Of a stretch of DNA of 33,708 nt, positions 1-33,708 are shown in pieces. The DNA is taken from the NCBI GenBank assembly GCA_024638845.1, contig JAHEJN010000029.1:1-33708 (forward strand), in the 5' to 3' direction. The DNA is from Acidimicrobiales bacterium. Its GTDB lineage: Bacteria > Actinomycetota > Acidimicrobiia > Acidimicrobiales > JAHEJN01. Positions within the stretch are counted from its first letter, which is position 1, and each line of letters begins with the position of its first letter. The notes beneath the pieces were generated by a model. The model was not told the origin of the DNA and did no database searches. It saw only the letters and a program-made list of their open reading frames with translations. Made by a program: the position numbers and the translations under genes.

Positions 1-65
1 CGGCCGATGGCGAACCAGGCGACGACCACCACCACGATCGTCGTGATGACGATGTACACGAACAC
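1..65 (-). CDS. N-terminal fragment of a membrane protein (cut by window edge)
   Basis: A GTG at 65-63 directly follows the TGA stop of the acyl-CoA dehydrogenase, and the frame stays open to the window edge. The 21 visible residues are strongly hydrophobic: they begin MFVYIVITTI, continue with a run of five Val and end in AWFAIG. This is a typical N-terminal membrane anchor. The immediate stop-start junction suggests translation coupled to the dehydrogenase upstream. The rest of the protein lies outside the window, so no function can be given. Confidence 0.5.
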   Translation of the reverse strand, partial: MFVYIVITTIVVVVVAWFAIG

Positions 66-1181
66 TCAGAGACCGATGCGCTGAGCGAGCAGTTCGCGGT
101 GGTAGGTGGGATCACCGAACAGGAGCTCACTGCTCTTCGCCCGCTTGAAGTAGAGGTGCGCCGGGTGCTCCCAGGTGAAGCCGATGCCGCCATGGATCTG
201 GATGTTCTCGGCCGCGGCGTGGAAGTACGCCTCGGAGCAGTACGACTTGGCCAGGCTGGCCACCGACGGCAGCTCGTCGTTGCCCTCGGCCGCGCACCAG
301 CCCGCGTAGTACGCCGCCGACTTGGCCGACTCGACCTCGAGCAGCATGTCGGCGCACTTGTGCTTGATGGCCTGGAACGATCCGATCGGTCGACCGAACT
401 GCACGCGGTCCTTGGCGTACTGGACGGCCATGTCGAGCACGAACTGGGCGCCACCGACCTGCTCGGCCGCCAGCGCGACGGCTGCGAGATCGAGCATTCG
501 CTCGAGCACCGACCAGCCGTCACCGTCGGTGCCCATGAGGGTGGCCGGGGTCTGGTCGAACGCGACCTTGGCCTGCTTACGGGTCTGGTCCATGGTCGAC
601 AGGCCGGTTCGGGTGATGCCGGCGGCGTCGCCGTCGACACTGAACAGCGTCACCCCGGCATCGGTGTTGGCGGCAACGATGAAGACATTCGCGACGTGGC
701 CGTCGAGCACGTACATCTTCTCGCCGGTGATCGTGTAGCCGTCGCCGGCCGGTGTGGCCGCGGCCTTGACCCCCTCGGCGTCCCAGCGGCCGTCGGCCTC
801 GGTGAAGGCGACCGTGGCGATGGTCTCGCCCGACGCGATTCCGGGCAAGAGCGCTGCTCTGGCGGCGTCGTCGCCCGACTCGAGGATGGCGTTGACGGCC
901 AGTGCGACCGTCGAGAAGAACGGCGCACACAGCAGCGACCGACCCATCTCCTCGAGCACCACGATGAGCTCGACGTAGCCGTAGCCCTGGCCGCCGTACT
1001 CCTCGGGAATGGTGAGGCTCTGCAGACCCATCTGGTCGGCCATCTGCGACCAGACATCGGGGTCGTAGCCCTCGTCGGTCTCCATCAGGCGTCGCACCTC
1101 GGCCTCGGGTGACTTCTCCTCGAGGAACTGGCGCACGAACTGGCGCAGCTGCTCCTGCTCTTCACTGAAGGCGAAGTTCAC
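66..1181 (-). CDS. acyl-CoA dehydrogenase family protein
   Basis: A 371-residue flavoprotein of the acyl-CoA dehydrogenase family, which forms the alpha,beta double bond of an acyl-CoA and passes electrons to ETF. The N-terminal helical domain (from about residue 5, FSEEQEQLRQFVRQF), the central beta domain (VAFTEADGRW, ITGEKMYV) and the C-terminal helical domain (YAKDRVQFGRPIGSFQAIKHK, IQIHGGIGFTWEHPAHLYFKR) are all present. The C-terminal stretch that usually reads like YEGT here reads LLFGDP. This resembles actinobacterial FadE-type subunits that act in mixed complexes (family knowledge; the partner is not visible). The GTG start is chosen because an AGGAGA Shine-Dalgarno lies 8 nt upstream. 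The substrate cannot be told from sequence. A membrane-protein gene follows immediately. Confidence 0.9.
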   Translation of the reverse strand: MNFAFSEEQEQLRQFVRQFLEEKSPEAEVRRLMETDEGYDPDVWSQMADQMGLQSLTIPEEYGGQGYGYVELIVVLEEMGRSLLCAPFFSTVALAVNAILESGDDAARAALLPGIASGETIATVAFTEADGRWDAEGVKAAATPAGDGYTITGEKMYVLDGHVANVFIVAANTDAGVTLFSVDGDAAGITRTGLSTMDQTRKQAKVAFDQTPATLMGTDGDGWSVLERMLDLAAVALAAEQVGGAQFVLDMAVQYAKDRVQFGRPIGSFQAIKHKCADMLLEVESAKSAAYYAGWCAAEGNDELPSVASLAKSYCSEAYFHAAAENIQIHGGIGFTWEHPAHLYFKRAKSSELLFGDPTYHRELLAQRIGL

Positions 1182-1270
1182 GGTGGTTCTCCTGGTGGTG
1201 CAGGCCGGCAGGCGGCGGGAACGAACGGCGCCACGTTACGGCCGCGTGCGGCTGGTCGCCAATCCGTCTG

Positions 1271-1289
1271 TGTACACATGTGCTACAGT
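1271..1289 (+). promoter_or_regulatory. promoter with overlapping dyad operator for the toxin-antitoxin pair
   Basis: The -10 element TACAGT (1284-1289), preceded by TG as in an extended -10, ends 6 nt before the GTG start at 1296, which predicts a leaderless mRNA. It overlaps an imperfect dyad: an 8-bp palindrome CACATGTG (1275-1282) flanked by TGTA (1271-1274) and TACA (1284-1287). An operator over the promoter is the usual arrangement for autoregulated antitoxins. No clear -35 is seen. Confidence 0.5.
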
Positions 1290-1295
1290 GCGGCC

Positions 1296-1574
1296 GTGCA
1301 CGAGGTGGGCATACGTGAGCTCCGTAACCGCGTCGCCGCCGTCGTGCGGCGCGCCGGCCACGGCGAACGCATCATCGTGACCGTCGACGGCCATCCCGTC
1401 GCCCAGCTCGGGCCGCTGTCGCCCGACGCGACCGGCGTCACCATCGACGACCTCGTCGCCGCCGGCCTGGTGGAGCCACCGGCCCGTCGCGGCCGGCCCG
1501 GCCCGGTGCCTCATCTGCGCGTCCCGGTCGACGTGCGCCCCGACTCGCTGTTGGCCGAGCTGCGGGGCCCGTGA
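1296..1574 (+). CDS. type II antitoxin, Phd/VapB-like
   Basis: A small protein of 92 residues. Its N-terminal half (VGIRELRNRVAAVVRRAGHGE, then IIVTVDGHPVAQLGPL) matches the Phd/YefM-type fold of antitoxins that bind DNA as dimers. The C-terminal half (about residues 50-92, rich in Pro, Arg and Asp) would be the flexible tail that wraps the toxin. The PIN-domain toxin gene follows with a 4-nt GTGA overlap, the standard arrangement of such pairs. The GTG at 1296 is preferred over an in-frame ATG at 1278 because 1278 lies inside the operator and -10 region. It probably represses its own operon through the dyad at 1271-1287. Confidence 0.82.
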   Translation: MHEVGIRELRNRVAAVVRRAGHGERIIVTVDGHPVAQLGPLSPDATGVTIDDLVAAGLVEPPARRGRPGPVPHLRVPVDVRPDSLLAELRGP

Positions 1575-1984
1575 CGCTCTTCATCGACACCTCGGCGTTG
1601 CTCCGCCGCTACGTCCCGGATCGTCACGCGGCCCAGGTCACCGCCGAGATGGCATCGGGAACCACATGGGTGGTTTCGGCCATCACTCGAACCGAGACCC
1701 AGATCGCCCTGCGACTGGCGGCGAGCTCACCGAGCCAGCTGGATGCGATGTGGGTGGCCTTTCGGTCCGACTGGGAGACGATGGCCGTGGTGCCCGTCGA
1801 CGACCGATGCCTGGCCCACGCCGTCGACATCGGGACCACCTTCGGCTTGCGCACCATCGACGCAATCCAGCTCGCGGCGGCCGACCGCCTGCCCCGTCCG
1901 GTTCGCTACCTCACCTTCTCCCGACATCAGCTGCCGGCCGCCGCGACACTGGGGCTGGAGGTCATCAGCTCCGTCGATGCGTGA
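1571..1984 (+). CDS. vapC: PIN-domain ribonuclease toxin, VapC-like
   Basis: A 137-residue PIN-domain protein; VapC toxins cut RNA (tRNA, rRNA or mRNA) with Mg2+ held by acidic residues. Visible are D6 in LFIDTSALL, E42 in TRTETQIAL and D97 in LRTIDAIQLAAA. The fourth acid, normally in a TFD or TYD motif near the C-terminus, is Ser (YLTFSRHQL, S117), so metal binding may be altered although this position is the most variable of the four. The GTG start overlaps the antitoxin stop by 4 nt, which implies translational coupling. The RNA target cannot be told from sequence. Confidence 0.85.
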   Translation: MTLFIDTSALLRRYVPDRHAAQVTAEMASGTTWVVSAITRTETQIALRLAASSPSQLDAMWVAFRSDWETMAVVPVDDRCLAHAVDIGTTFGLRTIDAIQLAAADRLPRPVRYLTFSRHQLPAAATLGLEVISSVDA

Positions 1985-2030
1985 ACGCCGCTGAGGAGCA
2001 ACGACTCCCTCCATCGGCCAGACTGACGCC

Positions 2031-2705
2031 ATGACCAGAATCGAACACTACTGCGGAACGGCACCGGGCCACGTCGTCGAGGCCACCGATGCCGGCCCCA
2101 CCCTCCACTACCGAGACGCGGCCGCCGAGATCCACAGGGTGGTCGTGGGCCCCGTCGACAACAACGTCTTCGTGCTGCGGTGTCGCGAGACCGGCGATGC
2201 GGTGCTCATCGACGCCGCCAACGAGCACGATCTCCTCCTCGAGCTCTGCCGAGACCTCGGCGTTCGCACCGTCGTGGAGACCCACGGTCACTGGGACCAC
2301 ATCGCCGCCGTTCCCGCTGTACGAGAGGCCGGCTACCAAGTCGGCGTCACCGCAGCCGACGCAGCCATGCTCGACAGCTACGACTACCTCCTCGAGGACG
2401 AATCGGTCATCGAGGTCGGTCGCCTGCGACTGCACACGATCACCACCCCGGGCCACACGCCGGGTTCGATCTGTTTCAAGCTCGACGGGGCGCCCGTTTT
2501 GTTCAGTGGCGACACGCTCTTCCCCGGCGGTCCCGGCGCCACCAAGTTTCCCGGCGGCGACTTCGACCAGATCATCACCTCGCTCGACACGCGGCTGTTC
2601 TCCCCCCTGCCAGCCGACACGATCGTGATGCCCGGCCACGGCAACGACACGACCATCGGAACCGAGTCGCCCCACCTGCAGGAGTGGGTCGATCGAGGAT
2701 GGTGA
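2031..2705 (+). CDS. metallo-beta-lactamase fold hydrolase, glyoxalase II-like
   Basis: 224 residues. The zinc motif THGHWDH (H85, H87, D89, H90) is followed by H142 (TPGHTPGS), D161 (FSGDTLF) and H203 (MPGHGND), so the full binuclear metal set of the MBL fold is present. The spacing and the TPGHTPGSICF, FSGDTLFPGG and MPGHG blocks resemble the glyoxalase II-like (hydroxyacylglutathione hydrolase) subgroup. In an actinobacterium a thioester of mycothiol or another low-mass thiol is a likelier substrate than glutathione, but that is inference. The end overlaps the start of the next gene by 7 nt, so the two are probably co-translated. Confidence 0.85.
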   Translation: MTRIEHYCGTAPGHVVEATDAGPTLHYRDAAAEIHRVVVGPVDNNVFVLRCRETGDAVLIDAANEHDLLLELCRDLGVRTVVETHGHWDHIAAVPAVREAGYQVGVTAADAAMLDSYDYLLEDESVIEVGRLRLHTITTPGHTPGSICFKLDGAPVLFSGDTLFPGGPGATKFPGGDFDQIITSLDTRLFSPLPADTIVMPGHGNDTTIGTESPHLQEWVDRGW

Positions 2706-3100
2706 CCCCGAGCCCGCCGGGCGGAGGAGCGCTACCCGCCGACGACCGGCCATACGACCACACGCCGCTGCACACCGTCGACCTGCCGCCCACCCCCACT
2801 CGTGACCGCAACATCGCCGCCGACGCTTGGATCGAAGCACCCGAGGCGCTGCTCCGCTCCGGCGACGACATCGGTGCACCCTCGATCGCGTACAAACGCC
2901 GCATCGGCGCGTGGCTGTTGTGGCGAGCCGGACCGGCTCGCGGCGCCGACGCCCGCTACACCGCAGTGCACGCCGACGACCTCACCCGCACCCATCACTT
3001 CCGCCTGTTCCCCGACGGCACCGGCGACGGCACCGGCCCGAGCGGTGCGTCACACGAGCGCTTCCGGACCTGGAAGGAGGACCTTCTCGGACGCGAATGA
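2699..3100 (+). CDS. unknown protein coupled to the MBL hydrolase
   Basis: 133 residues from an ATG that lies inside the end of the MBL hydrolase gene; a GTG follows directly in frame. I do not recognise a domain. The N-terminal third is rich in Pro, Asp and His (PSPPGGGALPADDRPYDH, LPPTPTRDRN). The rest has a basic, aromatic core (AYKRRIGAWLLWRAGPARG, then ADARYTAV) and ends FRTWKEDLLGRE. There is no signal peptide or long membrane segment. Coding is supported by the tight overlap, by compatible codon use and by the end lying just before the suf promoter. Co-expression with the upstream hydrolase is likely; no function is proposed. Confidence 0.7.
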   Translation: MVTPSPPGGGALPADDRPYDHTPLHTVDLPPTPTRDRNIAADAWIEAPEALLRSGDDIGAPSIAYKRRIGAWLLWRAGPARGADARYTAVHADDLTRTHHFRLFPDGTGDGTGPSGASHERFRTWKEDLLGRE

Positions 3101-3111
3101 CCGACGCGCGG

Positions 3112-3137
3112 ATATCCACTACGCGCGTAGTGCTAAT
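3112..3137 (-). promoter_or_regulatory. suf operator copy A, upstream of sufC1
   Basis: On the minus strand this begins ATTAGCACT and contains a perfect 16-bp palindrome, CACTACGCGCGTAGTG (3117-3132). The same ATTAGCACT plus dyad lies before sufD and sufB. It covers the position expected for the -35 of the sufC1 promoter (17-bp spacer to the -10 at 3150), so a bound dimer would block RNA polymerase. The regulator is unknown; an IscR- or SufR-type Fe-S sensor is an inference. Confidence 0.75.
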
Positions 3138-3149
3138 CCCACGAGACCG

Positions 3150-3155
3150 TAGACT
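3150..3155 (+). promoter_or_regulatory. -10 element of the sufC1-sufS-sufU unit
   Basis: TAGACT ends 7 nt before the ATG of sufC1, as in leaderless actinobacterial promoters. No Shine-Dalgarno lies between it and the start. The operator dyad at 3117-3132 overlaps the -35 region. Confidence 0.5.
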
Positions 3156-3162
3156 CGACACC

Positions 3163-3898
<736 letters not shown>

Positions 3899-3915
<17 letters not shown>

Positions 3916-5149
3916 CCACGGCCTCGACGTCGCGGCCATCAAGCGAGACTTCCCTCTCCTGTCGCGTTCGTGCCACGACAATCCCATCGTGTACCTCGAC
4001 TCGGCGGCCACCTCCCAGAAGCCCCGCGTCGTGCTCGACTCGATGACCGAGTACTACGAGACCATCAACGCCAACGTGCACCGCGGTGCCTACCAGATCG
4101 CCGATCTCGCCTCCCGGAAGATGGAGGCGGCCCGGGCCAACCTGGCCGACTTCATCGGCGCTCCCGACACGCGCGAGGTCGTGTTCACCCGCAACGCGAC
4201 CGAGTCGGTCAACCTGGTGGCCTTCACCTGGGGACGGGCCAATCTGCACGACGGCGACGCCATCGTGCTCACCGAGCTCGAGCATCACGCCAACATCGTG
4301 CCGTGGCAGATGCTCGCGGCCGAGCGCGACATCGAGCTGCGCTGGATCCCCGTCGACGCCGAGGGACATCTCGATCTCACCGACCTCGAGCGTCTGCTCG
4401 ACGGCGCCAAGCTGCTGGCGTTCTCGGCCATGTCGAACGTGCTCGGCACGCTCACCCCCGTGCGGTTCCTGTCCGATGCCGCTCATGCCGCCGGCGCCAC
4501 GGTTCTGGTCGACGCCAGCCAGTACGTTCCCCACCTGCCCACCGATGTCGCGGCGCTCGGCTGTGACTTCCTGGTGTTCACCGGTCACAAGATGTGCGGC
4601 CCCACCGGCGTCGGCGTGCTGTGGGCTCGAGCCGAGCTCCTCGAGGCGATGCCACCGTTCAACGGTGGCGGCGCCATGATCCTCAAGGTCACCAAAGAGG
4701 GGTTCACGACCAACGAGATCCCCTGGAAGTTCGAGGCAGGCACACCGGCCATCGCCGAGATCATCGGTCTCGGCGCCGCCGTCGACTACCTGCGAGACAT
4801 CGGTATGGACGCCGTGCGAGCCCACGAGGTCAGCCTCACCGCGTACGCACTCCGCACGCTCACCGAGCGCCACGGCGATCGCATCACCATCCACGGCCCG
4901 AGCGAACCCGCCAGCCGGGGTGGGGTGTTGTCGTTCGAGTTCGGCGACATCCACCCCCACGACGTCTCCCAGGTGCTCGACCAGAAGGGCGTCTGCGTTC
5001 GCGCCGGTCACCACTGCGCCAAGCCGCTCATGGCCATCATGGGCGTCAATGCCACCTCTCGGGCTTCGCTGTACCTCTACAACGACGAGAGCGACGTCGA
5101 TCAGCTGAGCGCCGCCCTCGACGACGCGGCCGATATGTTCGCCATCTGA
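3899..5149 (+). CDS. sufS: cysteine desulfurase SufS
   Basis: A 416-residue type II PLP-dependent cysteine desulfurase that takes sulfur from L-cysteine as a persulfide for cluster assembly. Visible are the N-terminal block YLDSAATSQKP, H130 in ELEHHANIVPW, D205 and Q208 in VDASQYVPH, the PLP lysine K231 in FTGHKMCGP and the catalytic C373 in RAGHHCAKPLM. Length and motifs are typical of group II enzymes (SufS/CsdA), which need an acceptor protein; SufU next door fits. The ATG lies 17 nt inside the end of sufC1, so translation is probably coupled. Confidence 0.96.
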
Positions 5150-5167
5150 CCGCCGACGGAGCCGACG

Positions 5168-5641
5168 ATGCCAGGACTCGAAGACCTCTACCGAGAAATC
5201 ATTCTCGACCACTACCGCAACCCACGGAACCGAGGCGAGCTCGAGACACCGCCGGCCCATCGAGCCGAGGGATTCAACCCATTGTGCGGTGACGAGGTCG
5301 TCGTGTACGTCGACGTCGACGACGACGGGGTGATCCAGGACATTCGCATCGGCGGACAGGGCTGTTCGATCAGCCAGTCGTCGGCCTCGATGATGTCGGC
5401 GGCGGTGAAGGGCAAGACGGTCGAAGAGGCCCGCGCCCTGACCCGTGCGTTCAAGGCCATGATGTCGATCCACGAGAACGAGCTCGGCGGTGACCCCGAC
5501 GAGCCCGTCGAGATCCCCGAGGGAGTCACGCTCGGCGATCTCGAGGCGCTGCGAGGCGTGGTCAAGTTCCCGGTGCGCATCAAGTGCGCCACCCTGTCGT
5601 GGAACACCCTCAGCAGCGGACTCGACGCCGTCAGTGTCTGA
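5168..5641 (+). CDS. sufU: SufU, zinc-dependent sulfur acceptor for SufS
   Basis: 157 residues of the IscU/SufU family. The metal ligands expected of SufU are present: C40 and D42 in PLCGDE, C66 in GQGCSIS and C140 in RIKCATLSW. The insertion between the second and third Cys (about residues 105-131, including DEPVEIPEG) is the mark of SufU over scaffold IscU. In Gram-positive bacteria SufU uses Zn to accept the persulfide of SufS and hand sulfur to SufBCD (family knowledge). The gene lies 18 nt behind sufS and overlaps the next gene by 8 nt. Confidence 0.94.
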   Translation: MPGLEDLYREIILDHYRNPRNRGELETPPAHRAEGFNPLCGDEVVVYVDVDDDGVIQDIRIGGQGCSISQSSASMMSAAVKGKTVEEARALTRAFKAMMSIHENELGGDPDEPVEIPEGVTLGDLEALRGVVKFPVRIKCATLSWNTLSSGLDAVSV

Positions 5642-6221
5642 CCGGCCCGCCCAGGCTCGCATCGAGCCCGTCATCGATGCCGGTGACGACGGGCGACTGG
5701 CCGAGCTGCTGGCCAGCACCATTCTCCGTGATGGCGCCCCGCTGAACATATTCGGAACGCTCGCCCACCATCCCCGGCTGCTCGATCGCTTCAACCGCTT
5801 CGGTGGCTTCCTCCTGAACCGTGGGCTCGTCCCCCCTCGCGAGCGAGAGCTCGTCATCCTGCGCGTCGGCGCCAACGCCCGCAGCGAGTACGAGTTCGGC
5901 CAGCACACGCTGATGGGCCGAGCGGCCGGGCTCTCCGACCACGAGATCGCCGCCCTCGCGACGGCGCCGAGCGCTCACCCCTGGTCGCCCGGCGACCTCG
6001 ATCTCATCGCCATGGCCGACGAGCTGTGCGCTGATGACTGCGTCGGAGAGGCAACCTTTGCTGCCCTGGCCGAGCGTTGGGACACCGACCAGCTCATCGA
6101 GCTGATCGTGGTGGCCGGCTTCTACCGTCTCGTCTCGGGATTCCTCAACAGCTTCGGGGTCGAGAGCGATCCCGGCGTTCCCGGCTGGCCGCCACGCCTT
6201 CGAGGTCCCGCATCATCCTGA
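5634..6221 (+). CDS. carboxymuconolactone decarboxylase-family protein in the suf operon
   Basis: 195 residues from a GTG that overlaps the sufU stop by 8 nt. The fold block of the carboxymuconolactone decarboxylase (CMD) family is clear: RERELVILRVGANARSEYEF at about 70-88, then GQHTLMGRAAGLSDHEI. It has E85, E87 and H91, but no CxxC as in AhpD peroxidase-reductases, so a thiol-redox role like AhpD is unlikely. Close relatives are usually annotated only as CMD family. The tight overlap places it in the sufC1-sufS-sufU mRNA, so a role in oxidative or Fe-S stress is possible, but this is inference from position only. Its end overlaps the convergent acyltransferase-like gene by 9 nt. Confidence 0.85.
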   Translation: MSDRPAQARIEPVIDAGDDGRLAELLASTILRDGAPLNIFGTLAHHPRLLDRFNRFGGFLLNRGLVPPRERELVILRVGANARSEYEFGQHTLMGRAAGLSDHEIAALATAPSAHPWSPGDLDLIAMADELCADDCVGEATFAALAERWDTDQLIELIVVAGFYRLVSGFLNSFGVESDPGVPGWPPRLRGPASS

Positions 6222-7076
6222 CGACGTGCGGATCCTGGCCACCATCCGGTTGTAGTCGTGGTGCCATTCGGTCAACGCCGCCGACCGCTCGAAGAACTCG
6301 AGGGTGAGCCCCGTGGGCAACCGCCAGTTCATCGCATCGGCGCGGTACACGCCATCGAGCCAGCGCGCGTAGGCCTCGGTCCAGTGCTGGTCCTGTTGCC
6401 GTCCGCTTCCCGAACGAGTCCCGTCGAGGGGCGCGGCGATGTCGACGGCCACCTGGTCTCCCGCCCATGTCGCCACCACGGGTACCGACGCAACCGCAGT
6501 GGTTCGAGCCATGGCAGCCGCGGCCCGGCTCAACGTGACGGTCGTTCCGAGGATCTCCACGCTCGCTCCCACCTCCCCGAGGCCACCGTCGGGGGAAACC
6601 AGCCCAACGCCGCCCGAATCCAGGGCGGCGTACAACCGCAGGAACTGGAGCCGTAGCACGTCGGCGACGGTCGAATCACCCGCGGCAACCGAGCTGCGTT
6701 CGTCGTCGTTCCACTGCTCGGGGTTCGCCGTCACCACCACGATGTCGGCACGGATCGACCTCAGGAGATCGACGAGAACGAACCTGGGCCCTGCGTGGGC
6801 CGACAACAACAGGACACCCGATGCGTCGCCGATCAGATCGACGACCGACTGTCGGACCGTGGCCGACACCCGGCGCAACGCTTCTCGCTGTGAGCCGGGG
6901 GTGTGCGCCCACCGCCGCGGCGCCTCGTTCGCGACCACGCCCGCCTCGAGCCGATCGTGCCAACGACGCAGCGACCGGCCGGCGAGGCCCAGCGCGGCGG
7001 CCACCTCTCCCCGCAGGACGCCGGGGAATCGATCGAGCTCGAGCGACGCCGACCGACGAGACCTCCGTCGCCCCAT
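6213..7076 (-). CDS. LpxL/LPLAT-like acyltransferase domain protein
   Basis: 287 residues. The region from about 85 to 217 follows the pattern of LpxL/HtrB-type lysophospholipid acyltransferases: GVLLLSAHAGPRF, then VVTANPEQWN, GVGLVSPDGGLGE (156-168), a SVEILGTTV block (compare xVxFLG) and AAAAMARTTAVASVPVVATW. The catalytic HX4(D/E) would fall at H94, but the residue five on is F99, so the classic acid is missing. The N-terminus is basic (MGRRRSRRSA) and could lie at the membrane; there is no signal peptide. The gene starts 7 nt behind an acyl carrier protein gene, which suggests that the acyl donor is a dedicated ACP thioester. Product and acceptor are unknown. The ATG at 7076 is chosen because the open frame further upstream is the shadow of the ACP gene. 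Confidence 0.65.
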   Translation of the reverse strand: MGRRRSRRSASLELDRFPGVLRGEVAAALGLAGRSLRRWHDRLEAGVVANEAPRRWAHTPGSQREALRRVSATVRQSVVDLIGDASGVLLLSAHAGPRFVLVDLLRSIRADIVVVTANPEQWNDDERSSVAAGDSTVADVLRLQFLRLYAALDSGGVGLVSPDGGLGEVGASVEILGTTVTLSRAAAAMARTTAVASVPVVATWAGDQVAVDIAAPLDGTRSGSGRQQDQHWTEAYARWLDGVYRADAMNWRLPTGLTLEFFERSAALTEWHHDYNRMVARIRTSSG

Positions 7077-7083
7077 GCTCGGA

Positions 7084-7347
7084 TCAGTCGATCGACCGGG
7101 CGACCATACCGGCCAGCGATCGGACCGAAGAGAAGTTCGTGAGCGCCACGTCGGCCGGCAGGACGTCGACCCCGAACTGTTCCGACACGGCTTCGAGGAC
7201 CTCCAGGAGGGCGATCGAGTCGATTTCGGCGGCCTGGCCGACGAGAACCGTGTCGGCGTCGATCGGGACATCGCCGGTGGGTCCGGCAATCGACTGCGTG
7301 AGGCGGATCAGCTGGTCGAGAAGGTGCTGACTGGCAGGTTCGTCCAT
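7084..7347 (-). CDS. free-standing acyl carrier protein
   Basis: 87 residues with the helical pattern and acidic character of an acyl or peptidyl carrier protein. The phosphopantetheine site is S44 in AAEIDSIALLEVLEAV, followed by QFGVDVLPADVALTNFSSVRSLAGMV. It differs from a housekeeping AcpP (which has DSLDxVE), so it probably serves a dedicated pathway. It is first in a two-gene unit with the LPLAT-like protein. The ATG at 7347 lies 7 nt behind a TAGCGT -10 (7355-7360), so the mRNA is probably leaderless. A 21-bp inverted repeat (7350-7370) covers this promoter. Confidence 0.82.
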   Translation of the reverse strand: MDEPASQHLLDQLIRLTQSIAGPTGDVPIDADTVLVGQAAEIDSIALLEVLEAVSEQFGVDVLPADVALTNFSSVRSLAGMVARSID

Positions 7348-7349
7348 CG

Positions 7350-7370
7350 GCGCAACGCTAGCGGTTGCGC
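7350..7370. promoter_or_regulatory. inverted repeat over the ACP promoter
   Basis: Two 7-bp arms, GCGCAAC (7350-7356) and GTTGCGC (7364-7370), flank a 7-nt centre that contains the palindrome GCTAGC. The minus-strand -10 TAGCGT (7355-7360) lies inside. A dimeric regulator bound here would control the ACP/acyltransferase unit and perhaps the divergent DUF3291 gene, whose -10 is at 7398. Confidence 0.5.
7355..7360 (-). promoter_or_regulatory. -10 element of the ACP/acyltransferase unit
   Basis: TAGCGT on the minus strand ends 7 nt before the ATG at 7347. This fits the leaderless pattern of the window. Confidence 0.45.
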
Positions 7371-7397
7371 GGTCCAGGGAGCAGTGCGGAGTTCCGG

Positions 7398-7403
7398 TAT
7401 CTT
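7398..7403 (+). promoter_or_regulatory. -10 element of the DUF3291 gene
   Basis: TATCTT ends 7 nt before the GTG at 7411, with no Shine-Dalgarno. It favours 7411 over the in-frame GTG at 7405. Confidence 0.45.
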
Positions 7404-7410
7404 CGTGGCG

Positions 7411-7875
7411 GTGACCCACCAGCTCGCGCAGCTCAACATCGGCGTACTGAATCAGCCGCTCGACCACCGTGAAAGCGCCGAGTTCGTCGCGGCTCTCGAC
7501 CCGATCAACGCCCTGGCCGAGGCAACCCCGGGATTCGTGTGGCGACTCCAGGGCGAAGACGGCTCGTCCTCGAGCTACGTCGAGCTCCCCGACAACGACG
7601 ATCCCCTGCTCATCGTGAACTACTCGATCTGGGCCGACGTCGAGTCGCTACACCACTTCATGTTCAAGAGCGGCCATGCCGTCTACCTGCGACGGCGCCG
7701 CGAGTGGTTTGCGGCGAGCAGCGAGGCGACGTCGGTGTGCTGGTGGATTCCCGCCGGCACCATTCCCGAGCTGGCCGAGGCCTACGCCCGACTCCTTCGG
7801 CTCCGTTCCGATGGCCCCACCGCCGATGCCTTCCCCCACAATCGACCCTTTCCCGCACCGGCAGAACCGGCATGA
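7411..7875 (+). CDS. DUF3291 family protein
   Basis: 154 residues that match the DUF3291 pattern: HQLAQLNIGVLNQPLDH at the N-terminus, DPINALAEATPGFVWRLQ, then the acidic D/S segment, YSIWADVESLHHFMFKSGHAVYLRRRREWF and WWIPAGTIPELAEAYARL. The fold is related to dimeric alpha-beta barrel (ABM-like) proteins; function is unknown in the family. The GTG at 7411 is chosen from the -10 spacing. The next gene overlaps by 4 nt (ATGA), so the two are co-translated. It is transcribed divergently from the ACP gene. Confidence 0.85.
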   Translation: MTHQLAQLNIGVLNQPLDHRESAEFVAALDPINALAEATPGFVWRLQGEDGSSSSYVELPDNDDPLLIVNYSIWADVESLHHFMFKSGHAVYLRRRREWFAASSEATSVCWWIPAGTIPELAEAYARLLRLRSDGPTADAFPHNRPFPAPAEPA

Positions 7876-8402
7876 GGCTTCGCCCGGTCGAGACCCGCGA
7901 CATCGGCTGGCTCGTCGCCATGGCGGGCGATCCGGTGCTGATCGGCGAGCACAACTGGCCGGGATCGGCCGTCGACGCCGACGAGCGAACACGGGAGATG
8001 ACCGCCCGGCTCGACGCCGACGGGATGATCGGTGAATGGAAGGGGACGATGGTCGTCGAGCTCGGCGACGGAACACCCATCGGCGACGTGTCGTGGCGGA
8101 GCGAGAAGTGGGGCCCGTCCGAGAAGAGCCGCTGCCTGGCCTTCGGCATCGCGCTGCTCCCTCAACACCGAGGCAAGGGCCACGGCACCGAGGCGCAACG
8201 GCTGCTGGTCGGCCACCTGTTCTCCCGCACGTCGACGCACCGCATCCAGACCGACACCGCCGTCGACAACCCGGCCGAGCAGCGAGCACTGGAGAAGATC
8301 GGCATGGTGCGAGAAGGCGTGATACGCCAGGCCGAGTACCGCAACGGGCAGTACCACGACCACGTGCTCTACAGCATCTTGCGCTCCGAGTGGAGCGGCT
8401 GA
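7872..8402 (+). CDS. GNAT family N-acetyltransferase
   Basis: 176 residues of the RimJ/RimL-like GNAT branch. It has an N-terminal LRPVETRDIGWL, a core GDVSWRSEKW, the acetyl-CoA pyrophosphate loop at about 104-110 (HRGKGHGTEA, a Q/RxxGxG/A variant) and the late block HRIQTDTAVDNPAEQRALEKIGMVREGVIRQ with Y-R-N-G following. This end pattern is typical of enzymes that acetylate small molecules or protein N-termini; the acceptor is not evident. The ATGA overlap with the DUF3291 gene indicates a two-gene operon. Confidence 0.9.
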   Translation: MRLRPVETRDIGWLVAMAGDPVLIGEHNWPGSAVDADERTREMTARLDADGMIGEWKGTMVVELGDGTPIGDVSWRSEKWGPSEKSRCLAFGIALLPQHRGKGHGTEAQRLLVGHLFSRTSTHRIQTDTAVDNPAEQRALEKIGMVREGVIRQAEYRNGQYHDHVLYSILRSEWSG

Positions 8403-8407
8403 GTCGA

Positions 8408-9262
8408 TCAGCGCCGGAGCCAGGCGGCGAGCGCCTGGGTCAGCCACGGCATCAGCACCCAGGAGAGGATGGCCACCCCCACCACGTTGCTCAGCGCGAC
8501 GCTGGGCACCAAGGCCAGGTCGGGGAGGAGCTCGCGGCGCAGCAACGTGAGCAGGAGCGCAGTCGGGAACAAGGCGAGCAACACCACCGCTGCCTGCTTC
8601 CAGCGTTTCACCGGCGCCGACTCGGCAGTGCCGAACCAGCCACCGAAGCCTCCGACCACGTTCACGGTGCGGCTGCCCTCGAGCAGGTCGTCGATGTCGG
8701 CCAGGACCGATCGACGGGCATCGGAGCGCAGCCAGTCGTCGAGAAGGGAACGCGAGGCGAAACCGAAGACGACCACCGACTCGTCCTGCACCCCCTCGAC
8801 CGGTTCGAACAGCTCACACCTCAGGAAACCCGGGAACTCCTGCATCCGCGAGACCAGTCGGTCGTACAGGACGGCGAACTGGTCCTGGGTTCCGGGGCGC
8901 AGGGCGAACGACGCCACTGCGGTCACCGGGGCGGCATCGGTCTCGGCGGCCACGGCCAGCACCTGCTCGCGGGCACCACCCTCGATGAGCTCGCCGCCCT
9001 CGGTCACGATCGCCTGGCGCTCGGAGGACTCGAGCCACGCATCGAGATCGGAGCGGTCGGCGAACTGGTACACCACCACCCATTCGTCGGGATGCTGTGG
9101 GTCGGGGGGCTGGATGGTCGCACCGAGATGGCCCGGGGCACGGTCGGCGGCCGCAATGAGTCGACGGAGCCAGCGTTCGAACTCACGCTCGCGGCCGGCA
9201 AGGGGCCGCCGGGCAACGACCACGGTGGGCAGGCTGCGATCGGCGGATGCGGCGGTCGACAT
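8408..9262 (-). CDS. tandem ABM-domain protein with C-terminal membrane anchor (COG3224-like)
   Basis: 284 residues. Two antibiotic-biosynthesis-monooxygenase-like ferredoxin folds follow each other: residues about 13-105 (VVVARRPLAGREREFERWL, EWVVVYQFADRSDLDAWLES) and about 112-200 (FALRPGTQDQFAVLYDRL, ESVVVFGFASRSLLDDWL). They are followed by a linker and two membrane helices (AAVVLLALFPTALLLTLL and NVVGVAILSWVLMPWL). This is the known COG3224 layout, of uncertain function. The ATG at 9262 lies 6 nt behind a TACACT -10, so the longer open frame (to 9349) is not needed. It is divergent from the GH13 gene, with only about 40 bp between the starts. Confidence 0.82.
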   Translation of the reverse strand: MSTAASADRSLPTVVVARRPLAGREREFERWLRRLIAAADRAPGHLGATIQPPDPQHPDEWVVVYQFADRSDLDAWLESSERQAIVTEGGELIEGGAREQVLAVAAETDAAPVTAVASFALRPGTQDQFAVLYDRLVSRMQEFPGFLRCELFEPVEGVQDESVVVFGFASRSLLDDWLRSDARRSVLADIDDLLEGSRTVNVVGGFGGWFGTAESAPVKRWKQAAVVLLALFPTALLLTLLRRELLPDLALVPSVALSNVVGVAILSWVLMPWLTQALAAWLRR

Positions 9263-9268
9263 GGGTGA

Positions 9269-9274
9269 AGTGTA
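9269..9274 (-). promoter_or_regulatory. -10 element of the tandem ABM gene
   Basis: TACACT on the minus strand ends 6 nt before the ATG at 9262, giving a predicted leaderless mRNA. Confidence 0.5.
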
Positions 9275-9302
9275 TGTGCGCCTCCCTGGCTTCTCTGCCA
9301 CG

Positions 9303-10946
9303 ATGACGGCGATGACAACCTCTCCCGACTGGTGGCGCGACGCCGTCATCTACCAGATCTACCCGCGCTCGTTCGCCGACGCCGACGGCGACGGTATCGG
9401 TGACCTGCCCGGAGTCGTCAGCCGGCTGCTCCATCTCGCCGAGCTCGGCGTCGACGCCATCTGGGTCTCGCCCTTCTACGTCTCCCCCCAGCACGACGGC
9501 GGCTACGACGTGGCCGACTACCGCGCCGTCGACCCGGTCTTCGGCACCCTCGGGGACGCTGATCGTCTCATCGAAGCCGCCCACGCCCACGGGCTTCGAA
9601 TCATCGTCGACCTGGTGCCGAACCACACGTCGTGGGACCACCCGTGGTTCCAGGCCGCGCTGCATCTCGGGCCCGACTCACCGGAGCGGGCGTGCTATCT
9701 CTTTCGCGACGGACACGGGCCTGACGGCGCCGAGCCGCCCAACAACTGGCAGTCGGTCTTCGGAGGGCCGGCCTGGACGCGAGTCACCGAGCCCGACGGC
9801 AGGCTCGGGGCCTGGTACCTACACATGTACGACACGAGCCAGCCCGATCTCGACTGGTCGAGTCCCGTGGTGCGGGCCGAGTTCGAGAGCATCCTGCGCT
9901 TCTGGCTCGACCGGGGGGTGGACGGATTCCGCGTCGACGTGGCCCACGGCCTGGTGAAGGCTCCCGGTCTTCCCGACTGGGAGGCCGATCCGGAGGCCCG
10001 AACCCGACCGCCGATGTGGGACCAGGACGGGGTGCACGAGATCTACCGGGCGTGGCGCACCGTGCTCGACGAGTACGACCACCACCCGATCCTGGTGGCC
10101 GAGGCGTGGGTGGAACCGCCCGAGCGGTTGATGCGGTACCTGCGACCCGACGAGATGCACCAGGCCTTCAACTTCGAGTTCATGTTCACACCGTGGGATG
10201 CGGCACGCCTGAGGTCATCGATCGACAGGGTGCGGACAGCGTCCGCCTCTGTCGGTTCGGTCCCCACGTGGGTGCTGAGCAACCACGATGTGGTGCGTCA
10301 CACCACCCGGCTCGTCATGCCTCCTGCGGCCAGCCACGTCCGCGGCATCGGCCCCAACGATCCTCAGCCCGACGAAGCGCACGGTCTTCGCCGGGGGCGG
10401 GCGGCGACCCTGCTGATGCTCTCGCTTCCCGGTGGTGCCTACCTCTACCAGGGCGAGGAGCTCGGGCTCCCCGAGCACACGACCTTGCCCGACGAGACTC
10501 GCCAGGATCCGACCTTCGGTCGCACCCTCGGCCAGATACTCGGGCGCGACGGCTGCCGGGTACCGATGCCATGGGAGGAACTGGCACCTGCCTACGGATT
10601 CAGCTCCACGTCGAACTCGTGGCTTCCCCAACCTCCTGCGTGGGCCCACTATGCCGCCGATATCCAACAGGCCGTCGACGGCTCGACCCTCGAGATGTAC
10701 CGCCGGGCGATCGCGTTGCGGGCGGCGCACGGCATGGGCGCAGGCGAGCTCACGTGGATCGAATCACCCGCAGAAGGACTGCTCGCCTTCCGCAATGCCG
10801 ACATCACGGTGGTCGTGAACACCGGCACCGAGGCGGTCGAAACGAGTGACCTCGGAGCCGTGCTGTTGGCGAGCGGGCCCGTCGATGTGGCCACGAGCGG
10901 CCACATCGCACTGCTTCCGGCCGACACCACGGTGTGGACCACCTGA
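9303..10946 (+). CDS. GH13 alpha-glucosidase / oligo-1,6-glucosidase
   Basis: A 547-residue glycoside hydrolase family 13 enzyme that hydrolyses terminal alpha-glucosidic bonds of small malto- or isomalto-oligosaccharides, or sucrose-like substrates. The (beta/alpha)8 barrel starts with WWRDAVIYQIYPRSF. Conserved region I is DLVPNHTS (H108), the nucleophile is D212 in DGFRVDVAH, the acid-base is E267 in VAEAWV and the third acid is D329 in SNHDV. The insertion domain B and the C-terminal beta domain (from about 470) are present. No signal peptide is seen, so it is probably cytoplasmic and acts on imported sugars. ATG codons at 9303 and 9312 are both possible and neither has a Shine-Dalgarno. 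No transporter lies nearby. Confidence 0.92.
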   Translation: MTAMTTSPDWWRDAVIYQIYPRSFADADGDGIGDLPGVVSRLLHLAELGVDAIWVSPFYVSPQHDGGYDVADYRAVDPVFGTLGDADRLIEAAHAHGLRIIVDLVPNHTSWDHPWFQAALHLGPDSPERACYLFRDGHGPDGAEPPNNWQSVFGGPAWTRVTEPDGRLGAWYLHMYDTSQPDLDWSSPVVRAEFESILRFWLDRGVDGFRVDVAHGLVKAPGLPDWEADPEARTRPPMWDQDGVHEIYRAWRTVLDEYDHHPILVAEAWVEPPERLMRYLRPDEMHQAFNFEFMFTPWDAARLRSSIDRVRTASASVGSVPTWVLSNHDVVRHTTRLVMPPAASHVRGIGPNDPQPDEAHGLRRGRAATLLMLSLPGGAYLYQGEELGLPEHTTLPDETRQDPTFGRTLGQILGRDGCRVPMPWEELAPAYGFSSTSNSWLPQPPAWAHYAADIQQAVDGSTLEMYRRAIALRAAHGMGAGELTWIESPAEGLLAFRNADITVVVNTGTEAVETSDLGAVLLASGPVDVATSGHIALLPADTTVWTT

Positions 10947-10979
10947 GGCGTCTCGGAGGACGTCACTGCGAGGGAGTTT

Positions 10980-11013
10980 CGGGCGGGATCACCGGGCCGG
11001 GCGATCCCGCCCG
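10980..11013. terminator. bidirectional hairpin between convergent genes
   Basis: A perfect 11-bp stem, CGGGCGGGATC (10980-10990) paired with GATCCCGCCCG (11003-11013), around a 12-nt loop. It lies between the convergent GH13 and spondin-domain genes, 33 nt behind the former. There is no T tract on either side, as is common for high-GC actinobacterial terminators. Nothing else is seen in 10947-11032. Confidence 0.75.
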
Positions 11014-11032
11014 AGCTCGAGCGAGACCGGCG

Positions 11033-11758
11033 CTAGCCGACTCGTACGACCTGGACGTGGGCGACCGGGTCGTCCCACCCGTGCACTCCGGGGAGGAGGT
11101 CGACCCCGCCGGCGATGCCGGCGTGGTGCGTGATCACACCATTCTCGGCCAGTGCAGGATTCGACACTCCGGTACCGGGATCGTCGCTCGACACACCGAC
11201 CAGACCCTGGCACGGGGGCACGATGTCGACGAAGTCCTCGGTGTTCAGCTCGCTGCCGGCGTCGTAGCCCTGGGTGGTGACCTCCACCGACTCGCCGATC
11301 ATCTTCGGCAGTCTCAGCGTGTCGACTCCGGTGAACCCGTCGTTGGTGCAGATGAGCATCGATGCCCATGACAGGTACTTGGCGCCGCGTTCGCCGGTGA
11401 CGGTCAAGGTCACCTGATCGGTGAACGCACCCGAACCCGGCAGACCCGGGGGAACCAGCGGTGCGGCCGCGCTCGCCTGGGACGCGACGTGCTTGTCGTC
11501 GGCCAACGCCGCCTCGAGCAGGCCGATGTTGCCGTTCTCGGCAAGGGCCGCGATCTGTGGTGACGCCGCGTCGCCGACCTCGAAGACGCCGGTCGATGCC
11601 CGGTGCACCGCCACGACCGGCGGCGTGAAGGGTTGGCCGGACGTCAGATTCGTGATCGTCACCTCGTAGGTCGCGATCGGTGCGTCAGCGGACGCATTGG
11701 CCGGCGCCAAGGCCAGGACGGAGAGCGCGCACGCGCAGAAGAACAGGAGCCGTTTCAT
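11033..11758 (-). CDS. secreted spondin-domain protein
   Basis: 241 residues. A Sec signal peptide is clear: MKRLL, a hydrophobic core FFCACALSVLALAPA and a likely cut after ANASA at about residue 24. The rest matches the bacterial spondin_N type: YEVTITNLTSGQPFTPPVVAVHR at the start, GNIGLLEAAL, and LTVTGERGAKYLSWASMLICTNDGF in the middle. Related bacterial proteins are exported and their role is unclear. The start is supported by AAGGTGA upstream of the ATG. It is monocistronic, convergent with the GH13 gene, and ends at the hairpin 10980-11013. Confidence 0.82.
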   Translation of the reverse strand: MKRLLFFCACALSVLALAPANASADAPIATYEVTITNLTSGQPFTPPVVAVHRASTGVFEVGDAASPQIAALAENGNIGLLEAALADDKHVASQASAAAPLVPPGLPGSGAFTDQVTLTVTGERGAKYLSWASMLICTNDGFTGVDTLRLPKMIGESVEVTTQGYDAGSELNTEDFVDIVPPCQGLVGVSSDDPGTGVSNPALAENGVITHHAGIAGGVDLLPGVHGWDDPVAHVQVVRVG

Positions 11759-11867
11759 GGGAATTCACCTTCACTGTCGGGATTGGTGGACGTCGCAACC
11801 CCGGTCGGCCCCCCTTGATCGCGTCAGGTGCTGAACGACACCCGGCGTCGCCGAGTTCCCGAATTTC

Positions 11868-12662
11868 TCAGGCGAAGGGGTCGGCGAAAGGATCGTCGGA
11901 CAGCCCACCGAAGGTCACCGTGGTCTCCGATCGTTGGTCGACCCATCCCCCGTACCCTTCCGCTTCGACCTGCTCGACCAGCTCGAGCCCACCCGACGCC
12001 TCGATGCGGCCGTTGGCGAAGATGTGCACGAAGTCGGGCTTCAGCTCGTCGAACAAGCGGCTGAAGTGGGTGATGGCCAGTACGCCGAGACTTCGTTCGG
12101 AGGTCGCTTCCTCGACCCGTCGGCTCACCAAGCGCAACGCGTCGACATCGAGGCCCGAGTCGAGCTCGTCGAGCACGGCGATCTTGGGTTCGAGCACACC
12201 CATCTGCAGCGTCTCGTTGCGCTTCTTCTCGCCACCCGACAGATCGACGTTGAGCGCACGATCGAGAAACGACTCGCCGAAGCCGATCCGAGTGGCTTCG
12301 GTGACCATGGCCGCACCGACCAGCGCGGGGTCGGCGCCACGAGCCACTGCGGCCGATTCGAGCACGTCACGTAGGGCGACGCCCGGCACCTCGATCGGGT
12401 GTTGGAGGGCCAGGAACAGGCCGGCCCTGGCCCGTTCGAACGTCGACAGAGCGGTGAGATCGATCCCATCGAGGGTGATCGAACCGGCGGTGACGGTGAA
12501 CCCCGGGCGACCCATGAGCACCGCCGCAAGGGTGCTCTTGCCCGAGCCATTGGGGCCCATCACGCCGTGGACCTCGCCCGACGCCACCGTCAGGTCGACT
12601 CCCCTGAGGATCTCGGTGCGGCCGACGCTGGCCCACAGGTTCTCGATCTGCAGCGTGGCCAT
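11868..12662 (-). CDS. sufC: Fe-S assembly ATPase SufC, copy 2 (diverged)
   Basis: A 264-residue second SufC. Walker A is GPNGSGKST (36-44), Q87 is in LALQHPIEVPGV, the signature LSGGEKKRNE is at 141-150, Walker B with E166 is in AVLDELDSGLDVDAL and H199 is in AITHFSRLF. All ATPase residues are kept, yet the protein shares only about half its residues with copy 1 by eye, so this is an old paralogue, not a recent duplicate. The C-terminal tail (about 240-264, ending in DDPFADPFA) is acidic and absent from copy 1. It follows sufD and a Rieske ferredoxin, the same order as in the Streptomyces suf operon. ATG 12662 shares one base with the ferredoxin stop; a GTG one codon earlier is possible. Confidence 0.93.
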   Translation of the reverse strand: MATLQIENLWASVGRTEILRGVDLTVASGEVHGVMGPNGSGKSTLAAVLMGRPGFTVTAGSITLDGIDLTALSTFERARAGLFLALQHPIEVPGVALRDVLESAAVARGADPALVGAAMVTEATRIGFGESFLDRALNVDLSGGEKKRNETLQMGVLEPKIAVLDELDSGLDVDALRLVSRRVEEATSERSLGVLAITHFSRLFDELKPDFVHIFANGRIEASGGLELVEQVEAEGYGGWVDQRSETTVTFGGLSDDPFADPFA

Positions 12663-12991
12663 CACGGCATCACCACCCAGATGTCGTTGCCGTCGACCTC
12701 GGTGTCGAACACGGGTACCGGCTGGGTGGCGGGCAGCGTCTCGGGCTCACCGGTGACGAGCGAGAACGTCGCACCGTGCCGAGGGCATTCGAGCGTGCAC
12801 TCGTCGACTTCGACCTCGCCTTCGGACAACGAGTAGTCGGCGTGACTGCACGTGTCGCCGATCGCGTGCACGCGGTCGCCGATGCGCACCAGGGCGATCG
12901 GGGTCTCACCGATGTCGACCCGTTTGGCGGACCCGTCGGCGATCTCGTCGAGCGACGCGACCCGGAATCGTTGACCGAGCTCGGCGGTCAC
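12662..12991 (-). CDS. Rieske-type [2Fe-2S] ferredoxin of the suf operon
   Basis: 109 residues with one Rieske centre: C48-S-H50 and C69-P-R-H72 (CxH-18 residues-CxxH). Its size and the flanking strands (RFRVASLDEIADGS, ALVRIGDRVHAIGDTCSHA) fit the small bacterial ferredoxins annotated as dioxygenase ferredoxin subunits. The same gene sits between sufD and sufC in Streptomyces, so an electron-transfer role in cluster assembly or repair is more likely than an aromatic dioxygenase; this is inference. The GTG start overlaps the sufD stop by 4 nt and its stop shares a base with sufC2. Confidence 0.93.
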   Translation of the reverse strand: MTAELGQRFRVASLDEIADGSAKRVDIGETPIALVRIGDRVHAIGDTCSHADYSLSEGEVEVDECTLECPRHGATFSLVTGEPETLPATQPVPVFDTEVDGNDIWVVMP

Positions 12992-14217
12992 GAGGGTTCT
13001 CCCATGCTGAGACGGCGGCGGATGTCACGTCGGGCTGCGTCGGCCAGGGGTGCCACCGGTGAGGCCGAGATGATGTCGTCGAAGAACCCGGCAACGATCA
13101 GCTGGGTGGCGACATCGTCGGGAACACCCCGGCTGGCCAGGTAGAAGAGCTGGTCTTCGTCGACGGGACCGACCGTGCTGGCGTGGCTGCACTGCACGTC
13201 GTTGTTCTCGATCTCGAGGTTCGGCACCGACTCGGCCCATGCGTCGGGCGACAGCGTGATGTTGCGATTGGTCTGGGTGGCATTGGAACCGCGTGCATCG
13301 GGATGGATGCGGATCATGCCCGTGTACACCGCCAACGAATGATCGTCGACGGCTCCGCTGAACCGGAGGTTCGACGTGGTGTCGCGACCGACGTGATCGA
13401 CGAACACCCTATAGTCACGCGCCTGGACGCCCGAGCCGAAGTAAGCGCCGTTGTAGATGATGGCCGAACCCCTGCCGGCGAGCGTGCAATCGAGACGGTG
13501 GCGGGCGAACCCGCCACCGAGCCCGGCGGTCCACCCGGTGAAGGTGCCTTGATCCGCGACGGTGGCACTGACGCGACCGAGGCAGGTGACGTCGCGGGTG
13601 AGGTCCTGGAGCTCGACCAGGGTCACGCGGGCGGCCGACCCGGCGCGAACCTCGATCCGGGGGACGCACAACGCCGTGACGTCGGCCGACTGGTGCACGA
13701 CGACGACGGTGACCTCGGAGTCGGAGTCGGCCTCGACGATCACATGCGGGAACGACGAGCCGGCGGTGGTGACCAGATTGGAGATCACGACCGGCTGGGC
13801 CACGGCCGCGCCGGCCGCGACGGACACGACCGTGGGCTGCGGCGCCAGTGCCGCTGCCAGAAGACTGAATGCTGCGACCGGAAGGTCGCCGAGCTGGTTG
13901 GTCGCGGCGTCGGCGATGGCGACCGGGTCGGACGCATCGGTGTGCACGACGAAGCCGTCGACGATCGCGACGCGGGCCGAGGCCTCGACCGCATCGGCCA
14001 GATCGACCGGCCTCACCGGCCCCGGGGCGGCCACGGGTGGGTAGGTGGTCACGTCGAGCTTGCCGATCGGGCTGTACCGCCACTCCTCGGCCTCGGTGGT
14101 GGGCCACGGCGTCTCGGCCAGCGCGGCGGCCGCAGCGTGACGCCGTTCGGTGAGCCCGGCACTGCCGGGCAGCGCGTCGATGGTCTCGTTCGTGAAGGGG
14201 AGGGGGGTCAGCGTCAT
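12988..14217 (-). CDS. sufD: Fe-S assembly scaffold protein SufD
   Basis: 409 residues. An N-terminal helical part (ALPGSAGLTERRHAAAAALA, TEAEEWRYSPIGKLD) is followed by the beta-helix core. The C-terminal block is typical of SufB/SufD: RGSNATQTNRNITL, ENNDVQCSHASTVGPVDEDQLFYLASRGV and a final helix. SufD pairs with SufB over a SufC dimer; the Cys-x-His in QCSHAST is the region that with SufB forms the nascent cluster site. It starts a unit sufD-fdx-sufC2 and is preceded by operator copy B. No Shine-Dalgarno is evident before the ATG. Confidence 0.93.
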   Translation of the reverse strand: MTLTPLPFTNETIDALPGSAGLTERRHAAAAALAETPWPTTEAEEWRYSPIGKLDVTTYPPVAAPGPVRPVDLADAVEASARVAIVDGFVVHTDASDPVAIADAATNQLGDLPVAAFSLLAAALAPQPTVVSVAAGAAVAQPVVISNLVTTAGSSFPHVIVEADSDSEVTVVVVHQSADVTALCVPRIEVRAGSAARVTLVELQDLTRDVTCLGRVSATVADQGTFTGWTAGLGGGFARHRLDCTLAGRGSAIIYNGAYFGSGVQARDYRVFVDHVGRDTTSNLRFSGAVDDHSLAVYTGMIRIHPDARGSNATQTNRNITLSPDAWAESVPNLEIENNDVQCSHASTVGPVDEDQLFYLASRGVPDDVATQLIVAGFFDDIISASPVAPLADAARRDIRRRLSMGEPS

Positions 14218-14236
14218 GCTCTACGTCACCGGTCGA

Positions 14237-14262
14237 ATTAGCACTGTCAGCGTAGTGACAAT
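14237..14262 (+). promoter_or_regulatory. suf operator copy B, upstream of sufD
   Basis: Starts with the invariant ATTAGCACT (14237-14245) and includes the 16-nt dyad CACTGTCAGCGTAGTG (14242-14257; 5 of 8 arm pairs match). It ends 19 nt from the sufD start and runs opposite to the gene, exactly as copies A and C do. The 63-nt gap 14218-14280 holds nothing else. Confidence 0.75.
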
Positions 14263-14280
14263 TCCCGGCATCGCCTCAGG

Positions 14281-14637
14281 TCAACGCCGCTTCTTCCGGC
14301 CGAACAACCGCCTGAAGCGGCCACCTCCCTGGTTGCGGTCGGCCTCGACCTCGGCCTGGACCCGCGGCACCGCCGCGTTGATGATGTCCTCGGCTTCGTC
14401 GAGCAGGGAGGCGATCGAGTCGTCCTCGCCGAGCGACGCGGGTTCGGGTGGAGTGGCTGGGGTGACCAGCGTGCCGTGATTCCAGTTCACGTCGACCATG
14501 CGCTTCGTGTACTTCGGGCAGTCGTCGGGACAACGCCACGGCGCCTCGGGCGCGAGATCGAGGTCGCACTTGCGCACGGTGTCACCGTTCGGGTACGTCC
14601 GGCTCTCGAAGTACTTGCAGTCCTGTCGCATCGGCAT
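14281..14637 (-). CDS. small four-cysteine protein between sufB and sufD
   Basis: 118 residues, not recognised. The N-terminal 45 residues carry four cysteines, C7, C24, C36 and C40, in CKYFESRTYP, VRKCDLDLAP and WRCPDDCPKY. Their spacing (16, 11 and 3 residues between) could bind zinc or an Fe-S cluster. A linker (about 50-70) rich in Pro and Thr, an acidic helix (EDDSIASLLDEAEDIINAAV) and a strongly basic end (RFRRLFGRKKRR) follow. The ATG is 4 nt behind the sufB stop, so it is co-transcribed with sufB under operator C. The position suggests an accessory role in cluster assembly (a carrier, a metallochaperone or a scaffold-binding protein), which is inference only. Confidence 0.85.
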   Translation of the reverse strand: MPMRQDCKYFESRTYPNGDTVRKCDLDLAPEAPWRCPDDCPKYTKRMVDVNWNHGTLVTPATPPEPASLGEDDSIASLLDEAEDIINAAVPRVQAEVEADRNQGGGRFRRLFGRKKRR

Positions 14638-14641
14638 GAGC

Positions 14642-16045
14642 TCAGCCTACCGAGCCCTCCATCTGGAGCTCGATCAGGCGGCTCCATTCGACTGCGTACT
14701 CCATGGGCAGGGTGCGGGTGACCGGTTCGATGAACCCGTTCACCACCATGCCCATGGCCTGCTCCTCGGTGAGGCCCCGGCTCATCAGGTAGAACAGCTG
14801 CTCGTCGGCCACCTTCGACACGGTGGCCTCGTGACCGATTACCGCATCCTTGCTGCCGACCTCCATGTAGGGGTAGGTGTCGGAGATGGAGTCCTCGTCG
14901 AGGATGAGGGCGTCGCACTGCACGTGGCTCTTGCAGTTCTCGGCGCCTTCCTCGACCCGCACCAGGCCGCGGTAGCTGGTACGACCGCCGTCCTTGGAGA
15001 TCGACTTCGACACGATCTTCGAACTGGTCTCGGGCGCCGCGTGCACCATCTTGGCGCCGGCGTCCTGGTGCTGGCCGGCGCCGGCGTAGGCCACCGACAG
15101 CACTTCACCCGAGGCCTTCGGGCCGACCATGACCACGCCCGGGTACTTCATGGTGAGGCGGCTGCCGATGTTGCCGTCGATCCACTCCATGTGGCCCTCG
15201 GCCTCGACGCGGGCTCGCTTGGTGACCAGGTTGAACACGTTGTTCGACCAGTTCTGGATGGTGGTGTAGGTGACGCGAGCCCCTTCGCCCACGAGGATCT
15301 CGACCACGGCCGAATGCAGCGAGTCGGTGCTGTAGACCGGCGCCGAGCAGCCCTCGATGTAGTGCACCTTCGAGCCCTCGTCGGCGATGATGAGCGTGCG
15401 CTCGAACTGGCCCATGTTCTCGGCGTTGATCCGGAAATAGGCCTGCAGCGGCATCTCGACCTCGACGCCGGGCGGCACGTAGATGAACGAGCCACCCGAC
15501 CACACCGCCGAGTTGAGGGCGGAGAACTTGTTGTCGTTGGGCGGGATCACCTTGCCGAAGTACTTCTTGACGATCTCCGGATGCTCGCGCAGTGCGGTGT
15601 CCATGTCGGCGAAGATGACGCCCTGGGCCTCGAGATCGTCGCGGTTCTTGTGGTACACGACCTCGGACTCGTACTGGGCGGTGACGCCGGCCAGGTACTT
15701 GCGCTCGGCCTCGGGTATGCCCAGCTTCTCGTAGGTGTTCTTGATGCTCTCGGGAACGTCGTCCCAGTCGTCGACGGTCCCCTGGGTGGGCTTGATGTAG
15801 TAGTAGATGTCGTCGAGGTAGATCTCCGACATGTCGCCACCCCACGTGGGCATGGGACGCTTCTCGAAGCGGCGGTAGGACTTCAGTCGGAAGTCGAGCA
15901 TCCAGTCGGGCTCACCCTTGAGCCACGACATCTCCCGGATGATGTCCTCGTTCAGGCCCTTCTTGGGCTTGAAGACGTAGTCTTCCTCGTCGCTCCATCC
16001 CAGCTTGTACTTGCTGAGATCGACACCGATTTCGGCGGTACTCAT
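14642..16045 (-). CDS. sufB: Fe-S assembly scaffold protein SufB
   Basis: A 467-residue SufB. Strongly conserved blocks include [83 protein letters not shown] and the C-terminal core [18 protein letters not shown] with its conserved Cys. [22 protein letters not shown] then supplies the His/Glu region used for cluster building at the SufB-SufD interface. Length matches the family. It starts a unit with the four-cysteine protein. The leader has GGAGCTGA upstream of the ATG, and operator copy C lies 30 nt before the start. Confidence 0.97.
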
Positions 16046-16074
16046 GGCGGAATCAGCTCCAGGGGGGCTTGCGA

Positions 16075-16101
16075 ATTAGCACTATCGCCATAGTAACAAA
16101 T
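16075..16101 (+). promoter_or_regulatory. suf operator copy C, upstream of sufB
   Basis: Starts with ATTAGCACT (16075-16083). The dyad is at 16080-16095 (CACTATCGCCATAGTA; inner arms ACTAT and ATAGT match). The arm base differs from copy A on both sides together (ACTAC/GTAGT against ACTAT/ATAGT), as expected of a true two-fold site. It lies between the gamma-carbonic anhydrase stop and sufB. Confidence 0.75.
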
Positions 16102-16105
16102 CCGA

Positions 16106-16624
16106 TCAGTCGATCCTTCGCAGATCGCGTGAGTACTGCGGAAGACGCTCGACGTAGTGCGCCGCGCTGTCGCTGATGATCTCCGGTCGCACCGCCCCCT
16201 CCTTGATCCTGGCCGGCGTCCCCACGGCCAGGGCACCGGCGGGCACCACCATGTCGTCGAGCACGGTGGCATTGGCTGCGACGAGAGCTCCGGTGTGGAC
16301 CACCGCTCGGTGCAGTACCACGGCGCCGACACCGACGAGCGAGCCGCTGTGGATCGTGCAGCCCTCGAGGTGGGCCAGGTGGCCGAGGGTGACGTCGTCA
16401 CCGACCGTGGTGGGGGACGACGCCACGGTGTGGAGCACACAGTTGTCCTGTACCGAAGTGCGGGCGCCGATGGTGATCGGGCCGTCGTCGCCGCGGATCA
16501 CTGCCCCCGGCCACACCGACGACTGCGGGCCGATCGTCACCTCGCCGATGATGACCGCGTCGGGATGGACGTAGGCCGTCTCGTGGATCTTCGGAACGGC
16601 GTCGCCCAGGGCGTAGACGGCCAC
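16106..16624 (-). CDS. gamma-class carbonic anhydrase family protein
   Basis: 172 residues with left-handed beta-helix hexapeptide repeats (PDAVIIGEVTIGPQSSVWPG onward) and a C-terminal helix. The trimeric family binds zinc between subunits through three His. Here H65 (NCVLHT) and H82 (TLGHLAH) are present, but the third position of the GHxAxxH motif is Glu (E87 in GHLAHLEGC), with a His two residues before it (H85). Such variants occur in Actinobacteria; whether they hydrate CO2 is uncertain. The GTG start lies one base behind the flavin reductase stop, so the two genes form one unit. Its stop lies just before suf operator C. Confidence 0.88.
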   Translation of the reverse strand: MAVYALGDAVPKIHETAYVHPDAVIIGEVTIGPQSSVWPGAVIRGDDGPITIGARTSVQDNCVLHTVASSPTTVGDDVTLGHLAHLEGCTIHSGSLVGVGAVVLHRAVVHTGALVAANATVLDDMVVPAGALAVGTPARIKEGAVRPEIISDSAAHYVERLPQYSRDLRRID

Positions 16625-16625
16625 G

Positions 16626-17117
16626 TCAGTCCTCGAAGCGGCCGTAGCCGCCCCGGAAGAACACCAACGGCGACGCGCCATCCTCGACGGTGGAGTCGAG
16701 ATGCTGAACCCGACCGAGCACGATCAGGTGGTCGCCGGCTTCGAACACTTCCTCGACGGTGCAGTCGATCCAGGCGAGGGCATGGTCGAACACCGGCGAC
16801 CCGAGGGCGCTGCGATGCCAGGGCATTCGATCCCAGCAGTCGGGATCCTTCTTGAAGAACGCCACACACAGGTCGACGTCGTCGGACCCGAGCACGTTGG
16901 CGCAGAACGATCCGGTTGCCGAGATCCGGGCCCACGACGAGGACGCACGGGTGGGCATGAACATCACGAGCGGGGGATCGAGCGACACGGAGCCGAACGA
17001 CCCCATCACCGCTCCGACCGGCCCGTCGTCGTCGTGACTGGTTATGAGGGTGACGCCCGTCGGGTAGTGCCCGAGAACCCGTCGGAAGTCGCCAGGATCG
17101 ATGGTGGCGTCGGACAT
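16626..17117 (-). CDS. flavin reductase domain protein
   Basis: 163 residues of the HpaC/HsaB-like flavin reductase family: FRRVLGHYPTGVTLITSH at the N-terminus, GAVMGSFGSVSLDPPLVMFMP, SFCANVLGSDDVDLCVAFFK and a DHLIVLGRVQHL strand. These reduce FMN or FAD with NAD(P)H, often for a two-component monooxygenase. No partner oxygenase is visible, so the substrate system is unknown. GAGGAGA about 9 nt before the ATG is a good Shine-Dalgarno. It is followed after one base by the gamma-carbonic anhydrase gene. Confidence 0.9.
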   Translation of the reverse strand: MSDATIDPGDFRRVLGHYPTGVTLITSHDDDGPVGAVMGSFGSVSLDPPLVMFMPTRASSSWARISATGSFCANVLGSDDVDLCVAFFKKDPDCWDRMPWHRSALGSPVFDHALAWIDCTVEEVFEAGDHLIVLGRVQHLDSTVEDGASPLVFFRGGYGRFED

Positions 17118-17176
17118 CTGCGTTGCTCTCCTCGATGACTACCGCTGACGGATGGACCGTAGCCGGGGCGATGCGT

Positions 17177-18037
17177 TCACGCGATGCCGAGATCGACGGT
17201 GAGACCTCGGGCCGCAGCGAACACGTCGAGGCCGGGCGTGTCGGCCGCCGCCGCCCGTGCCGATTCGACGAGGGCGTCGATCGTCGCATCGTCGTGGCCG
17301 GGGTCGTGGTGGAACAACGCCAGCCGGGACACCCCGGCCCGCTTGGCCACGGTGACTGCGTAGTCGACGGTGCAATGACCCCAGTCGGGGCGCTCGGCCA
17401 ACAGCTCGGGCGTGAACTGGGCGTCGTGGATCAACAGGTCGACGCCGTCGCACAACTCGAGCACTCGTTCGTCGACGAAGTCGGGTGCGCCTATCGGCTC
17501 CTGGTGATCAGGGACGAACGCAAGCGAGACGCCGTGCACGTCGATGCGGTAGCCGTTGGTGAGGCTCGTGTGGGGCACGGTGCATGCCCGCACCTTGGCG
17601 TCGCCGAGGCCCAGATCGTCGTCGCAGAAGTCGTGGAAGACCAGCTCGGCCGGCAGCTCCTCGGGCGTGATCGGGAAGAACGGCGGCTTCATGAACTCGT
17701 GCATGAGGTCGGTGAAGGGCTGACCGCAGTCTCCGGGCCCGTAGATCTCCAGCGAGGTCGTCGAGTCGATGATCGGACCGAAGAACGGCAGGCCCTGCAC
17801 GTGATCCCAGTGCGTGTGAGTGAGCAGCACGTGGGCCCGGACGGCGGTGACACCCGCGGCTTTCAGCGCGCAGCCGTAGGTGCGGAATCCGGTTCCGAGA
17901 TCGAGCACGATCGGGATGCCGCCGTGCTCGATGACCACACAGGACGTCTGCCCGCCGAAACGTTCGAACTCAGCGCCGGCACACGGCGTGGAACCCCGAG
18001 CGCCGTAGAACGTCACGCGGACCGGTGCTTCCCCCAT
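17177..18037 (-). CDS. metallo-beta-lactamase fold hydrolase, RNase Z/PhnP-like branch
   Basis: 286 residues. An N-terminal VTFYGARGSTPCAG is followed by GGIPIVLDLGTGFR and the metal motif LTHTHWDHVQGLPFF (H74, H76, D78, H79). VPHTSLTNGYRID, LLIHDAQFTPEL and LALFHHDPGHDD then supply further ligands. The layout is that of the branch that includes PhnP and RNase Z-like phosphodiesterases, so a small phosphodiester substrate is possible but unproven. The ATG at 18037 is supported by a TATTCT -10 just upstream. It is a single gene behind mutY, with 55 nt between. Confidence 0.83.
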   Translation of the reverse strand: MGEAPVRVTFYGARGSTPCAGAEFERFGGQTSCVVIEHGGIPIVLDLGTGFRTYGCALKAAGVTAVRAHVLLTHTHWDHVQGLPFFGPIIDSTTSLEIYGPGDCGQPFTDLMHEFMKPPFFPITPEELPAELVFHDFCDDDLGLGDAKVRACTVPHTSLTNGYRIDVHGVSLAFVPDHQEPIGAPDFVDERVLELCDGVDLLIHDAQFTPELLAERPDWGHCTVDYAVTVAKRAGVSRLALFHHDPGHDDATIDALVESARAAAADTPGLDVFAAARGLTVDLGIA

Positions 18038-18046
18038 GGTGTCTCG

Positions 18047-18052
18047 AGAATA
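18047..18052 (-). promoter_or_regulatory. -10 element of the RNase Z/PhnP-like MBL gene
   Basis: TATTCT on the minus strand ends 9 nt before the ATG at 18037, predicting a leader of about two bases. Confidence 0.45.
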
Positions 18053-18092
18053 CTGCTGACCGATGGCGGCACGAAAGCCGATGTGACCGATC

Positions 18093-18953
18093 TCACCTCG
18101 CCAACACCAGCGAGTCGCCGCGTTGTTCGACCAGACCGTCGTCGACCAGACCGGCGATGCACTCGTCGATCCGGGCGATGTCGTCCCATCCAACGATCTT
18201 CCCCACGTCGGCGACCTCCACGGGACCGCCGCGCAGCGATGCGACCAGGCGACCTCGGCCCTGCCGGAACGATCCCTCGAATCGTGACTGGCCAACCGAG
18301 GTCGCCGCCGAACCAACGGCGGGATCGGATCCGTCGCCGTGCCAATCACACCAGCTGCGCACGGGGCACGCCCCGCAGCCCGGACGGCGTTTGGTGCAGA
18401 TCTGGGCGCCGAGGTCGAACAGACCCTGATTCCATCGCCAGGCGTCGCCGGCCGGCACCAGGCGGTCGGCTCGTTCCTGTGCTTGTCGTCGGCCGAGCGG
18501 CCGTCCTCCCAGACGGGCGAGAATCCGGCCGACGTTGGTGTCGACCACACCGACGTCGACCTCGAAGGCGAACACCTGGATCGCCCGAGCCGTGTAGGGA
18601 CCGACGCCGGGCAGGGCCGACAGATCGGCCAGTTCCGTCGGAAAGCGGCCGCCGGACCGGGTCGCGACCGAGGTGGCGGCCCGGTGCAGGTTCACCGCCC
18701 GGCGGTTGTAGCCGAGCCCCGCCCAGAGCGTGATCACCTCCGCCACCGACGACGAAGCGCAGGCGTGGGCATCGGGGAACCTCTCGAGGAAGGCCAGATA
18801 CTTCGGCACGACCCGATCGACCTGCGTCTGTTGCAGCATGGTCTCGCTCACGAGGATCGCCCACGGGTCGCGGGTGCGGCGCCACGGAAGGTCGCGCCGC
18901 TGCCCGTCCGCCCACGCGAGGAGGGCGTCAACCATCGGAGCTTCGGTGGCCAC
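18093..18953 (-). CDS. mutY: A/G-specific adenine glycosylase MutY
   Basis: A 286-residue base-excision repair enzyme that removes adenine mispaired with 8-oxoguanine. Catalytic E37 is in SETMLQQTQV, the helix-hairpin-helix is LPGVGPYTARAI (114-125), catalytic D138 is in VVDTNV and the [4Fe-4S] site is C186-X6-C193-X2-C196-X5-C202. The C-terminal part is short (about 75 residues after the cluster) and does not look like the NUDIX-type domain of E. coli MutY, so 8-oxoG recognition may differ. The GTG start lies 6 nt behind a TAGCGT -10. As an Fe-S enzyme it depends on cluster assembly such as that encoded nearby. Confidence 0.95.
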   Translation of the reverse strand: MATEAPMVDALLAWADGQRRDLPWRRTRDPWAILVSETMLQQTQVDRVVPKYLAFLERFPDAHACASSSVAEVITLWAGLGYNRRAVNLHRAATSVATRSGGRFPTELADLSALPGVGPYTARAIQVFAFEVDVGVVDTNVGRILARLGGRPLGRRQAQERADRLVPAGDAWRWNQGLFDLGAQICTKRRPGCGACPVRSWCDWHGDGSDPAVGSAATSVGQSRFEGSFRQGRGRLVASLRGGPVEVADVGKIVGWDDIARIDECIAGLVDDGLVEQRGDSLVLAR

Positions 18954-18959
18954 GACCGA

Positions 18960-18965
18960 ACGCTA
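18960..18965 (-). promoter_or_regulatory. -10 element of mutY
   Basis: TAGCGT on the minus strand ends 6 nt before the GTG at 18953. It is divergent from the promoter at 19000-19005. Confidence 0.5.
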
Positions 18966-18999
18966 CAGCCGCACGAGACAACCTGACGGGCCGCGCCGG

Positions 19000-19005
19000 T
19001 ACGCT
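19000..19005 (+). promoter_or_regulatory. -10 element of the 103-aa protein/mcd unit
   Basis: TACGCT ends 8 nt before the GTG at 19014; no Shine-Dalgarno is seen. The 60-bp gap 18954-19013 thus carries two divergent promoters. Confidence 0.45.
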
Positions 19006-19013
19006 CGGATCTC

Positions 19014-19325
19014 GTGCGTGCCCGTGTGTTCGGAGCCATCGCCCTCGCGGCGCTGTGGATGGCCGCGACGCCCGTCACGGCGCAGGAAGAGCCCGAAGGG
19101 CCCCAGATCCGTGCTCCGCGCTGTGGTGCGGGCAGCATCATCCCCGATCCTCGCGAAGGCTGCGGGCCCGAGACGCCCGGCGACCCTGGCGGTTGGCAGC
19201 AGCTCACGTTGTTCGCGGTGATCCTCGTCGCTCTTGCGGTGATCGCGCTGCTCGTACGCCGCCAGGTGCGTCAGGCGGCACGACTCGCGCAGCTCGACCT
19301 GGCCGACGAGACAGAGCCCTCGTGA
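19014..19325 (+). CDS. small membrane protein coupled to mcd
   Basis: 103 residues. An N-terminal signal peptide (MRARVFGAIALAALWMAATP, likely cut after VTAQ) is followed by an outer segment with two Cys (PRCGAGS and REGCGPE), then one membrane helix (LTLFAVILVALAVIALLV) and a short basic to acidic tail. The expected topology is N-terminus outside, C-terminus inside. I know no family for it. The GTGA overlap with the next gene means the two are co-translated, but nothing in the protein links it to the enzyme. Confidence 0.72.
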   Translation: MRARVFGAIALAALWMAATPVTAQEEPEGPQIRAPRCGAGSIIPDPREGCGPETPGDPGGWQQLTLFAVILVALAVIALLVRRQVRQAARLAQLDLADETEPS

Positions 19326-20890
19326 TCGACGCCGATCTCCCGGCGGCCGAAGCGGCATTGTCGGCGGTTTCCGACGTGGTCGATGCCGGATGCGCGGCCT
19401 TGCGGGCGTCGGGGCCGATCGACGAGAACCAGTTGCTGGCTTATGCCCTGGCCCACGCCGCCTCGGCTCGCCATGCCGCCACGAGCCTTGTCGCCCGGAG
19501 CGAGCCCGACGCACGGTCGGCACTCGCGGCGTGCGTCTTCGTCGCCGATGTGGCCACCGAGCTCAATGCTGCCGTGTGGGGGAACGAGGCCACGTGGGGG
19601 GTGAGCTCGGACCCCTTGGCTGCGCACCGGTCCTTCGTGGCCCGCTTCTCCTCGGCAGCCGCTCTCTCCCAACTGGCCATCGCTCCTCCGCTGCCGACCC
19701 TCGACGACGAGTTCGGCCTCGTCCGTGACACCTTCCGGCGCTTCGCCACCGACCGGGTCGCGCCCCACGCCGAATCCGTCCACCGGAACGACCTCGACCT
19801 TCCCGAGACCCTCATTGCCGATCTGGCCGAGCTCGGTGGGTTCGGCCTTTCGGTGCCCGAACGCTACGGCGGGTTCGCCACCGCCGGCAGCAACGAGTAC
19901 CTGGCGATGGTCGTGGCCACCGAGGAGCTCAGCCGGGCGTCTCTCGGAATTGGCGGCTCGCTGCTCACCCGACCCGAGATCCTCACCCGTGCGTTGGTGA
20001 AGGGGGGCACCGAAGACCAGAAGCTCCATTGGCTGCCACGCATCGCCGGCGGCGAGGCAGTGGTGGCCGTAGCCGTGACCGAACCCGACTTCGGATCCGA
20101 TGTGGCGTCACTGCGGGTCTCGGCCACTCGCCGCGACGACGGCTGGCTCATCAACGGCGTGAAGACCTGGTGCACTCTCGCAGGTCGGGCCGACACCGTG
20201 ATGCTGCTGGCCCGTACCGATCTCGACGCCGATGGTCACCGTGGGCTCTCCAGCTTCATCGTCGAGAAGCCCGTCGACTCGGGCCATGCGTTCTCGCACA
20301 CCCAACCGACCGGGGGACACATGGAGGGGCGGGCGATTTCGACGATCGGCTACCGCGGCATGCATTCCTTCGAGGTCGCCTTCGACGACTGGTTCGTGCC
20401 GCACGACCATCTCATCGGCGGCGACGACGGGGTCGGCCGTGGGTTCTACCTGCAGATGGAGGGCTTCGAGAACGGCCGTCTCCAGACCGCCGCCCGGGCG
20501 GTCGGTCTGATGCAGGCCGCCTACGACGAAGCCAGCTCGTACGCCGAGGACCGAGTGGTGTTCGGCCGCCCCATCGCCCGGTACCAACTGACGCAGGCCA
20601 AGCTCGGTCGGATGGTCGCCATGATCAGCGCATGCCGGGCGGCGTCCTACGCGGTCGCCGCCCAGATGGCCGACGGTGCCGGCCGGGCCGAAGCCTCGAT
20701 GGTGAAGGCCTACTCGTGCAAGGCGGCCGAGTGGGTGACTCGCGAGGCACTCCAGATCCATGGCGGCATGGGGTACGCCGAGGAGTTCGCCGTGAGCCGC
20801 TACTTCGTCGACGCACGGGTGCTGTCGATCTTCGAGGGAGCCGACGAGACGCTGTGCCTCAAGGTGATCGCCCGCCATCTCACGGCGTGA
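19322..20890 (+). CDS. mcd: (2S)-methylsuccinyl-CoA dehydrogenase
   Basis: A 522-residue acyl-CoA dehydrogenase with an extra N-terminal helical domain of about 130 residues, a hallmark of methylsuccinyl-CoA dehydrogenase (usually about 550). The signature stretches are very close to Mcd: EPDFGSDVASLRVSA, WLINGVKTWCTLAGRADTVM, RGMHSFEVAFDDWFVP, RGFYLQMEGFENGRLQTAAR, and the end ALQIHGGMGYAEEF through RVLSIFEGADETLCLKVIAR. Mcd oxidises (2S)-methylsuccinyl-CoA to mesaconyl-CoA in the ethylmalonyl-CoA pathway, which replaces the glyoxylate bypass for acetyl-CoA assimilation. The other pathway genes (ccr, ecm, mch) are not in the window. Its end overlaps the convergent capA-like gene by 11 nt. 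Confidence 0.85.
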   Translation: MIDADLPAAEAALSAVSDVVDAGCAALRASGPIDENQLLAYALAHAASARHAATSLVARSEPDARSALAACVFVADVATELNAAVWGNEATWGVSSDPLAAHRSFVARFSSAAALSQLAIAPPLPTLDDEFGLVRDTFRRFATDRVAPHAESVHRNDLDLPETLIADLAELGGFGLSVPERYGGFATAGSNEYLAMVVATEELSRASLGIGGSLLTRPEILTRALVKGGTEDQKLHWLPRIAGGEAVVAVAVTEPDFGSDVASLRVSATRRDDGWLINGVKTWCTLAGRADTVMLLARTDLDADGHRGLSSFIVEKPVDSGHAFSHTQPTGGHMEGRAISTIGYRGMHSFEVAFDDWFVPHDHLIGGDDGVGRGFYLQMEGFENGRLQTAARAVGLMQAAYDEASSYAEDRVVFGRPIARYQLTQAKLGRMVAMISACRAASYAVAAQMADGAGRAEASMVKAYSCKAAEWVTREALQIHGGMGYAEEFAVSRYFVDARVLSIFEGADETLCLKVIARHLTA

Positions 20891-22121
20891 GCGGCATCGG
20901 CTCCACCGTGACCAAGGTGGTCGGCGCGTCGAGGGCGAAGATCGCCTGGTTCACCCGCTCCCACGCGCCGCGCAGTGCATCGGCCAGGCCGGCGTCGACG
21001 TCGGGGTCGACGAGGCCCTGCGGTACGGGCACGATCTCGTAGAACGCTCGGTCGACATGGGTGGGCGTGACGCTCACGTGGGTCGTCTCGAGAACTCCAG
21101 GCGCGGTCTCCTCGACCGTTACCGTGAAGATCATGCCGTCCTGGCTGGCTGCCGGGCAGGAATTGCACGACTGTGGAGACTGGTTCGACAAGAAGTTGCC
21201 GATGCCATACAGAACCACCTTGTCGTTGATGATGTCGACGGGCTGGGCGACGTGCACGTGCTCGCCGACGATGAGGTCGATGTCGGGCGATTCGAGGAAC
21301 GCGGTCGCCTGCTCGATCTGAACGGGTGTCGGAGCCTGCTGGTACTCGTTGCCCCACTGAATGCTCAACACGGTGAAGTCGGAGCCGGCCTCGCGGAGGG
21401 CTGCGGCCTGGACGAGCACGCCCTCGATCGACGTGACGTTGACCGACCAGGGCGCATCGGCGGGCACCGGAATGCCGTTGGTGCCATACGTGTAGGACAA
21501 GTGACCCACCCGCACGTTCCCGACCTCGTAGATCGGCGGGTTCGCCTGCTCTTCGGCGCTCCGGGCGGTTCCGGTGTGGGCCACGCCGACCCGGTCGAGC
21601 TGGTCGAGCGTCGAAGTGATGCCGGTGAAGCCGCGGTCGAGGGCGTGGTTGGACGCGATGGAACACGTGTCGAACCCGGCCGCGGCGATCCCGTCGGCCA
21701 GCTCACGAGGTGCATTGAACACCGGGTAGCCGCTCAAGGCCGTGTTGTCGGAGCTGATCGGCGTTTCCACGTGGCAGACGGCGATGTCGGCCGCGCTCAC
21801 CAGCGGGGCGACCCTCGCCAGCATCGGGCCGTAGTCGAACTCGAGCCCGGTTTCGGCACCGTCTCGTCGAGCCTGCTCGATGACCGGCCCGTGACTGAGG
21901 AGGTCGCCGGTGAACGACAACGTGAACCGGGCCGGAGGCACAGCAGTGGGGGTGGGAACAGCGGTGGGTTCCGGTGCCGGCGTCGGTTCGGGAGTGGGCG
22001 TCGGTGCGAAGATCTCGACCGCCGCCTGGTCGGGCGACTCGGGATCGCCACCGGTGAGCGCAGCCGACAGCGCGAACACGGCCACCGCCCCCACCACCAC
22101 GCCGACCAGCTTCGCCGTCAC
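20880..22121 (-). CDS. CapA family (PGA_cap) surface protein
   Basis: 413 residues. An N-terminal membrane anchor or signal (VGVVVGAVAVFALSAAL) is followed by a linker of about 30 residues made of TP/EP repeats. The CapA phosphoesterase-like domain then runs from about residue 65: SFTGDLLSHG, ADIAVCHVETPI, SIASNHALDRG, VLSIQWGNEYQ, DLIVGEHVHVAQP and VVLYGIGNF. Metal-binding residues of the calcineurin-like fold (D, H, N-H, H-x-H) are present. CapA proteins act in poly-gamma-glutamate capsule formation, but many homologues stand alone with unknown roles, and no capBC genes are near. The GTG start has a weak -10-like TAGCAC 6 nt upstream. Confidence 0.85.
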   Translation of the reverse strand: MTAKLVGVVVGAVAVFALSAALTGGDPESPDQAAVEIFAPTPTPEPTPAPEPTAVPTPTAVPPARFTLSFTGDLLSHGPVIEQARRDGAETGLEFDYGPMLARVAPLVSAADIAVCHVETPISSDNTALSGYPVFNAPRELADGIAAAGFDTCSIASNHALDRGFTGITSTLDQLDRVGVAHTGTARSAEEQANPPIYEVGNVRVGHLSYTYGTNGIPVPADAPWSVNVTSIEGVLVQAAALREAGSDFTVLSIQWGNEYQQAPTPVQIEQATAFLESPDIDLIVGEHVHVAQPVDIINDKVVLYGIGNFLSNQSPQSCNSCPAASQDGMIFTVTVEETAPGVLETTHVSVTPTHVDRAFYEIVPVPQGLVDPDVDAGLADALRGAWERVNQAIFALDAPTTLVTVEPMPLTP

Positions 22122-22178
22122 GACACCGTGCTAGCAGACCCGGCACCCGGCCAGGGGGCATGGGCGCATCGGCGGCGA

Positions 22179-22994
22179 TCAGATCGCAATGCCGTCGTTC
22201 CCGCCGAAGAGCTCGGCGACCACCGGGCAGTCGGTCTTGCGCAGCGCCACGGCCACCTCGCCGACGCCACCGTCGTCGGCGAGGCCATCGAAGAGCGCCA
22301 GCGGGACCAGCTCGTCGTCGGCGTACCAGGGCGCCCGTTGGCCGGTGATGCGCCGCTCGACGCCCTCGAACATGCGCCCCGGGAGCAGCCGGCCGACACC
22401 ACCGACCAGGACGCACTGAACGTCGTCGCCCTGATGGGCGACAGCGGCCGCCGCCAGTGACCCGGCCACCGCCACGGCGTGGGAGGGTCCGATGGCGCTC
22501 GCTTCGATCACGACGACGTCGGCGGAGACGACAGCTGCGCCCAGACCGCCCGTCGGGACGTCGTCGGCGTCGAGATCCCGGGCATCGAGCCAGCGGGCCA
22601 ACCCCGATCCCTCGCCATGGACGTCGACCGCCAACACGTGGACGTCGGGCCGCTGAGCCAGCGCCGTCGAGGTGAGATCGGGCCAGCCGAGCACACAGAC
22701 CGTGGCGTCGCGGGGCAACCAGTTGGCGAGCCGTCGAGCGGTTCGATCGATGGTGATGCGCTCGACGCAGTCTCTCGCGGCGGCGTGAGGATCGGGACTG
22801 GCCAAGATGTGGGCGGCGAGCCAGACGAGCGGGCCCGACGTGGTCTGACGGGCCAGCACTCTCCGGCAAGCCATGACCAGTGCGCCGGAGTCGTCGATGA
22901 ACGACACCAGACCGGCGGCCGCCTCTTCGACCAGCATCGACTGGGGGGCACCCGATGATCGGGCGACGAATCGGAGCCGTTCGGCGGGATGCAC
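22179..22994 (-). CDS. protein with weak likeness to eIF2B-alpha/MtnA fold
   Basis: 271 residues from a GTG 4 nt behind the cinA stop. The C-terminal half reads like the Rossmann-like half of eIF2B-alpha-related proteins: ATVCVLGWPDL, VHVLAVDVHGEG, a VVSADVVVIEASAIGPSHAV stretch and DVQCVLVGGVGRLLPGRMFEGVE. The N-terminal half (RFVARSSGAPQSMLVEEAAAGL, DSGALVMACRRVL) is helical. Residues that mark true methylthioribose-1-phosphate isomerase are not evident. This may be an actinobacterial branch of unknown function; I am not sure of the assignment. Coupling to cinA suggests co-expression. Confidence 0.55.
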   Translation of the reverse strand: MHPAERLRFVARSSGAPQSMLVEEAAAGLVSFIDDSGALVMACRRVLARQTTSGPLVWLAAHILASPDPHAAARDCVERITIDRTARRLANWLPRDATVCVLGWPDLTSTALAQRPDVHVLAVDVHGEGSGLARWLDARDLDADDVPTGGLGAAVVSADVVVIEASAIGPSHAVAVAGSLAAAAVAHQGDDVQCVLVGGVGRLLPGRMFEGVERRITGQRAPWYADDELVPLALFDGLADDGGVGEVAVALRKTDCPVVAELFGGNDGIAI

Positions 22995-22998
22995 GCAG

Positions 22999-24261
22999 CT
23001 ACCCCAGCCCGACCAGCCGGCGACGCAGGGCCGCGAGCACGGTGATGGTGGTGAACTGCCGCACTCGCTCTCGATCGAAGGGCCACTGGACCTGGAACGC
23101 CTCCACATCGCCCCGGACCGCCGAGGCCATCCAGACGGTTCCGGCCTCGACGCCGTCGCGGGGGCCGGGGCCGGCGACCCCGGTGACGGCAACCGAGCAA
23201 TCGGCACCGAACACCCTGCACGCACCCAGGGCCATGGCCGTGACCGCCTCCTCGGAGACGACGGGGCCCTCGGGCACACCCAGCAGGTCGAACTTCACCT
23301 CGGATGCGTAGGACACCACACCTCCCCGGAACACGTCGCTGCATCCGGGGATCTCGGTGATGCGCGCCCCGATCAGGCCGCCGGTGAGCGACTCCGCCGT
23401 GGCCAGGCTCAGGCCGTGACGACGACACAGATCGAGCACGACCGACTCCATCGACTCGTCGTCGACGCCGAACACGATGTCGTCGCCGACGATGGCCCGC
23501 ACGCGGGCCTCCTCTTCGGCGAGCACGGCATCGGCGGCCGCTTCGGATGCCGCCTTGGCGGTCATCCGCACCTTCAGACCGTTCCACCCACTGGCAAGGA
23601 ACGCAATGGTGGCGCCGCCCTCCTCGTCGAGGCGATCGATCTCGTCGGCGAGGGTCTCGGCCAGGCCCGACTCACTGCGCCCCCAGGTCTTGAGGGTCCG
23701 GCTCTTGATCACAGCGGTGACACCCGCTCGCCTCTGCAGGTCGGGCAGGATTCCGACGGTGAACATCTCCTCCATCTCGTAGGGCACTCCGGGAACGGCA
23801 TAGATGACCTTGCCGTCGCCGATCGGGCAGATCAACCCCGGTGCGGTGCCCGGCATCGCCGGGTTCACGACGGCGCCCTCGGGAACGTCGGCCTGCCGTT
23901 TGTTGTTCTCCGGCATGTCGCGCCCCCGATCGAGGAATCGGGTACGAATGCGCTCGACGATGTCGTCGTGGCGAACGAGCGGCACACCCATGACATCGGC
24001 GATCACCTGGCGGGTGATGTCGTCCTGGGTCGGGCCCAGTCCACCGCAACAGATGACAGCGTCGGACCGGGCAAGGGCGAGCTCGATGGCGGCTCGCATA
24101 CGGATCGGGTTGTCGCCCACCTTGGTCTGGAAGTGCGAGTCGATGCCGGCCAGGGCGAGCTGCTCGCCCATCCACGACGAGTTGGTGTCGACGATCTGAC
24201 CGAGCAGCAGCTCCGACCCGATGGCCACGATCTCGCAGCTGAAGCTGGCAGCGGTGCTCAC
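22999..24261 (-). CDS. cinA: CinA family protein with NMN deamidase domain
   Basis: 420 residues. The N-terminal MoCF-like domain (about 8-175) begins EIVAIGSELLLGQIVDTNS and has CGGLGPTQDD and PGTAPGL. A linker region precedes the C-terminal CinA/PncC domain (from about 255), with TAESLTGGLIGARITEIPG, YASEVKFDLLGV and VTGVAGPGP. The family combines ADP-ribose pyrophosphatase and nicotinamide mononucleotide deamidase activities for pyridine nucleotide salvage. The GTG start lies 8 nt behind a TAGGGT -10. In many Actinobacteria cinA precedes recA; here it is followed by the eIF2B-like gene. Confidence 0.93.
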   Translation of the reverse strand: MSTAASFSCEIVAIGSELLLGQIVDTNSSWMGEQLALAGIDSHFQTKVGDNPIRMRAAIELALARSDAVICCGGLGPTQDDITRQVIADVMGVPLVRHDDIVERIRTRFLDRGRDMPENNKRQADVPEGAVVNPAMPGTAPGLICPIGDGKVIYAVPGVPYEMEEMFTVGILPDLQRRAGVTAVIKSRTLKTWGRSESGLAETLADEIDRLDEEGGATIAFLASGWNGLKVRMTAKAASEAAADAVLAEEEARVRAIVGDDIVFGVDDESMESVVLDLCRRHGLSLATAESLTGGLIGARITEIPGCSDVFRGGVVSYASEVKFDLLGVPEGPVVSEEAVTAMALGACRVFGADCSVAVTGVAGPGPRDGVEAGTVWMASAVRGDVEAFQVQWPFDRERVRQFTTITVLAALRRRLVGLG

Positions 24262-24269
24262 GTGGGGCG

Positions 24270-24275
24270 ACCCTA
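24270..24275 (-). promoter_or_regulatory. -10 element of cinA
   Basis: TAGGGT on the minus strand ends 8 nt before the GTG at 24261. It lies in the 43-nt gap behind pgsA. Confidence 0.4.
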
Positions 24276-24304
24276 CTCGGCCGGGACCCGCCGACGCGAC
24301 GCGC

Positions 24305-24889
24305 TCAGAGACTGCCGGTGGTGCTGGTGGCGCTGCGGCCGTCGAGCACGTACTGCAGGCCGGTGTAGACGGTGAAGGCCACCGCCACCCACCACGCCGC
24401 CTCGATGGTGCGCTGGGCGCCCTCGAGGATCGGCATGGCCGCGAGCGTGAGGGCCAGACCCTGCACGAACGTCTTGTACTTGGCGCTGCGCCGCGCGGGC
24501 ATGGCCAGGCTCTGACGGGCCCAGTAGATCCGCACCAGGCTGATACCGAGCTCGCGAGCGGCAACGATCGCCACCGGCAACCAGTGGAGTCGATCGACCG
24601 CGACGAAGCACACGGCCACACCCACCACGACGACCTTGTCGGCCAGCGGGTCGAGAAAGGCGCCGCTGCGGGTGATGGCACCGCTGCGCCGCGCCACCGG
24701 ACCATCGAGGTAGTCAGTGAAGGCCAGAACGATTCCGAGACCGACCGCGGTCCACGACGTTCCCTTGGTGGCGTCGGCTTCGAGGATCACCCAGAACAGG
24801 AACGGTGCCACCACCAGCCGGCTCACGGTGAGAACGTTGGCCGGCGAGGAGAGCCAGGAGCCGGTGTAGGTGGGTGCCGTTGCAGTCAT
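24305..24889 (-). CDS. pgsA: CDP-diacylglycerol-glycerol-3-phosphate phosphatidyltransferase
   Basis: A 194-residue integral membrane enzyme of the CDP-alcohol phosphatidyltransferase family, the first step to phosphatidylglycerol. The signature is complete: D59-x2-D62-G-x2-A-R-x8-G-x3-D80-x3-D84 in DYLDGPVARR, then the SGAFLDPLAD block. Several membrane helices follow (VVVVGVAVCFVAV, LPVAIVAARELGISLV, ALTLAAMPIL, WWVAVAFTVYTGLQYVL). Its ATG overlaps the rimO stop by 4 nt, so it is translated from the rimO mRNA. PgsA is favoured over cardiolipin or inositol-phosphate enzymes by its length and its place next to cinA. Confidence 0.92.
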   Translation of the reverse strand: MTATAPTYTGSWLSSPANVLTVSRLVVAPFLFWVILEADATKGTSWTAVGLGIVLAFTDYLDGPVARRSGAITRSGAFLDPLADKVVVVGVAVCFVAVDRLHWLPVAIVAARELGISLVRIYWARQSLAMPARRSAKYKTFVQGLALTLAAMPILEGAQRTIEAAWWVAVAFTVYTGLQYVLDGRSATSTTGSL

Positions 24890-26124
24890 GAGCGCAGAGC
24901 CTTCAGGTCGGGACCCTCGGCCCCGGAGACCTCGACCGTAGCGAACTCTCCGACCGCAAGCCCCTTCGGCACCGCGACGACGCCGTCGATCTCGGGGGCT
25001 TCACGGTAGGTGCGGGCAACGCCGGGCTCGTCCACGAGTACTTCGACCTCCCGGCCGATGAGATCGTCACGTCGGCTCGCGGTGATCGCGCTCTGCAGGT
25101 CGCCGAGCTCGTTGAGGCGCTCGGTGATCAACCCCCGATCGACGGCGCCCTCGAGCCCCACGGCGTAGGTGCCCTCCTCGGCCGAATAGGCGAAGAAACC
25201 GCACCAGTCGAGCTGAGCCTCGGCGACGAAGGCCAGGAGGGCATCGTGGTCGGCTTCGGTCTCGCCCGGATACCCGACGATGAAGTTCGAGCGGAATGCC
25301 GCCTCGGGCTCGCGGCGGCGGATGAGACGAATACGGTCGAGGAACTTCTCACCGTTGCCCCATCGGCGCATACGACGCATGAGGGGCGACGAGACGTGTT
25401 GCAGCGACAGGTCGAAGTAGGGCACCCCGGTACGACAGATCGCGTCGACGAGCACGTCGTCGAGGTCGCTCGGATACAGGTACAACAACCGGACCCAGTC
25501 GACGAGCTGCGCCACGGCGTCCACCAGGGGAACGATCGAGCGCTCACCTCGCCCCTGATCACGCCCGTACGCGGCCAGATCCTGGGCGACGAGCACGATC
25601 TCACGGGCCTCGAGCATCTCGACCTCGGCGAGAATCGACTCGATCGTGCGGCTCCGCTGAGGTCCACGAAACGACGGAATGGCGCAGAAACCGCACTTGC
25701 GGTCGCAGCCCTCGGCGATCTTCACGTACGCCCAGGGCGCGGTGGCCGGTGGTCGAGGGAGCTCGAGGAGATCGAGGCTGGGCAACGACGGCTTGGTGCC
25801 GATGGTGACCGGCACCCCGAACCCGACAACGGCATCGACTTCCGGTAGAGCGGCGGCCAGCTCGTCGCCGTAGCGCTCGGCCATGCATCCCGTGACGATC
25901 AGCTCGGCGCGAGAGTGGCGACCCTCCCCGAGGGTGAGGATCGTGTCGATCGACTCCTGGCGGGCCTCGTCGATGAATGCACAGGTGTTCACCACCACGA
26001 GATCGGCGGCGGCCGCATCGGTCGCCGCCCGCATACCGTCGGCCACCAACGTGCCGACCAGCTTGTCGCTGTCGACCTGGTTCTTCGGACACCCCAGCGT
26101 CTCGATCCAGTACGTTCGTGGCAC
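24886..26124 (-). CDS. rimO: ribosomal protein S12 methylthiotransferase RimO
   Basis: A 412-residue radical-SAM enzyme that adds a methylthio group to an Asp of ribosomal protein S12. The N-terminal UPF0004 domain has C12 (TLGCPKNQVDSD), C48 (NTCAFID) and C80 (TGCMAER), which hold the second [4Fe-4S]. The radical-SAM motif is C140-x3-C144-x2-C147 in GCDRKCGFCAIPSFRG. A C-terminal TRAM domain (REVEVLVDEPG to the end) completes it. PKNQVDSD is typical of RimO over MiaB. The GTG start lies 6 nt behind a TACCCT -10. The first gene of a rimO-pgsA pair; it is another client of the Suf machinery. Confidence 0.95.
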   Translation of the reverse strand: MPRTYWIETLGCPKNQVDSDKLVGTLVADGMRAATDAAAADLVVVNTCAFIDEARQESIDTILTLGEGRHSRAELIVTGCMAERYGDELAAALPEVDAVVGFGVPVTIGTKPSLPSLDLLELPRPPATAPWAYVKIAEGCDRKCGFCAIPSFRGPQRSRTIESILAEVEMLEAREIVLVAQDLAAYGRDQGRGERSIVPLVDAVAQLVDWVRLLYLYPSDLDDVLVDAICRTGVPYFDLSLQHVSSPLMRRMRRWGNGEKFLDRIRLIRRREPEAAFRSNFIVGYPGETEADHDALLAFVAEAQLDWCGFFAYSAEEGTYAVGLEGAVDRGLITERLNELGDLQSAITASRRDDLIGREVEVLVDEPGVARTYREAPEIDGVVAVPKGLAVGEFATVEVSGAEGPDLKALRS

Positions 26125-26130
26125 CAGCCA

Positions 26131-26136
26131 AGGGTA
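26131..26136 (-). promoter_or_regulatory. -10 element of rimO-pgsA
   Basis: TACCCT on the minus strand ends 6 nt before the GTG at 26124. Confidence 0.5.
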
Positions 26137-26143
26137 TCGACGG

Positions 26144-26157
26144 GGCCGGGCCCGGCC
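26144..26157. terminator. possible short terminator palindrome after the HAD gene
   Basis: GGCCGGGCCCGGCC is a perfect 14-bp palindrome 9 nt behind the HAD phosphatase stop and just before the rimO promoter. It could fold as a short GC stem and end the ftsK-HAD transcript, but a GC-only palindrome in this base composition may also be chance. Confidence 0.3.
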
Positions 26158-26166
26158 GCGCGAGGG

Positions 26167-26961
26167 TCAGCCGAGCAGGCGCTCGATCACCTGAGCCACA
26201 CCGTTCTCACCGTTCGGCGGCGCCATCTCGTCGGCCATCGCCCGCACGGCGTCACCGGCGTGGGGCATGGCAACGCTGTGGCCGGCCCAGGACAGCATCG
26301 ACAGATCGTTGTGGTTGTCACCGAAGGCGACCACCTCGCTCGCCACGATGCCGAGCGACGAACAGAGCCTCCCGAGGGCGGCTCCCTTGTGCGCGCCGTC
26401 GACGGTTACCTCGATGAACGGGGCACCCGAATGTGACACGTGTACCGTCGTGGGTGCCAATTCGGTCACTGGCCCGACCAGCTCCTCGGACGCCACCCCG
26501 GGCACGCCGATCAACACCTTGGTCACGTCGGTCGGCAGCGGCCCGGTGCGCTCGACCCTCGGTTTCCCCGCGTAGTCTCCGCCCGACGGGTCGAAGGCGC
26601 GCCAGGTTGCGTCCCACAGGAACCCGCTACCGGTCTCCCACGCGAACGCCGCCGTCGGGAAGACCTCGAGTACGGCCGAGAAGATGGTGCTGATCGCCTC
26701 GTCCTGGATGACCAGTCGATCGGTCACCGCATCGACCATCGGGTCGTACAAGGTGGCGCCGTTCGAACACACCAGCCAGTCGACGACGCGACGTCCACCG
26801 ACGATGGGCAGGACCGAGTAGTGGCTGCGGCCGGTGGCGAACACCACGGTGACACCCGCCTCCCTGGCCGCGCCGAGAGCCGCGACCGACCGTTCGGAGA
26901 TGATCTCGCCCGGCGACAACAGGGTCCCGTCGAGGTCGGTGGCAATCAGGCGGAACCTCAC
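26167..26961 (-). CDS. Cof-type HAD-IIB phosphatase
   Basis: 264 residues of the haloacid dehalogenase superfamily. Motif I is DLDGTLL with D9 and D11, motif II is VVFATGRS and motif IV is VVAFGDNHNDLSML, with the cap between them (SGFLWDATWRAF to the SHSGAPFIEVT part). These hydrolyse sugar phosphates, flavin mononucleotide or pyridoxal phosphate; the substrate is not evident. The GTG at 26961 is chosen because it lies 10 nt behind the ftsK stop with a GGGGG run before it; the open frame upstream is inside ftsK. Likely co-transcribed with ftsK. Confidence 0.9.
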   Translation of the reverse strand: MRFRLIATDLDGTLLSPGEIISERSVAALGAAREAGVTVVFATGRSHYSVLPIVGGRRVVDWLVCSNGATLYDPMVDAVTDRLVIQDEAISTIFSAVLEVFPTAAFAWETGSGFLWDATWRAFDPSGGDYAGKPRVERTGPLPTDVTKVLIGVPGVASEELVGPVTELAPTTVHVSHSGAPFIEVTVDGAHKGAALGRLCSSLGIVASEVVAFGDNHNDLSMLSWAGHSVAMPHAGDAVRAMADEMAPPNGENGVAQVIERLLG

Positions 26962-26971
26962 CCCCGGCAGG

Positions 26972-29338
26972 CTAGGCGGCGGACTCGTCCTCGCCCGAGT
27001 CACTCAGCTCCTCCACGGTCAAGAGCACCTCGCGCGCCTTCGAACCGGTGCTGGGGCCGACGACGCCACGCTCCTCGAGGAGGTCCATGATGCGGCCGGC
27101 GCGGGCGAAGCCGATCCGCAGCTTTCGTTGGAGCATCGAGGTCGACCCGAGCTGGCTGGTGACGACGAGCTCCATCGCCTGGCGCAGCAATTCGTCGTCG
27201 TCATCTCCGCCGGCCCCACTTCCGGAACCCTGGGCGGACGGGCTGCCGTTGTCGCTGCCGCCTTCGAGTATCGACTCGGCAGTGAGGGCCGGCTCGTCGT
27301 CGAGGTCGGTCTCCTGGCGTCGCCAGGCACTGACGACCTTGTGTACCTCCTCCTCGGTGACCCACGCCCCCTGGATGCGCTGCGCGATCGAGGAGTTGGC
27401 GCTCACCATCAACATGTCGCCGAGGCCGACGAGACGCTCGGCACCGGGCTGGTCGAGGATGACACGACTGTCGGTGAGGCTGCTCACCGCAAAGGCGAGC
27501 CGGGCCGGGATATTGGCCTTGATGACACCGGTGATCACGTTGGTGGACGGCCGTTGCGTGGCGATCACCAGGTGAATCCCGACGGCACGGGCCTTCTGGG
27601 CGATGCGACAGATCGAGTCCTCGACGTCGCGGGCGGCGACCATCATCAGATCGGCGAGCTCGTCGACCACGACCAGGATCATCGAGAGCCGCTTGTACTG
27701 CTTGGGTTCGCCGTCGGGTCCGAGCTCACCCGGACCGGCCTTCAGGGTTCCCTTGTCGTGAGCGGCGTTGTAGCCGGTGATGTCACGGAACCCGCAGCTG
27801 GAGAGCAGCTCGTAGCGTCGGTCCATTTCGCGGCAGGCCCAGGCGAGGGCGTTGGCCGCCTTCTTCGGATCGGTGACGGGCTGCGTGAGCAGGTGCGGCA
27901 CCCGCTCGTACTGCGTCATCTCCACCATCTTCGGGTCGACGAGGATCAGCCGGACCTCCTCCGGAGTGGAGCGCATGAGGATCGACGTGATGATCGAGTT
28001 GATGCACGACGACTTACCCGAACCCGTCGCTCCGGCGATGAGGATGTGGGGCATCTTCGCCAGGTTCATCATCATCGTGCGACCGTTGATGTCGCGGCCC
28101 ATCGCGACCTCGAGGGGGTGTTTGGCCCTGCGGGCCTCGGGCGACGTGAGCAGGTCACCCAGTGCGACAGTGGCTCGGGTGCGGTTGGGAACCTCGACCC
28201 CGATCGCCTGACGGCCAGGGATGGGAGCGAGAATCCGCACGTCGGAGCTGGCCATGGCGTACGCGATGTCACGGTGCAGGCTGGTGACGCGAGCCACCTT
28301 CACGCCGGGGCCGAGCTCGAGCTCGTACCGGGTCACCGTGGGTCCGACGACCATGCCCACGAGACGGGTCTCGACGCCGTGTTCGGCGAGTGCCCGTTCG
28401 AGGATTCGCCCACTCTCGGCCACCTCGCCCTCGTCGACCTCCTGGGCATCGGACAGGTTCAGCAGCTTGAGGCTGGGGAGGCGCCAGGGTGAGCCCTTGG
28501 CAGCAGGGCCGAGCTCCATTTCGAGCTGTTCCCCGTCGGCGCCGAGCGGCGGCAGCTTCACCTTGGGCGCCTTCGGCTTCCTCGGCTTCGGTTCGGCCCC
28601 GGCCTCGGCTACGGGCACGCGCTCGGGCTCGGGCGTCGCGACGGAGACCGGAGCGTCCGTGTCGCCGGAGTCGGTGCTCCCTGCGGTGGCCTCCCAGGCC
28701 CGCATCAGCCACGAGCCGGTGGCGGCGAATCCCTTCGAAACGGAGTCGAGCACCACGCGGAGCCGGCCCCGGGTGAGGACGAGCACGCCGACCACACCCA
28801 GCGCGAGGGCCACGAGGAACGCGGCCACCGAAGCGAGCACCGCCGAGAGTGGATTCCCGACGAGATACCCGACTGCGCCACCGGCACGACCGAGCTCGGC
28901 GATGCCGTCGGTCCGAGCCGGTGCTCCTCGGACGATGTGGAGCAGCGACGTGACCGAGATCGCCACCAGTACGGTGCCGATCACCAGGCGGACCACCTGG
29001 TCGTCGGCGGTCTTGGTGGCGGCCTCGGCGGCCGCTTCGGACGGGTTCTTGGGACCGCGCACGAGGAGAACACCCACGATGACCAGCACCGGAGCCACGG
29101 CGTACTTGGCCACCCCGACGCCGGCGCCGGCCAGCCAGTCGAGACCGTCGCCCACCGGACCGGCGACATCGCCGTAGATGCCCAGGGCGGCCACCACGCC
29201 GGTGACGATGCAGCCGAGGCCCCACACATCGTGGCCGTGACCGTCGAAGGCCAGGGAGACGACGCGGGAGAGCCGGTCGCTGGCGGGCTTCTTCGCGGGC
29301 GTGCGAGGGGAGCTCTTGGCGGTCTTCTTCGTAGCCAC
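26972..29338 (-). CDS. ftsK: DNA translocase FtsK/SpoIIIE
   Basis: A 788-residue septal DNA translocase that clears and segregates chromosome ends at division. A Lys-rich start (MATKKTAKSSPRTPAKKP) is followed by about four membrane helices to residue 200. A linker with acidic and PKP-type segments follows. The motor then has an alpha-beta part and Walker A in AGATGSGKSSC (about 435-445), Walker B ILVVVDELADLMM and ATQRPSTNVITG. A gamma winged-helix domain ends it (about 720-780, LQRKLRIGFARAGRIMDLLEERG), which reads polar DNA motifs. The GTG start at 29338 is 10 nt behind TACGGT. The large hairpin 29385-29453 lies just upstream. Confidence 0.95.
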   Translation of the reverse strand: MATKKTAKSSPRTPAKKPASDRLSRVVSLAFDGHGHDVWGLGCIVTGVVAALGIYGDVAGPVGDGLDWLAGAGVGVAKYAVAPVLVIVGVLLVRGPKNPSEAAAEAATKTADDQVVRLVIGTVLVAISVTSLLHIVRGAPARTDGIAELGRAGGAVGYLVGNPLSAVLASVAAFLVALALGVVGVLVLTRGRLRVVLDSVSKGFAATGSWLMRAWEATAGSTDSGDTDAPVSVATPEPERVPVAEAGAEPKPRKPKAPKVKLPPLGADGEQLEMELGPAAKGSPWRLPSLKLLNLSDAQEVDEGEVAESGRILERALAEHGVETRLVGMVVGPTVTRYELELGPGVKVARVTSLHRDIAYAMASSDVRILAPIPGRQAIGVEVPNRTRATVALGDLLTSPEARRAKHPLEVAMGRDINGRTMMMNLAKMPHILIAGATGSGKSSCINSIITSILMRSTPEEVRLILVDPKMVEMTQYERVPHLLTQPVTDPKKAANALAWACREMDRRYELLSSCGFRDITGYNAAHDKGTLKAGPGELGPDGEPKQYKRLSMILVVVDELADLMMVAARDVEDSICRIAQKARAVGIHLVIATQRPSTNVITGVIKANIPARLAFAVSSLTDSRVILDQPGAERLVGLGDMLMVSANSSIAQRIQGAWVTEEEVHKVVSAWRRQETDLDDEPALTAESILEGGSDNGSPSAQGSGSGAGGDDDDELLRQAMELVVTSQLGSTSMLQRKLRIGFARAGRIMDLLEERGVVGPSTGSKAREVLLTVEELSDSGEDESAA

Positions 29339-29384
29339 AGTGGCACCAACCGTAACATCCGCCCCACCAGCACCAGTGCCAACA

Positions 29385-29453
29385 CCCTCCTGCAGCGAAA
29401 TTGGTTTGTCCAGGCCCACCTTTGGGCCTGGACAAACCAATTTCGCAGGAGGG
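29385..29453. repeat. very long hairpin between rnj and ftsK (probable terminator or mobile repeat)
   Basis: A perfect 22-bp stem (29397-29418 with 29423-29444) has a 4-nt loop (29419-29422). It is extended by a further 9-bp stem, CCCTCCTGC (29385-29393) with GCAGGAGGG (29445-29453), with a 3-nt bulge at 29394-29396. The inner stem is rich in A and T for this genome (it starts GAAATTGG). It begins 8 nt behind the rnj stop and has no T tract. It may end the dapA-rnj mRNA, lie in the ftsK leader, or be a dispersed element. Confidence 0.85.
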
Positions 29454-29460
29454 AGGAGGG

Positions 29461-31125
29461 TCAGATGCTGACGACGACGGGGACGATCATCGGCCGGCGA
29501 CGGGTGGCACGCGACACGTACTGGCCGGTGGCTCGACGCACCCGGCGGTGCAACTCGTCGAGGCCGGTCACCCCGTCGTCGAGGGCGCCGACGACGGCCC
29601 GCGCGACATCGTCGATGAGCTCGGGTTCGAGCTCGAGCTCGGTGTCGGGGGGCATCCAGCCTCGCGCCACCAGCAGCGGCTCGCCCACCATCTCCCCCGC
29701 TTCGACGTCGACGGTCACGACCACGCCCACGAAGCCCTCCTGACCGAGGATCCGACGGTCCCTGAGCGGATCGTCATTGGGCGAGACGACCGCACCGTGG
29801 CGGTAGAGGTACAGGCCGTCGACCACGTCGGCCTCGATCGAGAGCCCGTCGTCGGCCAACACCACCTGGTCGCCGTCGCGGGCCAACAACGCCCGTTCGG
29901 CCGCCATGCCGAGCGACTGTGCGAGCTCGATGTGGGCAACGAGGTGCTGATGTTCACCGTGTACCGGCACGAACCACTCCGGTCGAGCGGTCTTGTGCAA
30001 CGTAGCGAGTTCGTCGCGATTGCCGTGGCCGCTGGTGTGCAGCCCCAATACGCCCGAGTGCAGGACCCTCGCCCCCCGCTCGATCAGGTTGTTGATCATG
30101 CGGGCAATCGCCGCCTCGTTGCCCGGAATCGGTGTCGACGACAGCACGACGGTGTCGTTGGCCGTGATGTCGACCCATCGGCTGTCACCGCCGGCGGCCA
30201 TGGCCAGCGCCGACCGGTTCTCGGCCTGGCTCCCGGTCGACACGATGCACACGTCACCGTCGGCGAAGCTCGCCACCTCTTCGATGTCGACGATCGAGTC
30301 CTCGGGAATCGTCAGCATGCCGAGCTGTCGGGCCAGGGCGACGTTGCGTTTCATCGACAGGCCGAGGGTTGCCACCTTGCGATCGTGGGCCAGCGCGGCG
30401 TCGACGATCTGGATCACCCGGTGGATGTGGCTTGCGAAGCACGCCGTGATGATGCGCCGACCGACGTTGTCGGCGAAGACGTTGTCGAGCACCGGGCCGA
30501 TCTCGGTCTCCGAACGGGTGGCTCCGGGCGAGTTGGCGTTGGTGGAGTCGCACAACAACAACCTGATACCGGGGTCTGCCGCGATCTCGGCGATGCGGGG
30601 CAGGTCGGTGAGGCGCCCGTCGAGGGGGGTGGGATCGAGCTTGAAGTCGCTCGAGTGCAACACCACACCCTGCGGGGTCGTTATGGCCGAGATCAGCCCA
30701 CTGGGCACCGAATGGGTGACGGGTAGGAACTCGACCGAGAACGGACCGACCTGGAGGGTCTCGCCGTCGGTGACCAGGCGCAGGTCGGTGTTCGACAGCA
30801 CGTCGCCCTCGTCCAGGCGATGTCGCACGAGCCCCAGGGTGAACGCCGACCCGTAGACGGGGAAGCTCGCCTCGCCGAGCGCATGGGCCAACGCGCCGAT
30901 GTGGTCCTCGTGGGCGTGGGTGACGATGGCCGCCTCGACCTGATGCCAACGCCCGTCGAGGTAGGAGAAGTCGGGGTAGATCGAGTCGGCTCCCGGAGAC
31001 ATCTCGTCGGGGAACAACTGTCCACAATCGAGCAGCACGAGCCGGTCGTCGGTCTCCAGGACGGCGCAGTTGCGGCCGATGTCGCCCAGCCCACCGAGGA
31101 ACGTGATGCGAACGTCGGCGGCCAC
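29461..31125 (-). CDS. rnj: ribonuclease J
   Basis: A 554-residue 5'-to-3' exo- and endoribonuclease of the beta-CASP MBL family, central to mRNA decay and rRNA maturation. The N-terminus is ITFLGGLGDIGRNC, and the metal motif H70-A-H72-E-D74-H75 is in VTHAHEDHIGAL. Further ligands are in LPVTHSVPSG and HSSDFKLDP. The beta-CASP domain has SGHGNRDEL and VPVHGEHQHL, and a C-terminal domain follows. The GTG start lies 3 nt behind the dapA stop, so the two are co-transcribed, as in Streptomyces and relatives. The gene ends just before the long hairpin. Confidence 0.95.
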   Translation of the reverse strand: MAADVRITFLGGLGDIGRNCAVLETDDRLVLLDCGQLFPDEMSPGADSIYPDFSYLDGRWHQVEAAIVTHAHEDHIGALAHALGEASFPVYGSAFTLGLVRHRLDEGDVLSNTDLRLVTDGETLQVGPFSVEFLPVTHSVPSGLISAITTPQGVVLHSSDFKLDPTPLDGRLTDLPRIAEIAADPGIRLLLCDSTNANSPGATRSETEIGPVLDNVFADNVGRRIITACFASHIHRVIQIVDAALAHDRKVATLGLSMKRNVALARQLGMLTIPEDSIVDIEEVASFADGDVCIVSTGSQAENRSALAMAAGGDSRWVDITANDTVVLSSTPIPGNEAAIARMINNLIERGARVLHSGVLGLHTSGHGNRDELATLHKTARPEWFVPVHGEHQHLVAHIELAQSLGMAAERALLARDGDQVVLADDGLSIEADVVDGLYLYRHGAVVSPNDDPLRDRRILGQEGFVGVVVTVDVEAGEMVGEPLLVARGWMPPDTELELEPELIDDVARAVVGALDDGVTGLDELHRRVRRATGQYVSRATRRRPMIVPVVVSI

Positions 31126-31128
31126 CAG

Positions 31129-32037
31129 TCAGCCGATGCCGTATTCGGCGCCGACCGAGAGACCGGCCAGGACGGCCTTGGCCTGATCGACGAGATCCAC
31201 CACCACCGGCCCGACCGGTGGTCGGCACGGTCCGGCCGGGAGGCCGAGTACTGACAGGAGAGCCTTGGTGGGGATGGGGTTCGGCGTGACGTCACCGGTC
31301 TCGAAGTGGAAAGAGGGCAACATCTTCTGGTTGATCGCCGTGGCTGCGGCGAGGTCACCCTTGTCGATGGCGCCGAACATCGCCTGGTGTTCGGCGGCGG
31401 TCCAGTGGGTCGCGACTCCCACGGTGCCCACCGCTCCGACCGCGAGCAACGGAAGTGTGAGGGCGTCGTCGCCCGAGTAGACCTCGACACCGGGGTCGGC
31501 CCGGGCGAGGAGCCAGGCGGTCTCGGCCGGATCACCGGCAGCGTCCTTCAGCGCGACGATGTTGTCGACCTCGTCGAAGAGTCGCAGCAGCGTTCCGGTG
31601 GCGATCTTGCGGCCCGTGCGAACGGGGATGTCGTACACCATCACGGGGAGATCGGTGCTCGCCGCCACCGAACGGAAGTGGGCGTCGAGGCCGTCCTGGG
31701 ACGGACGGTTGTAGTACGGCGTCACGACGAGCGCGGCGTCGGCGCCGGCGGCGGTGATGGCCTCGGTGTTGCGGATCGCCGACGCCGTGTCGTTGCTGCC
31801 CGAACCGGCGACCACCTGGCCGTCGTCGCCGACCGCCTCGACGACCGCCCGCACCAGATCGACCTGTTCGGCATGGCTGAGGGTGGGAGCCTCGCCGGTG
31901 GTGCCGGCGATGATGAGCCCGTCGTTGCCGTGATCGAGCAACCACCGCGCCAGTACCTGCGCACCGTCGAGATCGAGGCTTCCGTCGGCATGGAACGGCG
32001 TGATCATTGCGGTGAGGACTCGACCGAAGCGTGGCAT
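31129..32037 (-). CDS. dapA: 4-hydroxy-tetrahydrodipicolinate synthase
   Basis: 302 residues. It condenses pyruvate with aspartate semialdehyde in lysine and diaminopimelate synthesis. The Schiff-base lysine is K164 in NIVALKDAAGD, Tyr in the active site is Y135 (VMVYDIPVRTG), and the GTTGEAPTLSH (45-55) and VVTPYYNRPSQDGL blocks are intact. Length is that of the family. The ATG at 32037 is preferred over the longer open frame by a TAGGAT -10 and the natural N-terminus FGRVLTAMITPF. It heads the dapA-rnj unit. Confidence 0.95.
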   Translation of the reverse strand: MPRFGRVLTAMITPFHADGSLDLDGAQVLARWLLDHGNDGLIIAGTTGEAPTLSHAEQVDLVRAVVEAVGDDGQVVAGSGSNDTASAIRNTEAITAAGADAALVVTPYYNRPSQDGLDAHFRSVAASTDLPVMVYDIPVRTGRKIATGTLLRLFDEVDNIVALKDAAGDPAETAWLLARADPGVEVYSGDDALTLPLLAVGAVGTVGVATHWTAAEHQAMFGAIDKGDLAAATAINQKMLPSFHFETGDVTPNPIPTKALLSVLGLPAGPCRPPVGPVVVDLVDQAKAVLAGLSVGAEYGIG

Positions 32038-32045
32038 CGGCCTGG

Positions 32046-32051
32046 ATCCTA
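32046..32051 (-). promoter_or_regulatory. -10 element of dapA-rnj
   Basis: TAGGAT on the minus strand ends 8 nt before the ATG at 32037. The 92-nt divergent gap 32038-32129 shows no other clear site. Confidence 0.45.
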
Positions 32052-32129
32052 CCAGCGGGTCAGGGTCGGTCTCGGGCCATTCGACCCAGCCGTCGAACCG
32101 TCGCACCGTCGGCTCTCGATAGAGGAACC

Positions 32130-33167
32130 ATGACCGCTGCGATCCACTATCCGCACACGCCACCGCCGTACCCGCCGCCCGCCGCGCCCGGACCGCCCGG
32201 GTCGTCGCGTCATGCCCATGCCGACCGACCGCCGCGGCGATGGCTGCGGGTCGTCCATGCGTTGGCCCTGCTCGTTGCCATTCCCGTCGGCATCGGGCTG
32301 GGCTTCGAGGCCGCCGCCGGCATTCTGGTCCTCTTCGTCCTCGTGGTGCCGTTCGAGAAGCTGTTCCGGCGCCACGACTACCGTCTTCGCCGCCCGGGTC
32401 TGCGGACCGATCTCACCTACGCCCTCGCCTCACCTGCGCTGAACGCCGCCGGCATCGCCATCGCCGTCGGAACCGCCCTGATCGTGTTCCCGCTCTGGCT
32501 CCCGGCCCTGGCCCTGCGGCCGCTCGTCACGTCCCAACCCGGTTGGCTCATGGCGATCGAGACCGTGCTGTTGCTCGACATCTTGATCTACTGGACCCAT
32601 CGGCTGAGCCACACCGTGGGATTCCTGTGGCGGTTCCACTCCATCCACCACTCGAGCGAGCGGATGGACTGGATCTCGGGGATTCGTCAACACCCGGTCG
32701 ACGGCGTGATCATCGGTGTCCCCGTGCTGGCCATGCTCGTTGCCGGCTTCCAGCTCGAGGTCGTCGGTGCGGTGGCGGTCATCCAGACGATCCTCGGTCT
32801 CTTTGCCCACGCCAACGTGAGGTGGCGATTGCGGCCGCTGCACAAGGTGGTCATGACGCCGGAGTTCCACCATTGGCACCATGCCAACCACCCGGAGTCG
32901 ATCCACACGAACTACTCGGTCTTCCTCCCGGTGTGGGACCTCCTGTGGAGCACCTACCGGATGCCCGACGACGAGCGACCCGAGGCCTACGGGAACAACG
33001 ATCCGATCCCGCCGTCGGTACCGGGACAGCTCTTCTACCCCTTCCGCAGCAGGACCCGCCAGAGATACCCCTTCCCGCCGGTCTTGCGGGCCCGCATCCC
33101 CTTCACCCGGGCCCGACGCGAACGGGTCGAAGCCAAGCGGGCCGAGCGATCAGAGGCGTCGAAGTAG
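32130..33167 (+). CDS. fatty acid hydroxylase / sterol desaturase family membrane protein
   Basis: 345 residues. A Pro-rich cytoplasmic N-terminus (HTPPPYPPPAAPGPPG) is followed by membrane helices (VVHALALLVAIPVGIGLGF, AAAGILVLFVLVVPF) and the di-iron histidine boxes: HRLSH, HSIHHSSE and HHWHHANH. Such enzymes use O2 and a di-iron centre to hydroxylate or desaturate lipids or carotenoids. It has a basic C-terminal tail (RARRERVEAKRAERSEAS). The start ATG lies close behind AGAGGAA. The product is unknown; the order of the boxes fits the family well. It is divergent from dapA and ends one base before the sigma factor gene. Confidence 0.9.
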   Translation: MTAAIHYPHTPPPYPPPAAPGPPGSSRHAHADRPPRRWLRVVHALALLVAIPVGIGLGFEAAAGILVLFVLVVPFEKLFRRHDYRLRRPGLRTDLTYALASPALNAAGIAIAVGTALIVFPLWLPALALRPLVTSQPGWLMAIETVLLLDILIYWTHRLSHTVGFLWRFHSIHHSSERMDWISGIRQHPVDGVIIGVPVLAMLVAGFQLEVVGAVAVIQTILGLFAHANVRWRLRPLHKVVMTPEFHHWHHANHPESIHTNYSVFLPVWDLLWSTYRMPDDERPEAYGNNDPIPPSVPGQLFYPFRSRTRQRYPFPPVLRARIPFTRARRERVEAKRAERSEASK

Positions 33168-33170
33168 GAT
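33165..33170 (+). promoter_or_regulatory. candidate -10 inside the fatty acid hydroxylase stop codon
   Basis: TAGGAT starts with the TAG stop of the hydroxylase gene and ends 7 nt before an in-frame GTG at 33178 of the sigma factor. It is a weak call, since the short site could be chance. Confidence 0.25.
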
Positions 33171-33708
33171 GACGCCGGTGAGCGCTCCCGAGCACTCAGC
33201 CGACACCGACGACGCTGTGCTCGTACACCGGGTCGCCGGTGGCGACCGCGACGCACTCCGGGAGCTCTATGACCGTCATGCACCGTGGCTCACCGTGCGG
33301 CTCGGTCGACGCTGCGGCGACCCCGATCTGGTCGACACGGCGGTGCAGGACACCTTCGTCGGTGTGTGGCGGAGCGCCGATTCCTACCGGCCAACCGGTC
33401 AGGTCGGAGCCTGGATCTGGACCATCGGATTGCGTCGACTCATCGATCAGATGAGACGGCGCTCGGCCCCGGAACCCGTCGACGACGTCGTCGCCTGTGG
33501 CGCGGTGGTCACCGAGGAGATCCCGATCGCCCTCGGCCACACGCCCGTCGGACGTGCCTTCGCCGACCTCGACACCGAGCTCCAACAGGTTCTGGCCCTG
33601 ACGGTGTTCGACGGGCTGACGAACAACGAAGCTGCCGTCTTGCTGTCCATCCCAGCCGGAACGGTGAAGTCCCGGCTCAGCCGAGCCCGCAAGCTGCTCG
33701 AGGAGCAG
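33169..33708 (+). CDS. ECF-type RNA polymerase sigma factor (cut by window end)
   Basis: The frame is open to the window end, 180 codons so far. Region 2 is clear (about residues 17-100): VLVHRVAGGDRDALRELYDRH, then DTAVQDTFVGVWRSADSYRP and GAWIWTIGLRRLIDQMRRR. Region 4 follows with LTNNEAAVLLSIPAGTVKSRLSRARKLLEE, the helix-turn-helix that contacts the -35. An anti-sigma factor would usually follow, outside the window. ATG 33169 starts one base behind the hydroxylase stop; an in-frame GTG at 33178 fits a leaderless promoter (TAGGAT, 33165-33170) and is an alternative. Its target promoters cannot be told. Confidence 0.9.
   Translation, partial: MTPVSAPEHSADTDDAVLVHRVAGGDRDALRELYDRHAPWLTVRLGRRCGDPDLVDTAVQDTFVGVWRSADSYRPTGQVGAWIWTIGLRRLIDQMRRRSAPEPVDDVVACGAVVTEEIPIALGHTPVGRAFADLDTELQQVLALTVFDGLTNNEAAVLLSIPAGTVKSRLSRARKLLEEQ

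Follow-up and report, generated by a model that had tools for sequence, protein, structure and literature searches.

A four-cysteine protein family of Acidimicrobiia, tied to the suf locus in one order but present and retained independently of SufBCD

A gene encoding a four-cysteine protein, called X in what follows, is positionally tied to the suf genes in one order of Acidimicrobiia, but its presence and its retention are independent of SufBCD. It lies between sufB and sufD in a stretch of 33,708 nt (the window, i.e. the whole stretch of DNA that was analysed) and, judging from sequence searches, it belongs to a family that is previously undescribed and confined to the class. We tentatively read X as an Acidimicrobiia-specific Cys4 adaptor, probably a zinc protein, that is carried along in the suf locus and is not a dedicated Suf component. 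We favour this reading, in descending order of the probability left to the others, over a Suf accessory, a helper of Fe-S or sulfur transfer, and a sensor-regulator.

The gene order on the minus strand of the window is sufB, X, sufD, a Rieske-type gene and sufC, and the features are as follows.

3109-3140, third copy of the suf operator; a second sufC-like gene and then sufS begin shortly after it
11868..12665, minus strand, sufC of the sufD unit
12662..12991, minus strand, gene for a Rieske-type [2Fe-2S] protein, in the sufD unit, named from sequence motifs
12988..14217, minus strand, sufD, downstream of X
14234..14265, minus strand, suf operator between X and sufD, 17 nt before sufD, an 81% identical copy of the palindrome on the sufB side
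14281..14637, minus strand, X, 118-aa four-cysteine protein of an Acidimicrobiia-specific family, ATG start, pN/pS 0.15
14642..16045, minus strand, sufB, upstream of X
16072..16103, minus strand, suf operator of the sufB-X unit, a 32-nt palindrome 27 nt before sufB

An earlier note on this DNA had proposed the frame 14281..14637 without giving a strand, placed it 4 nt behind sufB under an operator called C, and drawn attention to C7, C24, C36 and C40 and to the stretch WRCPDDCPKY. All of this held: the sufB stop is at 14642, X starts 4 nt beyond it, and the product has the four cysteines and the stretch as described. Operator C, the palindrome at 16072-16103, is real, with copies before sufD and at 3109. 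The consensus is GGaATTtnTaCTAccgcggTAGtAnaAATtCC, a 32-nt palindrome, and 100 shuffles gave zero chance matches to the pattern; with a matrix built from such sites, almost every accepted site scored 24-47, and shuffled sequence did not exceed 5. Since one of the operators lies between X and sufD, sufD forms a unit of its own, and X is part of the sufB unit, from whose operator it would, by its position, be expressed in the window genome. In the window X thus lies in the sufB unit, but at the loci scanned with the matrix no X gene has a suf operator directly upstream of itself: where genes are inserted between sufB and X (L011, L021, L022, L045, L067, L068 and others), the operator is found beyond X, before sufD, or at sufB only.

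The palindrome, in the form GGaATT..TaCTA....TAG.A..AATtCC, is found across many lineages of the order, at dozens of loci, ahead of sufB, sufD and a third suf unit. In the window this third unit (3145-5149) starts, under its operator, with an additional sufC-like ABC ATPase gene, which is not the sufC of 11868-12665, and continues with a sufS-like gene, both identified from their translations. The window genome has three Rrf2-family genes, all of them on other contigs.

X is a genuine protein-coding gene. A chance ORF is ruled out by conservation, because a tblastn search of genome_contigs returned 302 candidate stretches encoding relatives, the median pN/pS of codons 1-60, measured against 80 relatives, is about 0.15, and the four cysteines are invariant in 74 members. 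Cargo of a mobile element was also considered and is ruled out by the restriction to one class, together with the zero matches to X in plasmids and phages. The titles of the best 80 of the 302 relatives are nearly all Acidimicrobiia or unclassified Actinomycetota. A profile of X matched 273 of 394 sampled Acidimicrobiia genomes and, in a phylum-wide sample, 47 of 396; all 47 belong to Acidimicrobiia, and the other genomes of that sample, about 336, gave no match, so that the lineage specificity suspected earlier is borne out. In the 394-genome table, the window's order (order being used here for the order label in the genome search database) accounts for 231 matches among 239 genomes and the remainder of the class for 42 among 155; most genomes are MAGs, and single absences may be assembly gaps (G140, G250 and G300 are also without SufBD hits).

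Searches of Pfam, NCBIfam, PHROGs and PDB profiles with the window protein and with the family alignments yielded zero accepted matches, the PDB profile matches on zinc-finger peptides covering the CP stretch only, near chance level. X and its relatives form a new family without a match in these libraries, and our literature search brought up no description of a gene lying between sufB and sufD in Acidimicrobiia. SufA, SufE, SufU, SufT and SufR are encoded with sufB and carry cysteine ligands. X resembles them in its cysteines and in keeping company with sufB, but it has no similarity to known Suf families in Pfam or NCBIfam, in agreement with the earlier remark that no known Suf component looks like it, and its presence does not track SufBCD. 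Three genomes of the order (G014, G225 and G354) match by way of a shorter paralogue only; the first of these we take to be Acidimicrobium ferrooxidans, which would put X itself out of reach of a list compiled from the proteins of that species. Such a list exists for the conserved signature proteins of Acidimicrobiia, drawn from Acidimicrobium ferrooxidans proteins (PMC5962788), which are, as X is, class-restricted and without assigned function.

Of the 80 closest loci, 75 have X no more than 1.5 kb from sufB or sufD; since this set, being made of the closest relatives, is biased, a broader sample with a spread of families was used, in which 57 of 66 genomes of the order have a SufB/SufD core no more than 2.2 kb from X. 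The other nine are unlinked, among them G181, G355 and G059, which are contig-limited or without explanation. Outside the order, the architecture of X is unchanged, and it is near SufB/SufD in 0 of 12 genomes; neither sufB nor sufD was found beside it in 19 loci fetched, some with short flanks, nor was a conserved neighbour other than suf when one was sought. X is therefore not encoded with suf wherever it is present, and tracking with sufB, which the earlier note had asked to be checked, is seen for the most part within the order and not beyond it. The adjacency to sufB has a control: where flanking sequence is available, X adjoins sufB in 44 of 60 loci, and a gamma-carbonic-anhydrase-like gene (gCA) on the other side of sufB, unrelated to X, equals this with 41 of 56. 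The true partners sufD, the Rieske-type gene and sufC, in contrast, are held together in 52-53 of 53 loci. With synteny at these loci generally so high, adjacency of X and sufB is by itself weak evidence.

One reading that must be weighed against these counts is that X is a lineage-specific Suf accessory made with SufB, either a carrier of a metal or Fe-S cluster or a factor binding the SufBCD scaffold. The 4-nt gap between sufB and X in the window, with the sufB operator ahead of both, the frequent adjoining of sufB/sufD within the order and the invariant cysteines would all be expected of such a protein. They have to be reconciled, however, with the lack of linkage in other orders, with an adjacency no higher than that of gCA, with the missing operator where X is separated from sufB, and with the many Acidimicrobiia genomes that have SufB and SufD and carry no X. 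So weakened, this reading is still living, and we hold it to be unlikely.

A further point against it is provided by 11 genomes with a different type of SufBD elsewhere in the genome, all 11 of which keep X. SufBCD appears to be foreign there, as read from the different core length of SufB and from gene order, not from a tree. The replacement set, in the loci that were read, consists of SufB-SufC-SufD(-SufT), without X. In 10 of the 11, X sits amid the genes of the old site (flavR-gCA upstream, or PCD, SufU and SufS downstream), from which the native sufB and sufD-Rieske-sufC are gone, i.e. X stays put and does not move to the new suf locus. In G027, one of these 10, a relict sufB precedes an intact X; it has lost about 140 N-terminal residues, and its identity is 45%, against 79-90% for intact copies. 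The claim that X is specific to sufB or tracks it is thus not supported, X being kept after SufBCD is lost or replaced, absent from many genomes with SufB and SufD, and devoid of an operator of its own. These genomes amount to a natural experiment, in which the suf neighbourhood is separated from suf function; they warn against naming a gene after its operon, and they direct the search to a partner that survives the SufBCD swap.

Several details of these loci may be added. The swap of native SufB-X-SufD-Rieske-SufC for SufBCD(-SufT) at another site is repeated (L186-L190, L283-L288), with X, SufU and SufS left behind. In L283, a relict sufB with ~140 N-terminal residues missing stands behind a ferredoxin-like ORF, and a sufC-like gene is degraded as well (7155-8144 and 14259-14909). 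Both SufBCD sets occur together in G081, G215, G163, G252 and G298.

Another possibility is that X is a general helper in Fe-S or sulfur transfer, whose partner would be SufS/SufU or any SufBCD that the genome has, so that linkage would be unneeded. This would account for a Cys4 motif and for an X still beside native SufU/SufS in several replaced genomes (L006, L053, L070, L071, L285, L287). It accounts poorly for loci of the marine type, where sufB-X is followed by phoH/ybeY with no SufU nearby, for the absence of any suf gene near X outside the order, and for genomes with SufB and SufD that live without X; we consider it quite improbable.

The protein itself can be divided into three parts.

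14500..14637, minus strand, N-terminal module, residues 1-46, C7-x16-C24-x11-C36-x3-C40, a probable single metal site
14326..14421, minus strand, acidic amphipathic helix, residues 73-104, from an AlphaFold2 helix and orthologue charge
14284..14325, minus strand, basic tail, residues 105-118, ending in RFRRLFGRKKRR, basic in nearly all orthologues

Across 74 diverse members (alignment A3, paralogues included), the only invariant positions are C7, C24, P33, C36, P37 and C40, so that all four cysteines, of the ligand type, are invariant, a check that the earlier note had called for. Because of this invariance they are likely to form a metal site, for which an Fe-S cluster fits as well as zinc does. 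The spacing C-x16-C-x11-C-x3-C is kept in all complete members but one, which has x15; the other exceptions among 161 sequences are shortened or frameshifted frames. Residues 1-55 scarcely vary among 26 close relatives, and the median identity to the window in the same loci is 76% for X, compared with 86% for SufB, 61% for SufC and 42% for SufD. That an acidic helix is succeeded by a basic tail, also proposed before, is upheld by median net charges of 0 (residues 1-60), -10 (61-100) and +9 (tail) over 137 orthologue sequences, and by the predicted helix at 73-104, with a pLDDT of about 92 at residues 81-100. The tail, often RR-[F/L/Y]-x-RR, varies in length and sequence. Taken whole, the two AlphaFold2 models are of poor quality, with a mean pLDDT of 65 and 63, and a Foldseek search with them gave no fold match.

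A Cys4 module followed by a basic tail could also be imagined as an Fe-S or redox sensor, with the tail binding DNA or RNA, that acts as a feedback regulator within the sufB unit; the co-transcription with sufB suggested by spacing and operator in the window would suit such a role. The sequence of the tail, however, is not conserved, X matches no regulator family in Pfam or NCBIfam, and in other orders it is unlinked to suf, all of which leaves this idea very doubtful.

Short four-cysteine modules joined to flexible charged segments are found in small adaptors of the zinc-ribbon and zinc-knuckle kind, which X resembles in this respect, but its C-x16-C-x11-C-x3-C pattern reaches the cut-off of no Pfam or NCBIfam model, and no fold match links the two. 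A further comparison is with DUF5787 (PF19100), whose C-terminal 42 residues are weakly matched by the Cys module in 20 of the 74 members of alignment A3. In the three matches inspected, module residues 2-45 align with the C-terminal end of the profile at about 11-12 bits, below the Pfam gathering cut-off of 25, and homology is not established; DUF5787 is moreover a family of 278 positions, unlike the 118-aa X.

The tentatively favoured reading, a Cys4 adaptor carried in the suf locus, would have X as a small cytosolic protein specific to Acidimicrobiia. Its first 46 residues would be folded by the four cysteines about a single structural metal, with zinc the likeliest, into a knob whose strongly conserved surface would dock on a conserved cellular partner. 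A proline-rich linker would lead to the predicted acidic amphipathic helix, and the basic, often aromatic tail may bind a polyanion, e.g. nucleic acid or a membrane lipid. In one order X would have become lodged between sufB and sufD, where it is found. We do not regard it as a dedicated Suf part because it is unlinked outside the order, kept after the SufBCD swap, missing in genomes with SufB and SufD, and without its own operator. The adaptor reading is further favoured by cysteines that are invariant class-wide and in the short paralogue, by a constraint on X above that on SufC and SufD in the same loci, by the charge architecture, and by the existence of a paralogue with the Cys module alone, away from suf. 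Against it, a sufB/sufD neighbourhood stable through many rearrangements (the 57 of 66 genomes) could reflect functional coupling, the frequent position beside SufU/SufS in replaced genomes may indicate a sulfur-transfer link, and the models are poor and without a fold match. A bolder version, which we think rather unlikely, would make X a class-specific core cofactor, putatively carrying zinc or a cluster and confined to Acidimicrobiia, for an essential machine such as that of transcription, translation or Fe-S supply, the strongly conserved 46-residue knob fitting a partner site unique to the class. With X, a large and mostly uncultured bacterial class gains an undescribed protein family as a marker, and X is under stronger constraint than the adjoining SufC or SufD.

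The short paralogues, of 60-73 aa, have the same four-Cys module without helix and tail, and are encoded elsewhere in the genome, away from suf (L120-L125, L136-L138, L216-L229). Their neighbours, named from translations, include hemQ, glnD and NUDIX genes, three of the loci being near hemQ.
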